A stretch of DNA of 60,842 bases, taken from NCBI RefSeq assembly GCF_011320095.1, contig NZ_JAANOY010000014.1, positions 1 to 60,842 on the forward strand, read 5' to 3'. This document shows positions 1 to 60,842 of the stretch, piece after piece. Numbering within the stretch: position 1 is the first letter of the stretch; every line of letters starts with the position of its first letter. The notes beneath the pieces are model-generated. The model was not told where the DNA came from, ran no database searches, and saw only the letters and a program-made list of their open reading frames with translations. Made by a program: the position numbers and the translations under genes. The DNA comes from Cognatiluteimonas telluris. GTDB lineage: Bacteria; Pseudomonadota; Gammaproteobacteria; Xanthomonadales; Xanthomonadaceae.

Positions 1-1
1 C

Positions 2-2620
2 GGCGCGCGCAGCCACCCCGCGCCGCCGCCGGTCCAGGCCGAGCTCGCGGTCGGGCCGCTCCCGCCCGGCCCGCGTCCATCCGCCAGCGCCGCCAGCCGC
101 GGTCCCTGGTGGGCGCCGCTGCTGGGCAAGCTGCTGGAACCGTGGATCGGCCTGACCATCGAGCCCGCGGCGCCGGCCGACCTGGTGGACCCGCGCCCGG
201 TCTGCTACGTGCTCGAGGATTACGGCCTGTCCAACGCGCTCGTGCTCGAGCGCGCCTGCCGCCAGGCCGGGTTGCCATCGCCGCTGCGGCCGTTGCCGGG
301 CGATCCACTGGGGCGCAAGCGCGCGTATGTCGCGCTGTCGCGGCGCAATGCCGGCAGCACCCTCAACCGCGCCGCGCAGCTGGCGCAGAACAAGCCGGCG
401 CCGCCGGTGAAGCGGCATTCGGATTCGCTCGCGCGGCTGCTGCAGGCCCATCGCGAGGATCCGGCGCTGGACGTGCAGCTGGTGCCGGTATCGATTTTCA
501 TCGGTCGCGCGCCGGACAAGAACAGCGGCTGGTTCTCGGTGCTGTTCTCGGAAAACTGGACGCTGGTCGGACGCTTCCGTCGCCTGCTTGCGATCCTGCT
601 CAACGGCCGCGACACGCTGGTGCATTTCGCCCCGCCGGTCGGCGTGCGCGCGGCGATCGACGAGGCGCTGCCGCCCGAGCGCACGGTGCGCAAGCTCTCG
701 CGCGTGCTGCGCACGCACTTCAACCGCATCCGCGAGGCCATCATCGGCCCGGACCTGTCGACCCGCCGGCTGCTGATCGACAAGGTGCTGGCCTCGGACA
801 CCGTGCGCGAGGCGATCGCCGACCAGGCGCGGCGCGAGAAGGGCGGCAAGGGCGAACAGGACGCGTGGAAGAAGGCGCACGGCTACGCCTACGAGATCGC
901 CGCCGACTATTCGCACCCGGTGGTGCGCTCGGCCAGCTTCCTGCTCACGCCGGTGTGGAACCGCATCTACCGCGGCGTGCTGGTGCACCACCTGGACAAG
1001 CTCAAGGCCGACGCGCCGGGCCGCGAAGTGGTGTACGTGCCCAGCCACCGCAGCCACATGGACTACCTGCTGCTGAGCTACCTGCTCTACACCCATGGCA
1101 TCGTGCCGCCGCACATCTTCGCCGGCATCAACCTCAACCTGCCGGTGGTCGGAACGCTGCTGCGCAAGGGCGGCGCGTTCTTCGCCCGCCGCAGCTTCCG
1201 CGGCAACGCGCTGTACGCGGCGGTGTTCCGCGAATACATGGCGCAGCTCGTCGCCGGCGGCTATTCGATCGAATACTTCATCGAAGGCGGACGCTCGCGC
1301 ACCGGCCGCCTGCTCCCGCCCAAGGGCGGCTCGCTGGCGATGACGGTGCGCGCCTACCTGCGCCAGCCCACGCGCCCGGTGATGTTCCAGCCGGTCTACA
1401 TCGGCTACGAGAAGCTGATGGAAGGCCGCAGCTACCTCGACGAATTGACCGGCAAGCCGAAGGCGAAGGAATCGATCTTCGGCCTGCTGCTCGGGATACC
1501 GAAGGTGCTGCGGAGCAACTTCGGCCAGGTGGTGGTGAACTTCGGAGAACCCATCCTGCTCAATGACATGCTGGCCACCCACGCGGCCGGGTGGGATGGC
1601 AGCCCGGTGGCCGAGGACGAGAAGCCGGCGTGGCTGGCCGAAACCATCGACGCCGTCGCCCAGCGCATCAACGTCAACGTCAACCGCGCCGCCGACGTCA
1701 ATCCGGTCAACCTGCTCGCGCTGTCGCTGCTGTCCACGCCCAAGCATGCGATGGGCGAGTCGGACCTGCTGGCACAGATCGCGTTGTCGAAGACGCTGCT
1801 GGCCGACGTGCCCTACGGCGAGCGCATCACCGTCACCCCGCACACGCCCGAGCAGATCATCGCCCACGGCGAGGAGATCGGCCTGCTGACGCGCGTCGCG
1901 CATCCGCTGGGCGATGTGCTCAGCGTGGACGACGAGACCGCAGTGTTGCTGAGCTACTTCCGCAACAACGTGCTGCACCTGTTCACCGCGTCGGCGTGGA
2001 TCGCGTGCTGCTTCCTGCACAACCGGCGCATGTCGCGGCAGTCGATGCTGCGCCTGGGACAGGCGATGTATCCGTTCCTCAAGGCCGAGCTCTTCCTGCC
2101 CTGGGACGACGACGGCTTCGCCCAGCGCATCGACCGCACGATCGACGTCTTCATCCGCGAAGGGCTGTTGTCCGAAGTCGGCGAGGACGGCGGCGATATG
2201 CTTGGCCGCAACGCCGGCCAGAGCGACGAGATGTTCCGCCTGCGCGCGATCGGGCATGCGCTGCAGCAGGCATTCGAGCGCTACTACATCGCGATCTCGG
2301 TGCTGGCGAAAAACGGCCCGGGCACGCTCGGCACCGGTGAGCTGGAAAGCCTGTGCCAGCTGGCCGCGCAGCGCCTGAGCCTGCTGTACGCGCCGGCGGC
2401 GCCGGAGTTCTTCGACAAGTCGCTGTTCCGCACCTTCATCCTCAAGCTGCGCGAACTGCGCCTGGTGTGGCCCGACGGCAACAGCAAGCTGGTGTTCGAC
2501 CAGCGGCTGGACACCTGGGCCCGGGACGCCAAGGTCATCCTCGGCCGCGAACTGCGGCATACGATCGAAAAAGTGAGTCCGGAAGCGGCGGCGCGCGACA
2601 CCGGCGCACCGGCCGAGTAA
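2..2620 (+). CDS. plsB: glycerol-3-phosphate 1-O-acyltransferase PlsB, 5' partial
   Basis: Transfers a fatty acyl group from acyl-ACP or acyl-CoA to position 1 of glycerol-3-phosphate, the first step of phospholipid synthesis at the inner membrane. The frame is open to the left edge, so 872 residues are visible and the start codon lies outside; a GTG at 185 is in frame, but the residues before it (WWAPLLGKLLEPW) look like the usual PlsB N-terminus. The acyltransferase signature HRSHMD is at about residues 349-354, and the substrate-binding block GGRSRTG follows at nt ~1287. The long C-terminal extension typical of PlsB, as opposed to PlsC, is present. It converges on the YdcH-like gene, with a GC-rich palindrome between the stops. 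Near-certain identification; only the start is unknown. Confidence 0.95.
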   Translation, partial: GARSHPAPPPVQAELAVGPLPPGPRPSASAASRGPWWAPLLGKLLEPWIGLTIEPAAPADLVDPRPVCYVLEDYGLSNALVLERACRQAGLPSPLRPLPGDPLGRKRAYVALSRRNAGSTLNRAAQLAQNKPAPPVKRHSDSLARLLQAHREDPALDVQLVPVSIFIGRAPDKNSGWFSVLFSENWTLVGRFRRLLAILLNGRDTLVHFAPPVGVRAAIDEALPPERTVRKLSRVLRTHFNRIREAIIGPDLSTRRLLIDKVLASDTVREAIADQARREKGGKGEQDAWKKAHGYAYEIAADYSHPVVRSASFLLTPVWNRIYRGVLVHHLDKLKADAPGREVVYVPSHRSHMDYLLLSYLLYTHGIVPPHIFAGINLNLPVVGTLLRKGGAFFARRSFRGNALYAAVFREYMAQLVAGGYSIEYFIEGGRSRTGRLLPPKGGSLAMTVRAYLRQPTRPVMFQPVYIGYEKLMEGRSYLDELTGKPKAKESIFGLLLGIPKVLRSNFGQVVVNFGEPILLNDMLATHAAGWDGSPVAEDEKPAWLAETIDAVAQRINVNVNRAADVNPVNLLALSLLSTPKHAMGESDLLAQIALSKTLLADVPYGERITVTPHTPEQIIAHGEEIGLLTRVAHPLGDVLSVDDETAVLLSYFRNNVLHLFTASAWIACCFLHNRRMSRQSMLRLGQAMYPFLKAELFLPWDDDGFAQRIDRTIDVFIREGLLSEVGEDGGDMLGRNAGQSDEMFRLRAIGHALQQAFERYYIAISVLAKNGPGTLGTGELESLCQLAAQRLSLLYAPAAPEFFDKSLFRTFILKLRELRLVWPDGNSKLVFDQRLDTWARDAKVILGRELRHTIEKVSPEAAARDTGAPAE

Positions 2621-2622
2621 TC

Positions 2623-2642
2623 GGCCCGGCGCGCGCCGGGCC
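2623..2642. terminator. GC-rich perfect palindrome between convergent genes
   Basis: A 20-nt perfect inverted repeat (two 10-nt arms, axis at 2632/2633) lies three bases after the plsB stop and 37 bp from the end of the convergent YdcH-like gene. It could form a strong hairpin for both directions. There is no T-tract on either side, so it may only protect 3' ends or help Rho rather than act as an intrinsic terminator. Confidence 0.4.
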
Positions 2643-2678
2643 CCGTTGTGCAGGATCGGGGTGCCGGCGTGGGCCGGC

Positions 2679-2897
2679 TCAGGCCGGCTCGTCGGGGATC
2701 AGCGCCGATTCGATCCTCGCGATGGAATCCTTCAATTGCAGCTTGCGTTTCTTCAGGCGCTTGATCGCCAGTTCATCGGCATCGACCTTCGCCTGCAGGG
2801 TGGCGATGGCGACATCGAGGTCGCGATGCTCCTGCCGCAGTTCGACCACGCGCAGCGCCAGGCGCGAGAGTTCGGCGGGATCGGTCGGCTGGTTCAC
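2679..2897 (-). CDS. YdcH/DUF465-like small coiled-coil protein
   Basis: 72 residues, almost entirely predicted helix with a heptad pattern (LSRLALRVVELRQEHRDLD, then alternating L/I with K/R) and a basic KRLKKRKLQLKD stretch. This is the profile of the DUF465 (YdcH) family of cytoplasmic proteins of unknown function, which usually have 70-75 residues; SlyX is the main alternative. The start is a GTG at 2897; no ATG is available upstream in frame. Transcribed alone, divergent from ttcA and convergent with plsB. Confidence 0.75.
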   Translation of the reverse strand: MNQPTDPAELSRLALRVVELRQEHRDLDVAIATLQAKVDADELAIKRLKKRKLQLKDSIARIESALIPDEPA

Positions 2898-2956
2898 GCC
2901 CGCAGCTTAATGCCAAACCGCGGCGATGTTCGCCGACGGCGCGCGGCGTGCGCGGC

Positions 2957-2962
2957 TAGAAT
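2957..2962 (+). promoter_or_regulatory. candidate -10 box of ttcA
   Basis: TAGAAT matches five of six bases of the sigma-70 -10 consensus and sits 33 bp before the GTG start of ttcA, in the divergent gap with the YdcH-like gene. No convincing -35 box is visible at 16-18 bp, so this is a weak call. Confidence 0.35.
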
Positions 2963-2995
2963 GGCCGCCCGTTCCGCCGCATCCGATCGCCCGCC

Positions 2996-3904
2996 GTGAG
3001 CACCGTCCTGCCCCTCGCCGAACCCGTCCCGCGCCGCGCCGCCCGCGCGCACGCCGACGCGCACGAACGGCACAAGCTCGCCAAGCGCCTGCGCCACCAG
3101 GTGGGCCGCGCGATCGCCGACTTCGGCATGATCGAGGACGGCGACAAGGTGATGGTGTGCCTGTCCGGCGGCAAGGACAGCTACACCCTGCTGGACATCC
3201 TGCTGCAGCTGCAGAAGAAGGCGCCGGTCCGCTTCTCGCTCACCGCGGTGAACCTGGACCAGAAGCAGCCGGGTTTCCCGGAACACGTGCTGCCCGCCTA
3301 CCTGGAATCGCTGGGCGTCGACTACAGGATCCTGGAGCAGGACACCTATTCGGTCGTCACCCGCGTCGTCCCCGAAGGCAAGACCCTGTGCTCGCTGTGT
3401 TCGCGGCTGCGCCGCGGGGCGTTGTATTCGTTCGCCGCCGAGCAGGGCTATACCAAGATCGCGCTCGGCCACCATCGCGACGACCTCGTCGCCACGTTCT
3501 TCCTCAACCTGTTCTTCCACGCCAAGCTCAGCGGCATGCCGCCGAAGCTGCTCTCCGACGACGGCCGCCACGTCGTCATCCGCCCGCTGGCCTACGTGCG
3601 CGAGGACGACATCGCCGCCTATGCGCAGGCCAAGGCCTTCCCGATCATTCCCTGCAACCTGTGCGGCTCGCAGGACAACCTGCAGCGCGTGCAGGTCAAG
3701 CGCATGCTCGAGCAATGGGAGCGCGAGTCGCCGGGACGGGTCGAGATGATCGCGCGCGCGCTGGGCGACATCCGGCCCTCGCAGCTGGGCGATCCGAAGC
3801 TGTTCGACTTCCTGAACCTCGGCGCGCGCGGGGGTGCGGCACTGGCGGATGCGCACGCGTGGCTGGCGGGGGACGCAACGGGGCGCTCGGGCGACGACGA
3901 ATGA
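2996..3904 (+). CDS. ttcA: tRNA 2-thiocytidine(32) synthetase TtcA
   Basis: Thiolates cytidine 32 of certain tRNAs, using ATP and an iron-sulfur cluster. 302 residues, normal for the long form. The PP-loop SGGKDS is at residues 57-62. The cluster-ligand cysteines are C132 and C135 (LCSLC) and C220 and C223 (PCNLC), with the conserved GHHRDD at about 158-163. The start is a GTG at 2996, since the preceding MGRP-like frame has no better codon near the N-terminal block. The last ~25 residues are Ala/Gly-rich and variable. Followed by a 186-bp gap holding a damaged duplicate of the rdgC start. Confidence 0.95.
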
Positions 3905-3921
3905 GCGCGACGTTTCCACCC

Positions 3922-4009
3922 GGGCAATAACGCTCTTTTCCGTCCCGCTGACCGCCATCGATGTCCTTTCGCAACCTGACCCGGTTCCCGCTTCCCTGTT
4001 TCGCTCGAC
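3922..4009 (+). repeat. degenerate tandem copy of the rdgC leader and first codons
   Basis: This segment resembles 4052-4138. Three landmarks recur at exactly 130 bp: GGGCAAT at 3922 and 4052, the ATG at 3961 and 4091, and GCAACCTGAC at 3971 and 4101. CGCTCGAC recurs at 129 bp. The copy encodes MSFRNLTRF where rdgC encodes MFFRNLTLF, then drifts, carries a 1-bp insertion, and its frame ends at 4050 after about 29 codons. It is a remnant, not a gene. Whether it affects rdgC expression cannot be seen. Confidence 0.7.
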
Positions 4010-4027
4010 CGCGCCGACGATCAACCG

Positions 4028-4049
4028 CATTCCCGCCGTCGCGGGAATG
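4028..4049. repeat. REP-like palindrome (CATTCCCGC type)
   Basis: CATTCCCGC followed by GTC- and GCGGGAATG-type arms forms a hairpin of about nine base pairs with a short loop. Elements of this type are widespread extragenic repeats in proteobacteria, including Xanthomonadaceae. It sits at the end of the duplicated rdgC leader copy, just before the true leader, so it may have taken part in the duplication. Confidence 0.6.
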
Positions 4050-4090
4050 ACGGGCAATGGACATTCCCTTTTCTCTTTGCCGGACTTTCG

Positions 4091-4996
4091 ATGTTCTTCC
4101 GCAACCTGACCCTGTTCCGCTTCCCCTCCTCGCTCGACTTCACCGACCTTGAATCGCAGCTCGACGCGCACCGGCTCAAGCCGGTCGGACCGCTGGAGAT
4201 GTCCTCGCGTGGTTTCGTCTCGCCCTTCGGCCGTGATGGCGAGGCCTTGTCGCATCGCATCGGCGATGCGATCTGGCTCACCGTCGGTGGCGAGGATCGC
4301 CTGCTGCCAGGCGCCGTCGTCAACGACATGCTCGCCCAGCGGCTGGCCGACATGGAGCAGAAGGAAGGCCGCAAGCCCGGTGGACGCGCGCGCAAGCGGC
4401 TCAAGGAAGACCTCGTGCATGAACTGCTGCCGCGCGCGTTCGTGCGCCCGAGCCGCACCGATGCGCTGCTCGACCTCGAGCACGGGCTGTGCATCGTCGA
4501 CACCTCCAGCCGCAAGAGCGCCGAGGGCGTCGTCGGCGAAATCCGCCACGCGCTGGGCAGCTTCCCCGCGCTGCCGCTGAATGCGGAAGTCGCGCCGCGC
4601 GCGGTGCTCACCGGCTGGATCGCCGGCGAGCCGCTGCCCGACGGCCTGTCGCTGGGCGACGAGTGCGAGCTGAAGGACGCCGCCGACCGCGGCGCGGTCG
4701 TCAAGTGCCAGCGCCACGACCTGGCCTGCGACGAGATCGGCAAGCACCTGGAGGCCGGCAAGCAGGTGACGCGGCTGGCGCTCAATCTCGACGACCACGT
4801 CTCCTTCGTGCTCGGCGAGGACCTGGTGCTGCGCAAGTTCAAACTGCTCGATGGCGCCGTCGACCAGCTCGAATCCAGCGAGCGCGACGACCTCCGCGCC
4901 GAGCTCGATGCGCGCTTCGCGCTGATGGCGGCCGAAGCCAAGCGCCTGTTCAGCGTGCTGGAGCCGGCGTTGCGGCTGAGCAAGGTCGACGCCTGA
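4091..4996 (+). CDS. rdgC: recombination-associated protein RdgC
   Basis: RdgC is a ring-shaped DNA-binding protein of the nucleoid that restrains RecA-driven recombination. 301 residues against 303 in Escherichia coli, with the conserved start MFFRNLTLFRFP, the block GFVSPFG, the GRKPGGRARKRLKEDLVHEL segment and the C-terminal FAVLxxE-like helix around LFSVLEPALRLSK. The ATG at 4091 is supported by the family N-terminus. Monocistronic; its leader and first codons are duplicated 130 bp upstream in degenerate form. The downstream gap to 5222 holds only a promoter candidate. Confidence 0.95.
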   Translation: MFFRNLTLFRFPSSLDFTDLESQLDAHRLKPVGPLEMSSRGFVSPFGRDGEALSHRIGDAIWLTVGGEDRLLPGAVVNDMLAQRLADMEQKEGRKPGGRARKRLKEDLVHELLPRAFVRPSRTDALLDLEHGLCIVDTSSRKSAEGVVGEIRHALGSFPALPLNAEVAPRAVLTGWIAGEPLPDGLSLGDECELKDAADRGAVVKCQRHDLACDEIGKHLEAGKQVTRLALNLDDHVSFVLGEDLVLRKFKLLDGAVDQLESSERDDLRAELDARFALMAAEAKRLFSVLEPALRLSKVDA

Positions 4997-5183
4997 CCGC
5001 GCATCGCGGCGCGATGCCCGGAATGCTCGCCCGGCGAGTGGTTATTGCCGGCATCGCGACTGCGGAGCGTGCGGCATCGATGGGGCGCAAGCGCTCCGGC
5101 AGCGCGTCGCTGCCGATGGATCAGACGATCGCATGTTTGCCTGCGAGCGCCGGCATCGTGAAGTCCACCGACGGCGCGACGCC

Positions 5184-5189
5184 TACAAT
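5184..5189 (+). promoter_or_regulatory. candidate -10 box of the YgjP-like gene
   Basis: TACAAT (five of six consensus bases) lies 34 bp before the TTG start at 5223. The -35 region is not convincing. Confidence 0.35.
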
Positions 5190-5222
5190 GGCCGTCCGTA
5201 AACGCTCCCGAAGCCGATTGCA

Positions 5223-6017
5223 TTGATCCGTCGTTTCCTCGCACCGCAGCCGCGCACGCTCGAACGCGACACGCTGGCATTCACGCTCGCCGACGGCCGC
5301 GACATCGCGGTGCAGCGCGTGCGCAACCCGCGTGCGCGGCGGCTCAAGCTCAGCGTCGACGAGCGCGGTGCGCGCCTTACGCTGCCGCCGCGCGCGAGCC
5401 TGGTCTCCGGCGAGCGGTTCCTGGCCGAGCACAGCGACTGGCTCGCCGCGCAGCTGGCGCATTACGCGCAATCGGTGCCGCTGCCGTTGCAGCGCGACGC
5501 CACCGCATCGATCCCGCTGCGCGATGCCGATGTCCCGCTGCACTGGCAGCCGGGCCGCTACGCCAGGCTGCACTGGGCCGGGGCGAGTGCGGGCCCCACG
5601 CGCGCACCGGCGCTGGCATTCGACGTCCCGCCGCGCGGCGGCCAGGCGGCCTTGCAGCGCGCCCTGCGCGATTTCTACGAGGGCGAGGCGCGCGCCGACC
5701 TCGGCCGTTGGCTGCCTCGGTACGTGCCGTCGCTGCCGCGCCCGCCGCGCCGGCTGCAGTTCAAGCGCATGAGCTCGCAGTGGGGTTCGCTGTCGCCCGA
5801 CGGCAACGTGGTGCTCGACCTGTCGCTGGTGCTGGCGCGCCCGTCCGCCTTCGAATACGTGCTGGTGCATGAGTTGTGCCATCTCATCCATGCCAATCAT
5901 TCGAGCAGGTTCTGGCATGAAGTCGAAACGCGCTTTCCGGCCTGGCGCGACGAACGCGCGTATTTCCATGCACACGGACGCAGGCTCAAGTCCGCACTGC
6001 GGGCGTTGCTCGACTGA
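5223..6017 (+). CDS. YgjP/DUF45-family zinc metallopeptidase-like protein
   Basis: Predicted zinc metalloprotein of the YgjP (DUF45, SprT-related) family, function unknown; some members act on proteins cross-linked to DNA. The zinc motif HELCH near residue 219, followed by HANHSSRFW, provides the three expected ligands. Upstream, RRLKLSVDERGARLTLPPR is the conserved N-terminal beta region and MSSQWGSLSPDGNVVLD is the block that precedes the active site. 264 residues, slightly long because of a proline-rich insert at ~105-130. The start is an inferred TTG at 5223; no ATG or GTG fits the family N-terminus. Confidence 0.85.
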   Translation: MIRRFLAPQPRTLERDTLAFTLADGRDIAVQRVRNPRARRLKLSVDERGARLTLPPRASLVSGERFLAEHSDWLAAQLAHYAQSVPLPLQRDATASIPLRDADVPLHWQPGRYARLHWAGASAGPTRAPALAFDVPPRGGQAALQRALRDFYEGEARADLGRWLPRYVPSLPRPPRRLQFKRMSSQWGSLSPDGNVVLDLSLVLARPSAFEYVLVHELCHLIHANHSSRFWHEVETRFPAWRDERAYFHAHGRRLKSALRALLD

Positions 6018-6196
6018 CGCCGGCGCCGCGATGGGGTACGCGATGGGGTATTCGCGCTCGCAATCGCGATTGCTGGAGTAGGCCAGGGATGCGGCATTCG
6101 CCGCCTGCAGCGCCCGTCGCGCGTGGCCGGCGGGCACGCGCGATTGCGTTCACAGTGGTGCGGCGAATCCGGCCGCGACACCACCAGGGGCCTCGC

Positions 6197-6688
6197 GTGC
6201 GTTCATTTCTCTTTCTCGTCGCGGGTGCGCTGTGCCTTGCCGGTTGCGGCAAGTCGCCGAGCGAGCGCCTGGCCGAGGCCGCGGTCTCGGCGGCGAGCGG
6301 CCACAAGGTCGAGGTCGACAAGGACGGCGGCCAGGTCACCATCAAGAGCGACCAGGGCGATCTGAAGATCGCCAGCGGCGAGTCGGCGGCCTTGCCGGCG
6401 AGCTTCCCCAAGGACGTCTACCTGCCGGCGGAGTACAGCATCGACAGCGTCATGGAGATGCCCAACGCGCAGGTCGTCTCGCTCGCCGCCAGCGGCAGTG
6501 CGGCGACGCTGTTCGCCGACGCCAGCAAGCAGATGCAGGCCCAGGGCTGGAAGCAGACCATGGCCATGCAGCAGTCCGGCAGCGCGCAGATGCTGGCCTT
6601 CGAGAAGGACCGGCGCAGCGCGATGCTGACCTTCGACGAGCAGGACGGCGCGGTGAAAGTCGGCCTGCAGCTCACCACCAGGCAGTAA
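6197..6688 (+). CDS. predicted lipoprotein of unknown function
   Basis: 163 residues. A short basic N-terminus and a hydrophobic stretch end in the lipobox LAGC (cysteine at about residue 15), so the product should be lipidated and sit in a membrane facing the periplasm. After it come a Ser/Glu/Lys-rich segment and the FPKDVYLPAEYSIDSVMEMPNAQVVSLAA region, which looks like a small alpha/beta domain; the C-terminus repeats amphipathic strands. I chose the GTG at 6197 because it places the signal directly at the N-terminus; the same frame is open from 6089, but that extra stretch is Arg-rich and unlike a signal. Ends 12 bp before the convergent hydrolase gene. No family recognised. Confidence 0.7.
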   Translation: MRSFLFLVAGALCLAGCGKSPSERLAEAAVSAASGHKVEVDKDGGQVTIKSDQGDLKIASGESAALPASFPKDVYLPAEYSIDSVMEMPNAQVVSLAASGSAATLFADASKQMQAQGWKQTMAMQQSGSAQMLAFEKDRRSAMLTFDEQDGAVKVGLQLTTRQ

Positions 6689-6700
6689 CGCCGCGCGCGG

Positions 6701-7609
6701 TCAGGCCGCGCCGGCGGTGAGGAAATCGCCGATCGCGGCGGCGACGGCGTCCGGATTTTCCATGTGCAGGTGATGCCCGCCGGCGAGGATGCGCATGTCG
6801 CCGTCCGGCAACAGCGCCGCACGATCGCGGCGCAGCGGATCGGGCAGGTAGGGCTGCGCGGGATCGGCGTAGATCACGCGGGTCGGGCAGCCGATGCCCT
6901 CGACCAGGTTGCGCACCTGCGCCTCGGTGGTGCGCAGCATCGTGGGCAGGGTCAGGCGCGGGTCGCTGCTCCAGACGTAGCCCTGCGCCGATGCATCGGC
7001 GGGCGCCGGCACCAGCCCGCGTTCGACCAGCAGCCGCGCCACCGGCTCGCTCAGGGCGTTGGCCTGCATGCGCACGCGCACCGCGGTGGCGATGTCGGGG
7101 AAGACGCGCAGGCGCTTGCCGGGCAGGGCACGCGTGGCGGCGACCGCGTCGCGCATGCGCTGCACGGTTCGCTCGGGTGTCTCGGCCAGCGCGCCTAGCG
7201 CTTCTATCGCGACGAAGCGTTCGATCCGCTCCGGGCAGGCGGCGGCGAGCAGGCTGCCGATGCCGGCGCCCATCGAATGACCAAGCAGCGCGAACCGGGG
7301 CCAGCCCAGGGCATCGGCGATGTCGAGCACGGCGTTGACCGCGCCGGCGAACGAGTAGTCTGCGCCCGCTGCCAGGTGGGCGCTGCGGCCATGGCCGGGC
7401 AGGTCCGGAACCACCAGCTCGATGCCTTGCAACAGCGGCGCCAGCGGGACGAAGCTCGCGGCGTTGTCGAGCCAGCCGTGCAGCGCCAGCACCCGGCACG
7501 CCGGCGCGGAGGGCGACGCGGTGCGTAGCACGCGGATCGCGCCGAGTGGAATCGTGAGCGTGTCTTCGCGCAACACCTCGCGCGATGCAGGCACGGGCGC
7601 ATCGCTCAT
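6701..7609 (-). CDS. alpha/beta-fold hydrolase
   Basis: 302-residue serine hydrolase of the alpha/beta fold. It shows the oxyanion-hole loop HGWLDN, the nucleophile elbow GHSMG, a downstream acid in the DPAQPY region and the catalytic histidine in GGHHLHME. Substrate unknown: the sequence resembles the large group annotated as esterases or MhpC-like hydrolases. Its ATG overlaps the hemH stop by four bases (ATGA at 7606-7609), so the two are almost certainly translationally coupled. The coupling does not by itself imply a role in heme synthesis. Confidence 0.9.
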   Translation of the reverse strand: MSDAPVPASREVLREDTLTIPLGAIRVLRTASPSAPACRVLALHGWLDNAASFVPLAPLLQGIELVVPDLPGHGRSAHLAAGADYSFAGAVNAVLDIADALGWPRFALLGHSMGAGIGSLLAAACPERIERFVAIEALGALAETPERTVQRMRDAVAATRALPGKRLRVFPDIATAVRVRMQANALSEPVARLLVERGLVPAPADASAQGYVWSSDPRLTLPTMLRTTEAQVRNLVEGIGCPTRVIYADPAQPYLPDPLRRDRAALLPDGDMRILAGGHHLHMENPDAVAAAIGDFLTAGAA

Positions 7610-8565
7610 GCCCAGGCCTCGAGTTCAAGCTGCAGCAGCGCCGCCAGCGCATCGGCGTGCGCGGGTGAGGCATTCAGGCAAGGGATGGCGCGCAGCTCGC
7701 CACCGCGCGCAGCGACGTGCTCGGCCAACTGCATCGCGATCTCCTCCAGCGTTTCCAGGCAGTCGACGGCAAAACCCGGGCAGGCGACATCGATCCGGCG
7801 CACGTCGCGTGCCAGCAGGCCATCGAGCACCTCCAGCGTCGATGGCTGCAGCCAGCGCTCGCGGCCGAACCGCGACTGGTAGGCGAGCGTCCACTGGCCG
7901 TCGTCCAGGCCGAGCGCGGCCGCGATCGCGCACGCACTGGCCTCGCACTGGCGCGCATACGGATCGCCGCCGTCGACGACACGTTGCGGCAGCCCATGCA
8001 GCGATAGCACCAGGTGCGCGCCGCGCCCATGCGCCTGCCAGTGCGCGCGGATCGAACCGGCGACGGCGGCGACCCAGCGCGGATCGAGGTGGTAGTCGTG
8101 GACCATCCGGACGTCGACATCGCGGCAGTCGGCCAGCGCGTCGGCGACCGACGCGGTGGTGGTGGTCGAATACTGCGGATACAACGGCAACACCAGCACC
8201 CGCGTCGCCCCGTCGGCGCGCAGCCCGGCCACGGTGGCGGCGATCGCCGGCGCGCCATAACGCATCGCGTCGGCCACCCGCATCGCCGGCAAGCGCGCTT
8301 GCAGCGCAACGGCAAGGTCATGCGTGTATACCGCCAGTGGCGAACCACGGTCGAGCCAGATCGCGGCGTACTTGGCGGCGACGCGTTTGCCGCGCAGCGG
8401 CAGGATCACGCCGTGCAACAACGGCCACCACAGCCAGCGCGGAATCTGCACCACCCGTGGATCGCCGAGGAACTCGCCGAGATAGCGGCGCACCGCGCGC
8501 GGCGTGGGTGCCGCAGGCGTGCCGAGGTTGACCAGCAGCACGGCCGTCGTGGGGGAGTCGGGCAT
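7606..8565 (-). CDS. hemH: ferrochelatase HemH
   Basis: Inserts Fe(2+) into protoporphyrin IX in the last step of protoheme synthesis. 319 residues, the usual bacterial length, starting MPDSPTTAVLLVNLGTP. Key residues are visible: the strand LVLPLYPQYS at ~124-133, the active-site histidine H190 in SLHGLP, and the glutamate E271 in PGFAVDCLETLEE. The frame is open far upstream (to 8991), but the family start at 8565 is clear. Divergent from the SDR gene across 130 bp. A second heme gene, hemB, lies 12 kb away. Confidence 0.96.
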   Translation of the reverse strand: MPDSPTTAVLLVNLGTPAAPTPRAVRRYLGEFLGDPRVVQIPRWLWWPLLHGVILPLRGKRVAAKYAAIWLDRGSPLAVYTHDLAVALQARLPAMRVADAMRYGAPAIAATVAGLRADGATRVLVLPLYPQYSTTTTASVADALADCRDVDVRMVHDYHLDPRWVAAVAGSIRAHWQAHGRGAHLVLSLHGLPQRVVDGGDPYARQCEASACAIAAALGLDDGQWTLAYQSRFGRERWLQPSTLEVLDGLLARDVRRIDVACPGFAVDCLETLEEIAMQLAEHVAARGGELRAIPCLNASPAHADALAALLQLELEAWA

Positions 8566-8695
8566 CGCACTAGCATGGCAGCGCCGGCGCGCGAGGGCTA
8601 CACGCATGCGCTGGATGACGCTGTCGCCGCAGAGGTCACGCGTTTTCAACGCAGGCCTTCGTAGGGTCGTGGTTCCCTCCCGCCCGAGCATTGCC

Positions 8696-9880
8696 ATGGC
8701 CAGCAGGAAGACCGCCACCCGCACCCAGGCCGCACGTTCCCCCGTGTCCGGCGCGTCGACCGCGACCGGCACCCGCAGCTCGGGCAACACAGGCAAGACC
8801 GGGGAAGGCACGCGCACTGCATCGAAGCAGCAGGCGATCCAGCGCCAGGCGGATGCCTTGAATGCGGCGCGCAAGGCGGCCAGCTCCAGCGGCAAGCAGG
8901 GAGCGGCGCAGAAGCCGTCGGCCAAGACGGCATCCAAACAGGCCACCCCCAAACAGCCGGCCAGCAAGCAGGCGTCGAAAAGCGCCGGCAAGTCCGCGAA
9001 GAAGACCCCCGTCCAGGCCGGATCCCGGCGGCAGCCGCAAAACCCCCTGCCCAGGCAGCATCAGCGCAAGCCGGGCAGCGAAGCGGCGCTGGATCCGCAG
9101 CCGCGCTTCCTCGCCCCCGATTACGCCGGCAGCGGCAAGCTCGCCGGCATGACCGCGCTGATCACCGGCGGGGATTCGGGCATCGGGCGCGCGGTGGCGG
9201 TGCTGTTCGCACGCGAAGGCGCCGACGTCGCGGTGGTCTACCTGAGCGAGGAAGACGATGCGAAGACAACCCAGCGCCATGTCGAGCGCGAGGGGGCGCG
9301 CTGCGTGCTGATCGCCGGCGACGTCAAGGATCCGGCCTTCTGCCGGCAGGCGGTGGAGGAAACGGTCGACGCCCTCGGCGGGCTCGACATCCTGGTCAAC
9401 AACGCCGCCTTCCAGATGCACAGCAAGTCGCTGGAGGACCTCACCGAATCGCACCTGCAGGAGACCCTGCAGACCAACATCGGCGGCTACTTCCATATGG
9501 CGCGCGCGGCGCTGCCGCACCTGCGCGAAGGCGGCAGCATCATCAACACCGGTTCGGAAACCGGCTTGTTCGGCAGCAAGGAACTGCTCGACTACTCCGC
9601 GACCAAGGGCGCGATCCACGCCTTCACCAAGTCGCTGGCCAGCAACCTGCTCGAGCGCGGGATCCGCGTCAACGCCGTCGCGCCGGGCCCGGTGTGGACG
9701 CCGCTGAATCCAGCCGACCAGACCGCCGACAAGGTGTCGAAATTCGGCCAGGACAGCGACATGGGCCGACCGGCGCAGCCGGAGGAGATCTCTCCGGCCT
9801 ACGTCTTCCTCGCCTCGCCCGCGTGCGCGAGCTACGTCAACGGCGTGGTTCTGCCGGTGATGGGCGGCCCGCACGGCTGA
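8696..9880 (+). CDS. SDR oxidoreductase (YghA-like) with Lys/Ala/Ser-rich N-terminal tail
   Basis: 394 residues in two parts. Residues 1 to ~125 are low complexity, rich in Lys, Ala, Ser, Gln and Arg with runs such as KQASKSAGKSAKK, like histone H1 or AlgP tails. From ~130 a short-chain dehydrogenase follows: the cofactor loop TGGDSGIG, NNAA, the catalytic serine in NTGSE and the YSATK dyad. The linker GSEAALDPQPRF plus the loop order matches the YghA / general-stress-protein-39 group of NADP-dependent SDRs, which normally have only ~40 residues before the Rossmann fold. The ATG at 8696 is the first in the low-complexity stretch; no start exists closer to the enzyme part, so the tail is probably translated. 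Confidence 0.85.
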   Translation: MASRKTATRTQAARSPVSGASTATGTRSSGNTGKTGEGTRTASKQQAIQRQADALNAARKAASSSGKQGAAQKPSAKTASKQATPKQPASKQASKSAGKSAKKTPVQAGSRRQPQNPLPRQHQRKPGSEAALDPQPRFLAPDYAGSGKLAGMTALITGGDSGIGRAVAVLFAREGADVAVVYLSEEDDAKTTQRHVEREGARCVLIAGDVKDPAFCRQAVEETVDALGGLDILVNNAAFQMHSKSLEDLTESHLQETLQTNIGGYFHMARAALPHLREGGSIINTGSETGLFGSKELLDYSATKGAIHAFTKSLASNLLERGIRVNAVAPGPVWTPLNPADQTADKVSKFGQDSDMGRPAQPEEISPAYVFLASPACASYVNGVVLPVMGGPHG

Positions 9881-9924
9881 TGTCGCCGGCATGGCGCGAC
9901 GGCGCCATGCCGCTCACGCCTGGC

Positions 9925-10548
9925 TCAAGGTTGCGCCACGCCATCGCCGGCACCCATGGTGAGTTCGGCCTTGTCGTTGGGCGCCATCCGGTCCCACTTG
10001 ACCAGGTATTCGCGGCGTTTGTTCTCGATGCTCGGACGATTGGCGACGAACCACGCGTCGGCGCGGTCGGTCCGCTCGACCCATTCGCAGCCGGCCTTCC
10101 AGTCGGCAAGGTCAGGCGATTGCAGGTTGTACTGGTCGTCGGAAGTCGCATGGATCGGCAGCAGCGAAAAGCGCGCCTTCCACACTCCCGGCCGCACACG
10201 CAGCACCGCGTAATAGGTCTTGCCGGCGTCGAACGTGGCATCCATGAAATCGGCGTTCTCGGCAACGACCATGAAACGATGCTGGCCGGGGTCGACCTGA
10301 TATGCGATTTCGTCGTGCGGGCCGAGCACGCCGATCAGGGTCGTCTGATCGCCGGTAATGTCGTACGTCGATGCGGCGATCGCGCCGCCCGCACGCGATG
10401 GCCGAAGGATCACGAGCATCGCCTTGCCGGCCTCCAACTGGGGAGCCTGCTGCTGCGCCGCCGGTTGCATGAGCTTGTTGGAATGCGCATGGGCCGGCGT
10501 CGATGCCAGCGCCACGCTTGTGAGCAGGATCCCGAAAAACGCCTTCAT
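9925..10548 (-). CDS. secreted protein, DUF2846-like
   Basis: 207 residues with a classical signal peptide (MKAFFGILLTSVALASTPAHAH, cleavage after the AHA). The mature part holds a predicted beta-rich domain: GKAMLVILRPSR, then a YQVDPGQHRFMVVAENADF stretch and GKTYYAVLRV. That order matches the DUF2846 family of periplasmic or lipoprotein domains of unknown function. It follows the ketoreductase gene in the same direction, 73 bp downstream of it, so it may be read through from the pigment operon; nothing else ties it to pigment synthesis. Confidence 0.7.
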   Translation of the reverse strand: MKAFFGILLTSVALASTPAHAHSNKLMQPAAQQQAPQLEAGKAMLVILRPSRAGGAIAASTYDITGDQTTLIGVLGPHDEIAYQVDPGQHRFMVVAENADFMDATFDAGKTYYAVLRVRPGVWKARFSLLPIHATSDDQYNLQSPDLADWKAGCEWVERTDRADAWFVANRPSIENKRREYLVKWDRMAPNDKAELTMGAGDGVAQP

Positions 10549-10621
10549 GCTTTCCCCTTGGCCTGGTTGGCGGCCGCCGTCCCCGGCGGTCCAGCCATCT
10601 ATCCCGTCGGTGCGGCCGGTA

Positions 10622-11356
10622 CTAGCCCATCGCGCCGTTGACCCCGATCACCTGCCCGTTGATGTAACCGGCGGCGTCCGAGCACAGGAAGCGCACCAGT
10701 GCGGCGACTTCGTCGGGCGTGCCGGCGCGACCGGCCGGGACCAGCGCCTTGACCTGGTCGGGGCCGAAGCTGTCATCGGCCATGCGTCCCTGGATCACGC
10801 CGGGCGCCACGACGTTGACGGTGATCCCGCGCGAGGCCATCTCGCGCGCCAGCGACTTCGACGCCCCGTGCAGCGCGGACTTCGCGGCGGCGTAATTGAC
10901 CTGGCCGCGGTTGCCGAGCACCGCGGCGACCGACGAGACGCTGACGATCCGACCCCAGCGCGTGCGCGCCATCGGCAGCAGCAACGGCTGGGTGACATGG
11001 AAGAAGCCGTGCAGCGAGACGTCGATGACGCGCTTCCATTGCGCGTCGCGCATCCCGGCCATCGGGGCGTCGTCGTGGATGCCGGCGTTGTTGACCACGA
11101 CCTGGATCGGGCCCGCGGCAAGCAGCGCATCGATCGCGGCGTGCGTCGCATCGCCGTCGGCAACGTCGAAGGCGACCGCTTGGGCGCTGCCGCCGCCTGC
11201 GGTGATGTCATCGACGACCGACTGCGCGCGCGCAAGGTTGCCATTGGCGTGGACGACGACATGCAGCCCGTCGGCGGCGAGCTGGCGGCAGATCGCGCCG
11301 CCGATGTCGCCGCTGCCGCCGGTGACCAGGGCGCGGCGCAATGTGTGTTCTGGCAT
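10622..11356 (-). CDS. 3-oxoacyl-ACP reductase (FabG/ApeQ-like) of the pigment cluster
   Basis: 244-residue SDR. It has TGGSGDIGGAICRQLA near the N-terminus, NNAG, the serine SVSSVAA and the YAAAKSALHG catalytic pair, with a FabG-type end INGQVIGVNGAMG. As the ketoreductase of an aryl-polyene assembly line it would reduce the beta-keto group on ACP with NADPH. It is the distal gene of the leftward operon. The start at 11356 (MPEHTLRRALVTGG) fits the family; an upstream in-frame extension to 11434 is repeat-derived. The gap to the dehydratase gene is 148 bp and consists of two repeat copies. Confidence 0.88.
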   Translation of the reverse strand: MPEHTLRRALVTGGSGDIGGAICRQLAADGLHVVVHANGNLARAQSVVDDITAGGGSAQAVAFDVADGDATHAAIDALLAAGPIQVVVNNAGIHDDAPMAGMRDAQWKRVIDVSLHGFFHVTQPLLLPMARTRWGRIVSVSSVAAVLGNRGQVNYAAAKSALHGASKSLAREMASRGITVNVVAPGVIQGRMADDSFGPDQVKALVPAGRAGTPDEVAALVRFLCSDAAGYINGQVIGVNGAMG

Positions 11357-11369
11357 GGGTCGTTCGACT

Positions 11370-11545
11370 CGGTGCCCTTCTCCCAAAGGAAGAAGGTGGC
11401 GCGCAGCGCCGGATGCGGGACGATGGCTCTGCAACAGTGCGGCGCGATCTTAGCGTGCCGCCACGCGCCCCTCACCCCAGCCCCTCTCCCATCGGGAGAA
11501 GCGGCTAGCTGCCCGGGGACGCGGCTCTGCCTTCTCCCTCGGGGA
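11370..11545. repeat. two oppositely oriented C-rich extragenic repeats
   Basis: Copy one (about 11376-11425) reads CCCTTCTCCCAAAGGAAGAAGG and onward; copy two (about 11468-11545) contains CCCCTCACCCCAGCCCC followed by TCTCCCATCGGGAGAAG and CCTTCTCCCTCGGGGAG. Both are of the family of CTC-CCC/GGG-GAG palindromes common between genes of Xanthomonadaceae. Copy two enters the 3' end of the dehydratase gene (stop at 11505), so the last dozen residues LPEGEGRAASPGS are repeat-encoded. Confidence 0.6.
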
Positions 11546-12038
11546 GCGTGGCCTGCAGCATCACCGCCGCGCGGCCTTCGGCCAGCAGCGCGTCGCCATG
11601 CACGATGCGGAAGGCGTACTGCCAGCCCGCGTCGCCGTCGGTCAGCACCTCCGCGTGGCATTCCAGCACGCCCGGCAGGTCGTCGATCCGCGCCACGTGC
11701 AACGCGATGCCGCGCAGCGCCACCAGCAGGCCGGGTTTTGCGCGACCGCCAGCCGCGCGCGCGCGCAGGCCGCCGTGCACCGCCATCGTCTGCGCGCCGT
11801 ATTCGCACAGGTGCAGCGCGCGCAGGCGTCCCGCGCTGCGCAGCGGGTGGGCCGGGTCGCGATGGTTGTGCGCGGCGACGTGGATGCGGCGGGCATCCCA
11901 CGCGCGCACTTCGTCCCACAGGCACATCGCGCCCTGGTGCGGGACCAGCGACAGGATGGCCTCGCGTCCGATCGGTGCGTCGCCATCCGTCGCAGGCGGG
12001 CACGCTGCGCCTGCCACGCGCATGTCCTCAGGCGCCAT
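11505..12038 (-). CDS. hotdog-fold 3-hydroxyacyl-ACP dehydratase (ApeP/FabZ-like)
   Basis: 177 residues. LVPHQGAMCLWDEV is the start of the ApeP / FabZ-like hotdog fold (PH-x-AM-x-L-x-D), and HLCEYGAQTMAVHG holds the helix residue typical of that subfamily. It would remove water from 3-hydroxyacyl-ACP to give the next conjugated double bond of the polyene. The ATG at 12038 overlaps the end of the exporter gene by 11 bp; a second ATG five codons later is possible. The C-terminal ~12 residues come from an extragenic repeat. Confidence 0.85.
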   Translation of the reverse strand: MAPEDMRVAGAACPPATDGDAPIGREAILSLVPHQGAMCLWDEVRAWDARRIHVAAHNHRDPAHPLRSAGRLRALHLCEYGAQTMAVHGGLRARAAGGRAKPGLLVALRGIALHVARIDDLPGVLECHAEVLTDGDAGWQYAFRIVHGDALLAEGRAAVMLQATLPEGEGRAASPGS

Positions 12039-14364
12039 CGCCGGCCACCGCCGGTCGCCGGGTCACCAGCAGCGCCAGCACGAAGTTGCCGAACACACCG
12101 ATCGCCACCGTGCTGCCGATCGCGCGCAGCACCGGGATCGACGACAGCGCCAGCAGCGCGAACACCAGCAGCGTGGTCAGGCTGCACACGATCACCGCGT
12201 GCAGCGTGCGCAGCTGCTCCTCGCGGCTGTCGCCGGCATGGTCGAAGAACAGGCCGTAATCCAGCCCCAGGCCCGCGGCGAGGATCAGCGCGACCAGGTG
12301 GAACAGGTTCAGCTCCACCCCAAAGCCGCGCAATACGGCCAGGATCAGCAGCGTCGTCAGCGCCATCGGCGCCAGCACCCGCAACACGCGACGCGGCTGC
12401 CGCAGCGCGAGCCACACCGTCGCCACCAGCAGCAGCGCGGCGATCGCCAGCGCGAACAACACCCGCTGCCGGTACTCGACCACCAGCGATTCGGAGGCCT
12501 GCTTGAGATCCAGCAGTTGCGCGCCGTGCGCGGCGGCCACCCGTGCGACCGCCGCCGGGTCGCGCAAGCCACTCAGCGAGATCAGCGCGGTGGCGTGGTC
12601 GGCGCGCTGCAGCAGCAGCCCGGACACGCTGGTCGCCAGCGGCGTGCCGGCAAGATCACGCGCGGTCAGCGGCGGCGCGCGTTTGGCGACCGCGACGTCG
12701 TGCAGGAAATCGGCAAACACATCCGGCCGGAACGGCGTCTGCGCGACGGCCTCGGCCAGCGCCGCCTCCAGCGTCGCCGTATCCGGCAGCGCCGCCTGCC
12801 GCGCGCGCTGGGTCGCGGCGCTGGGCAGGTAGCGCGCGGCGAGGTCGTAGCCGTCCAGCGCACGCCGGGTGACCAGCGCATCGAGTGGCGAGCGCAGGCG
12901 TTCGCTGGCCCGCAGCGCAGCCTCGCCATCGCGGCCGGCGACCGCGATCACGTAGCGCACGTCGGGCGCGCCGAGTGCGCCGCGCAGGCGGGCATCGCGC
13001 GCCATCGCGTCCGGTGGCACCGGCGTGAGTTTCGACAGGTCGTTCTGCCAGAACGCGCCCGGCGCGAACGCCAGCACCGCGACCGCAATCGCCGCCAGCA
13101 CGAACAGCGAAGCGCGCGGACGCGGCAGCCGCGTGGTCCACGCCCACACCTGCTGCAGGCGCCGGGAATCGGCGACATCGTGCGGCCGCGGGTCGATCAA
13201 CGACGGCAGCAGCAGGCGCGTGGTGAGCGCGGCGGTGGCCAGCCCGGTGATCGTGAACACCGCCAGCTGCTGCAGGCCATCGACGCCGGAGGCGAGGAAG
13301 GTGACGTAGGCGATGCAGGTCGAGGCGACGCCGGTCGCCAGCGTCGGCCACAACTCGCGCGCGCCCTGACGTGGCGAGAGCCCCGCGTGCTGGTGGCTGA
13401 AAAGATGGATCGGGTAGTCCTGCACCACGCCGATCAGGGTGAAGCCGAAGGCCACCGTGATCCCGTGCACGCCGTCGAACAGCAACGCCACCGCGCCCAG
13501 CCCCGCCAGTCCCGCGCTGGCCAGCGGCAGCACGCCCAGCAGCGGCGCCTTCCAGCTGCGATAGGCGAACCACAGCAGCAGCACCAGGCTGATGGTGTCG
13601 ACGGTGCCGATCCAGCCGGCCTCGCGTTGCGTGCGATTGCCGATCTCCACCGAGATCGCGCCCGGTCCGCTGAGGCTCAGTCGCGATCCGCTCTTCGCCT
13701 TGACCGCGGCGAACGCCTGCCCGATCGCGTTCACCGCCGCCTGCTGCCCGGTGGGATCGAAGCCGGGCGCGATGGTCTCGGCCACCAGCAGCGCCTGCGT
13801 GCCGGCGCGGTCGAACCAGACATCATGCAGGCGCTGCGGCGCGTTGGCCGGCTGCCAGGATTCGGCAAGCTTGAGGGTTTCCAGCGTCGGATCGGACGAC
13901 ACCAGCGGTTCGACCAGCGACGCCGCCGGCGAGCCGAGGTCCTCGACCCGCGCGTCCAGCGCGTCGCGCAGCGTGGACGCATCCAGCGCCTGCGTGTCCA
14001 GCGTGTCCGACAGCAGGTAGCGATACGGACGCAGCCGTGCGGGAATCGCGTCGAGCCCGACATCGCCGTTGGCGACCAGCGCGAACTGCGGATCCGCCGC
14101 CAGGCGCTTGCGCAGCGCCTGCGATTGCCGCGCCAGTTCCTGCGGCGGCGCGCCCGACAGGCCCACCAGCAGCAGGCGCGAACCCGGACCCTCGCCGAGT
14201 TCGTCCATCAACAGTTTCTGCGCCGGGGTGTGCGGCGACGGCATGAACTTCCGCAGATCCCCGCTCAGGTGCAGGTGCTGCCCGACGAGCCAGCCGGCGC
14301 CGAGCAGCAAGGCCAGCCACAGCAGTGCGAGCAGCAGGCGGTGGGTCGAGGTCAGGGCGGTCAT
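12028..14364 (-). CDS. MMPL/RND-family xanthomonadin (aryl polyene) exporter
   Basis: 778-residue transporter of the MMPL branch of the RND superfamily. Two halves each carry one N-terminal helix (LLLALLWLALLLGAGWLVG; LFVLAAIAVAVLAFAPGAF), a soluble periplasmic domain, and five more helices. The block LNLFHLVALILAAGLGLDYGLFFDHA matches the sixth-helix motif of the family, and the first half has GVVQDYPIHLFSH. Family members in aryl-polyene clusters are annotated as xanthomonadin exporters. It would move the lipid-linked polyene out of the inner membrane, working with the LolA-like carrier encoded upstream. Confidence 0.9.
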   Translation of the reverse strand: MTALTSTHRLLLALLWLALLLGAGWLVGQHLHLSGDLRKFMPSPHTPAQKLLMDELGEGPGSRLLLVGLSGAPPQELARQSQALRKRLAADPQFALVANGDVGLDAIPARLRPYRYLLSDTLDTQALDASTLRDALDARVEDLGSPAASLVEPLVSSDPTLETLKLAESWQPANAPQRLHDVWFDRAGTQALLVAETIAPGFDPTGQQAAVNAIGQAFAAVKAKSGSRLSLSGPGAISVEIGNRTQREAGWIGTVDTISLVLLLWFAYRSWKAPLLGVLPLASAGLAGLGAVALLFDGVHGITVAFGFTLIGVVQDYPIHLFSHQHAGLSPRQGARELWPTLATGVASTCIAYVTFLASGVDGLQQLAVFTITGLATAALTTRLLLPSLIDPRPHDVADSRRLQQVWAWTTRLPRPRASLFVLAAIAVAVLAFAPGAFWQNDLSKLTPVPPDAMARDARLRGALGAPDVRYVIAVAGRDGEAALRASERLRSPLDALVTRRALDGYDLAARYLPSAATQRARQAALPDTATLEAALAEAVAQTPFRPDVFADFLHDVAVAKRAPPLTARDLAGTPLATSVSGLLLQRADHATALISLSGLRDPAAVARVAAAHGAQLLDLKQASESLVVEYRQRVLFALAIAALLLVATVWLALRQPRRVLRVLAPMALTTLLILAVLRGFGVELNLFHLVALILAAGLGLDYGLFFDHAGDSREEQLRTLHAVIVCSLTTLLVFALLALSSIPVLRAIGSTVAIGVFGNFVLALLVTRRPAVAGDGA

Positions 14365-14535
14365 CGGCGCTCGCGCGTGGACATCGCCGGGCGGCGAAAG
14401 CGTGGATTGTGCCGCAGCGGCGCCGCCAGGCCATCATCGCCGCGCGGATCGGACGTTGGGCCGCGCCGGGCGGCTGCGATGGAAACTGCGAAGCTCGCGC
14501 CTGCTTACGTCACCGCGCTGCGTTGGCCGAAGCGG

Positions 14536-15228
14536 TCAACCCTGGCCGTGGCACAGCGTCGCCAGCGCGGCGCTGGTGCTGGCTCCGGCGGCATCGGCCG
14601 CGGCCCCTGCCAGCAGCGTGCGCTGGACCTCGCTGCCGGCAGCCGGCGTGGTCTCGATGCAGCGCAGTTCCGCGCCGCGCCCATACAGGGTGATGTCGCG
14701 CACCTTGGCCGCGAACCCAGCGTCCTTGGGTGTCAGCGTCAGCGTCCAATGCTGGCGGACGCCCTCGCTGGCGAGCCGGTAATGCTGCTCGAGCTGCGTG
14801 CGGTCGCCCGACAGCAGCGCTCCGAAACCGGCCTGCAGGCCGGCCAGTTCCGGCACCCGGGCCAGCGAGAACGTGCGCGGCGCCTTGCCGTTGCGCGCGA
14901 TGCTGACGTTGCCGTCGCGGATCGTGGTGGTCTCGACGTAGGGCGCCTGAACCTCGCGCACCAGCGTGTCGGCGGCCGGTCTGCGGTATTCGCCCTGGAT
15001 GCGCAAGGGCGCTTTGAGCAGCTTCGAATCGCGCAGCTCGACGAAGGCCGTGCGCGTGGGCGCCGGCCGCGCCAGGTGCGACAGGATCCAGCCGGTGTCG
15101 ACCGCGTCCCCGCCGGCCTCAGGCGCGGCGCAGAGCGGTGCCATCGCCAGCACGCTCGCCGACAGCAGCATCGACGTGAGCGCGCGGCGCAGCGGCGGGC
15201 GACGGGGCGTCGGGATTCCAGAAGTCAT
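14536..15228 (-). CDS. LolA-like periplasmic lipoprotein carrier
   Basis: 230 residues with an N-terminal signal (RRALTSMLLSASVLAMAPLCAA). The mature part follows the LolA plan: LKAPLRIQGEYRRPAADTLVREV, then LARVPELAGLQAGFGALLSGD and WTLTLTPKDAGFAAKVRDITLYGRG. Aryl-polyene clusters carry such a LolA homologue, thought to shuttle the pigment lipid through the periplasm. The ATG at 15228 is inside the acyltransferase gene, so the two overlap by 110 bp in different frames. An alternative ATG at 15171 would still overlap by 53 bp and leave a signal peptide without positive residues. Followed by a 171-bp gap with no gene. Confidence 0.82.
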   Translation of the reverse strand: MTSGIPTPRRPPLRRALTSMLLSASVLAMAPLCAAPEAGGDAVDTGWILSHLARPAPTRTAFVELRDSKLLKAPLRIQGEYRRPAADTLVREVQAPYVETTTIRDGNVSIARNGKAPRTFSLARVPELAGLQAGFGALLSGDRTQLEQHYRLASEGVRQHWTLTLTPKDAGFAAKVRDITLYGRGAELRCIETTPAAGSEVQRTLLAGAAADAAGASTSAALATLCHGQG

Positions 15229-16123
15229 AGAAGTTGAACCAGTTGTAGGGGGCCAGGCGCGCGTAATGTTCCAGCCGCGTGGCGTAACGGCGGATAAGCG
15301 CCGCCAGCGCCTGCGCCCGCTCGGCGCGCGGGATGTGCAGGCCATCGCTGAAGGTCTCGAAGGCTAGCTCGTAGCGGTTGCGGCCCCGATACAGGCCGAA
15401 CGCCAGCACCACCGGTACGTGCAGCGCCGAGGCGATCAGCCACGGCGCGCGCGGGAATGGCGCCTCGCTGCCCAGGAACGGCACCCGCACCGCCTCGTCG
15501 CCGGGCTGCACGCGGTCGACCAGCAGCGCGACGCAATGGCCGTCGGACACCGCCTGCTGGATCGCAAGCATCAGCGACGGCCCGTCCTGCCCGGCATCGA
15601 TGACGTTGCCTGCGATCACCGGGTCCAGCGCATCGAGCAGCTGCGTCATCGCCGGATTGTGGCTGGTGTCCATCACCACGCGGATGACGTAGTCCGGGCG
15701 CGCGCGCGCCAGCACCCGCATCACCTCGAAGCTGCCCAGGTGCGAGCCGAACAGCAGCACGCCCTGGCGCTTGTCCAGCTGAGCGTGCACGTCGTCCAGG
15801 CCGTGCAGGGTGAAGTCGAACTGCCGCAGCCGGCCGCTGAGCAGGAACACGCGATCCAGGATGGTCGACGCGAAGGTGTGGATGTGGCGCGCGCCATCGC
15901 GCCAGGTCGAAGGCCGGTCGAGCACGCGTTCGAGATAGCCGATCGAGGCGCGCCGCTCCGGCCCGCGCACCAGCAGGAAATACAGCGTGATCGGTCCCAG
16001 CAGCAGGCGCGCGACGCGGCGCCCGCAATAGCGCGCGATGCAGCGGATCAGCCAGATCGCGAAGCGGCCGCCGCCTTCGGGGCGCTGCTTCCACTGCGGG
16101 CCTGACTGCGTGTCGGCCCTCAT
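15119..16123 (-). CDS. LpxL/HtrB-like acyltransferase of the pigment cluster
   Basis: 334 residues. An N-terminal membrane helix region (ARLLLGPITLYFLLVRGPERR) is followed by the LpxL-type fold: GSHLGSFEVMRV holds the catalytic His-x4-Glu (HLGSFE), and VALLVDRVQPGDEAVRVPFLG is the lipid-A-acyltransferase binding block. It would transfer an acyl group when the polyene is joined to its lipid. The family usually ends near NWFNFYDFW; here about 30 further residues (NPDAPSPAAAPRAHVD and on) follow, in DNA that also codes for the LolA start. Its ATG overlaps the dehydratase stop by four bases. Confidence 0.87.
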   Translation of the reverse strand: MRADTQSGPQWKQRPEGGGRFAIWLIRCIARYCGRRVARLLLGPITLYFLLVRGPERRASIGYLERVLDRPSTWRDGARHIHTFASTILDRVFLLSGRLRQFDFTLHGLDDVHAQLDKRQGVLLFGSHLGSFEVMRVLARARPDYVIRVVMDTSHNPAMTQLLDALDPVIAGNVIDAGQDGPSLMLAIQQAVSDGHCVALLVDRVQPGDEAVRVPFLGSEAPFPRAPWLIASALHVPVVLAFGLYRGRNRYELAFETFSDGLHIPRAERAQALAALIRRYATRLEHYARLAPYNWFNFYDFWNPDAPSPAAAPRAHVDAAVGERAGDGTALRRA

Positions 16124-16395
16124 GCGCAGACCTCGCCGCTGGCCAGCAGCGTGTCGCCGCGCACTACCCGGAAGCGCCAGCGCGGCGCCTCGCCGGTGAC
16201 GACGATGTCGGCCGCTTCGCCGGGCAACAGCGGCTGGGCGAACTTCACCTGCGGCAGGCGCAACGGGCCCAGCGGGCCGTGCGCGGCCTCGATGGCGTCG
16301 AGCACGCGCTCGATCACCACCACGCCGGGCACGATCGGGCGGCCGGGAAAGTGCCCCGGCAGGCTGGGATGGTCGGCGGGAATGATGAACGACAT
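16120..16395 (-). CDS. ApeI-like hotdog dehydratase
   Basis: 91 residues. MSFIIPADHPSLPGHFPGRPIVPGVV contains the HPSLPGHFPG and P(G/I)VPGVV blocks of FabA/FabZ-type and ApeI-type dehydratases. The histidine of HFPG is the expected catalytic base. Shorter than FabZ (~150 residues) but normal for the APE small dehydratase, which acts together with a larger one (here the 11505-12038 gene). The start at 16395 is preferred over the upstream in-frame codon at 16425 because it aligns with the family. Four-base overlap with the acyltransferase start. Confidence 0.85.
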   Translation of the reverse strand: MSFIIPADHPSLPGHFPGRPIVPGVVVIERVLDAIEAAHGPLGPLRLPQVKFAQPLLPGEAADIVVTGEAPRWRFRVVRGDTLLASGEVCA

Positions 16396-16462
16396 GACGG
16401 ACGAACCCCTGTGCGCGCGCAGCATGAGGGCCGCGCGGGGGTCATCGCAAGCGCATGCGCAT

Positions 16463-17200
16463 TCAGCGCGTGACGTCGCGCCAGAACGCCGGGCCGAGCC
16501 CGCCCATCTGCCGCAAAAAGTCCGCCAGGTTGCGGTAACGCCCCGGGAACCGCCGTTGCCGCAGCGCGAATTCGGCCAGGAAGAAGCCGACCATGGTGAC
16601 CAGGTTGAAGACCCCGGCCGCCCACGACCACCACGGTTGCGCCAGCGCCCACGGCGGCGCGATGCCGAGCGTCGCCAGCAATCCGTCGGGGACGCGCAGC
16701 AGGGCCAGCAGCAGGTTGAGCAGCGCGAGCACGCCGAGCAGCCACGCCCATGAACGCGTCAGGTTGCGCGTGTAGCGGCGCAGGTCCGGCGCCAGTTCGG
16801 TCGCCGGGATGCCGTCGAGCCCGGCCACCATGCGGGTGATCAGCGGCACCGTGCGCAGCGTGCGCGCGAAGGTCCACGCCACCGCGCCGATGATCGCCGC
16901 CGGCACCAGCAGCAGCGCCGCATGCACCCCCGCCGCGGGGACCAGCCAGGCCAGCGCCGCGAGGATCGCCACCAGCAGCAGCCACGCACCGGCGCGCCGT
17001 TCCAGCAGCGGCCGCAGCAGCACGATCAGCGCCAGGTCGGCCAGCGCCAGCGCGGCGATGCGGCCATCGCCATGCGGCTGGCCGGCCAGGCGCGAGCACA
17101 GCAGGTACGCCGCGACCAGCACCAGCCGCAGCCAGGCCGCATGCCCGGCGAGCGTGCCGCGCGGGGCGTCCGCGTCAGGCGGCCTTGTGCTGCTGGACAT
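16463..17200 (-). CDS. COG4648-family membrane protein of the pigment cluster
   Basis: 245 residues, mostly hydrophobic, with about six predicted helices (for example LIVLLRPLLERRAGAWLLLVAIL and WLLGVLALLNLLLALLRV) and the ending FRRRFPGRYRNLADF-like segment. It matches COG4648 in length and in position between ACP and dehydratase genes, as found in aryl-polyene clusters (ApeG there). Function is unknown; a role in docking the assembly line at the membrane is only a guess. Its start overlaps the ACP gene by 26 bp. Confidence 0.8.
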   Translation of the reverse strand: MSSSTRPPDADAPRGTLAGHAAWLRLVLVAAYLLCSRLAGQPHGDGRIAALALADLALIVLLRPLLERRAGAWLLLVAILAALAWLVPAAGVHAALLLVPAAIIGAVAWTFARTLRTVPLITRMVAGLDGIPATELAPDLRRYTRNLTRSWAWLLGVLALLNLLLALLRVPDGLLATLGIAPPWALAQPWWSWAAGVFNLVTMVGFFLAEFALRQRRFPGRYRNLADFLRQMGGLGPAFWRDVTR

Positions 17201-17444
17201 GCGCGGCCAGCGCGCGCAGCGAGGCGAAGATCTTGCGGTTCTCGTCGTTGTCCGAGCGCAGCTGGAAGCCGTAGCGCTTGCTGATCGCCAGCGCCAGTTC
17301 CAGTGCGTCGATCGAATCCAGCCCCAGGCCGCTGTTGAACAGGGGCGCGTCCGGGTCGATGGATTCCGGCGCGACGTCCTCCAGGTTCAGGCTGTCGACC
17401 AGGAGTTCGGCCAGTTCACGTTCGGCTGCGGTCTGCGCGGACAT
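17175..17444 (-). CDS. xanC: acyl carrier protein of the pigment cluster
   Basis: 89 residues. The phosphopantetheine site is the serine in GLGLDSIDALEL, flanked by the acidic helices expected of an ACP. In Xanthomonas the ACP XanC receives 3-hydroxybenzoate from the AMP-ligase XanA2 and carries the growing polyene; this gene lies at the head of the matching operon. Start chosen at 17444 (MSAQTAAEREL); the frame is also open from 17486, which would add 14 residues. The divergent promoter region to xanB1 is 127 bp. Confidence 0.85.
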   Translation of the reverse strand: MSAQTAAERELAELLVDSLNLEDVAPESIDPDAPLFNSGLGLDSIDALELALAISKRYGFQLRSDNDENRKIFASLRALAAHVQQHKAA

Positions 17445-17535
17445 CGGGACGTTGATCCAGTGGGAAAGGCCGCCACCTTCAGCCATCGCGCGCCGCCGCG
17501 CAACTGCGCGCGCGACCGGCGCCGGCGCCCGCCGC

Positions 17536-17541
17536 TATCAT
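17536..17541 (+). promoter_or_regulatory. candidate -10 box of xanB1
   Basis: TATCAT (five of six consensus bases) lies 30 bp before the xanB1 ATG in the divergent gap between xanC and xanB1. The -35 region is not clear. The same hexamer occurs just before hemB. Confidence 0.35.
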
Positions 17542-17571
17542 GCGTGCTGGATTGCAGCGCACGAACCACCC

Positions 17572-18957
17572 ATGACCCAACCCGTTCCCACCGCAGCGAC
17601 CCGCGCCGACGGCGCGGCCGGCGCCGGGCCCGACCGCGCGCCCCGGGCGCTGGACACCGACGTGCTGGTGATCGGCGGCGGCCCCGCCGGCAGCACCACC
17701 GCGACCCTGCTGGCGCGCCGCGGCTGGAAGGTGCTGCTGCTGGAGAAGGAGCGCCATCCGCGCTTCCACATCGGCGAGTCGCTGCTGCCGATGAACATGC
17801 CGATCCTGGAGCGGCTGGGCGTGCTGGAGCAGGTGCGCGCGATCGGCGTGCTCAAGCTCGGCGCGGATTTCCCGGTCGAAGGCGGCAACTACAACGTGTT
17901 CCGCTTCGATCGCGCGCTGCGCGGCGGCGCCGGCTACGCCTTCCACGTCAAGCGCGAGGATTTCGACAAGCTGCTGTTCGACCATGCCCGCGGCGAAGGC
18001 GTCGATGCGCGCGAGGCGGTCAAAGTCGAGCGCGTCGACTTCGATGCCAGCGGCCGTCCGAAGCAGGTGCATGCGCGCGATGCCGAAGGCGAACTCGTGA
18101 TCCGCGCGCGCCACGTCGTCGATGCCAGCGGGCGCGACGCGCTGCTGGGCAGCAAGCTCGGGCTCAAGCAGCGCAACCGGCGGCACCAGTCGGCGGCGGT
18201 GTTCAGCCACTACCGCAACGTGCCGCGACGCGACGGCGACGATGCCGGCAACGTCACCATCTGTCGCCATGAGCACGGCTGGCTTTGGCTGATCCCGCTG
18301 AGCGACGGCACCACCAGCGTCGGCGCGGTGTGCTCGCCGGACTACCTCAAGCAGCGTCGCGGCGAAACCGAGGCCTTCCTGCTGCGCACGCTCAATTCGG
18401 TCGAAGCCTCGCGCGAGCGCATGCGCGATGCGGTGCGCGAGGGCCCGGTGCATGTCACCGGCAACTACGCCTACGACTGCCGCCGCATGAGCGGGCCGGG
18501 CTGGTCGCTGGTGGGTGATGCGTGGACGTTCGTCGACCCGATGTTCTCCTCCGGCGTGTTCCTGGCGATGAACCACGCCGAGCGCGCCGCCGAAGCCATC
18601 GACGGCGCCCTGCGCGATCCCGCGCGCGAAGCGGCGCTGATGCGCGCGCTGGAGCGGCACCTGACGCGCGGACTGAAGGAATTCAAGTGGTTCATCTACC
18701 GCTTCACGTCGCCGACGATGAAGCGGCTGTTCGCCTCGCCGCGCAACGTGCTGCAGGTCGAGCAGGCGGTGATCTCGATGCTGGCCGGCGATGTGTTCGA
18801 CGCCCGCCCGGTGCTGTGGCGGCTGCGCATCTTCCGCGTGATCTATGCCGTCACCGCGTTGCGCATCGCACCGTCGGCGCTGCGCAGCTGGTGGCAACGC
18901 AGGCGCGGCATCCGCCGCGGGCTGGCGGGCGATGCCATGCAGGCGGAAACGCCATGA
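17572..18957 (+). CDS. xanB1: flavin-dependent halogenase XanB1-like
   Basis: 461-residue FAD enzyme of the flavin-dependent halogenase group. The dinucleotide-binding GGGPAGSTTA is at 35-44. WLWLIP at 237-242 is the WxWxIP signature that separates halogenases from monooxygenases. FVDPMFSSG at 320-328 fits Fx.Px.Sx.G, and K95 in LKLGADF is a candidate for the hypohalous-acid-relay lysine. Xanthomonadins are halogenated (usually brominated) aryl polyenes, and the cluster of Xanthomonas includes a reductase/halogenase gene next to xanB2, so this enzyme probably adds the halogen. The ATG at 17572 is supported by the downstream motif spacing. The stop overlaps the xanB2 start by four bases. Confidence 0.88.
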   Translation: MTQPVPTAATRADGAAGAGPDRAPRALDTDVLVIGGGPAGSTTATLLARRGWKVLLLEKERHPRFHIGESLLPMNMPILERLGVLEQVRAIGVLKLGADFPVEGGNYNVFRFDRALRGGAGYAFHVKREDFDKLLFDHARGEGVDAREAVKVERVDFDASGRPKQVHARDAEGELVIRARHVVDASGRDALLGSKLGLKQRNRRHQSAAVFSHYRNVPRRDGDDAGNVTICRHEHGWLWLIPLSDGTTSVGAVCSPDYLKQRRGETEAFLLRTLNSVEASRERMRDAVREGPVHVTGNYAYDCRRMSGPGWSLVGDAWTFVDPMFSSGVFLAMNHAERAAEAIDGALRDPAREAALMRALERHLTRGLKEFKWFIYRFTSPTMKRLFASPRNVLQVEQAVISMLAGDVFDARPVLWRLRIFRVIYAVTALRIAPSALRSWWQRRRGIRRGLAGDAMQAETP

Positions 18958-19961
18958 GCGCGCAACGGCCCCTGCCCGCCGCCAGCCTGCCGCCGTTCGC
19001 GGTGGACTACGTCGTCGCCGCTGCGCCCGATGCGTTGCTGGCGCAGGCGGGCGTGCTGGCGGTGTTCGGCTTCGGCGGCGCGGCGCCATCGCGGCACGCG
19101 GATCCGCGCTACCTGCACGTGCCGCTGCAACCGCTCGCCGGCGCGGCGCCCTACGAGGTCTGGCGCAGCGACGGGCCGATCGCCAGCGGCCGCGACGGCG
19201 AGATCGCCTGGTCGAGCAACGGCCAGCTCGCGTTCGGCGTGATCGAGGTCGCCGAAGGCGACGGCGGCATCACCGCCGCCGCCGCGCACGCCTACGCGCG
19301 CCTGACCGCGTTCGTGCGCGACGGCCAGGCGCCGCACCTGCTGCGGATCTGGAATTACCTGGATGCGATCACCCAGGGCGATGGCGATGCCGAGCGCTAC
19401 CGCCAGTTCTGCGTCGGCCGCGCGCGCGGGCTGGGCGACTTCGACCCGACCGCGCTGCCGGCGGCGACCGCGATCGGCCGCTGCGACGACGCCCGCGTGC
19501 TGCAGATCTACTGGCTGTCCGCGACCGCCCCCGGCGTACCGGTGGAAAACCCGCGCCAGGTCAGCGCCTACCGCTATCCACGCGCCTACGGTCCGCAGCC
19601 GCCGAGTTTCGCCCGCGCGATGCTGCCGCCTACCCGCGATCGGCTGCCACTGCTGCTGTCCGGCACCGCCAGCGTGGTCGGGCATGCGTCCCAGCACGCC
19701 GACGCGCTGCTGGCGCAGATCGAGGAGACCTTCGCCAATTTCGACGCGCTGCTGGGCGCGGCGCGGCAGTCGCAGCCGGCGCTGCCCGCGCAGTTCGGTG
19801 CCGGTACCCGGCTCAAGGTGTACGTGCGCGATCGCGGCGAGCTGGCACTGGTGGCCGACGCGCTGCGCGCGCGCTTCGGCAATCGCGTGCCGCACATCGT
19901 GCTGCATGCGGCCATCTGCCGGCGCGAACTGTGCGTGGAGATCGACGGCGTGCACGGGTAG
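18954..19961 (+). CDS. xanB2: bifunctional chorismatase XanB2
   Basis: Cleaves chorismate to 3-hydroxybenzoate plus pyruvate, and also to 4-hydroxybenzoate, feeding xanthomonadin and coenzyme Q respectively in Xanthomonas. 335 residues, normal. The C-terminal RidA-like half contains LLLSGTASVVGHASQH and ICRRELCVEIDGVHG, both typical of FkbO/Hyg5/XanB2 chorismatases; the upstream half includes AYRYPRAYGPQPPSFARA. ATG at 18954, in a four-base overlap with the halogenase stop, so the two are translationally coupled. It ends 120 bp before the small membrane-protein gene. Confidence 0.93.
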   Translation: MSAQRPLPAASLPPFAVDYVVAAAPDALLAQAGVLAVFGFGGAAPSRHADPRYLHVPLQPLAGAAPYEVWRSDGPIASGRDGEIAWSSNGQLAFGVIEVAEGDGGITAAAAHAYARLTAFVRDGQAPHLLRIWNYLDAITQGDGDAERYRQFCVGRARGLGDFDPTALPAATAIGRCDDARVLQIYWLSATAPGVPVENPRQVSAYRYPRAYGPQPPSFARAMLPPTRDRLPLLLSGTASVVGHASQHADALLAQIEETFANFDALLGAARQSQPALPAQFGAGTRLKVYVRDRGELALVADALRARFGNRVPHIVLHAAICRRELCVEIDGVHG

Positions 19962-20081
19962 GCTGCGCCGGGCGATCCGCTGGAGGTGGATCGCCGACGA
20001 TCGCATTGATTCGACTTCGCGCTGCATCGCGAAGCGGGAACCACGAACCACCAGGTTCATCCACCACCAGGAGTTGGCACC

Positions 20082-20330
20082 ATGGGTCTGATCAGCATCG
20101 TGTGGGGCATCGTCGCGCTGCTGTGGATGGTGCTGGCGCTGGTTCCGCTGCTGGGCTGGGGCAACTGGTTCCTGATTCCCTTCGCCGCCGTCGGCGCGAT
20201 CATCGCCGCGATCGGCGTGCTCCTCAGCCGCGCCGGCCATCGCGGCCGCGCCAAGGCCGGGCTGGTCCTCAACGGCCTGGTGATCGTGGTCGCGATCGTC
20301 CGCCTGCACCTGGGCGGCGGCGTGATCTGA
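20082..20330 (+). CDS. small membrane protein, unknown
   Basis: 82 residues with two or three hydrophobic stretches (LISIVWGIVALLWMVLALVPL and FLIPFAAVGAIIAAIGVL) around a WGNW turn, plus a basic SRAGHRGRAKAG loop. The pattern resembles DUF4190-type small membrane proteins but I cannot place it in a family. An AGGAG box stands 8-12 bp before the ATG, which supports translation. It lies alone between xanB2 and hemB. Confidence 0.65.
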   Translation: MGLISIVWGIVALLWMVLALVPLLGWGNWFLIPFAAVGAIIAAIGVLLSRAGHRGRAKAGLVLNGLVIVVAIVRLHLGGGVI

Positions 20331-21383
<1,053 letters not shown>

Positions 21384-21422
21384 AGCGCTTCGGCTACAAA
21401 CGGCAGGCATGAAGGAGCAGGC

Positions 21423-22256
21423 ATGAAACGGTTCGCGGTCTTCGGTCATCCGGTGGCGCATTCGCTGTCGCCGCGCATCCACGCTGCGTTCGCCCGGCAG
21501 GCCGGGGTCGCGATGGACTACGTGGCGATCGACACCAAGGATTTCCCCGCCGCGCTGCAGGCCTTCCTGGCCAGCGGCGGCGACGGCGCCAACGTCACCC
21601 TGCCCTACAAGGCGCAGGCGATGGCCGCATGCGCGGTGCTCAGTCCGCGCGCGCGCCGTGCCGGCGCGGTCAACACCCTCATCCGCAACAACGACCAGTG
21701 GCACGGCGACAACACCGACGGCGCGGGCCTGGTGCGCGACCTCACCGGCCGCCATCGGCTGGACCTCCGGCGCCGGCGCAGCCTGCTGCTCGGTGCCGGC
21801 GGTGGCGCGCGCGGCGTCGCGCCGGACCTGCTCGATGCCGGCGTCGGCGACCTCTACGTCGTCAACCGCACGCCCGAGCGCGCCGATGCGCTGGCCGATG
21901 CGCTGGGCGAGCCCGGGCGCGTGCATCCGCGTTACTTCGACGACCTGCCGGCGCTGGGAGAGTTCGACCTGGTCCTCAATGCGACCTCGGCCGCGCGCGA
22001 GGGCCGCTTTCCGAGCCTGCCGATGTCGCTGGTGGGGCCGCGCACCAGCGTGGTCGACCTGAGTTACGGCGAGGCGGCGATTCCCTTCCTTGCCTGGGGC
22101 CGGGCGGCCGGCGCGCGCGACGCGATCGATGGCCTCGGCATGCTGGTCGAGCAGGCCGCCGAAAGTTTCCAACGCTGGCATGGCGTGCGTCCGGATACCG
22201 ATGCGGTGTACGCGCAGCTGCGCGAGCACGACGCGCGCCTGGTCAGCGCCGACTGA
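21423..22256 (+). CDS. aroE: shikimate dehydrogenase AroE
   Basis: Reduces 3-dehydroshikimate to shikimate with NADPH, on the path to chorismate. 277 residues. Substrate site SLSP (13-16), NVTLPYK with catalytic K63, and GDNTDG with D99; NADP loop GAGGGARG at about 124-131. A GGAGC box lies just upstream of the ATG at 21423. XanB2, 1.5 kb upstream, consumes chorismate, so the neighbourhood couples precursor supply and pigment use, though aroE is needed by every amino-acid-synthesising cell. Confidence 0.95.
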
Positions 22257-22257
22257 G

Positions 22258-22557
22258 GTGTACACGGTCGCCTGGTCGTATCGCGTCGCCGCCGGTCGCG
22301 AGGCGGCGTTCGAGGCGCTGTACGGCGCGTCCGGTGCATGGTGCCGGTTGTTCGCGGCCTCGCCCGCCTACCTCGGCACCCGGTTGCTGCGCGACGCAGG
22401 GGAGCCGCGGGAGTACGTCACCCTCGACCGCTGGCGCACGCGGGCCGACTACGAGGCCTTCCTGCAGGACAATCGCGAGGCCTATGCGCAGATCGATCGC
22501 GCGGGCGACGCGCTGACCGAAAGCGAAGCACGGCTGGGCAGCTTCGAGTCGGAGTAG
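22258..22557 (+). CDS. ABM-like dimeric alpha/beta-barrel protein
   Basis: 99 residues. VYTVAWSYRVAAGREAAFEALYG, then YLGTRLLRD and YVTLDRWRTRADYEAFLQ, follow the strand-helix pattern of the antibiotic-biosynthesis-monooxygenase / dimeric alpha-beta barrel superfamily. The start is a GTG at 22258, two bases after the aroE stop, so it is probably co-translated with aroE. Substrate and role unknown. Confidence 0.7.
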   Translation: MYTVAWSYRVAAGREAAFEALYGASGAWCRLFAASPAYLGTRLLRDAGEPREYVTLDRWRTRADYEAFLQDNREAYAQIDRAGDALTESEARLGSFESE

Positions 22558-22630
22558 GCGAAGCATCCATTGCGCCCGCCTCGTCGTCGTCGGACGGACG
22601 ACCGCCGAACACCCACCCCGGCAACGCGTC

Positions 22631-23173
22631 CTACAGCGGCGCTTCGGCCAGGTAGCGATCCTTCAGGCGCACGTAGTGCTGGGCGCTGTAATACAGCGCT
22701 TCGATTTCGGCATCGGCCAGCACGCGCACCTTCTTCGCCGGATTGCCCAGCCACAGTTCCCCCGGGCCGACTTCCTTGCCCGGTGCGACCAGCGCGCCGG
22801 CGCCGACGAACCCGTGTTTGCGCACGATGGCGCCGTCGAGCAGGATCGCGCCCATCCCGATGAGCACCGCGTCCTCGATCCGGCAGGCGTGGATGATCGC
22901 CTTGTGGCCGATGGTGACGTCCTCGCCGATCACGGTGGCGAATCCGCCCAACTTCGCGTGCGGGCCGTCGTGGCTGACATGCACGATGCAGCCGTCCTGC
23001 ACGTTCGTGCGCGCGCCGATGCGGATGAAGTTGACGTCGCCGCGCACCACCGTGCCCGGCCAGATCGATGCGTCGTCGCCCAGCACCACGTCTCCGATCA
23101 GTGTGGCGGAGCGGTCGACGTAGGCGCGTTCGCCCAGCGTGGGCAGGGTGCCGAGATAGGGACGGATGTTCAT
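22631..23173 (-). CDS. gamma-carbonic anhydrase-like hexapeptide-repeat protein (YrdA-like)
   Basis: 180 residues of left-handed beta-helix repeats, for example IGDVVLGDDASIWPGTVVRGDV and IGMGAILLDGAIVRKHGFVGAGA. The metal-binding histidines of the gamma class are visible in VHVSHD and IGHKAIIHAC. Proteins of this YrdA group often lack proven carbonic anhydrase activity. Single gene, convergent with the ABM-like gene; its start is 69 bp from the divergent aldehyde dehydrogenase gene. Confidence 0.88.
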   Translation of the reverse strand: MNIRPYLGTLPTLGERAYVDRSATLIGDVVLGDDASIWPGTVVRGDVNFIRIGARTNVQDGCIVHVSHDGPHAKLGGFATVIGEDVTIGHKAIIHACRIEDAVLIGMGAILLDGAIVRKHGFVGAGALVAPGKEVGPGELWLGNPAKKVRVLADAEIEALYYSAQHYVRLKDRYLAEAPL

Positions 23174-23230
23174 GGCGGCATTCTAGCCAGCGCGCGTGGA
23201 TGGCGGCCGTAGGGTGCCAGCGGACCTCGC

Positions 23231-23236
23231 TACACT
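23231..23236 (+). promoter_or_regulatory. -10 box placing the ALDH transcript at its ATG
   Basis: TACACT (four of six consensus bases) ends six bases before the ATG at 23243, so the aldehyde dehydrogenase mRNA may be leaderless like that proposed for hemB. The -35 region is not recognisable. Confidence 0.3.
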
Positions 23237-23242
23237 GGCGTG

Positions 23243-24667
23243 ATGGACGCTGCCGACGCGACGCCGCTGCCCGAACTTCCTGCCACGTTCGCGCGCCTGC
23301 GCGCGGCCTGGGACGCACGCAGGCCGGATTTCGAACAGCGCCGAAGCGACCTGCGGCGGCTGGACGCGGCCTTCGCCGCGCGGGTCGACGCCATGCACGC
23401 GGCGATCGATGCAGATTTCGGCCACCGCTCCGCGCACGAGAACCTGCTGTCGGAAGTGATGATCGTGCGCGCCGAAATCCACCATGCCCTGCGCAACCTG
23501 CGCGGCTGGATGCGTGCGCGCCGGGTGGCGGTCGGCTGGAAGTTCTGGCCGGCGCGTGCGCAGGTGCAGGCACGGCCAGTGGGCGTCGTCGGCATCATCG
23601 CGCCCTGGAACTATCCGGTGAACCTGGCGCTGGTGCCGCTGGTCTCCGCGATTGCCGCCGGCAACCACGTCTACCTCAAGCCGTCGGAATCCACGCCGCG
23701 CACCAGCGCCTGGCTGCGCGACCTGCTGGCGGAAGTGTTTCCACCCGATCGCGTCGCCGTCGCGCTCGGCGGACCCGATGTCGGCGCCGCGTTCGCGGCC
23801 TTGCCGTTCGACCACCTGCTGTTCACCGGATCGACGGCGATCGGGCGCAAGGTGCTGGCCGCGGCCGCACCCAACCTGACGCCGGTGACGCTGGAGCTCG
23901 GCGGCAAATCGCCGGCACTGGTGGCGGCGGACTTCCCGATCGCGTCCGCGGCCGCGCGCATTGCCGCCGGCAAGTGGTTCAACGCCGGCCAGACCTGCAT
24001 CGGTGTCGATTACGTGCTGGTCGACCGCGCGCGGCGCGACGCGCTGGTGCAGGCGTTCGGCGCCGAACTGGCGGCGCGCTATGGCGACCTGTCGCGGATC
24101 GACGACTACACCCGCGTCATCAACGACGCCGAGTTCGGGCGGCTGGAAGCGCTGCTGGCCGATGCCCGCGCCCGCGGCGCCCGCATCGTGCAGCCGATCG
24201 CGGTCGACCCGGCGCGCGCGCGTCGCGAACGGCTGTTCCCGCCGACGCTGGTGGTCGATGCGCCGGACGACAGCGTGCTGATGCGCGAGGAGATCTTCGG
24301 GCCGATCCTGCCGATCCGCGGCTATGCATCGATGGACGAAGCGATCGGCTTCGTCCGCGATCGCGAGCGGCCGCTGGCGCTGTATCCCTTCACCCATGAC
24401 CGCGCCTTGGCCGACCGTATCGTCGACGACGCCCTCGCCGGCGGCGTCAGCGTCAACGACACCCTGCTGCATTTCGGCGTGCACGCGCTGCCGTTCGGTG
24501 GCATCGGCGCCAGCGGCATGGGCGCGATCCACGGCCACGCCGGATTCCTCGCCTTCAGCAAGCAGCTGCCCGTGTTCCGGCAGTCGCGCTGGTTCGCCGC
24601 GAGCGACCGGCTGCGGCCGCCCTACGTGGGGATGGTGGATCGCTTGATCCGGTGGTTGGCCCGCTGA
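23243..24667 (+). CDS. coniferyl-aldehyde-dehydrogenase-type ALDH
   Basis: 474-residue NAD(P)-dependent aldehyde dehydrogenase. Catalytic cysteine in FNAGQTCIGVDYVL, general base in LELGGKSPAL, cofactor loop FTGSTAIGRKV, and PWNYPVNL in the N-terminal half. The overall pattern (short N-terminus, EEIFGPILPI, FSKQLPVF end) is that of the CalB-type membrane-associated aldehyde dehydrogenases, which oxidise aromatic or long-chain aldehydes; substrate here unknown. An in-frame GTG at 23240 would add one residue. Single gene. Confidence 0.88.
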   Translation: MDAADATPLPELPATFARLRAAWDARRPDFEQRRSDLRRLDAAFAARVDAMHAAIDADFGHRSAHENLLSEVMIVRAEIHHALRNLRGWMRARRVAVGWKFWPARAQVQARPVGVVGIIAPWNYPVNLALVPLVSAIAAGNHVYLKPSESTPRTSAWLRDLLAEVFPPDRVAVALGGPDVGAAFAALPFDHLLFTGSTAIGRKVLAAAAPNLTPVTLELGGKSPALVAADFPIASAAARIAAGKWFNAGQTCIGVDYVLVDRARRDALVQAFGAELAARYGDLSRIDDYTRVINDAEFGRLEALLADARARGARIVQPIAVDPARARRERLFPPTLVVDAPDDSVLMREEIFGPILPIRGYASMDEAIGFVRDRERPLALYPFTHDRALADRIVDDALAGGVSVNDTLLHFGVHALPFGGIGASGMGAIHGHAGFLAFSKQLPVFRQSRWFAASDRLRPPYVGMVDRLIRWLAR

Positions 24668-24875
24668 TCGCGAAGAGCCTTTCGACGGGCATCCAGCCGC
24701 CATGGGCCAGATCGTCGGGATGGCCGTCGCGGCAGCGCAGGCGCAGGCCCGGGGTCATGGATCGGCGCGGATGGATGATCGGTCGGCCGGGGTAATCCGC
24801 CGGCCGGGCCCCGGGTTGGCCGCGGATTGAGAGCGCCGGTGCGACACCAACGTGGCGCATGAATACGAGGCCCAT

Positions 24876-24998
24876 AAAAAAGCCCCGCAAGCCAGGGGGG
24901 GGCTTGCGGGGCCGGGGACCGGCACCTGGGGAGGGGTAGCCGGTCCGGATCACTCCAGGGGAGGGGAGAGATCTGCGACAGACCTTGCATCTGTCGCG
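24876..24998 (-). ncRNA. sX13: probable sX13-like small RNA downstream of polA
   Basis: About 120 nt read leftward from just behind polA, with four stem-loops. SL1 is 24975-24997 (8 bp). SL2 is 24948-24973 (GAUC/GAUC plus CUCC/GGAG around a loop CCUCCCCU). SL3 is 24916-24946 (8 bp around a 15-nt loop with CCCCUCCCC). The terminator is 24882-24912 (12 perfect bp, loop of six C and U), ending in six U. The T-tract exists only on this strand. C-rich loops, ~115-nt length and polA neighbourhood are recalled features of sX13, an Hfq-independent virulence and growth regulator found in Xanthomonadaceae; Spot 42 and ErsA also sit beside polA. No database check was possible. A weak -10 (TATAGC, about 25005-25010) precedes it. 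Confidence 0.75.
24882..24912 (-). terminator. intrinsic terminator of the sX13-like RNA
   Basis: Twelve perfectly paired bases (24882-24893 with 24901-24912) around a seven-base loop are followed on the minus strand by six T (24881-24876). This is a textbook intrinsic terminator for leftward transcription, and could also end polA read-through. It is the strongest hairpin in the window. Confidence 0.9.
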
Positions 24999-25100
24999 GG
25001 CTATATGACCAAAGGGAGCATTGATGGTTCGTGAAGGACGTCGTTAAAAATCGGTGCGGTTCAGGGGCGATTCATTGGATTTTTCAATGGCGGAAAACAC

Positions 25101-27881
25101 TTAATGGGCCTCGTCCCAGTCGGCCCCGACGCCCACGTCGACCACCAGCGGCACCCGCAGTTCGGCGGCGCCGGTCATGCGCTCCACCACCGCCGCGCGC
25201 AGGGTGTCGACGAAGCCTTCCTCGACCTCGAACACCAGTTCGTCGTGCACCTGCAGCACCATCATCGCGCGTTGTGCGTGCGGCTCCAGCCAGCCGTGCA
25301 ACGCGATCATCGCGCGCTTGATGATATCGGCGGCCGTGCCCTGCATCGGCGCATTGATCGCGGCGCGCTCGGCGCCGGCGCGCAGGCCGGCATTGCGGGC
25401 GGCGATGTTCTCCAGGTACAGGCGGCGGCCGAACACGGTTTCGACATAGCCGCGCTCGCGCGCCTCGGCGCGGGTGCGGTCCATGAACTCGCGCACGCCC
25501 GGGTAGCGGGAGAAATACAGCCCGATGTAGTCCTGCGCCTCGCCGCGGGCGATGCCCAGCTGCTTGGCCAGGCCGAAGGCGCTCATGCCGTACATCAGCC
25601 CGAAGTTGATCGCCTTGGCCGCGCGCCGCTCGTTGCCGCTGACGTCGTCCAGCGCCTTGCCGAAGACTTCCGCCGCGGTGGCGCGGTGGATGTCGACCCC
25701 GGACGCGAACGCGCGCAGCAGCGCCGGGTCCTGCGACAGGTGGGCCATGATCCGCAGCTCGATCTGCGAATAGTCCGCGGCCAGGATCCGGCGCCCGGGC
25801 GGCGCGACGAAAGCCTTGCGGATGCGGCGGCCGTCGTCAGTGCGGATCGGGATGTTCTGCAGGTTGGGATCGCTGGAGGCCAGCCGCCCGGTGGCGGCGC
25901 CGGCCTGGTGGAAGCTGGTATGCACGCGGCCGTCGTCGCGGTTGACCATCTCCGGCAGCTTGTCGGTGTAGGTGCTGCGCAGCTTCGCGAGGCCGCGGTA
26001 GTCCAGGATCACCCGCGGCAACTCGTGCTGGTCGGCGATCGCTTCCAGCGCTTCCTCGTTGGCCGAGGGCTGGCCGGTCGGCGTCTTCACCAGCGCCGGC
26101 AACTTGAGTTCCTCGAACAACAGCGCGCACACCTGCTTGGGCGAGTCGAGGTTGAACGTGCGCCCGGCGAGCTCGGTGGCCTGCTGCTGCAGCACGAGCA
26201 TGCGCCGGCCGAGGTCGGCCGACTGCCGGCGCAGCTCGTCCATGTCGATCATCACGCCGTTGGCCTCGATGCGTTCGAGCACCGGCACCAGCGGGATCTC
26301 GATCTCGCGGTAGACGCGCTCCAGCGCCGGCTCGGCGGAGAGTTTTGGCCGCAGCACGCGGTGCAGGCGCAGGGTGATGTCGGCGTCCTCGGCGGCGTAG
26401 CGCGTCGCGTCGTCCAACGCCACGTGCGCGAACGGGATCTGCTTGGCGCCCTTGCCGGCGACATCGGTGTACTTGATGGTGTCGTAGCCCAGGTAACGCT
26501 TGGCCAGCGAGTCCATGTCGTGGTGGGTGGCGCCGGCGTTGAAGACGAAGCTTTCCATCATCGTGTCGTCGGCGTAGCCACGCACCTCCACGCCGTGGCA
26601 GCGCAGCACGTGCAGGTCGTACTTGCCGTGCTGGCCGATCTTGCGCTTGCCGGGGTCGGCGAACAGCGGCCGCAGCGCATCCAGCACCCCGTCCTGCGAC
26701 AGTTGCGCCGGCACGCCGGGATAGTCGTGCGCCAGCGGGATGTAGGCCGCCTTGCCGGCCTCGACCGCCAGGCTCAGCCCCACCAGCCGCGCGCACAGCG
26801 CGTCGAGCGAATCGGTTTCGGTGTCGAAGGCAAATTCGTCCGCCGCCTGCAGCCGCACCACCCAGGCGTCGAGCTGCTCGCGCGTGAGCACCGTTTCGTA
26901 CTCGCCCGCGGCCGACAGCGCCGGATCGATGCCGTCCACCGGCCTGGCCGCCGCTCGCGCATAGCCGGCTTCGGTGCCGCGCACGCTCACGGTCTCGCTG
27001 CGCGCGGGCGGAGCCGCCGTTCCGCCGTCGAGTTCACGCAACGCCGCGTTGAAGCCGTAGCGGGTGTACAGCGGGCGCAGCGCATCGACATGGCGCTCGC
27101 GCAGCTTCAACGCACTGGCGGGAAGTTCGAGGGCGACATCGGTCTTGATCGTCACCAGCGTGCGGTTGAGCGGCAGCCGCTCGACCGCCGCGCGCAGGTT
27201 CTCGCCGATCTTGCCGCCGATGCCGGCGGCGTTGGCGATCACGCCTTCCAGCGAGTCGTATTGCGCCAGCCACTTGGCCGCCGTCTTGGGACCACATTTG
27301 TCCACGCCGATGACGTTGTCGATGGCATCGCCCATCAGCGCCAGCATGTCGACGATCCGCGCCGCCGGTACCCCGAACTTGGCCATCACGGCGTCGTCGG
27401 TATCCAGCACGCTGCCGCTCATGGTGTTGACCAGGCGGATGCTACCGCCGCCCTCGAAGCGGCCGACCAGCTGGGCGAAATCCTTGTCGCTGGTGGAGAT
27501 CGTGACCTGGCTGCCCTCACGCGCGGCCTCCAGTGCCAACGTGCCGATGACGTCGTCGGCCTCGACGCCTTCGACGCGCAGGATCGGGAAGCCCAGCGCC
27601 TCGACGATCTCGCACATCGGCTGCAGCTGCGCGCGCAGCTCGTCCGGCATCGGTGCGCGGTTGGCCTTGTACTGGTCGTACAGGTCGTCGCGGAAGGTGC
27701 GGCCGGGGGCGTCGATCACGAAGGCCGCGCAGTCGGGTTTTTCGTTCAGGTGCGCGCGCAGCATGTTGACCACGCCGAACAGCGCGCCGGTCGGTTCACC
27801 GGCGGCATTGGTCAGCGGCGGCAGCGCATGGAACGCCCGATACAGGTAGGAGGAACCGTCGATCAGGACCAGTCTGTGCAT
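25101..27881 (-). CDS. polA: DNA polymerase I
   Basis: 926 residues, full length. The 5'-nuclease domain starts MHRLVLIDGSSYLYRAFHALPPL; the 3'-5' exonuclease domain holds the DTETDSLDAL active-site strand and the YAAEDAD block, so proofreading looks intact; the polymerase domain carries LAADYSQIELRIMAHLSQD (motif A), RRAAKAINFGLMYG (motif B) and QVHDELVFEVEE (motif C). Expected in Okazaki-fragment processing and repair. Divergent from the DUF2782 gene across ~170 bp; the sX13-like RNA lies 103 bp downstream in the same direction. Confidence 0.97.
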   Translation of the reverse strand: MHRLVLIDGSSYLYRAFHALPPLTNAAGEPTGALFGVVNMLRAHLNEKPDCAAFVIDAPGRTFRDDLYDQYKANRAPMPDELRAQLQPMCEIVEALGFPILRVEGVEADDVIGTLALEAAREGSQVTISTSDKDFAQLVGRFEGGGSIRLVNTMSGSVLDTDDAVMAKFGVPAARIVDMLALMGDAIDNVIGVDKCGPKTAAKWLAQYDSLEGVIANAAGIGGKIGENLRAAVERLPLNRTLVTIKTDVALELPASALKLRERHVDALRPLYTRYGFNAALRELDGGTAAPPARSETVSVRGTEAGYARAAARPVDGIDPALSAAGEYETVLTREQLDAWVVRLQAADEFAFDTETDSLDALCARLVGLSLAVEAGKAAYIPLAHDYPGVPAQLSQDGVLDALRPLFADPGKRKIGQHGKYDLHVLRCHGVEVRGYADDTMMESFVFNAGATHHDMDSLAKRYLGYDTIKYTDVAGKGAKQIPFAHVALDDATRYAAEDADITLRLHRVLRPKLSAEPALERVYREIEIPLVPVLERIEANGVMIDMDELRRQSADLGRRMLVLQQQATELAGRTFNLDSPKQVCALLFEELKLPALVKTPTGQPSANEEALEAIADQHELPRVILDYRGLAKLRSTYTDKLPEMVNRDDGRVHTSFHQAGAATGRLASSDPNLQNIPIRTDDGRRIRKAFVAPPGRRILAADYSQIELRIMAHLSQDPALLRAFASGVDIHRATAAEVFGKALDDVSGNERRAAKAINFGLMYGMSAFGLAKQLGIARGEAQDYIGLYFSRYPGVREFMDRTRAEARERGYVETVFGRRLYLENIAARNAGLRAGAERAAINAPMQGTAADIIKRAMIALHGWLEPHAQRAMMVLQVHDELVFEVEEGFVDTLRAAVVERMTGAAELRVPLVVDVGVGADWDEAH

Positions 27882-28052
27882 CGGTCGATTCTACGCCGGG
27901 CATCGCGCGCGGCCGGCCCACGCGCGGCCCGGCGAGCGAACACGGCGGCCACCCGGCCGCTGCGCCCGCGCCGGGACTGTGGCCCCTCCCTCACCACCCA
28001 TGCGCATCGCGGCCGGCATACTGCCGCCGACCGCCACCGCCGGAGACCCGCC

Positions 28053-28352
28053 ATGCGCCAGACGCCGATCCTGCTTCCGCTGCTGGCCCTGGCGACGCTG
28101 CTCGCCAACGGTTGCGCGACCATGGCCGATGCCGATGCGCCACCGATCCCCGCCAATGCCGTCCAGGCCACGCGGACCGCCGACAACGGCGACGTCATTT
28201 CCGAATACCGGGTCGCCGGGCAATTGCGGATGGTGCGCGTGCAGCCGGTGCGCGGCCCGGCGTATTACCTGATGGACAGCAACGACGACGGCCGCCTCGA
28301 CCGCGCGCATGGCGAGGTCTCGCCGGTCTACTACAAGCTTTACGGCTGGTGA
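28053..28352 (+). CDS. DUF2782 lipoprotein
   Basis: 99 residues. The N-terminal signal LLPLLALATLLANGC ends in a cysteine that could be lipidated (the -3/-1 pattern ANGC is weak). The rest (NGDVISEYRVAGQLRMVRVQP, GPAYYLMDSNDDGRLD, SPVYYKLYGW) is the DUF2782 domain, function unknown, normally beside polA in gammaproteobacteria as here. Its 3' end overlaps the convergent antiporter gene by 13 bp. Confidence 0.85.
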   Translation: MRQTPILLPLLALATLLANGCATMADADAPPIPANAVQATRTADNGDVISEYRVAGQLRMVRVQPVRGPAYYLMDSNDDGRLDRAHGEVSPVYYKLYGW

Positions 28353-30220
28353 TCGACGTCGCGTGACCGCGACGCCTCTGTCACCGGGCTGGTCGCGTGG
28401 TCCGGCGCTGGCTCCGTGCCGCGGTCGACCAGTGCGCCGAGCACGCCTTCGCCCTGGTCGGCGGCGAACAGCTGCTCCAGGTCGCGGCGCGCTTCCTGCG
28501 AGGTCTGGATCAACGCGGCTTCGTCGTCGTAGACCTGGTGCTGGGTATGCAGCAGCGCCTCGTCGTGGGCGCGGAAGCGGCGCGCGCGATCGGCGGCGAT
28601 CGCTTCCGGCGTCCCCAGTGCGACCAGCGCGCGTTCGCCCAGGTACAGGCTGGACAGGAAGGTCTCGCGCACCACTTCCGCGCCCAGGTCCATCAGCTCC
28701 CACGCATGGCGCCGGTTGCGCGCTCGGGCGAGCACCCTGGCCTGCGGGTATTCGCGGCGCACGAGGCGCACGATCCTGAGGTTGGACTCGACATCGTCGA
28801 CGGCGACGACGAACACCTTGACCCCGGCTGCGCCGGCCGAACGCAGCAGGTCGGCGCGGGCCGGATCGCCGTAGTAGATCTGGCTGCCGAAGCGGCGCAC
28901 GAAATCCACCTGCTCGGGGCTGTGTTCGATGGCGACGAAGCGCACGCGCTGGGCGGCCAGCAGGCGGGCGATGATCTGCCCGAAACGGCCGAAGCCGGCG
29001 ATCAGCACCTGCGGGTGCTGGTCGTCGATGGTGTCGTAGGCGCGCGCCGCGCGGCGCGACGGATGCGCGGACAGCAGCCGTGCCATCGCGATCAGCAACA
29101 GCGGGGTCAAGGCCATCGACACCCCGACGATCGCCACCAGCCGATCGCGCAGCACGCCGTCGAGCAGGCCCACGCGCTGCGCCTCGCCGAAGACGACGAA
29201 CGCGAACTCGCCGCCCAGCGCCAGCACGCTGCCCAGCAGCAGCGCTTCGCGCACGTCGAGCTTGCCGGGCCGCAGGCCGACGCCGAACAGCACCGCGAAT
29301 TTCACCGCCATCAACGTCGCCACGCCGGCGGCGATCAGCAGCGGCTCGGCCGCCACCCGCGCCAGGTCCATGCTCATGCCCACGGCCATGAAAAACAGGC
29401 CCAGCAGCAGGCCCTCGAAAGGCTGGATCTGCGCTTCGAGCTCGTGCCGGAATTCCGAATCGGCGAGCAGCACCCCGGCCAGGAACGCGCCCAGGCCCAT
29501 GCTCAACCCGGCCAGTTCCAGCAGCCATGCGCTGCCGAGTACGACCAGCAACGCCGTGGCGGTGAAGACTTCCGGCAGCCGCGTGCGGGCGACGATGCGG
29601 AACAGGTGGCGCAGTAGCAGGCGCCCGCCGAACACCAGCGCCGCCATCGCCAGCAGGCCCTTGAGCGCCATCCACCCGAGCGGCTGCGCACCGTCCTGCG
29701 CCGACGCCGTGCCCAGCAGGGGAATCGCGGCCAGCAGCGGGATCGCGGCCAGGTCCTGGAACAGCAGGATCGCGAAGCCGAGGCGGCCGTGCTCGCTGGT
29801 CAGCGCCTTGCGCTCGGCCAGCAACTGCAGGCCGATCGCGGTCGACGACAGCGCCAGCCCGCCGCCGACCACCAGCGCCGTCTTCCAGCCCAGGTCGAGC
29901 GCCAGCGCGATGCCGCCGAGCAGCAGCGACGACAACGCGACCTGCAGTCCGCCGGCGCCGAACACCGGCTTGCGCATCACCCGCAGCCGCGACGGCGACA
30001 GCTCCAGTCCGATCACGAACAGCAGCATCACCACGCCGATCTGGCTGGCCGCGAGCACAGGCTCGACATCGGCCACCACGCGCAACCCGAACGGGCCGAG
30101 CACGACACCGGCGGCGAGATAACCCAGCACGCCGCCCAGGCGCACGCGCTTGAACACCGGCACAGCGATCACCGCGGCCAGCAGGAACACCAGTGCCAGT
30201 TCGAGTCCGCCGCCGTGCAT
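28340..30220 (-). CDS. KefB/KefC-type monovalent cation:proton antiporter (CPA2)
   Basis: 626 residues. The N-terminal ~390 residues hold about 12 hydrophobic helices (VLGYLAAGVVLGPFGLRVV, GVVMLLFVIGLELSP, FQDLAAIPLLAAIPLL). The C-terminus carries a TrkA-N domain with the NAD-binding loop GFGRFGQIIARLL and an IEHSPEQVDFVRRFGSQIYYGDP segment. This is the KefB/KefC/YbaL plan of glutathione- or nucleotide-gated K(+)/H(+) exchange. The start at 30220 (MHGGGLELALVFLLAAV) begins directly in helix 1; the open frame to 30379 adds only Arg/Pro-rich residues. Confidence 0.9.
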   Translation of the reverse strand: MHGGGLELALVFLLAAVIAVPVFKRVRLGGVLGYLAAGVVLGPFGLRVVADVEPVLAASQIGVVMLLFVIGLELSPSRLRVMRKPVFGAGGLQVALSSLLLGGIALALDLGWKTALVVGGGLALSSTAIGLQLLAERKALTSEHGRLGFAILLFQDLAAIPLLAAIPLLGTASAQDGAQPLGWMALKGLLAMAALVFGGRLLLRHLFRIVARTRLPEVFTATALLVVLGSAWLLELAGLSMGLGAFLAGVLLADSEFRHELEAQIQPFEGLLLGLFFMAVGMSMDLARVAAEPLLIAAGVATLMAVKFAVLFGVGLRPGKLDVREALLLGSVLALGGEFAFVVFGEAQRVGLLDGVLRDRLVAIVGVSMALTPLLLIAMARLLSAHPSRRAARAYDTIDDQHPQVLIAGFGRFGQIIARLLAAQRVRFVAIEHSPEQVDFVRRFGSQIYYGDPARADLLRSAGAAGVKVFVVAVDDVESNLRIVRLVRREYPQARVLARARNRRHAWELMDLGAEVVRETFLSSLYLGERALVALGTPEAIAADRARRFRAHDEALLHTQHQVYDDEAALIQTSQEARRDLEQLFAADQGEGVLGALVDRGTEPAPDHATSPVTEASRSRDVDHQP

Positions 30221-30571
30221 GCCTGCCTCAGTGGACGAGAGGAAGCGGTCCAGGCCGACCGCCCGGGACAAGGACCGCCGGATCGGCGGCGCCCTGCCGT
30301 GCAGCGGGGACAGTAGCAAAGTAAGGCATGTGCCGGTCGCCCCTACGGCATCGCTGGCCGCCACTGAACCTGCGCGCACACCGCCACGGGAACCCCGGCC
30401 CGCCCGCGGCGGACGATGCGATGCCGTGGCAGCGGCTGCGTAGCGATGCCCACTTCGCGATCGCGTGCCTGTTCGCCTCGGTTGGGGTGCTTGGCATCCT
30501 GCCGTTTTCGATCTACCGACTCGGCAGTGGCCACGCCGTGCCGGGCGCGATGCCGCCGACCGGACCCCGCG
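30221..30571. other. 351-bp gap between antiporter and maeB
   Basis: No intact gene is visible. The right half contains a plus-strand remnant that looks like the start of a membrane sensor gene (see the pseudogene entry at 30421). The left half shows no hairpin or T-tract that would make a clear terminator. Both neighbours are on the minus strand, so this gap should hold the antiporter promoter and the maeB terminator; neither can be placed with confidence. Confidence 0.6.
30421..30570 (+). pseudogene. remnant of the N-terminus of a membrane sensor gene
   Basis: The frame beginning at the ATG at 30421 reads MPWQRLRSDAHFAIACLF followed by a helix-like ASVGVLGILPFSIYRLGSG. That is a short cytoplasmic start plus a membrane span, reminiscent of the N-termini of Xanthomonadaceae GGDEF or histidine-kinase sensors. 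After about 45 codons the protein continues as Arg/Pro-rich antisense of maeB and stops at 30636. It looks like the 5' end of a deleted gene. The likeness comes from memory and was not searched. Confidence 0.4.
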
Positions 30572-32860
<2,289 letters not shown>

Positions 32861-33003
32861 CGGCGTCGGGACAGCGGGGGAAGGGGGATTCTAGCGCCGG
32901 TGGGTGTTGACGATGGCGCGGCGGTACCCAGCCGGTGGGATCGCACGATGGCCCGCGGTGCCGCCGGGGGGCTGGTGTGCGTGCGGCCCGTCCGGGCCTG
33001 CGC

Positions 33004-34266
33004 TTACAGCTGCAGCAGCGCCTGCTCGTCTTCGATCGAATCCAGGCGGATGCGGTTGGCGAACAGCGAGAAGGCGAGCATGCCGGCCAGCCCGTTGGCG
33101 CGTTGGACCCATTCGGGCAGCCAGCGCGGCGGCAGCAGGACGCCGGATTCGAACAGCGGCTCGAAGGCCTGCACGTCGCCGAGCGTCATCTTGCCGGCGA
33201 ACAATTGCCGGCACAGGTGCAGCTTGCGTTGCCGCAGCGCCCAGCGGAAGAAGGTGTGCATGCCGATCAGGCCACGCAGGTACACCGTGTCCTTGGTGAA
33301 GGCCTGGCCGCCGGTGAGCGGCACGCCGCGGAACACGCGTTGCGTTGAGGAAAAACTTTCCGGCGGCGGCTGGCCGGCGGCGATGAAGTATTCGAACACC
33401 TGCAGGAAGTCGGCGCCATCCAATGCCATCGCGACCGCTTCGATGCGCAGGCTCACGCGCTTCATACGCTCGATGTCGATGCTGCCGGTGATCTGTTCGG
33501 CGAAGGTCGCCAGGCCTTCCTGGGTGGCGGTGGTGCGCGGCGACGACAACGCCAGGCTCGGCAGCACCGGTTGCGCGCGGCCGTTGAGGGCGGTGAGCGA
33601 ATGCACGAAGGCTTCGTGCTGCAGCAGCTGGTGGCGGTCGTAGTCGCTGAACGCCGCGCCCGAACGCAGGCGGATGCGGGTGGCGCCGGCGGCGGCCTTG
33701 GAGATCAGCTGCGGGTCGAGCACGACGTCGATCACGCGCTGGTTGAAGAAATCGTCGAGGTCGTATTGCAGCTGCAGCTGAAGCGCCGTGGCCGAGATCG
33801 AGACCTGTTCGGCCGGCGACAGCAGCTCACGGTCCAGTTCGTCGGCGATGGCGATGAAGTGGCGCGCGGCATCGCGGGTGGTCGGGCCGTGGCCCGGTAG
33901 CGGCGCGTCCGGGCGGCCGAACAGGCGGATCGAACACGCGGTGACGTCGGCGGTGCCGATCGCCTCGAGCAGTTCGGCGGCGATGGACCAGGATTGCGCG
34001 GACTCGACCAGGTAGCGGCCCAGCGGGTGGTCGGGATCGGCGGCCGTGGTGATTTCGGCCAGTTCGCGCCGGGCGTCGCTGAAGTCATGGCGCGGGTACT
34101 CGACGAGCGGCAGCGCGGCGTTGCCCGCCGACCAGCGCGCGAGGAACGCGTGCTGCACGGCGATCGGCCAGCTGACCAGGTTGAGCAGCTTGATCCCGCG
34201 CACCGCCTTGACCATGCGCGCGTCGAGCGCGGCGTGGCGGGCGATGTCGGGGTCGGCTTCGCTCAT
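33004..34266 (-). CDS. flavohemoglobin expression-modulating QEGLA-motif protein (DUF1704)
   Basis: 420 residues. The motif ATQEGLATFAEQ that names the family is visible in the C-terminal half, and the HEAFVHSLTALNG segment before it carries histidines in an HExxxH arrangement. The family (DUF1704, TIGR02421) was named after an effect on flavohemoglobin levels; its biochemistry is unknown, though the two histidine motifs suggest a metallopeptidase-like fold. The start at 34266 (MSEADPDIARHAALD) follows a repeat; the open frame further up is repeat-encoded. Monocistronic beside rsgA. Confidence 0.85.
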   Translation of the reverse strand: MSEADPDIARHAALDARMVKAVRGIKLLNLVSWPIAVQHAFLARWSAGNAALPLVEYPRHDFSDARRELAEITTAADPDHPLGRYLVESAQSWSIAAELLEAIGTADVTACSIRLFGRPDAPLPGHGPTTRDAARHFIAIADELDRELLSPAEQVSISATALQLQLQYDLDDFFNQRVIDVVLDPQLISKAAAGATRIRLRSGAAFSDYDRHQLLQHEAFVHSLTALNGRAQPVLPSLALSSPRTTATQEGLATFAEQITGSIDIERMKRVSLRIEAVAMALDGADFLQVFEYFIAAGQPPPESFSSTQRVFRGVPLTGGQAFTKDTVYLRGLIGMHTFFRWALRQRKLHLCRQLFAGKMTLGDVQAFEPLFESGVLLPPRWLPEWVQRANGLAGMLAFSLFANRIRLDSIEDEQALLQL

Positions 34267-34276
34267 GCCTGTCGCC

Positions 34277-34385
34277 CCTTCCCCCGCGCGCGGGGGAAGG
34301 TTGGGATGGGGGCAAACGGACGCAGGGATGCCTGCATCGCACGCAACCCCCACCCCAACCCGCCCCCGCAAGCGGGGGAGGGCGT
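34277..34385. repeat. pair of C-rich extragenic palindromes between rsgA and the QEGLA gene
   Basis: A 24-nt perfect palindrome (34277-34300; CCTTCCCCCGCG and its complement) is followed by GGTTGGGATGGGGGC, whose reverse complement recurs as CCCCCACCCCAACCCG just before a second palindrome (34363-34378). The two are arranged as an inverted pair around ~45 bp. They resemble the CCCCTCACCCC-type extragenic repeats of Xanthomonadaceae. They occupy most of the gap of 162 bp. Confidence 0.65.
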
Positions 34386-34428
34386 GGAGTCAGCGGCCCT
34401 CCCCTGCACGCGGATGAGGGAGGTGCCC

Positions 34429-35532
34429 TCAGCGCCGGCCATTGCGCTCGTCCTGGCGTTTGCCGGTGGGGCGGCCGCCGCTCTTCTCGTCGGCCTTCTG
34501 CGCCAGCCGGGTCGCGAGCTTGTCGGCGGCGCCGGCGACTTCGTCGCGCAGCTTGAGGTAATGCGCGTAACGCGCGGCATCCAGGCGGCCCTCGGCGATC
34601 GCGTCGCGCACCGCGCAACCGGGCTCGCGCTGGTGCTGGCAGTCGCGGAAGCGGCATTGCTCCGCCAGCGCCTCGATGTCGCTGAAATTCTCGGCGACGT
34701 CTTCCTCGCCGGTCGGCTTGAGCTCGCGCATGCCGGGGGTGTCGATCAGGCAGGCGCCGGTCGGCAGCGGGATCAGCGCGCGATGGGTGGTGGTATGGCG
34801 ACCGCGCGCGTCGCTCTCGCGCACCGCGGCGGTCTTCATGCGGTCGATGCCCAGCAAGGTGTTGGTCAGCGTGGACTTGCCGGCACCCGACGAACCCACC
34901 AGCACCGCGGTGGTGCCGGCCGGCAGCCACGGCGTCAGCTGCGCGACGCTCGCCGGATCCTTGGCGTTGACGCTGCGGACCGGCACGCCCTGTGCGGCGA
35001 GATCGCCGAGCACGTCGATGGCTGCCTGGGCGTCTTCGACCTTGTCGGCCTTGGTCAGCACCACCACCGGCGCGCTGCCGCTGCCCTGCACCAGCAGCAG
35101 GTAGCGCTCGATGCGGCGCGGATTGAAGTCCGCGTCCAGGCCGCAGACCACGAACACGATGTCGATGTTGGCCGCGATCACCTGCTGCTTGTAATGCTCG
35201 CCGGCGGCGCTGCGCTTGATCGCGCTGTGTCGCGGCAGCAGCGCGACGATGCGGCTCTTGCCGGGCTCGCCTTCGATCAGCACCCAGTCGCCGACCGCGG
35301 CGCGCTGCTCGCTGGGCAGGCCGCCCTTGCGATAGCTGGGCGCGCGCTGCCATTCGGGCGGGGATTCGGTGGCGTGGCTGGTGTCGGGAGCCTCGGCGAC
35401 CACGTAACCGCTGCGGTGCTGCTCGCTGACCCGCGCCGGTCGCGCCTGTGGATGCGCGGCGAGGGCGGCGGCCCACTGCGGATCGGTCGCCGGCCCGGCG
35501 AACGGCCAGCCGATCGCGCGCAGGGGAGTCAT
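34429..35532 (-). CDS. rsgA: ribosome small-subunit-dependent GTPase RsgA
   Basis: Checks late maturation of the 30S subunit by GTP hydrolysis. 367 residues. The GTPase domain is circularly permuted as in the family: TKAD (160-163) precedes GSSGAGKST (213-221) and DTPGMRE (264-270). The zinc cluster C293, C298, H300 and C306 follows. The N-terminal OB domain contains GDWVLIEG. The start at 35532 was chosen at MTPLRAIGW; an upstream open frame to 35613 is Arg-rich and unlikely. The C-terminal 30 residues are basic. Confidence 0.95.
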   Translation of the reverse strand: MTPLRAIGWPFAGPATDPQWAAALAAHPQARPARVSEQHRSGYVVAEAPDTSHATESPPEWQRAPSYRKGGLPSEQRAAVGDWVLIEGEPGKSRIVALLPRHSAIKRSAAGEHYKQQVIAANIDIVFVVCGLDADFNPRRIERYLLLVQGSGSAPVVVLTKADKVEDAQAAIDVLGDLAAQGVPVRSVNAKDPASVAQLTPWLPAGTTAVLVGSSGAGKSTLTNTLLGIDRMKTAAVRESDARGRHTTTHRALIPLPTGACLIDTPGMRELKPTGEEDVAENFSDIEALAEQCRFRDCQHQREPGCAVRDAIAEGRLDAARYAHYLKLRDEVAGAADKLATRLAQKADEKSGGRPTGKRQDERNGRR

Positions 35533-35725
35533 GTCGGGACGTGGGCGGGCATCGGCGGATTCTAACGTCGCGGCCGCGGGCCGCCTGCGGCGCCGTGCCC
35601 GCGCGTCCCGCAAACCGCGGGTGCGGCCTGCGGCCTGACCCGGACTACGGTGGCTGCCGGGCGGGAACGGACCCGGCCGATCCGCTTTCAGCTAGGCTGG
35701 CCGCCCCATCCCGCCCGTCGCAGCG

Positions 35726-37015
35726 ATGTCCGTCCCCCACCTGTCCACCCGCACGCGCCTGTCCGAAGTCCGTTACGAAATCCGCGGCCAGCTCGCCCGC
35801 CGGGCGCGCGAGCTCGAGGCCCAGGGACGCACGCTGATCAAGCTCAACATCGGCAATCCCGGCGCGTTCGGGTTCCGCGCGCCGGAACACCTGCAGCGGG
35901 CGATCACGGACGGCATCGCGCACAGCGATCCCTACACCCACCAGCAGGGACTGCCCGCCGCGCGCGAGGCGATCGCCGCGTTCCATCACGCGCGCGGCAC
36001 GCCTTCGGCATCGCCGGACAACGTCTTCATCGGCAACGGCGTCAGCGAGTTGATCGATCTGTCCCTGCGCGCGCTGCTCGACCCGGGCGACGAAGTGCTG
36101 CTGCCCTCGCCCGATTACCCGCTGTGGTCGGCGGCGACCATTCTCAACGACGGCCAGCCGCTGTATTACCCCTGCCGTCCGGAGCGCGGGTTCCTGCCCG
36201 ACCCGGACGAGATCGAAGCGCTGATCCAGTCGCGCCCGCGCGGCAAGGTCCGCGCGCTGGTGCTGATCAATCCCAACAATCCCACCGGCGCGGTGTATCC
36301 GCGTGCGCTGCTCGAACGCCTGGTCGCGATCGCCGCACGCCATGGCCTGCTGTTGATGGCCGACGAGATCTACGACGGCATCGTCTACGACGACGGGATA
36401 TTCCAGCCGCTGGCACCGCTGGCCGGTGACGTGCCTTGCCTGTCGTTCGGGGGGCTGTCGAAGGTGCATCGCGCCTGCGGCTGGCGCGTGGGCTGGGCGG
36501 TGCTGTCGGGCGATGCCGCGACCAGTCGCGACCTGCACCATGCGATGGACCTGCTGGCGGCACTGCGGTTGTGCGCGAACGTGCCCGGGCAACTGGCGAT
36601 CGAACACGCACTGCAGGGCGCAGCCACCATCGATGCGCTGTGCGCCCCCGGCGGCCGCCTGCACGACACGCGGCGCGCGTTGATCGACTGCTGCGCGGCC
36701 AGTGCGCACCTGTCGCTAGCGGCGCCCGACGGGGCGATCTACGGTTTCCCGGGCGTCGTCGGCGCCGCGGCACAGGGCTTCGACGACCATGCGTTCGCCC
36801 TGCAGTTGCTCGAGGAGGAAGACGTCCTGGTGGTACCGGGCTCGGGCTTCAACGTGCCCTGGCGCAACCACCTTCGGGTGACGCTGCTGCCGCAGGCCGA
36901 GGTGCTGGGCGAGGTGTTCGCGCGCATCGACCGCCTCCTTGAGCGCCGCGCCGACGCGGTATCGGCATCCCAGGTGAGCGTGGCCGACGCGATGCCCTGC
37001 CGGGAAGTGGCCTGA
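35726..37015 (+). CDS. PLP-dependent aminotransferase (AlaA/YfbQ-like)
   Basis: 429 residues, class I aminotransferase. GNPGAFGF near the N-terminus, INPNNPTGAVYP at 181-192, MADEIYDG with D213 and Y216, the PLP lysine K246 in FGGLSKVHRACGW, and an Arg near the C-terminus (NHLRVTLLP). The N-terminal likeness to E. coli AlaA (alanine from pyruvate and glutamate) suggests that role; other COG0436 substrates are possible. The ATG at 35726 follows a candidate -10 (TAGGCT, ~35693). It begins a short rightward group with the SGNH hydrolase and methyltransferase genes. Confidence 0.88.
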   Translation: MSVPHLSTRTRLSEVRYEIRGQLARRARELEAQGRTLIKLNIGNPGAFGFRAPEHLQRAITDGIAHSDPYTHQQGLPAAREAIAAFHHARGTPSASPDNVFIGNGVSELIDLSLRALLDPGDEVLLPSPDYPLWSAATILNDGQPLYYPCRPERGFLPDPDEIEALIQSRPRGKVRALVLINPNNPTGAVYPRALLERLVAIAARHGLLLMADEIYDGIVYDDGIFQPLAPLAGDVPCLSFGGLSKVHRACGWRVGWAVLSGDAATSRDLHHAMDLLAALRLCANVPGQLAIEHALQGAATIDALCAPGGRLHDTRRALIDCCAASAHLSLAAPDGAIYGFPGVVGAAAQGFDDHAFALQLLEEEDVLVVPGSGFNVPWRNHLRVTLLPQAEVLGEVFARIDRLLERRADAVSASQVSVADAMPCREVA

Positions 37016-37040
37016 TGCGGCGCGGCGGGTGGGCGTCGCG

Positions 37041-37676
37041 ATGAGTCCGCCGCGCGAAACCACGCCAACGCTGTCGTACCTTGCGCTGGGCGACAGCTAC
37101 ACCATCGGCGAAGGTGTCGCGCCCGCCGATCGCTGGCCGGCACAGCTGGCGGCGCGGCTGCGCGATGAAGGCGTCGCGCTGGCGGATCCACGCATCATCG
37201 CCACCACCGGCTGGACCACCGACGAACTCGACGCCGGCATCGACGCTGCGCAGCCGGTGCACGAAGCCGATTTCGTCAGCCTGCTGATCGGCGTCAACAA
37301 CCAGTACCGCGGGCGGCCGCTGGACGACTACCGCGCGCAGTTCGCGGCGTTGCTGGAACGCGCGATCGGCTTCGCGCACGGGCGCGCCGACCGGGTGCTG
37401 GTGCTGTCGATCCCCGACTGGGGCGTGACCCGCTTCGGCGCCCAATCCGGGCGCGACCCCGCGACCATCGCGCGTGAACTCGACGCCTGCAACGCGGCCG
37501 CACAGGCGACCTGCGATGCGCGCGGCGTCGCCTTCGTCGACATCACCGCGGTCTCGCGTGCGCAGGGCGGCGCCGATGCGATGCTCGTCGACGATGGCCT
37601 GCATCCCTCGCGCGCGATGTACGCGCTGTGGACCGACGCCGCATTGCCCGCCGCGCGCCGGCTGCTCGCGCGATGA
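37041..37676 (+). CDS. SGNH/GDSL hydrolase
   Basis: 211 residues. The GDSL serine block ALGDSYT carries the nucleophile at S19, GVNNQY holds the glycine and asparagine of blocks II/III, and DDGLHPS the Asp-x2-His. It is a lipase-like esterase of unknown substrate; no signal peptide is visible, so it should be cytoplasmic. Start at ATG 37041; a GTG at 37029 in the same frame is possible. Its stop overlaps the methyltransferase ATG by four bases. Confidence 0.88.
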   Translation: MSPPRETTPTLSYLALGDSYTIGEGVAPADRWPAQLAARLRDEGVALADPRIIATTGWTTDELDAGIDAAQPVHEADFVSLLIGVNNQYRGRPLDDYRAQFAALLERAIGFAHGRADRVLVLSIPDWGVTRFGAQSGRDPATIARELDACNAAAQATCDARGVAFVDITAVSRAQGGADAMLVDDGLHPSRAMYALWTDAALPAARRLLAR

Positions 37677-38359
37677 GCGGGCTGGCCGCCTTCGACGCCG
37701 ACACCGCGCGCCGCATCGCGCGCGCGTTCCTGCCAGCGCGCCGGCTCGGCAATCGCTGGAACTACCACTACAGCCGGATCAAGCTCGGCAGCGATCCGCT
37801 GTATCCGGGCGTCGCGGCCGCGCTGCGCGACAGCCGGCTGCCGCTGCTGGACCTGGGCTGCGGGATCGGGCTGCTCGCGCATGCGCTGCGCGCCGAAGGC
37901 GTGGCACTGGCGTATCGCGGCGTCGACAACGATTCGAAGAAGATCGCGCAGGCGCGGCAGGCCGCACGCGTCGCCGGGCTGGCCGAGGTCCAGTTCGCGG
38001 TCGCCGACCTGGCGTCGGCCTTTCCCGCCCACCAGGGAAGCGTCGCCATCCTCGATGTGTTGCAGTACCTGGACGATGGTGCGCAGCAGCGGCTGCTCGA
38101 TGCCGCCATTGCGATGCTGGTGCCGGGGGCGAAACTGGTGCTGCGCACGGGCATCGAGGACGGCAGCGGGCGCATGCGCGTCACCAGGGCGTTCGATCGT
38201 GCGGCCAACCTGCTGGGCTGGATGAATGCCGCGCCGCGCAATTACCCGCGCGCCGATGCGCTGCGCGACACCCTGGACCGCGCCGGCCTGCGCGCCGGAT
38301 TCGCGTCGCTGCGCGGCAAGACACCGTTCAACAACTGGCTGGTGGTCGCGACGCGGTAG
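37673..38359 (+). CDS. class I SAM-dependent methyltransferase
   Basis: 228 residues. SAM-binding LLDLGCGIGLLAHALR, the acidic DNDS loop, and LDVLQYLDDG in motif II. The N-terminal NYHYSRIKLGSDPLYPGV block is like that of methyltransferases found in aryl-polyene clusters, so it may be the missing O-methyltransferase for the pigment; this is an inference from likeness only, and the gene is 18 kb from the cluster. It overlaps the SGNH hydrolase gene by four bases (ATGA). Ends 30 bp before a GTAG-type repeat. Confidence 0.8.
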   Translation: MSGLAAFDADTARRIARAFLPARRLGNRWNYHYSRIKLGSDPLYPGVAAALRDSRLPLLDLGCGIGLLAHALRAEGVALAYRGVDNDSKKIAQARQAARVAGLAEVQFAVADLASAFPAHQGSVAILDVLQYLDDGAQQRLLDAAIAMLVPGAKLVLRTGIEDGSGRMRVTRAFDRAANLLGWMNAAPRNYPRADALRDTLDRAGLRAGFASLRGKTPFNNWLVVATR

Positions 38360-38388
38360 CCTGGGGGCGCATCGGGTGCTGGTTCCCG

Positions 38389-38463
38389 GCAGGAGCGCCT
38401 CCGCCGCAAGCTTCTGCAAAGACGTCTGCGCGCGAAGAGCTCGCGCCTGAAGGCGCTCCTACC
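38389..38463. repeat. GTAG-type paired extragenic repeat
   Basis: GCAGGAGCGCC near the left end and its partner GGCGCTCCTACC at the right end form an inverted pair around AAGCTTCTGC and GAAGAGCTCGC. The right arm, read backwards, gives GTAGGAGCGCCTTCAGGCG, the typical REP of this family. It lies between convergent genes. The same family appears at 54623-54701. Confidence 0.7.
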
Positions 38464-38526
38464 GAGCGCCGCGCTCTACGACGGGCGGCGATCCCATCCG
38501 ATACGGCGCACGGCGACGGATGCGGT

Positions 38527-39351
38527 TCAGGCCGCGAGCGACGCCGGCTGCGCGGCGTCGACCGGCACTTCCAGCGCTTCGGGCAGCAAGGTGCGGTAGC
38601 CGAGCTCATCGAGCCGCTGCAGCAGCACGGCCATGCCCTCGAGGTTGCGCCCGTGCGCGGCGCCTTCGTGCATCAGCACGATCGCGCCCGGGCCGAGATT
38701 GCGCTCGACCCCGCGCAGCACGCGCTGCGGATCGGCGACGACGGCGTCGAAACCGCGCGCGTTCCAGGCCACGCGGGTGAGGCCTTCGCGCTTGAGCGCG
38801 CTGGCGACGAAGGGATTGGACATGCCGATCACCGCGCGGAACCAGCGCGGGCGGCTGCCGGTGATCTGCTCCAGGATCGCCTGCGTGCGTTCGATCTCCG
38901 CGCGCATCGTCTGCGGGCCCAGCGCCCAGAACCAGCGGGCCGGATGGGTGGCGCTGTGGTTGCCGATGCCGTGGCCGCGGCGGACGATCTCGCGCACGAG
39001 CTCCGGATGCGCGGCGGCACGCTCGCCGACGACGAAGAACGTCGCCTTCGCGCAATGCGTGTCGAGCAGGTCAAGCATCGCCAGGGTCTGATCGGACGGG
39101 CCGTCATCGATCGTCAGCCACACCGCGCGCTCGGTCGTCGGCAGGCGCGTGAGCACCGGGCAGAACAGTCGCGACTGCGGCCACAGCGTGCCCCACCAGA
39201 ACGGCAGGTGGGTGGCGATCAGAAGCGGCAATCCGAGCTGCCAGGCGTGCCGCCACCAGATCACCGCGACCAGCGCCTGCGACAGCAGCAGGCAGGCAAG
39301 CCACGCGTGCGGATGGCGCGGCGGACAGTCCAGCGGGACGGGGCGATGCAT
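38527..39351 (-). CDS. polysaccharide deacetylase (NodB-homology, CE4)
   Basis: 274 residues. An N-terminal membrane helix (AWLACLLLSQALVAVIWWRH) precedes the NodB-homology domain with TIDDGPSD (catalytic and metal Asp) and GNHSATHPA (metal His-x3-His). VLMHEGAAH near the end gives the fifth conserved motif. Expected to remove acetyl groups from a cell-wall or capsule polysaccharide, anchored at the membrane. Start chosen at 39351 (MHRPVPLDC); the frame is open to 39411. Convergent with the methyltransferase across the repeat; no neighbour indicates the polymer. Confidence 0.85.
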   Translation of the reverse strand: MHRPVPLDCPPRHPHAWLACLLLSQALVAVIWWRHAWQLGLPLLIATHLPFWWGTLWPQSRLFCPVLTRLPTTERAVWLTIDDGPSDQTLAMLDLLDTHCAKATFFVVGERAAAHPELVREIVRRGHGIGNHSATHPARWFWALGPQTMRAEIERTQAILEQITGSRPRWFRAVIGMSNPFVASALKREGLTRVAWNARGFDAVVADPQRVLRGVERNLGPGAIVLMHEGAAHGRNLEGMAVLLQRLDELGYRTLLPEALEVPVDAAQPASLAA

Positions 39352-39528
39352 CCGGGGATGATGCCGGGCGGCGGGTGAATGCGCCATCGACATGGGCGGG
39401 CGTGCCGGCATGTCGATGGCTTGCCGTGGCCTGACGCGTTTGGCTGGCAGCCGGTAGCCGGCGGCCGACGCGGTGAGCCTGCCAGGCTCCGCATGCAGGC
39501 CAATGCGTGCCCGCGATCCGCCGGCCGG

Positions 39529-39534
39529 TAAGAT
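39529..39534 (+). promoter_or_regulatory. candidate -10 box of the Grx4-rhodanese gene
   Basis: TAAGAT (five of six consensus bases) lies 36 bp before the ATG at 39571. It is the only hexamer of this quality in the gap. The -35 region is not convincing. Confidence 0.3.
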
Positions 39535-39570
39535 GCGCGCCCCTGCCGTGCCTCATCCAGGACCGCCGCC

Positions 39571-40494
39571 ATGCCGCTCGATCCCGCCCTGCACCAGCGC
39601 ATCGCCAGCCTGCTCGGCGCGCAACGCGTCGTGTTGTTCATGAAGGGCATGCCGTCAGCCCCGCAATGCGGCTTTTCCGCGCGCGCGGTCGCCGCGCTCG
39701 ATGGCCTGGGCGTGGACTACGCGCACGTCGACGTGCTGGCCGACGCCGACATCCGCGAAGGCATCAAGTCCTACGGCGACTGGCCGACGATCCCGCAGCT
39801 GTACATCGACGGCGAACTGGTCGGCGGCAGCGACATCATCGAGCAGATGGCGCAGTCGGGCGAACTGGGCGCCGCGCTCGGCCTGCCACCGCCAGACCGC
39901 ACGCCGCCGGCGCTCAACATCACGCCGGCGGCGTTCGGGATGCTGAGCCAGGCACTGCAGGATGCGGGCAGCGGCTACACGCTGCGGATCGACATCGACG
40001 CGCGCTACAACGCCAAGCTGCAACTGGCGCCGGTGGACGACAAGGCGATCGCCACCGAGATCGACGGCATCCGGGTGCAGTTCGACCTCGCCTCGGCGCG
40101 CCGCGCCGAAGGCCTGTCGATCGACTGGGTCGACGACGAGCGCGGACGCGGGCTGGTGATCGACAACCCCAACGCGCCGCCACCGGTGCGGGCGCTGACG
40201 CCGGAAGCGGCCGCCGCGCAACTGGCATCGGGCACGCTGACGCTGGTCGACGTGCGCCCGGCCGGGGAGCGCGCGCTGGCGCAGGTGCCGGCGCCGTTCT
40301 CGACCTTCGACGACGGCCTCGCCGCGCTCGAAGGCCTGCCCAAGCACACGCCGCTGGCGTTCCTGTGCCACCACGGCAGCCGCAGCGCGCAGGCGGCCGA
40401 GCACTTCCGGCAGCGCGGGTTCGCCGAGGTCTACAACGTGGTCGGCGGGATCGATGCCTGGGCGCAGTTCGACCCGGCGGTGGCGCGCTATTGA
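39571..40494 (+). CDS. grxD: monothiol glutaredoxin GrxD fused to IscA-like and rhodanese domains
   Basis: 307 residues in three parts. Residues 1-105 form a Grx4-type monothiol glutaredoxin: FMKGMPSAPQCGFS with C33, then WPTIPQLYIDGELVGGSDI. Residues ~115-205 read like a HesB/IscA fold (YTLRIDIDARYNAKL, EIDGIRVQFDLASA, LSIDWVDDERGRGLVIDNPNA) but carry none of the three cysteines of IscA, so they probably do not bind a cluster. Residues ~210-307 are a rhodanese domain with active-site C266 in FLCHHGSRSAQAA. The whole would link Fe-S delivery with sulfur transfer. ATG at 39571; monocistronic. Confidence 0.9.
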   Translation: MPLDPALHQRIASLLGAQRVVLFMKGMPSAPQCGFSARAVAALDGLGVDYAHVDVLADADIREGIKSYGDWPTIPQLYIDGELVGGSDIIEQMAQSGELGAALGLPPPDRTPPALNITPAAFGMLSQALQDAGSGYTLRIDIDARYNAKLQLAPVDDKAIATEIDGIRVQFDLASARRAEGLSIDWVDDERGRGLVIDNPNAPPPVRALTPEAAAAQLASGTLTLVDVRPAGERALAQVPAPFSTFDDGLAALEGLPKHTPLAFLCHHGSRSAQAAEHFRQRGFAEVYNVVGGIDAWAQFDPAVARY

Positions 40495-40639
40495 TGATCC
40501 GCGCCCGATACGGCACGGGCTGAACGCGGTGCGCTCGGCGAAGGTGCGGCGTGGGCGGCTTCGCCAGCGGATTGCACGGACAGATGCAGCCGCTGCCGTG
40601 ATGCGGTACGGTCGGCGCATTCTCGGGGGGGACTGAACC

Positions 40640-41581
40640 ATGCGCATCGGACTGGTGGTCGACTCGGCCTGCGACCTGCCGGCGGACTTCCTTGCCGCCA
40701 ACCACGTCACCATCCTGCCGATCACGGTGCGGATCGGCGACGCGGTGCTGGCCGACCATCGCAACGAACAGGCGACGCTGGAGTTCCTCCACGCGCAGAT
40801 CGCCGAAGGCGGCGCCGAAGCGCAGACGATGCCGTTCACCGTCGAGCAGATCCGCGACCTGTTCCTGCAGAAGCTGGTGATCGATTACGACTACGTGTTC
40901 TGCATGACGATCACCCGCAGCCGCAGCCCGATCTACGACAACGCCACCCAGGCCAGCTTCGCCATCCTCAACGAATACCGCCCGGTGCGGTCGGCGGCCG
41001 GCAACGAGACGCCGTTCGCGCTGCGGGTGATCGACAGCCAGAATCTGTTCGCCGCCCAGGGCATCCTGCCGGTGGAAGCCGCGCGCCTGCGCGAGGCCGG
41101 TGAAGGCCCGCCGAAGATACGCGCGCGGCTGGAGCACCTGGCCGTGCATACCCATGGCTACATGGTCCCGCGCGACCTGTACTACCTGCGCGCACGCGCC
41201 CGCAGCAAGGGCGACCGCAGCGTCGGCCTGGTCAGCGCCGCGCTCGGCACCGCGCTGGACATCAAGCCGATCCTGCATGCCAACCGCGGCGAGACCGGGC
41301 CGGTGGGCAAGGTCAAGGGATTCGACGCCGCCGCGCAGAAGGTGCTGGGATTTGCCGCGCAACGGGTCAAGGCCGGGTTGCTGACGCCGACGATGTGCCT
41401 GAGCTACGGCGGCGAGCTGGACGAGCTGCGCGCGCTGCCGGGCTACACGCAACTGCGCGACACCTGCCGCACGCACAACATCGACGTGTACGAGAGCGTC
41501 ATGAGCCTGACCGGCATGGTCAACGTCGGCAAGGGCGCGCTGGTGGTGGGCTTCGCGGCCGAGCCGCACAAGTTCGAATGA
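40640..41581 (+). CDS. DegV family fatty-acid-binding protein
   Basis: 313 residues of the DegV (FakB) family, which binds a fatty acid and presents it to a kinase in Firmicutes; partner in Gram-negatives unknown. Starts MRIGLVVDSACDLPADFL (family VTDSACDLP), then DYVFCMTITRSRSPIYDNA for the Thr-Ser bearing ligand loop, VIDSQNLFAAQG, and ALGTALDIKPIL. The G-rich stretch GGGGGG (40625-40631) is a strong but unusual ribosome-binding site for the ATG at 40640. Single gene, no FakA-like neighbour. Confidence 0.9.
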   Translation: MRIGLVVDSACDLPADFLAANHVTILPITVRIGDAVLADHRNEQATLEFLHAQIAEGGAEAQTMPFTVEQIRDLFLQKLVIDYDYVFCMTITRSRSPIYDNATQASFAILNEYRPVRSAAGNETPFALRVIDSQNLFAAQGILPVEAARLREAGEGPPKIRARLEHLAVHTHGYMVPRDLYYLRARARSKGDRSVGLVSAALGTALDIKPILHANRGETGPVGKVKGFDAAAQKVLGFAAQRVKAGLLTPTMCLSYGGELDELRALPGYTQLRDTCRTHNIDVYESVMSLTGMVNVGKGALVVGFAAEPHKFE

Positions 41582-41630
41582 GCATCGGCGCACGCCTGCG
41601 CGTGCGCGTCCATGGCGGGGAAGGGCGGCG

Positions 41631-42020
41631 ATGACGATCCAATGGCTCGCGATTGTGGTCGCTGCGTTGTCGGCGTTCGTGCTCGGCGGCATCTGGTACG
41701 GCCCGCTGTTCCGGCACGCATGGTGCCGCGAGGCGGGCGTGGATGCCGGCAGCAAGCCCAGGCACCCGTCGCATGTCTTCGCGCGCGCCTTCGTCGCCAG
41801 TTTCATCGCCGCCACGGCGTTCGCCTGGCTCATCGGCCCGGCGCCGGGCTTGCGGATGGCGGTGATCGACGGCGTGGTGGTCGGCCTGGGCGTGGTCGCG
41901 ACGAGCTTCGCACTGAATTACGGCTTCGCCGGGCGCAGCCCGAAGCTGTGGCTGATCGATGGCGGCTACCACACGCTGCAGTTCACCTTGTACGGCCTGA
42001 TCCTCGGGTTGTGGCAGTAG
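41631..42020 (+). CDS. DUF1761 membrane protein
   Basis: 129 residues, four predicted helices. The N-terminal AIVVAALSAFVLGGIWYGPLF carries the GGIWYGPLF motif that marks the DUF1761 family, and the C-terminal LWLIDGGYHTLQFTLYGLI the paired GY-x-L-Q. Function unknown. The start codon lies 50 bp after the DegV stop, so the two may be co-transcribed. Confidence 0.85.
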   Translation: MTIQWLAIVVAALSAFVLGGIWYGPLFRHAWCREAGVDAGSKPRHPSHVFARAFVASFIAATAFAWLIGPAPGLRMAVIDGVVVGLGVVATSFALNYGFAGRSPKLWLIDGGYHTLQFTLYGLILGLWQ

Positions 42021-42174
42021 CCAGTCGCAGCCGCGGTGCCGGTTGTCCGCTGGGCGCAAGTGCACACCCGTAGCCCGGGTAAGCGCAGCGCACCCGCGGC
42101 GGCTGTCGGTGCGCACATCGCGCCGACGCCGGCCGACGCTACGATGTCGCCACCCCACGAGGATGCGACCGACG

Positions 42175-42519
42175 ATGGCGACCCGCTATTACCTCACCCT
42201 GCCCGATGCCGGACAGGCCCGCGGCGACGATCCCGCCCTCGCCTTCCATGCCCAGGGCGCCGAAGGCCTGGCGCAGGAACTGCAGGACGCGCTGCGCGAG
42301 GACAGTTTGTTCCAGCGCTGGCGCGCGACCCAGGACGATCCGGACGCGGTTGATCCCGCGCTCGGCGCCACGGATCCCGGCGCGACCGTGACCGGGCAGC
42401 AGCGCGACCTGCAGGTCGACCTGGTGGCGACGACGTCCATCCCCGGCACCGTGTTCAAGCAGCGCCTGCGCCTGCTGGCGGGTCACGGATGGAAACTGAC
42501 CGACGTCCGCGCGGCCTGA
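42175..42519 (+). CDS. hypothetical protein
   Basis: 114 residues without a recognised family. The predicted fold is mixed: YYLTLPDAG at the start, an acidic helix GLAQELQDALREDSLFQRWRA, and two strands DLQVDLVATT and FKQRLRLLAG at the end. It is cytoplasmic (no signal or helix). A GAGGA box 12 bp upstream favours the ATG at 42175 over the in-frame one at 42163. Ends seven bp before the ATP_bind_4 gene, so they are likely one transcript. Confidence 0.65.
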   Translation: MATRYYLTLPDAGQARGDDPALAFHAQGAEGLAQELQDALREDSLFQRWRATQDDPDAVDPALGATDPGATVTGQQRDLQVDLVATTSIPGTVFKQRLRLLAGHGWKLTDVRAA

Positions 42520-42526
42520 GGCGGCG

Positions 42527-43204
42527 ATGGCGACCCCGGTGCTGCTCGCGTGGAGTGGCGGCAAGGACTGCGCATGGACCCTGCATGCATTGCGCCAGCG
42601 CGATGACGTCGAAGTCGTCGCACTGCTGTCGACGATCACGCTGGACTACGACCGCTCCTCGATGCAGGGGGTGCGCCGCGAGGTGCTGCACGCGCAGGCG
42701 GCCGCGGCGGGCCTGCCCCTGCTGGAAGCAGGCATCCCGGCGGCCTGCGACAACGCCATCTACGAGTCGTCCATGGCGCACGCGCTGTCGCAGGCCAGCG
42801 CGCGCTGGCCTGCGCTGCGAACGGCGGCCTTCGGCGACCTGTTCCTCGAGGACATCCGTGCCTGGCGGAAGGCACGCTGCGCGCAGATCGGCTGGGAGGT
42901 GCTGACGCCGCTGTTCGGCAGCGACACCGCCGAGCTCGCGCGCACGATGCTGCGCGGTGGGCTGCGCGCGCACGTGTGCTGCGTGGATACCCAGCAACTC
43001 GAGTCGGGTTTCAGCGGGCGCGAATTCGACTCGCCGCTACTGGACGCGCTGCCCGCCAGCGTCGATCCCTGCGGGGAGAATGGCGAATTCCATACCTGCG
43101 TGTCGGCCGGCCCGATGTTCGCCGCGCCCATCGCGCTGGAGCGCGGCCAATGCGTGCTGCGCGACCAACGCTTCGCCTACACCGACTTCAGCCTGGGACG
43201 GTGA
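42527..43204 (+). CDS. ATP_bind_4 (DUF71) adenine-nucleotide alpha hydrolase
   Basis: 225 residues of the DUF71 / ATP_bind_4 family, related to diphthine-ammonia ligase. The PP-loop LAWSGGKDCAWTL is at the N-terminus, AFGDLFLEDIRAW and the DPCGENGEFHTCV block are the other family marks. In bacteria without diphthamide these enzymes have no assigned substrate; an amide-forming ATP reaction is expected. The stop is three bases from the convergent secreted-protein gene. Confidence 0.88.
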   Translation: MATPVLLAWSGGKDCAWTLHALRQRDDVEVVALLSTITLDYDRSSMQGVRREVLHAQAAAAGLPLLEAGIPAACDNAIYESSMAHALSQASARWPALRTAAFGDLFLEDIRAWRKARCAQIGWEVLTPLFGSDTAELARTMLRGGLRAHVCCVDTQQLESGFSGREFDSPLLDALPASVDPCGENGEFHTCVSAGPMFAAPIALERGQCVLRDQRFAYTDFSLGR

Positions 43205-43207
43205 TCG

Positions 43208-43645
43208 TCAGCGCGGGCGTGGCACGCAATGGTCGACCTCCAGCAGGAAGCCGTCGGCGCATTGGGCGCTGTCGTTGGCCGAGGTCCGGCACAGCCCGCT
43301 GACCGGCTCGCAGCGATAGCCGGTCGGCGCGCAGTCGTTGCTGGCTCCGGCGGTGTTGCGGCTCATGGTTTCGGTTTCGCAATACGCGTGCACCAGGCTG
43401 CCGCCGCGGCGGGTGTATTCGGCCAGCTGCTGGCGCAGGCTGTCGTTCTCGCCACGCAGTTGCCGGTTCTTCTCCAGTTCCTTGCGGTATTGCCCCTGGA
43501 AATCGATGTCCATGGCATGGGTCATCGGAGCGATCAAGGGCCGCGACGCGGGCGCGGTGGCGGGCGGGGGCATGGGCGTGTTCTGGGCGAAGGCGACACC
43601 GGCGAGCAGGCAGCAGGCGGTGGCCAGGATGGGTAGCGTGCGCAT
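43208..43645 (-). CDS. secreted coiled-coil, Cys-rich protein
   Basis: 145 residues. Signal peptide LPILATACCLLAGVAFAQ (cleavage after AFA), then a Pro/Ala-rich stretch, a coiled coil (YRKELEKNRQLRGENDSLRQQL), and a C-terminal part with six cysteines (CETET, NDCAPTGYRCEP, LCRTS, QCADG, DHCVP), likely disulfide-linked in the periplasm. No family recognised. Convergent with the DUF71 gene, and 36 bp after fghA. Confidence 0.65.
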   Translation of the reverse strand: MRTLPILATACCLLAGVAFAQNTPMPPPATAPASRPLIAPMTHAMDIDFQGQYRKELEKNRQLRGENDSLRQQLAEYTRRGGSLVHAYCETETMSRNTAGASNDCAPTGYRCEPVSGLCRTSANDSAQCADGFLLEVDHCVPRPR

Positions 43646-43681
43646 GGGAGTTCCGATGGGTGAACGTCCGTCAGGCCAACG

Positions 43682-44524
43682 TCAGCTGGCGTGGCTGGCG
43701 GCCAGGGCCGCGGCATGCCAGGCCACATGCTCGCCGATGAAGCTGGCGATGAAGTAGTAGCTGTGGTCGTAGCCGGGCCGCAGGCGCAGCTGCAACGGAT
43801 GCCCGGCGGCGGCGCAGGCGTCGCGCAGCAGCTCGGGCCGCAGCTGGGTGGCGAGGAATTCATCGTCGCCGCCCTGGTCGACCAGCAACGGCAGCCGTTC
43901 GGCCGCGCGCGCGATGAGTTCGACCGCGTCCCATCCACGCCACCCGTCGCGGTCGGCGCCGAGGTAGGCGGTGAACGCCTTCTCGCCCCACGGCACCCGC
44001 GAAGGCGCGACGATCGGGGAAAACGCCGACGCGCTGCGGTAGCGCCCGGGATTGCGCAGCGCCAGCACCAGCGCGCCGTGGCCCCCCATCGAGTGGCCAC
44101 TGATCGCGCGCGCCGCGGTGGCCGGGAAATGCGTCTCGACCAGCGCGGGCAGTTCGTCGACGATGTAATCGTGCATGCGGTAGTGCGCCGACCACGGCGC
44201 CTGGGTCGCATCGAGATAGAAACCCGCGCCCTGTCCGATGTCGTAGCCTTCGGCATCGGCGACGCCCGCGCCGCGCGGACTGGTGTCGGGTGCCACCAGC
44301 ACCAGGCCGTGTTCGGCCGCATACCGTTGCGCGCCGGACTTGGTGATGAAGTTCTGCTCGTTGCAGGTCAGGCCCGACAGCCAGTACAGCACCGGGCACG
44401 GATCCAGCCGCGCCTGCGGCGGCAGGTAGATGCCCAAGCGCATGTCGCAGCCCAGCGTGCCGGAGGGATGCGACCAGACCTCCTGGGTGCCGCCGAAACA
44501 GGCATGGGATTCGATGCGTTGCAT
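43682..44524 (-). CDS. fghA: S-formylglutathione hydrolase
   Basis: Hydrolyses S-formylglutathione to formate and glutathione, the second step of glutathione-dependent formaldehyde oxidation. 280 residues, usual length. The nucleophile is S145 in SGHSMGGHGAL; SGLTCNEQNFI (50-60) and APDTSPRG are family marks; the catalytic histidine lies in YDHSYYFIA. The frmA gene is 196 bp upstream in the same direction, so they form one formaldehyde module. Confidence 0.94.
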   Translation of the reverse strand: MQRIESHACFGGTQEVWSHPSGTLGCDMRLGIYLPPQARLDPCPVLYWLSGLTCNEQNFITKSGAQRYAAEHGLVLVAPDTSPRGAGVADAEGYDIGQGAGFYLDATQAPWSAHYRMHDYIVDELPALVETHFPATAARAISGHSMGGHGALVLALRNPGRYRSASAFSPIVAPSRVPWGEKAFTAYLGADRDGWRGWDAVELIARAAERLPLLVDQGGDDEFLATQLRPELLRDACAAAGHPLQLRLRPGYDHSYYFIASFIGEHVAWHAAALAASHAS

Positions 44525-44656
44525 GGGAACACCTCAGCTGATGGCGCGCTCTGGTGCGGGAGGAAATGTGGATGAGCGTGCGGGCTGTCCCCCGCCAGGA
44601 GAGGTGTCGCGATGCGGGCCGCAGGCCTGGAACTCATGGGCTGCGTACCCTCATCC

Positions 44657-44683
44657 GCCCTCCGGTCACCTTTCCCGGAGGGC
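44657..44683. repeat. C-rich palindromic repeat in the fghA-frmA gap
   Basis: GCCCTCCGG and CCGGAGGGC form a nine-base perfect stem around a nine-base loop, preceded by CTCATC. This matches the family of CTCATCCGCCCTCCGG-type extragenic repeats of Xanthomonadaceae. It stands between frmA and fghA, where a hairpin could affect the relative amounts of the two mRNAs. Confidence 0.5.
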
Positions 44684-44720
44684 GAAGGAAACGCTCGGCA
44701 TGCCCACCAGGCCCACGAAC

Positions 44721-47329
<2,609 letters not shown>

Positions 47330-47480
47330 CGCAACCGCTCGCAGGGGGGAGTGCGAGTTGGGGCCGGTCCCCGCGCATCGCAAGAGCGCGACTATAGCCC
47401 GGCGGGCACGGCGGCCCGATGGCATGGGCTTCACGACGCCGGATCGTGGAAGATGGCGTCTTCGCACCGGAGGATCCGCC

Positions 47481-48176
47481 ATGCGCCGCTGGCATGTGGA
47501 GCAACATCGGTCCGACCGCGCCGGCTGGCTGCGCGCGGCGGTGCTGGGCGCCAACGACGGCATCGTGTCGATCGCCGGGCTAGTGGTCGGCGTCGCCGCC
47601 AGCGGCGCGGGGCATGGGGTGGTGCTGGCCAGCGGGATCGCCGGCGTCGTCGCCGGTGCGCTGTCGATGGCGGCCGGGGAGTACGTGTCGGTGCAATCGC
47701 AGGCCGATACCGAGCGCGCGGACCTGGCGAAGGAGCGCCGCGAACTGGCCGAGGATCCGGCGAGCGAGCTGGCCGAACTGACCGGCATCTACGCGCGGCG
47801 TGGCTTGCCGCCGGACCTGGCGCGCTCGGTCGCCGAACACCTCACCGCGCACGATGCGCTGGGGTCGCATGCGCGCGACGAACTGGGCATCACCGAGACC
47901 CTGCGCGCCCGCCCGGTGCAGGCGGCGCTGGCCTCGGCGGCGGCCTTCAGCGTCGGCGCGCTGCTGCCGATGGCCGCGGTGCTGCTGGCACCGGCGACGC
48001 AGGTGCAGCTGGCCACCGTGGCCACCACGCTGCTGGCGCTGTCCTTGTCCGGCGCACTGGCCGGCTGGACCGGCGGCGCGAGTCCCGTGCGCGGCGCGCT
48101 GCGCGTGGTGGCGTGGGGCGCGCTGGCGATGCTCGCGACCGCGCTGGTGGGGCGGCTGTCCGGCCTGCCGGCGTAA
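47481..48176 (+). CDS. VIT1/CCC1-family Fe(2+)/Mn(2+) transporter-like protein
   Basis: 231 residues. The start [22 protein letters not shown] is the characteristic VIT first helix, and [21 protein letters not shown] is the conserved SMA-GEYVSV motif with its acidic metal-binding loop. Two further pairs of helices follow ([14 protein letters not shown] and [13 protein letters not shown]). Expected to move Fe or Mn across the inner membrane. A GGAGG box precedes the ATG at 47481. Stops 5 bp before the convergent engB. Confidence 0.9.
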
Positions 48177-48181
48177 GCGCG

Positions 48182-48796
48182 CTACAGCTGCAACCAGCGC
48201 CCGACCACGGCGCGCGCTTCGTCGACGCCCTGCTTGGACTCGCCCGAGAACGTCTGCACGCTGACGGTGTCGCCAAACGCCGACGACAGCTCCTTGCGCA
48301 CCGCCAGCAGCGCATTGCCCTGCGCGCCGCGACCGAGCTTGTCGGCCTTGGTCAGCAGCGCATGCGCCGGTAGTCCGCGCTGCACGGCATAGCCGAGCAT
48401 CTGGCGGTCGTAGTCCTTCAGTGGGTGGCGGATGTCCATCACCACCACCAGTCCGCGCAGCGCTTCGCGGCTGCCGAAGTAGCCGTCGAGGAAGGCCTGC
48501 CAGTGCGCCTGCAAATCCTGCGGCACCTTGGCATAGCCGTAACCGGGCAGGTCGACCAGGAAGCGGTCGGTGGTGGGTGGGATGTCGAAGTACACCAGCT
48601 GCTGCGTACGGCCCGGCGTCTTGGACACGCGCGCGAGCGCGTTCTGCTGGCACAGCGCATTGAGCGCGCTCGACTTGCCGGCATTGGAACGCCCGGCGAA
48701 GGCGACTTCGTAACCGCCATCGGGCGGCAGCTGGCGCCAGGTGTGCGCGGCCAGCAGGTACTGGGCGCGGGCGAGCGGGTTGGGGACGGTGGGCAT
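48182..48796 (-). CDS. engB: ribosome biogenesis GTPase EngB (YihA/YsxC)
   Basis: Small GTPase needed for 50S assembly. 204 residues. P-loop GRSNAGKS (35-42), GKTPGRTQQLVYFD around the switch, DLPGYGYAKV as G3, and the TKADKL NKxD-type box. The frame is open far upstream (to 51805) but only because the DNA is GC-rich; the family start MPTVPNPLARAQ is at 48796. In several gammaproteobacteria engB is next to polA and a Spot-42-like RNA; here it is 20 kb from polA. Confidence 0.95.
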   Translation of the reverse strand: MPTVPNPLARAQYLLAAHTWRQLPPDGGYEVAFAGRSNAGKSSALNALCQQNALARVSKTPGRTQQLVYFDIPPTTDRFLVDLPGYGYAKVPQDLQAHWQAFLDGYFGSREALRGLVVVMDIRHPLKDYDRQMLGYAVQRGLPAHALLTKADKLGRGAQGNALLAVRKELSSAFGDTVSVQTFSGESKQGVDEARAVVGRWLQL

Positions 48797-48974
48797 GCCG
48801 GTAGCTTCGCATGCGCGGCGGCCGGCCGGGCATCGCGGAGGGCAGTTGGCGATCACGGGACAAGCCCTGCGCGGCCAAGCGCGTGCCGGCGAACAGCCCG
48901 CAGGTGGAGCCGCTCCCGCGCGCGCACTCGGGCGATCGGCGTTGTCAACACCTGAAATCCGCGGCGATGCCGCG

Positions 48975-48980
48975 TAGCAT
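48975..48980 (+). promoter_or_regulatory. candidate -10 box of the ClC channel gene
   Basis: TAGCAT (four of six consensus bases) stands 30 bp before the ATG at 49010 in the 213-bp divergent gap with engB. No clear -35. Confidence 0.25.
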
Positions 48981-49009
48981 CGTCGCCTGTTCACTCCACA
49001 CGCTGGACG

Positions 49010-50896
49010 ATGGCACCGCACGCTCCCGATCCCGACCATCTGCCCCTGCGCGAGGAGGCGGCCAGCCCCGGCGCACTGCCGCTGGCGCCGTCGCTGGGCA
49101 TCAGCCTGGAAGCGGCCAACATGCCGCGGCGCGCGAACCTGGTCGAGCCGCGGGTGCTGTTCATCACCGCGGTGGCGATCGTGCTCGGCATCGCCGCCGG
49201 CTTCATCGCGCGGATCCTGGTGTCGTTGATCAACCTGGTGACCAACCTGTCCTTCTACGGACAGTGGTCGTTCGGCGCCGTGAGTCCGGCGAACAACCAC
49301 CTGGGGCTCTGGGTCATCGCGGTGCCGGTGATCGGCGGCCTGATCGTCGGGGTGATGGCGCGCTGGGGTTCGCGCGCGATCCGCGGCCACGGCATCCCCG
49401 AGGCGATGGAGCAGGTGCTGCTCAACGAGTCGAAGATCCCGCCGCGCATCACCTTCCTCAAGCCGCTGTCCTCGGCGGTGGCGATCGGCACCGGCGGCCC
49501 GTTCGGCGCCGAAGGCCCCATCATCGCCACCGGCGGCGCGCTGGGCTCGTTCCTCGGCCAGCTGCTGCACGTCACCGGCGACGAGCGCAAGGTGCTGCTG
49601 TCGGCGGGCGCGGCCGGTGGCATGGCCGCGGTGTTCGGCTCGCCGGTCTCGGCGGTGATCCTGGCCGTGGAGCTGCTGCTGTTCGAACTGCGCCCGCGTT
49701 CGCTGATCCCGGTCGCGATGGCGGCGGTGGCGGCGGCGGGCGTGCGCTATGCCTTCCTCGGCAACGTGCCGGTGTTCGGCATGCCTCACGTCGCTGAGCC
49801 GGGCCTGGCGGCGATGGGCTGCTACGTGGTGCTGGGCGCGATGATCGGGCTGGTCAGCGTTGGCGTCACGCGACTGGTGTACGGCATCGAGGATGCGTTC
49901 GAGAAATTGCCTGTGCACTGGATGTGGTGGCCGGCGATCGGCGGCGTGGCGGTCGGCGTGGTCGGCTACTTCGCGCCGCTGACGCTGGGCGTGGGCTACA
50001 CCAACATCGAGGCGATCGTGTCCGGCCATCTCGCGGTCGGCGCGCTTGCCTTCCTGTGCGTGATGAAGTTCATCTCGTGGTCGATCGCGCTGGGCAGCGG
50101 CACCTCCGGCGGCACGCTCGCGCCGTTGTTCACCATCGGCGGCGCGCTGGGCGCGCTGGCGGGTTTCGGCCTGGTCGCGGTGGCGCCGCAGCTGGGGATC
50201 GATCCGCGCATCGCCGGCCTGGTCGGCATGGCGGCGATCTTCGCCGGTGCCTCGCGCGCGCTGCTGGCGTCGGTGGTGTTCGCGTTCGAGACCACCCAGC
50301 AGCCGGCGGGCCTGCTGCCGCTGCTCGGCGGCTGCGCGGCGGCGTACCTGGTCTCGGCGCTGATCATGCGCAACACGATCATGACCGAGAAGATCGCGCG
50401 CCGCGGCGTGCGGGTGCCGACCGAGTACCAGGCCGACTACCTCGAGCAAGTGCTGGTGCGCGATGCCTGCAGCCGCGATCCGGTGTTCCTGCGCACCAGC
50501 GAGGAACTCGGCGAGGTGCGCCACCGGCTCAATTCCGGGCGCCCGGAATACCAGCACCAGGGCTTCCCGGTGATCGACGACAGCGGCCGCGTGCGTGGCG
50601 TGATCACCCGCCGCACGCTGCTCGATCCCTCGGAACCGAACATGCGCCACATCGGCGACCTCGGCCTGCGCCCGCCAGTGGTCGTGCACGAGCACCACTC
50701 GCTGCGCGAAGCCGCCGACCACATGGTTTCGGAAAACATCGGCCGCCTGATCGTCGTCGGCCACGAAGCGCCGCATCCGCTGATCGGCATGCTCACCCGC
50801 GGCGACATCCTCGCCGCCCACGGACGCCGGCTGAAAGGCACGCACGAATCGGGCCGCCACATCCGCTTCCGCGAGACCTGGCGCAAGCACTTCTGA
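49010..50896 (+). CDS. ClC-family chloride channel/antiporter with tandem CBS domains
   Basis: 628 residues. Membrane part (~45-450) with GHGIPEAM (126-133; the usual GSGIP has a His here), GPFGAEGPI (163-171) with the gating glutamate E168, and SGGTLAPLF at the C-terminal anion site (Leu in place of the usual Phe). Two CBS domains fill ~455-620 (VLVRDACSRDPVFLRTSEEL, FPVIDDSGRVRGVITRR, REAADHMVSENIGRLIVVG), so gating by nucleotides is likely. Whether it is a channel or a Cl(-)/H(+) exchanger cannot be told from sequence alone. ATG at 49010. Confidence 0.9.
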   Translation: MAPHAPDPDHLPLREEAASPGALPLAPSLGISLEAANMPRRANLVEPRVLFITAVAIVLGIAAGFIARILVSLINLVTNLSFYGQWSFGAVSPANNHLGLWVIAVPVIGGLIVGVMARWGSRAIRGHGIPEAMEQVLLNESKIPPRITFLKPLSSAVAIGTGGPFGAEGPIIATGGALGSFLGQLLHVTGDERKVLLSAGAAGGMAAVFGSPVSAVILAVELLLFELRPRSLIPVAMAAVAAAGVRYAFLGNVPVFGMPHVAEPGLAAMGCYVVLGAMIGLVSVGVTRLVYGIEDAFEKLPVHWMWWPAIGGVAVGVVGYFAPLTLGVGYTNIEAIVSGHLAVGALAFLCVMKFISWSIALGSGTSGGTLAPLFTIGGALGALAGFGLVAVAPQLGIDPRIAGLVGMAAIFAGASRALLASVVFAFETTQQPAGLLPLLGGCAAAYLVSALIMRNTIMTEKIARRGVRVPTEYQADYLEQVLVRDACSRDPVFLRTSEELGEVRHRLNSGRPEYQHQGFPVIDDSGRVRGVITRRTLLDPSEPNMRHIGDLGLRPPVVVHEHHSLREAADHMVSENIGRLIVVGHEAPHPLIGMLTRGDILAAHGRRLKGTHESGRHIRFRETWRKHF

Positions 50897-50956
50897 GGCG
50901 CGTTTGACCGGCCGGGCGCGCGTGGCAGGATGGCGTGCATCCCGCGGAGGCGACAC

Positions 50957-51246
50957 ATGGCCACACGACATGACGTCCTCGCCGCTGCCGGCGGCCTTGC
51001 CATCGGCGGGGTGTTCGGCACTGCGGCGTCCACGGCCAACGCTCGCGGCAGCGACGCTGCGACCCCCGTGCACTGGGCGCCGCGCGCCGACACCATCGCG
51101 ATCGCGCGTCGGGAACCAACCTGATGTTCCTCGACAATCCCGCCGTCGCCGCGGAACCTGCCGCCGCGCGCGGGCATCCTGACGCGCGTATCGGCAAGAT
51201 GCCCGGCGGCAATTGCGCACGGGTGATGCACGAGGTGTGGAAATGA
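50957..51246 (+). pseudogene. internally deleted amidohydrolase remnant
   Basis: From the ATG at 50957 the frame reads MATRHDVLAAAGGLAIGGVF plus an Ala-rich end, a Tat/Sec-like leader, and stops at 51124. A second frame from ATG 51124 (overlapping that stop) reads FLDNPAVAAEPAAARGHPDA and ends GKMPGGNCARVMHEVW, which looks like the C-terminus of an amidohydrolase (KILGGNAARLL-type ending). The ~250 residues between are missing. The whole looks like a deletion scar of one secreted amidohydrolase. Not searched; the two fragments may also be unrelated. Confidence 0.5.
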
Positions 51247-52739
51247 GGACGATGGCGCCGGTACGGCCGCGGCCTCCGCGCGGACCCGGCGGGCGACCGG
51301 GCCAGGCGACGCCGGGCATGCGCCGCGCGTCCGGGGCCCAGGCGCTTGCCCTCGCGTTGCTCGTCGCTGTTGCGGGCCTGTCGCCGCGGCCGGTGTTGGC
51401 GCAGCCGCTCCAGGCGGTGGTCGATGCGCGCGGGTTCATCGACCCCTGGGCGCTGGGCGCGCAGTTGCGGCAGGTCGACGCGTTGCCGAGTGGCGACGAG
51501 GATGGCTGCTGGCGAGGCGACGACGCGGACGGCCCGCAGGACGCCGACCCGCGACGCGCGCAGCAGCGCGAGCGGCGCATCGAGCAACGCCGGGCGCGCT
51601 GCATCGACGCGCAACGACGGATCACGGCCGCGCGCGATGCCGCCCTCGCCAGGCTGAGTCGCGCCTGGCGTCCGGCGCTGGAATCGGCGGCGACGCACGG
51701 CGATGGCGTGGCGGAAGTCGTACTGCGGCTGTGCGAGACGGCACCGCTGCTCGATCGCACCGGCATCGCCGCCGACTGCTCCAGCGACGCGGCCGACCAG
51801 GCCATCGCGCGGCGGCGATTGGAAGCGGTCGGCTTCGCGCCGGCGCTATACCATGATCGCGCGCCGCGGACGTGGCCTGACCTGGCCGATTCGAACTGCG
51901 CCCGCGGTGAAGCACCGCAGGACCGGCAATGCCGCCAGCGCGAATCGACGCAGCGCTTTGCCCAACTGCAACAGGTGATGGAGAGCGGCGCGATGTCGGT
52001 CGCGCCGCGTTATGCCAACTGCGGCCATCCCGGCAGCGATGACGACGTGCTGGTCGACGGTTGCGAGCGGGCGTGGATGCTGGACCAGGCGATCGCGGTG
52101 CGGGCACGACGTTTCTACACGATGGCGAGCACGGGTGCCGCCGACCTGTCGCTGCAGCGCGCGCCGGCGATCCAGCCATTCGAATATTGGGGTACCGCCT
52201 GGCCGTACGACACGCTGGGTCGCGTGCGCCATATCGACAACCGCGACATCGACGATCGCGCCTGGGAGGTCGCTTTCTACACGGACGTCGCGCGGGCGCT
52301 GGAGCGCGAAGAGGCCGCGATCCGCGCCGACCTTGCCCGCGATCCGCGGTGGGCCGCGTTCCTGCTGTTGCGCCATGCGCCTCCGGCACGCCGTGGGGAC
52401 GAGCGTTACTTCGGCACCTGGCGCGGGACGATCTCGTCGGTCGAGGGCGGATCCGTCATCACCGTGCTGCGCGAGCGTCGCGACGGCGTCGGCATCGAGG
52501 GCAGCTATCTGCTTGGGCACCGCGACTGGGGCGAGCTGCATCCCTGCATGAAGCTGTCCGCCGACAACCTGCTATGCCAGTGGACCGACCATGCCGGCCA
52601 TGGCTTCGTGAACTTCCATTTTGACTTCGACCAGGGACGATTCAAAGGGAAGTGGAATGGCCCCGAGGCGTGGTCGTTTCCCGATCCGGGCCCCTACGGC
52701 GAGGACGATCCTGGTGGTTGGAGCGGCGTGCGCGACTGA
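51243..52739 (+). CDS. secreted protein of unknown function
   Basis: 498 residues from the ATG at 51243. The frame begins with ~30 Arg/Pro-rich residues, then a hydrophobic leader ALALALLVAVAGLSPRP ending ...VLAQ; the ATG at 51318 would give a compact signal (MRRASGAQALALALLV) and may be the real start. The mature part has about ten cysteines, an acidic PLAB-like stretch, DLSLQRAPAIQPFEYWG, and a C-terminal beta-rich segment RYFGTWRGTISSVEGGSV ... HPCMKLSADNLLCQW. No family recognised. It starts inside the stop of the amidohydrolase remnant and its stop codon touches the dnaG stop (TGATCA), leaving no terminator. Confidence 0.7.
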   Translation: MRTMAPVRPRPPRGPGGRPGQATPGMRRASGAQALALALLVAVAGLSPRPVLAQPLQAVVDARGFIDPWALGAQLRQVDALPSGDEDGCWRGDDADGPQDADPRRAQQRERRIEQRRARCIDAQRRITAARDAALARLSRAWRPALESAATHGDGVAEVVLRLCETAPLLDRTGIAADCSSDAADQAIARRRLEAVGFAPALYHDRAPRTWPDLADSNCARGEAPQDRQCRQRESTQRFAQLQQVMESGAMSVAPRYANCGHPGSDDDVLVDGCERAWMLDQAIAVRARRFYTMASTGAADLSLQRAPAIQPFEYWGTAWPYDTLGRVRHIDNRDIDDRAWEVAFYTDVARALEREEAAIRADLARDPRWAAFLLLRHAPPARRGDERYFGTWRGTISSVEGGSVITVLRERRDGVGIEGSYLLGHRDWGELHPCMKLSADNLLCQWTDHAGHGFVNFHFDFDQGRFKGKWNGPEAWSFPDPGPYGEDDPGGWSGVRD

Positions 52740-54467
52740 TCACGCCAACCGCGCCTGCAGCAGCGCGCGCATCTCCTCCTTGTCGCTTTCATCCAGGCCG
52801 CTTTCGCGCTGCTTGGCCTGCAACTCTTCGACGCGCTGCTGCAGCATCTGCTTTTCCAGCTGCGCCATGGTGTCGAGGAATTCCTCGCGCCAGGCGGCTT
52901 CCTCGCCGGGCAACGATTGCAGCGCGAGCTTGTGCAGCGCGGCGGCTTCCTCGCGCCCGCCGAAGTGCTCGAGCAGCGCGCCCGTGGTGATTTCCGGTCG
53001 CTCGCGCACCAGCGCCACGATCTCGGCCAGCAATTCCACGCCGGGCTGGCGCAGCATCGCGAAGCGGTACGGCGGCTGCAGCGACGAGGCCAGCGCCGGC
53101 TGGTGCAGCAGGCGCACGATCGCGCTGCGCACCAGCGTCTGCCGCGGTGCATGCGCCATCGGTGCGGTGCGCGCGCGCTGCACCGGAACATGCGTCTGCG
53201 GCGAGCTCGCGCGCGCACCGACGCCGGTCAGCTCGGTCAGGCGCTGGCGCATCAGGTCGCCGAAGGCGCCGTCGGGGATCTGCGCCAGCAGCGGCTTGCA
53301 ACGTTCGGCCAGGCGCGCCTTGCCATCGAGGCTGCCGAGGTTGACGTCCTTGGACAGTTCGCCGAAGAAGAATTCCGACAGCGGCATCGCCTGCGCCAGG
53401 CGCGCGGCGAATCCGTCAGCGCCTTCCTTGCGCACGATGGTGTCCGGATCCTCGCCCTCGGGCAGGAACAGGAACAGCGCCTGGCGCCCGTCCTTCATCC
53501 GCGGCAGCACCGACTCCAGCGCCTTCCAGGCCGCACTGCGCCCGGCGCGGTCGCCGTCGAAGCAGAAGTAGACATCCGGCGCGCTGCGGAACAGCAGTTC
53601 GGCGTGGTCGGGCGTGGTCGCGGTGCCGAGCGTCGCCACCGCCTGGGTCACGCCGTACTGCGCCAGCGCGACGACGTCCATGTAGCCCTCGACGACGACC
53701 AGCCGGTCGAGTTTCGGATTGGCCTGCTTCGCCTGCCACAGGCCGTAGAGCTCGCGGCCCTTGTGGAACAGCGGCGTTTCCGGTGAGTTGAGGTACTTGG
53801 GCGAGTCGTCGGCATCGAGCACGCGGCCGCCGAAGGCGATCACGCGGCCGCGGCGGTCGTGGATCGGGAACATCAGCCGGTCGCGGAACTTGTCGTAGAC
53901 GTGTCCCTTGTCGTTCTTCGAGAACAGGCCCGCGCGTTCGAGCAGCGACATCCGCCGCGGATCGGTACCCAGCGCATCCTTCAAACCGCTGTAGCCATCG
54001 GGCGCATAACCGATCATGTAGGCGTCGACGATGGCGCCGTCGATGGATCGACGCTGCACGTAATCACGCGCCTTGTCGCTGGCGGCGTACTGCTTCTGGA
54101 AGAACTTCGCCGCCGCGTCGACCGCGGCGTAGAGATCGCGACTGTCGCTGTCCTCGTTGCGCACGCGGGTGTCCCGCGGCACTTCCATGCCCACGCGCTT
54201 GGCGAGCTCGTCGACGGCATCGAGGAATTCGAGCCGGTCGTAATTCATCAGGAACGAGATCGCGGTGCCGTGCGCGCCGCAGCCGAAGCAGTGGTAGAAC
54301 TGCTTGGTCGGCGACACCGTGAACGATGCCGAGCGCTCGTCGTGGAACGGGCACCGCGCCGCGTATTCCTTGCCCTGGCGCTTCAGCGGCACCCGCGAGC
54401 CGACCACCTCGACGATGTCGGTGCGGGCCAACAGGTCATCGATGAAGGAATCCGGCAGGCGAGCCAC
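52740..54467 (-). CDS. dnaG: DNA primase DnaG
   Basis: 575 residues. CHC2 zinc ligands C39, H42, C60 and C63 (CPFHDER ... FYHCFGCG), then the RNAP-like core with KFRDRLMFPIHDRRGRVIAFGGR, the TOPRIM glutamate in VVVEGYMDVVALAQYG and the DGDRAG strand; the C-terminus is helical for DnaB. The start is a GTG at 54467 (VARLPDSFIDDLLA); the upstream frame to 54539 is not family-like. It follows yqeY across a GTAG-type repeat. In most gammaproteobacteria rpoD follows dnaG; here the gene downstream is convergent. Confidence 0.94.
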   Translation of the reverse strand: MARLPDSFIDDLLARTDIVEVVGSRVPLKRQGKEYAARCPFHDERSASFTVSPTKQFYHCFGCGAHGTAISFLMNYDRLEFLDAVDELAKRVGMEVPRDTRVRNEDSDSRDLYAAVDAAAKFFQKQYAASDKARDYVQRRSIDGAIVDAYMIGYAPDGYSGLKDALGTDPRRMSLLERAGLFSKNDKGHVYDKFRDRLMFPIHDRRGRVIAFGGRVLDADDSPKYLNSPETPLFHKGRELYGLWQAKQANPKLDRLVVVEGYMDVVALAQYGVTQAVATLGTATTPDHAELLFRSAPDVYFCFDGDRAGRSAAWKALESVLPRMKDGRQALFLFLPEGEDPDTIVRKEGADGFAARLAQAMPLSEFFFGELSKDVNLGSLDGKARLAERCKPLLAQIPDGAFGDLMRQRLTELTGVGARASSPQTHVPVQRARTAPMAHAPRQTLVRSAIVRLLHQPALASSLQPPYRFAMLRQPGVELLAEIVALVRERPEITTGALLEHFGGREEAAALHKLALQSLPGEEAAWREEFLDTMAQLEKQMLQQRVEELQAKQRESGLDESDKEEMRALLQARLA

Positions 54468-54622
54468 GTCTAGGCTCCAGTTCCAAAGCCAGCCGCGATG
54501 ATTCCCCAGCGCGCGGCGGCGCGTCGGATTTGGTCGCAAGCGAGTGCAGTCGCTGCGCGATCTTCGATGAGGTCGGGGATGCGGGCCATGCGACGCTCAG
54601 GATGCCACGGGCGCTGGATTGG

Positions 54623-54701
54623 GTAGGAGCGGCTTCAGCCGCGAGCTTTACGCGGCGATGCAGGCGGGGGCGGAAGAGCTCGCGGCTGAAGCCGCGCCTA
54701 C
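54623..54701. repeat. GTAG-type paired extragenic repeat between yqeY and dnaG
   Basis: GTAGGAGCGGCTTCAGCCGC opens the element and GGCTGAAGCCGCGCCTAC, its inverted partner, closes it, around a spacer with GAAGAGCTCGC. The pair is nearly a perfect palindrome of 79 bp and is of the same family as that at 38389. In the operon it would form a large hairpin between the yqeY and dnaG coding regions. Confidence 0.8.
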
Positions 54702-54711
54702 CGACAACCGA

Positions 54712-55179
54712 TCAGCCGCCGGACAGGCGCTGCTTCACCAGCTTCGACACGTCGCCCATGTCGGCGCGTCCGGCCAGGCGCGGCTTGAGCACGGCCATCA
54801 GCTTGCCCATGTCGGCGGGCGTCGCGGCGCCGGTTTCGGCGACGGCCTTGTCGATCTCGTCGATGAGTTCGGCCTCGCCCATCTTCGCCGGCAGGTAGTG
54901 CTCGATGATCGCCATCTCGTCGCGTTCGATCCGCGACAGGTCGGTGCGGCCGGCGGCGTCGTACTGGCTGATCGAGTCGCGGCGCTGCTTGACCATCTTT
55001 TCCAGCACGGCCAGCACCGCGGGGTCGTCCAGCTCGACACGCTCGTTACCCGCTTTGGGCTCGTCGACTTCGCGCTGCTTGATCGCGGCGTTGATCAGCC
55101 GGATCACGCCCAGGCGCACCTTGTCGCCGGACTTCATCGCGGCCTTCATGTCGTCGGTGAGCTGTTGCTTGAGGGTCAT
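54712..55179 (-). CDS. yqeY: GatB/YqeY domain protein
   Basis: 155 residues, helical. LKQQLTDDMKAAMKSGDKVRLGVIRLI, RRDSISQYDAAGRTDLSRIE and MGKLMAVLKPRLAGRADMGDVSKLVK are the three conserved blocks of YqeY, which resembles the tail of the GatB amidotransferase subunit. It lies between rpsU and dnaG, as in many gammaproteobacteria. Function unknown; GatB-like tRNA binding is assumed by homology. Confidence 0.92.
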   Translation of the reverse strand: MTLKQQLTDDMKAAMKSGDKVRLGVIRLINAAIKQREVDEPKAGNERVELDDPAVLAVLEKMVKQRRDSISQYDAAGRTDLSRIERDEMAIIEHYLPAKMGEAELIDEIDKAVAETGAATPADMGKLMAVLKPRLAGRADMGDVSKLVKQRLSGG

Positions 55180-55261
55180 GGCGGGCCGGAAACGGGAGTG
55201 GGGAGGGAAATCGTAAGCGCAGCGGGCGCAAGGACGCGTGGGCGTACCGGCCCAGAACGCG

Positions 55262-55296
55262 GAAAGCCGGCGTCGCGGAGGCCGCGGCCGGCTTTC
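55262..55296 (-). terminator. attenuator-type hairpin between rpsU and yqeY
   Basis: GAAAGCCGGC (55262-55271) pairs perfectly with GCCGGCTTTC (55287-55296). Reading leftward, the stem comes 37 bp after the rpsU stop and is followed by no long T-tract. It resembles the terminator that lowers dnaG output relative to rpsU in the E. coli macromolecular-synthesis operon. Confidence 0.5.
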
Positions 55297-55333
55297 GTCA
55301 GGCGATGGCGCTGGCGGGCAGGCCCGCCATGGC

Positions 55334-55549
55334 TCAGTACAGGCGCTGGCGCTTGGTGACGTCGCGCGAGCTGCGGCGCGCCTGGCGCTTCACCGCGGCG
55401 GCGGCCTTGCGCTTGCGCTCCTGGGTCGGCTTCTCGTAGAACTCGCGCTTGCGGGTCTCGGCCAGCACGCCGGCCTTCTCGCAGGTGCGCTTGAAGCGGC
55501 GCAGGGCAAACTCGAAAGGCTCGTTTTCGCGGACTTTGACGCTGGGCAT
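55334..55549 (-). CDS. rpsU: 30S ribosomal protein S21
   Basis: 71 residues, very basic. [31 protein letters not shown] and the [23 protein letters not shown] tail are typical of S21, with the usual length. First gene of the rpsU-yqeY-dnaG operon, divergent from tsaD with an overlapping promoter region. Confidence 0.97.
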
Positions 55550-55590
55550 GCGGGATTCTCTGGACGGGAAACCGCCCGGTCGAGCGGGCG

Positions 55591-55610
55591 AGCCGCGTAT
55601 GATAGCGGCT
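55591..55610. promoter_or_regulatory. overlapping divergent -10 boxes of rpsU and tsaD
   Basis: The palindrome-like AGCCGCGTATGATAGCGGCT carries TATGAT on the plus strand (55598-55603) and TATCAT on the minus strand (55604-55599). The two boxes overlap by five bases, so polymerase could bind in only one direction at a time. It is 52 bp from the rpsU start and ~115 bp from that of tsaD. No -35 boxes are clear. Confidence 0.45.
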
Positions 55611-55724
55611 GCCTTCGCGGGGATGCAAGCCGTGTGGGCCCCGGGTGGGAGGCGCATGGCCGGTGGCGGCGACGCCCGGCTCCGCGGCCTGCGCCCGCCT
55701 TCCCCTCCACGTCCCGGCCAGCCC

Positions 55725-56768
55725 ATGCGCGTCCTCGGCATCGAAACCTCCTGCGACGAAACCGGCGTGGCCGTCTACGACACCGCGCGGCCGGGTGCGG
55801 ACGGCCTGCTGGCGCAGGCGCTCTACAGCCAGGTCGCGCTGCACGCCGAGTACGGCGGCGTGGTGCCCGAGCTCGCCAGCCGCGACCACGTGCGCAAGCT
55901 GCTGCCGCTGATCCGCCAGACCCTGGCCGAAGGCGGGCTGAGCGTGGCGGACCTGGACGGCGTCGCCTACACCGCCGGGCCCGGCCTGGTCGGCGCGCTG
56001 CTGGTCGGCGCCGGCGTGGCGCGCTCGTTGGCCTGGGCGCTGGACAAGCCGGCGATCGCCGTCCACCACATGGAAGGCCACCTGCTGGCGCCGCTGCTGG
56101 AAGCACCGGACCTTGCGCCGCCGTTCGTGGCGCTGCTGGTGTCCGGCGGGCATACCCAGCTGGTCGCGGTCGAGGGCATCGGCCAGTACCGCCTGCTCGG
56201 CGAAACCCTGGACGACGCCGCCGGGGAAGCCTTCGACAAGACCGCCAAGCTGATGGGCCTGCCCTACCCCGGCGGCCCGCAACTGGCGCGGCTGGCCGAG
56301 CAGGGCCGTCCGGGCGCCTACAAGTTCTCGCGGCCGATGACCGATCGCCCGGGCCTGGACTTCAGCTTCAGCGGGCTCAAGACCCAGGTGCTGCTGGCCT
56401 GGCAGGGCAGCGCCCAGTGCGACCAGACCCGCGCCGACATCGCGCGCGGCTTCGAGGACGCGGTGGTCGACACCCTGGCGATCAAGTGCGCGCGCGCACT
56501 CGATGCGGCCGGCAGCAACACCCTGATCGTCGCCGGCGGGGTCGGCGCCAACCTGCGCCTGCGCGCGAAGCTGGCGCAGATGGCGGACGCGCGCGCGGGC
56601 CGGGTGTGCTTTCCGCGTCCGGCGCTGTGCACCGACAACGGCGCGATGATCGCCTTCGCCGGCGCGCTGCGGCTGGCCGCCGGGCAATGCAGCCACGCTT
56701 CGATCGACGTGCGCCCGCGCTGGGACATGGCGAGCCTGCCGGCGCTGGATGCGACCGCCGATGCGTGA
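55725..56768 (+). CDS. tsaD: tRNA N6-threonylcarbamoyladenosine synthase TsaD
   Basis: Transfers the threonylcarbamoyl group to A37 of ANN-decoding tRNAs together with TsaB and TsaE. 347 residues. [19 protein letters not shown] at the start, the iron-binding HHMEGH (H115 and H119), the [10 protein letters not shown] and [11 protein letters not shown] nucleotide-binding loops. ATG at 55725; the upstream frame to 55449 is antisense of rpsU. Standard pairing of tsaD divergent from rpsU. Confidence 0.96.
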
Positions 56769-56886
56769 CGGCGAAGCTGCCGGCGCGCGCGTGCCGCGCT
56801 AGGCTCCGGGCACGCGGCAAATCACGCCCCGGCGATCGCGGCTAAGCTGCGGCGGTCACGCAACCCATCACGAGTCACGGTCGGCC

Positions 56887-58173
56887 ATGGACAAAGTCTT
56901 CATCGAAGGCCTCGAGATCGAGGCGCTGATCGGCATCTACGACTGGGAGCGGCGGATCCGGCAGCCGCTGCGCTTCGATATCCAGATGACGTTCGACAAC
57001 CGGGTGCCGGCGGCCAGCGACAAGATCGCCGACACGCTGGACTACAAGGCGGTGAGCAAGCGCCTGATCGAATTCGTGTCGCAGTCGGGCTTCGGCCTGG
57101 TGGAGACGCTGGCCGAGCGTTGCGCGGCGCTGATCCTGGACGAGTTCAAGGTCGCCAAGGTCAAGCTCAAGCTGAGCAAGCCCGGCGCGGTGCGCGGGGC
57201 GCAGGCGGTGGGTGTGATCATCAAGCGTGAACGGGCCGGACCGCCGGGCACCGCGGCACAGGCCAGGGCCACGACGCGGCGGCCGCCGATGACGGCACCA
57301 ATGCCACCCCCCGGCGTTGCGCCCAGTGCGCGCGAGGAGGCAATCGCACGTACCGCCGCCACGTCGACCCTGCCGCCGGATCCCGACCGCCCGCCTCGCT
57401 GGGCCTCGACCTGGACGGCAACCTCATTCCCGCACCGGACGCCAGCGCCGAGCGCTGCCGGACCGGCACCGGCACCAACGCCTGCATCGACGCCTGCGCC
57501 TGCTACGGCCTCGACACCAGCACCTGCGCCCTCTCCGGCCATGACTCCGGCCGCCGTCACGACGCGGATTCCGGTGCCGGATGCGCCGGTACCGGTACCT
57601 GCGCCCGCGCCGGCTGCGTCGCCCGAGCCGGCCACGGCCCGCGCGACGGCGAAGAAGCCGCCCGCGTCGCGGTTCCACACCACCACCCGCCAGGCCTACC
57701 TGAGCCTGGGCAGCAACATCGCGCCGGAGGTGAACCTGACCCGCGCGGTGGCGGCGCTGCGCGCGCGCTTTGGCGAGGTGCTGGTGTCGCCGGTGTACCG
57801 CACGCCGGCGGTCGGCTTCCGCGGTCCCGACTTCCTCAATGCGATCGCGGTGATCGACAGCGACATCCATCCCTTCGCGCTCAATGACTGGCTGCATGCG
57901 CTGGAACTCAAGCAGGGCCGCGACCGCCGCGATGCGTCCTACAGCGATCGCACGCTGGACATCGACATCATCTATTTCGGCGACCTCGTGCTCGATGGCC
58001 CGGGCGACTTCCAGTTGCCGCGCCCGGAGCTGCACCACGCGTTCGTGCTCAAGCCGCTGGCCGACATCGCGCCGACCTTCGTCGACCCCGTGCGGCGGAT
58101 GACGCTCGAGCGCCTGTGGGCGGCGCACCCGGAGTTCTCCAAGCCGCCGCAGCAGGTGCCGCTGGAACTCTAG
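56887..58173 (+). CDS. folB-folK: FolB-FolK fusion: dihydroneopterin aldolase / HPPK
   Basis: 428 residues in one frame with two consecutive folate enzymes. Residues 1-114 are FolB: VFIEGLEIEALIGIYDWE with E21, LDYKAVSKRLIEFV, and LSKPGAVRGA with K98. Residues ~115-265 form a Pro/Ala/Thr-rich low-complexity linker (PAPAPTPASTPAPATAST and similar). Residues ~268-425 are FolK: AYLSLGSNIAPEVNL (268-283), VYRTPAVGFRGPDFLNA and DRTLDIDIIYFG (354-365). FolB splits dihydroneopterin to 6-hydroxymethyl-dihydropterin and FolK pyrophosphorylates it, so the fusion joins adjacent steps. No frameshift or start is seen at the junction. A candidate -10 (TAAGCT, ~56843) precedes it. Confidence 0.9.
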   Translation: MDKVFIEGLEIEALIGIYDWERRIRQPLRFDIQMTFDNRVPAASDKIADTLDYKAVSKRLIEFVSQSGFGLVETLAERCAALILDEFKVAKVKLKLSKPGAVRGAQAVGVIIKRERAGPPGTAAQARATTRRPPMTAPMPPPGVAPSAREEAIARTAATSTLPPDPDRPPRWASTWTATSFPHRTPAPSAAGPAPAPTPASTPAPATASTPAPAPSPAMTPAAVTTRIPVPDAPVPVPAPAPAASPEPATARATAKKPPASRFHTTTRQAYLSLGSNIAPEVNLTRAVAALRARFGEVLVSPVYRTPAVGFRGPDFLNAIAVIDSDIHPFALNDWLHALELKQGRDRRDASYSDRTLDIDIIYFGDLVLDGPGDFQLPRPELHHAFVLKPLADIAPTFVDPVRRMTLERLWAAHPEFSKPPQQVPLEL

Positions 58174-58189
58174 GCCGCGGCGCGCCCGC

Positions 58190-58217
58190 TTGCAGGGCCC
58201 CTTGCCCGGCGCATAAT
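58190..58217 (+). promoter_or_regulatory. sigma-70-like promoter of the DUF6159-like gene
   Basis: TTGCAG (58190-58195) and CATAAT (58212-58217) are spaced by 16 bp, the best two-box promoter found in the window. The start codon at 58246 is 28 bp further, preceded by GGGGAGGAAAG. Confidence 0.5.
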
Positions 58218-58245
58218 CGGCCGGTCTTTCGGGGAGGAAAGCGCC

Positions 58246-59094
58246 ATGGGGAAGTTCGCACGCAGCTGGGCGTTGACCAAGGCCAGCCTGGCGGTTTTGC
58301 GCTCGGATCGTGAATTGCTGGTGTTCCCGCTGCTGTCGGGGATCGCGGTCGTGCTGGTGGTGCTGAGCTTCGCGCTGCCAATGTTCGGGCTGGGCATGTT
58401 CGACCGGCTCGACCGCAGCGGTGGCGGCGTGCCGGCGGCGTTCTATCTGTGCATGTTCGGGTTCTACCTGGCGCAGTACTTCGTGATGTTCTTCTTCAAC
58501 AGCGCGCTGGTCGGCGCGGCGATGATCCGGCTCGACGGCGGCGACCCGACCGTGGGCGACGGGCTGCGCATCGCGCGCGGAAAGTGGCTGCAGATCCTCG
58601 GTTACGCGGCGATCGCGGCGACGGTCGGCATGGCGCTGCGCGCGCTGGAACAACGCGCCGGCTTCATCGGCCGGATCGTGGTCGGCCTGGTGGGCGTGGC
58701 GTGGACGCTGGCGACCTTCCTCACCGTGCCGGTCCTGGTCGCGCGCGACATCGGCCCGATCGATGCGGTCAAGGAAAGCGCGCTGCTGCTCAAGCAGGCG
58801 TGGGGCGAAAACCTGATCGGCAAGGGCGGCCTGGGGCTGGTGTTCGGCGTGTTGAGCATGCTGGTGATCGTGCTCGGCGCGCTGCTCGCGGTCGTCCTGG
58901 CCGGCGCCGGGATGGCCATGCTGGCGGTGGCGGCGGCGGTGCTGGCCGGTGTGGCGGTGCTCGGGCTGGCACTCGTGCAGTCAGCGCTGGCCGGCATCTA
59001 TTCGGCCGTGCTGTACCGGTTCGCGGTCGGCGGCGATGCGCCGGCGGGGTTCGATGGCGCGCTGTTGCGCGAGGCGTTCCAGCGCAAGGACTGA
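58246..59094 (+). CDS. DUF6159-like membrane protein
   Basis: 282 residues with about six hydrophobic spans (LVFPLLSGIAVVLVVLSFAL, FYLAQYFVMFFFNSALVG, LVFGVLSMLVIVLGALLAVV, AVAAAVLAGVAVLGLALVQ). FNSALVGAAMIRLDGGDPTVGDGLRIA and ARDIGPIDAVKESALLLKQAWGE are the family-like blocks of DUF6159 proteins. Function unknown. A GGGGAGG ribosome-binding site precedes the ATG. Convergent with priA across 13 bp. Confidence 0.75.
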   Translation: MGKFARSWALTKASLAVLRSDRELLVFPLLSGIAVVLVVLSFALPMFGLGMFDRLDRSGGGVPAAFYLCMFGFYLAQYFVMFFFNSALVGAAMIRLDGGDPTVGDGLRIARGKWLQILGYAAIAATVGMALRALEQRAGFIGRIVVGLVGVAWTLATFLTVPVLVARDIGPIDAVKESALLLKQAWGENLIGKGGLGLVFGVLSMLVIVLGALLAVVLAGAGMAMLAVAAAVLAGVAVLGLALVQSALAGIYSAVLYRFAVGGDAPAGFDGALLREAFQRKD

Positions 59095-59107
59095 GGCCGG
59101 CCGGGCC

Positions 59108-60842
59108 TCAGTAGAGGTCCACCGGATCCACGTCCAGCGACCAGCGCACCTTGCGCGCCGTTGGCAGCGCATGCAGTGCCGGAACGGCCGCCGCCAGTGC
59201 GGCGTGCAGGGCCGCGCGCGCGGCGCTGGACAACAGCAGTTGCGCGCGGTGCAGGCCGGCGCGCCGCGGCATCGGCGCTGGCAACGGGCCATGGATATCC
59301 ACCGTGCCATCGGCGGCGAGCAGCGACTTGGCTGCCTGCAGGAAGGCCAGCGGCGCGTCGGCGTTCACCGCTTCGGCGCGCAGCAGGGCCAGGTGCGCGA
59401 ACGGCGGGAAACCGGCGGCTTCGCGCTGCAGCAGTTCGGCTCCGGCGAACGCGTGGTAGCCGCCTTCGATCAACGTCTGCAACAACGGATGGCCGGGATG
59501 GTGGGTCTGCAGCCAGACCTCGCCGGCGCGATCGGCACGGCCGGCGCGGCCGGCGACCTGGATCAGCTGCTGCGCGAGTTTTTCGCTGGCGCGGAAGTCG
59601 GCGGAGAACAGGCCTTCGTCGATGCCGACCACCGCGACCAGGGTGAGGTTCGGCAGGTCATGGCCCTTGGCCAGCATCTGGGTGCCGACCAGGATGCCGG
59701 GCCGTGTCCCCAATTGCGCGAGCAGCGATTCCAGCCCATTTTGGCGACGGGTGCTGCCGCGATCCACCCGCAGCACAGGCACGTCGGCAAAACGCTCGGC
59801 CAGCAGCTCCTCGATGCGCTCGGTACCGTTGCCCTGCGGCTGCAGTGCCAGCCCGCCGCAATCCGGGCAGGCCTGCGGCACCGGTTGGCGCGCGCCGCAA
59901 TGGTGGCATTGCAGGCGGCGGCCGCCGGCGTGCACGGTCATCGGACTGCCGTGGGTCGCGGTGCTGCAACGCCGGCACTGCGCGCTCCAGCCGCAGTCGT
60001 GACACAACAGCACCGGCGCATAGCCGCGGCGATTCTTGAACACGAGCACCTGGCCGCCGGCGGCGAGCGCGCGCGCGATCGCGTCCAGCAGCTCCGGCGA
60101 CAGGCCCGCCTGAAGCGGTCGCTTGTGGATGTCGAGCACGCGCACGGTCGGTGGCCGCGCGCTGCCGGCGCGCCGGTGCAGGCGCAGGTGCACATAGCGG
60201 CCGGCGCGGGCGTTGTGCAGCGACTCCAGCGAAGGCGTCGCGCTGCCCAGCAGCACCGGAACCCCCAGCGCCTTGCCGCGGACCAGGGCGAAGTCACGCG
60301 CGTGGTAACGGATGCCATCCTGCTGCTTGTAGCTGGCGTCATGTTCCTCGTCGACGACGACCAGGCCGGCATCGGGCAGCGGCATGAACACCGCCGAGCG
60401 GGTACCGACGACGACCCGCGCCTCGCCGCGCCAGGCGGCCGTCCACACCCGCGCGCGCTCGCCATCGGTGAGCCCGGAATGCAGCGCATGCACCGGCACG
60501 CCGAGCCGGGCGCGGAAGCGCGCCAGCATCTGTGGCGTCAGGCCGATTTCAGGGACCAGCACCAATGCCTGCCGTCCGCGCGCCAGGCAGTCGGCGATCG
60601 CCTGCAGGTAGACCTCGGTCTTGCCGCTGCCAGTGACGCCATCGAGCAGCATGGGCGCGAATCCCACCGCCCCGCGGATCACGTCGATGGCGTGGCACTG
60701 CTCGTCGTTGGGCTGCGGCCCGCTGCCCGCCAGCGCCGGCATCGCCGTCGCCGCCAGCGCGCTGCGGACGGCCAGCCCGCGCCGCGCCAGTGTTCGAGCC
60801 GCCGCGCGCCAGCCCGGCAGGGCGTCGTCGAGTTGCGCCTCG
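59108..60842 (-). CDS. priA: primosomal protein N' PriA, N-terminus outside window
   Basis: Helicase that restarts stalled replication forks. The frame runs off the right edge without a stop, giving about 578 of the usual ~730 residues; the DNA-binding N-terminal part is missing. Walker A GVTGSGKTEVYLQ, DEEH box VVVDEEHDASYKQQDG, the zinc cysteines (LLCHDCGWSAQCRRCS ... CHHCG ... CPDCG), and VAGRAGRADRAGEV are all visible. The stop at 59108 is 13 bp from the convergent DUF6159-like gene. Confidence 0.95.
   Translation of the reverse strand, partial: EAQLDDALPGWRAAARTLARRGLAVRSALAATAMPALAGSGPQPNDEQCHAIDVIRGAVGFAPMLLDGVTGSGKTEVYLQAIADCLARGRQALVLVPEIGLTPQMLARFRARLGVPVHALHSGLTDGERARVWTAAWRGEARVVVGTRSAVFMPLPDAGLVVVDEEHDASYKQQDGIRYHARDFALVRGKALGVPVLLGSATPSLESLHNARAGRYVHLRLHRRAGSARPPTVRVLDIHKRPLQAGLSPELLDAIARALAAGGQVLVFKNRRGYAPVLLCHDCGWSAQCRRCSTATHGSPMTVHAGGRRLQCHHCGARQPVPQACPDCGGLALQPQGNGTERIEELLAERFADVPVLRVDRGSTRRQNGLESLLAQLGTRPGILVGTQMLAKGHDLPNLTLVAVVGIDEGLFSADFRASEKLAQQLIQVAGRAGRADRAGEVWLQTHHPGHPLLQTLIEGGYHAFAGAELLQREAAGFPPFAHLALLRAEAVNADAPLAFLQAAKSLLAADGTVDIHGPLPAPMPRRAGLHRAQLLLSSAARAALHAALAAAVPALHALPTARKVRWSLDVDPVDLY

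Follow-up and report, generated by a model that had tools for sequence, protein, structure and literature searches.

The sX13 small RNA gene beside polA in Cognatiluteimonas telluris: a conserved 5' hairpin and possible relatives at other polA loci

What is encoded in the short segment that follows polA in Cognatiluteimonas telluris? From the letters alone, the initial annotation had read about 120 nt here as an sX13-like small RNA with four stem-loops, had pointed to ErsA and Spot 42 as RNAs in a similar place, and had proposed degV as a target. We analysed the locus within the window (the whole stretch of 60,842 nucleotides) and asked whether it is a regulatory RNA gene or the tail of polA, where its transcript would begin, and how far its family extends.

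The sX13 gene and its place behind polA

A scan of the entire 60,842-base window with Rfam release 15 gave RF02232 (sX13) as the sole family above cut-off, with a match on the minus strand at 24986-24876 that covered positions 1-115 of the 115 in the model (90.4 bits versus a cut-off of 50, E 1e-15). What is encoded here is sX13, a small regulatory RNA, in a new copy of a known family: an ordinary orthologue, and the single copy in this genome, which by its nearest PolA relatives belongs to the Luteimonas/Lysobacter part of the Xanthomonadaceae. This covariance search supports both the reading of the initial annotation and the family name that it gave.

The minus strand of 24997-24876 folded into the four stem-loops that had been described (MFE -74.2 kcal/mol, z -8.5; 0/200 dinucleotide shuffles as low), and a longer stretch around the gene gave a z of -7.5. 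SL1 (24975-24997, minus strand) is a 5' hairpin of 9 bp with the loop GCAAG, visible in the fold and in compensatory changes. SL2 (24948-24973; folds and model alignment) and SL3 (24916-24946; folds, with all four modelled loop-closing pairs changed on both sides), both on the minus strand, each have a C-rich loop within CCCCUCCCC. The C-rich runs claimed for these loops are therefore there, partly within the upper stem: in the predicted fold CCUCCCCU and CCUCCCCA are unpaired, and the first two C of CCCCUCCCC sit in the helix. SL4 (24876-24913, minus strand) is an intrinsic terminator with a 13-bp stem (24913-24881), the loop CCCCCCU, which contains the six C noted before, and six T at 24881-24876; as had been stated, the T run is on the minus strand only, and so were all sites in a terminator scan of the region. 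The predicted folds contain three stem-loops with apical C-rich loops, as in the sX13 family.

The upstream neighbour is polA, encoding DNA polymerase I (25101-27881, minus strand; PF00476, 518 bits). It is read in the same direction, as annotated, and its stop lies 114 nt from the Rfam 5' end of sX13. Two genes that adjoin the sRNA in other lineages are scattered in the window, neither of them beside sX13: hemB (20349-21383, plus strand) is about 3.5 kb away, and the yihA/engB match (48191-48760, minus strand) about 23 kb.

This closeness to polA and the strong terminator at the end of the segment would also suit a mere polA 3' UTR with no regulatory RNA, which we consider extremely improbable. 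Over 38 polA-flanking relatives the helices covary, as the initial annotation had expected of a genuine RNA (0/500 shuffles reached the score on any of five measures), the loops are conserved, and the Xanthomonas homologue has been studied as an sRNA that acts in trans. The RNA and its promoter-like stretch also occur away from polA: in one genome of the genus (G002) 24 kb separate polA from the main copy downstream of it, and second copies are present in G002 and G006. On account of these copies the 3' UTR reading was rejected in favour of a separate RNA gene.

All nine genomes of the genus had a copy above the RF02232 cut-off. Across the order, RF02232 was matched at E 0.001 in 238/398 genomes, with 143 above cut-off; many genomes of a second family (f12), by inference Rhodanobacteraceae, are included. 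Among 80 named polA loci, chosen as PolA relatives irrespective of the RNA, a profile search found sX13 just downstream of polA in 80/80 (the 5'-end anchor was unusable in two). Conversely, 76 of 81 loci chosen for carrying the RNA had a PolA match; the five others were L004, L010 and L011 from the genus, L078, where the RNA is near a contig end, and L081. The last, from an f12 genome, is a copy about 23 kb from polA (G039:C1:549841-549950). In 2013, sX13 was reported from no family other than the Xanthomonadaceae, in every case downstream of polA (PMC3771888). No plasmid relatives were found among 72,556 records, and one control genome, Thermus composti, gave one weak RF02232 match below cut-off.

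The 5' hairpin, the promoter-like stretch and the transcript start

Published sX13 has 115 nt and a 5' region described as unstructured; its stems 1 and 2 are backed by probing of an in-vitro transcript (PMC3771888). The Rfam model of this form places the 5' end at 24986 on the minus strand (cmscan alignment), inside the SL1 loop between GC and AAG, and the SL1 5' arm (24997-24987) lies outside both the published RNA and the model. SL1 pairs were counted in 69 distinct Xanthomonadaceae 25-mers from 146 rows, some of which share genomes; two extra (second) copies and 11 f12 rows were set aside. The loop was GCAA(C/G/U) in 69/69, and pairs -9/10 to -4/5 were formed in 67-69 of the 69, with G-C, A-U and G-U exchanges. 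G-U pairs were tolerated in the arms: -3/4 was U-G in 47/69, and G-U also occurred at -9/10, -6/7 and -2/3. Pairing fell outward, to 64/69 at -10/11, 42 at -11/12 and 22 at -12/13. In the 11 f12 rows (10 distinct) the stem was shifted by one base, around CGCAACG.

RNAalifold on the 38 sequences predicted SL1 unprompted, and six of its eight modelled pairs showed compensatory changes in that alignment. There were 41 compensatory cells versus 11.1 in shuffles (0/500 as high), and sliding one arm against the other abolished the signal. Weaker measures separated less: the number of pairs changed on both sides was reached by 5/500 shuffles and that of further pair types by 162/500. These results indicate that a conserved 5' hairpin is probably cut short in the published and Rfam form of sX13. 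Because the published 5' end falls within the loop of a longer covarying hairpin, the primary start is probably 8-12 nt upstream of it, at the SL1 base (24998-24994), and the loss of pairing outward from -9 agrees with a start near 24997-24994. A start at the SL1 base would give a predicted primary transcript of about 122 nt with four stem-loops (24876-24997, minus strand).

A sigma-70 scan of 24700-25200 found no promoter, and another motif was therefore sought. Promoters of the RpoE/AlgU type have the form GAACTT-N16/17-TCNNA. A sigma-E-like motif, GAACCA-N16-TCATA, lies at 25004-25030 on the minus strand (-35-like element 25030-25025, -10-like element 25008-25004), with a predicted start at 24998-24994. 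Its -35-like element is overlapped by a conserved CTTCACGAAC block (25027-25036, minus strand) that emerged from column conservation in 62 distinct Xanthomonadaceae upstream sequences, the consensus of which was CTTCACGAaCcaTcaATG-N7-TGgTnnTATA. By chance alone the window would contain 10.6 such motifs, and it contains 7; what gives this one weight is its position: GAAC-N18/19-TCNN(A/T) stood upstream of 24/30 class-level copies versus 16/906 control windows from the same loci, and the motif was found at 13/18 class-level copies in non-training genomes.

Two other accounts of the 5' end have to be weighed. The 115-nt 5' end may be the true start and SL1 a DNA-level repeat; more precisely, the inverted repeat 24997-24975 could be a protein-binding DNA operator over the start region, with the RNA starting at 24986 as in Xanthomonas. 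Operators are commonly placed just behind the -10 box, which is where the SL1 5' arm stands relative to the -10-like element, and the published 115 nt with an unstructured 5' region (PMC3771888) suit this account as well. It is disfavoured by the many G-U pairs in the arms (U-G at -3/4 in most of the distinct sequences), as expected of an RNA helix, and by the 17 nt between the -10-like element and 24986, too far for a usual start. A further point against it discriminates poorly: behind the promoter motif the stem was found in 33/36 class-level copies versus 22.2 expected from shuffles. Taken together, we judge an operator unlikely. The second account agrees with a start at the SL1 base and adds that the longer RNA is then cut in the SL1 loop, between GC and AA, which would make the published form a processed product. 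The position of the 115-nt 5' end within the conserved GCAA loop and a conserved promoter-like stretch that fits an upstream start speak for such cleavage; against it, the word 'processed' is absent from the main text of the sX13 paper (PMC3771888). We give it somewhat less than an even chance. In Xanthomonas, sX13 shortened by its 14 terminal 5' nt retained complementation in planta (PMC3771888), so SL1 is unneeded for that phenotype.

The promoter pattern was present in only 60/111 distinct Xanthomonadaceae and 4/12 f12 upstream sequences; the Xanthomonas copies and some of those from Stenotrophomonas, Pseudoxanthomonas and Luteimonas are free of it. The Xanthomonas-like loci L012-L026 have GATCC...TTATAT in place of GAACC...TCATA, which may reflect a change of sigma factor in the very lineage where sX13 was studied. 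The window genome encodes RpoE (TIGR02939, 341.5 bits), and two motif matches precede the matched start of rpoE: GAACTT-N16-TCCCA at 104 nt and a second one at 394 nt. From the motif we infer that an RpoE-type sigma factor may activate sX13 in the window lineage. Given that the motif is conserved at class level and missing in Xanthomonas, stress control is plausible in this lineage and doubtful in Xanthomonas.

The second, diverged copies in the genus, away from polA, are L010 (G002:C15:149920-150029) and L011 (G006:C106:300-409). Their loops are altered (e.g. TTCCCC) and a GAACC...TCATA or TCCTA motif is kept; they are possible sibling sRNAs with different targets.

Candidate targets of the C-rich loops

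In Xanthomonas, sX13 works without needing Hfq: its C-rich CCCC loops target GGGG (4G) motifs close to start codons, it represses both hfq and pilH, and the 4G motif of hfq lies nine nt downstream of AUG (PMC3771888). In the window genome, the ribosome-binding region of hfq contains GGGG, and a second GGGG stands at reading-frame position 9-12. Eight hfq copies were found in the nine genus genomes (G006 had no match in this search), with at least four G upstream in 8/8 and a run behind AUG in 7/8. The run behind AUG is a Lys-Gly codon pair, and selection for sX13 need not be invoked for it. When the three sX13 loops were paired in silico with the genome's own hfq leader, 10, 17 and 38 of 500 shuffles were as low.

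The proposal that degV is a target fared less well. Its reading frame (40640-41581, plus strand; PF02645, 192 bits) is preceded by a G-rich leader (40625-40639, plus strand), and the seven G that had been pointed out are present at 40625-40631, 8 nt before ATG. Six of the eight degV copies found in the genus have a run of at least four G within 30 nt of the start. Seven-G runs had three matches in the window, two of which are the C-run of the sRNA itself read on the complementary strand, and are rarer here than in shuffles (mean 11.3). Predicted pairing of the loops with the degV leader was not clearly better than chance (55-90 of 500 shuffled leaders were as low). With such shuffle counts and unremarkable pairing the G-run alone is no evidence, and degV was set aside as a weak candidate. 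Since loop pairing beats most shuffles for the hfq leader, hfq is the better-supported candidate of the two and the best seen in this genome.

Taken as a whole, the explanation that we favour would run as follows. sX13 would be transcribed autonomously, from a promoter of its own and in the same direction as polA, with a start probably at the SL1 base (24998-24994) and an end at the terminator with the C loop. The three C-rich loops that it exposes would pair with runs of at least four G at or near ribosome-binding sites and lower the translation of the target mRNAs, hfq being the best candidate among them. We hold this explanation to be highly probable; loop/G-motif pairing, independence of Hfq and repression of hfq would here be as in the published Xanthomonas experiments, from which they are taken by analogy.

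Probable relatives at polA loci of other lineages

sX13, ErsA and anti-hemB are three Rfam families without a shared clan. Covariance model R1, built from 38 order-level sequences with the 5' hairpin included, gave 24997-24876 a score of 127.2 bits, this sequence being part of its training set. In a blind run on 369 genomes of the class, R1 had matches in 20, of which 15 lie outside the order. polA was upstream on the same strand in 12 of the 15 loci, at 64-222 nt in ten, at 713 nt in L168, where tandem copies lie between, and at about 1.3 kb in L169. An Rfam scan of the 15 loci and one f12 locus returned sX13 matches that were all below cut-off, a weak ErsA match at L168, and an anti-hemB match of 57.9 bits, above cut-off, at L178. 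L168 holds four tandem sRNA copies behind polA (G571:C33, 13150-13905), at least two with GAAC...TCTGA; G678, of the same genus, had five matches.

A wider model, R2, was made from 29 sequences spanning the order and the class groups, without the 5' hairpin (covariation 0/500 shuffles); L175 was left out of the training as a likely false match. MAFFT and RNAalifold gave the terminator only on this wide set, and the structure was therefore written by hand from the visible helices and checked by counts. R2 had a match in 206/369 genomes of the class. polA was then searched in the best-scoring 80 R2 genomes outside the training set, some of which share a genus with a training genome; G031 and G021, from the window's family, were left out. 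A polA match was obtained in 77/80, with an R2 match 34-513 nt downstream on the same strand in 44/77. Nine others were within 5 kb, three of them inverted beside polA, and 24 were elsewhere, most on another contig. By our own estimate, adjacency to polA would arise by chance at about one in ten thousand per match. In L205, L222 and G641:C15:12290-12407 the sRNA points against polA, at a distance of 123-205 nt; in L205 and L222 it sits between polA and yihA.

At 30 class-level loci (12 in training), polA and/or yihA adjoins the RNA in 28. A phylum search with R2 gave 23 more loci (L248-L270), all outside the order, with polA upstream on the same strand in eight, all eight with GAAC...TCAGA, and hemB beside seven. 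In L251 polA is 913 nt away in opposite sense, and neither polA nor hemB adjoins L248, L250 and L254. Four of these loci are outside the class (L259, L262, L267, L269); polA and the promoter motif were both missing next to all four, and we therefore do not extend the family to other classes. The neighbour and 5'-hairpin check covered 45 loci, the 30 class-level ones and 15 of L248-L270; L248, L250, L251, L254, L259, L262, L267 and L269 were dropped.

Among the named families, sX13 of Xanthomonas shares with the window copy the full-length match, the C-rich loops, the intrinsic terminator and the same-strand location downstream of polA; the 5' hairpin is also found in Xanthomonas DNA, unlike the published model with its unstructured 5' region, and the promoter stretch reads GATCCA...TTATAT there versus GAACCA-N16-TCATA here. 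ErsA of Pseudomonas (RF01719, Pseudomon-1) occupies the slot polA - sRNA - yihA and has a C-rich terminator loop and a GAACTT/GAACTA...TCATA/TCAGA motif; it is described as driven by sigma-22 and differs in its length of 132 nt (PMC5819304) and its other loops. Its locus L188 (RF01719, 121 bits; promoter GAACTT-N17-TCATA) lies outside the R2 training set and was found by R2 with 34.3 bits (E 2.3e-10 in 22.9 kb), whereas R1 had no match there. R2 also found eight further loci of the same family (f171), with polA 119-147 nt upstream and GAAC...TCAGA in all eight; the two that were scanned scored 127 and 134 bits with RF01719. The recovery of ErsA is partly transitive, as R1 loci and loci picked up by weak RF01719 matches are among the sequences on which R2 was trained. 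In the window itself RF01719 had no match at cut-off, nor any in the window genome at E 0.001.

For anti-hemB of Burkholderia (RF02837, cut-off 49.5), the R1 locus L178 is beside polA, and the R2 loci L202, L249, L250, L252-L254, L256-L258 and L261 scored 51.7-71.4 bits, all above cut-off; in the window there was no match at cut-off. In two papers anti-hemB is named in tables only. At L249, L252, L253, L256-L258 and L261 the anti-hemB-type sRNA (52.9-71.4 bits) has hemB upstream instead of polA, and five of these seven are also beside yihA, which points to a rearranged locus in that lineage.

Of the hint at ErsA and Spot 42, the first part held: loci that Rfam assigns to ErsA were recovered by a model grown from sX13 and blind hits. 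The second did not. Spot 42 (spf, RF00021) shares the place between polA and yihA in E. coli and the orientation, but its locus L201 was unmatched by R1 and R2 up to E 10, while RF00021 scores spf at 122.8 bits and stayed below cut-off in the window; Spot 42 is an Hfq-dependent regulator of carbon metabolism (PMC3771888). A polA locus and C-rich loops are also reported for alpha-r7 of alphaproteobacteria (PMC3771888), and alpha-r14 gave one weak match, at L168 (38 bits, below its cut-off of 58.8). The comparison shows no relation to either, and the R2 loci examined outside the class were without polA and motif.

The sequence comparisons make a strong case, short of proof, for placing sX13, ErsA and anti-hemB as branches in a single sRNA family linked to polA and yihA. 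We think it fairly probable that all three descend from one sRNA gene that lay between polA and yihA/engB early in the Gammaproteobacteria (Burkholderiales-like lineages included), with an RpoE-type promoter and a 5' hairpin, that Xanthomonas swapped the promoter, and that Spot 42 is a replacement or an unrecognisable descendant. In the titles and abstract starts of the open-licence literature, none among the matches listed joins the three, and no paper was found that names ErsA together with sX13.

To what is known of sX13 the analysis adds a 5' hairpin that had been overlooked, a sigma-E-like promoter motif in the window lineage and the case for one family. The comparison also amends the picture of sX13 itself, whose accepted 5' end probably falls short of the full hairpin. 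Do polA loci of other bacteria also give rise to sRNAs with the same mode of action? The sX13 paper raised this question (PMC3771888), and the wider family bears on it. Should the sigma-E-like promoter prove functional, a C-rich sRNA would be under the control of envelope stress across a large part of the Gammaproteobacteria, this RNA may repress hfq and other G-rich messages, and knowledge gained on ErsA could be applied to sX13 and vice versa.
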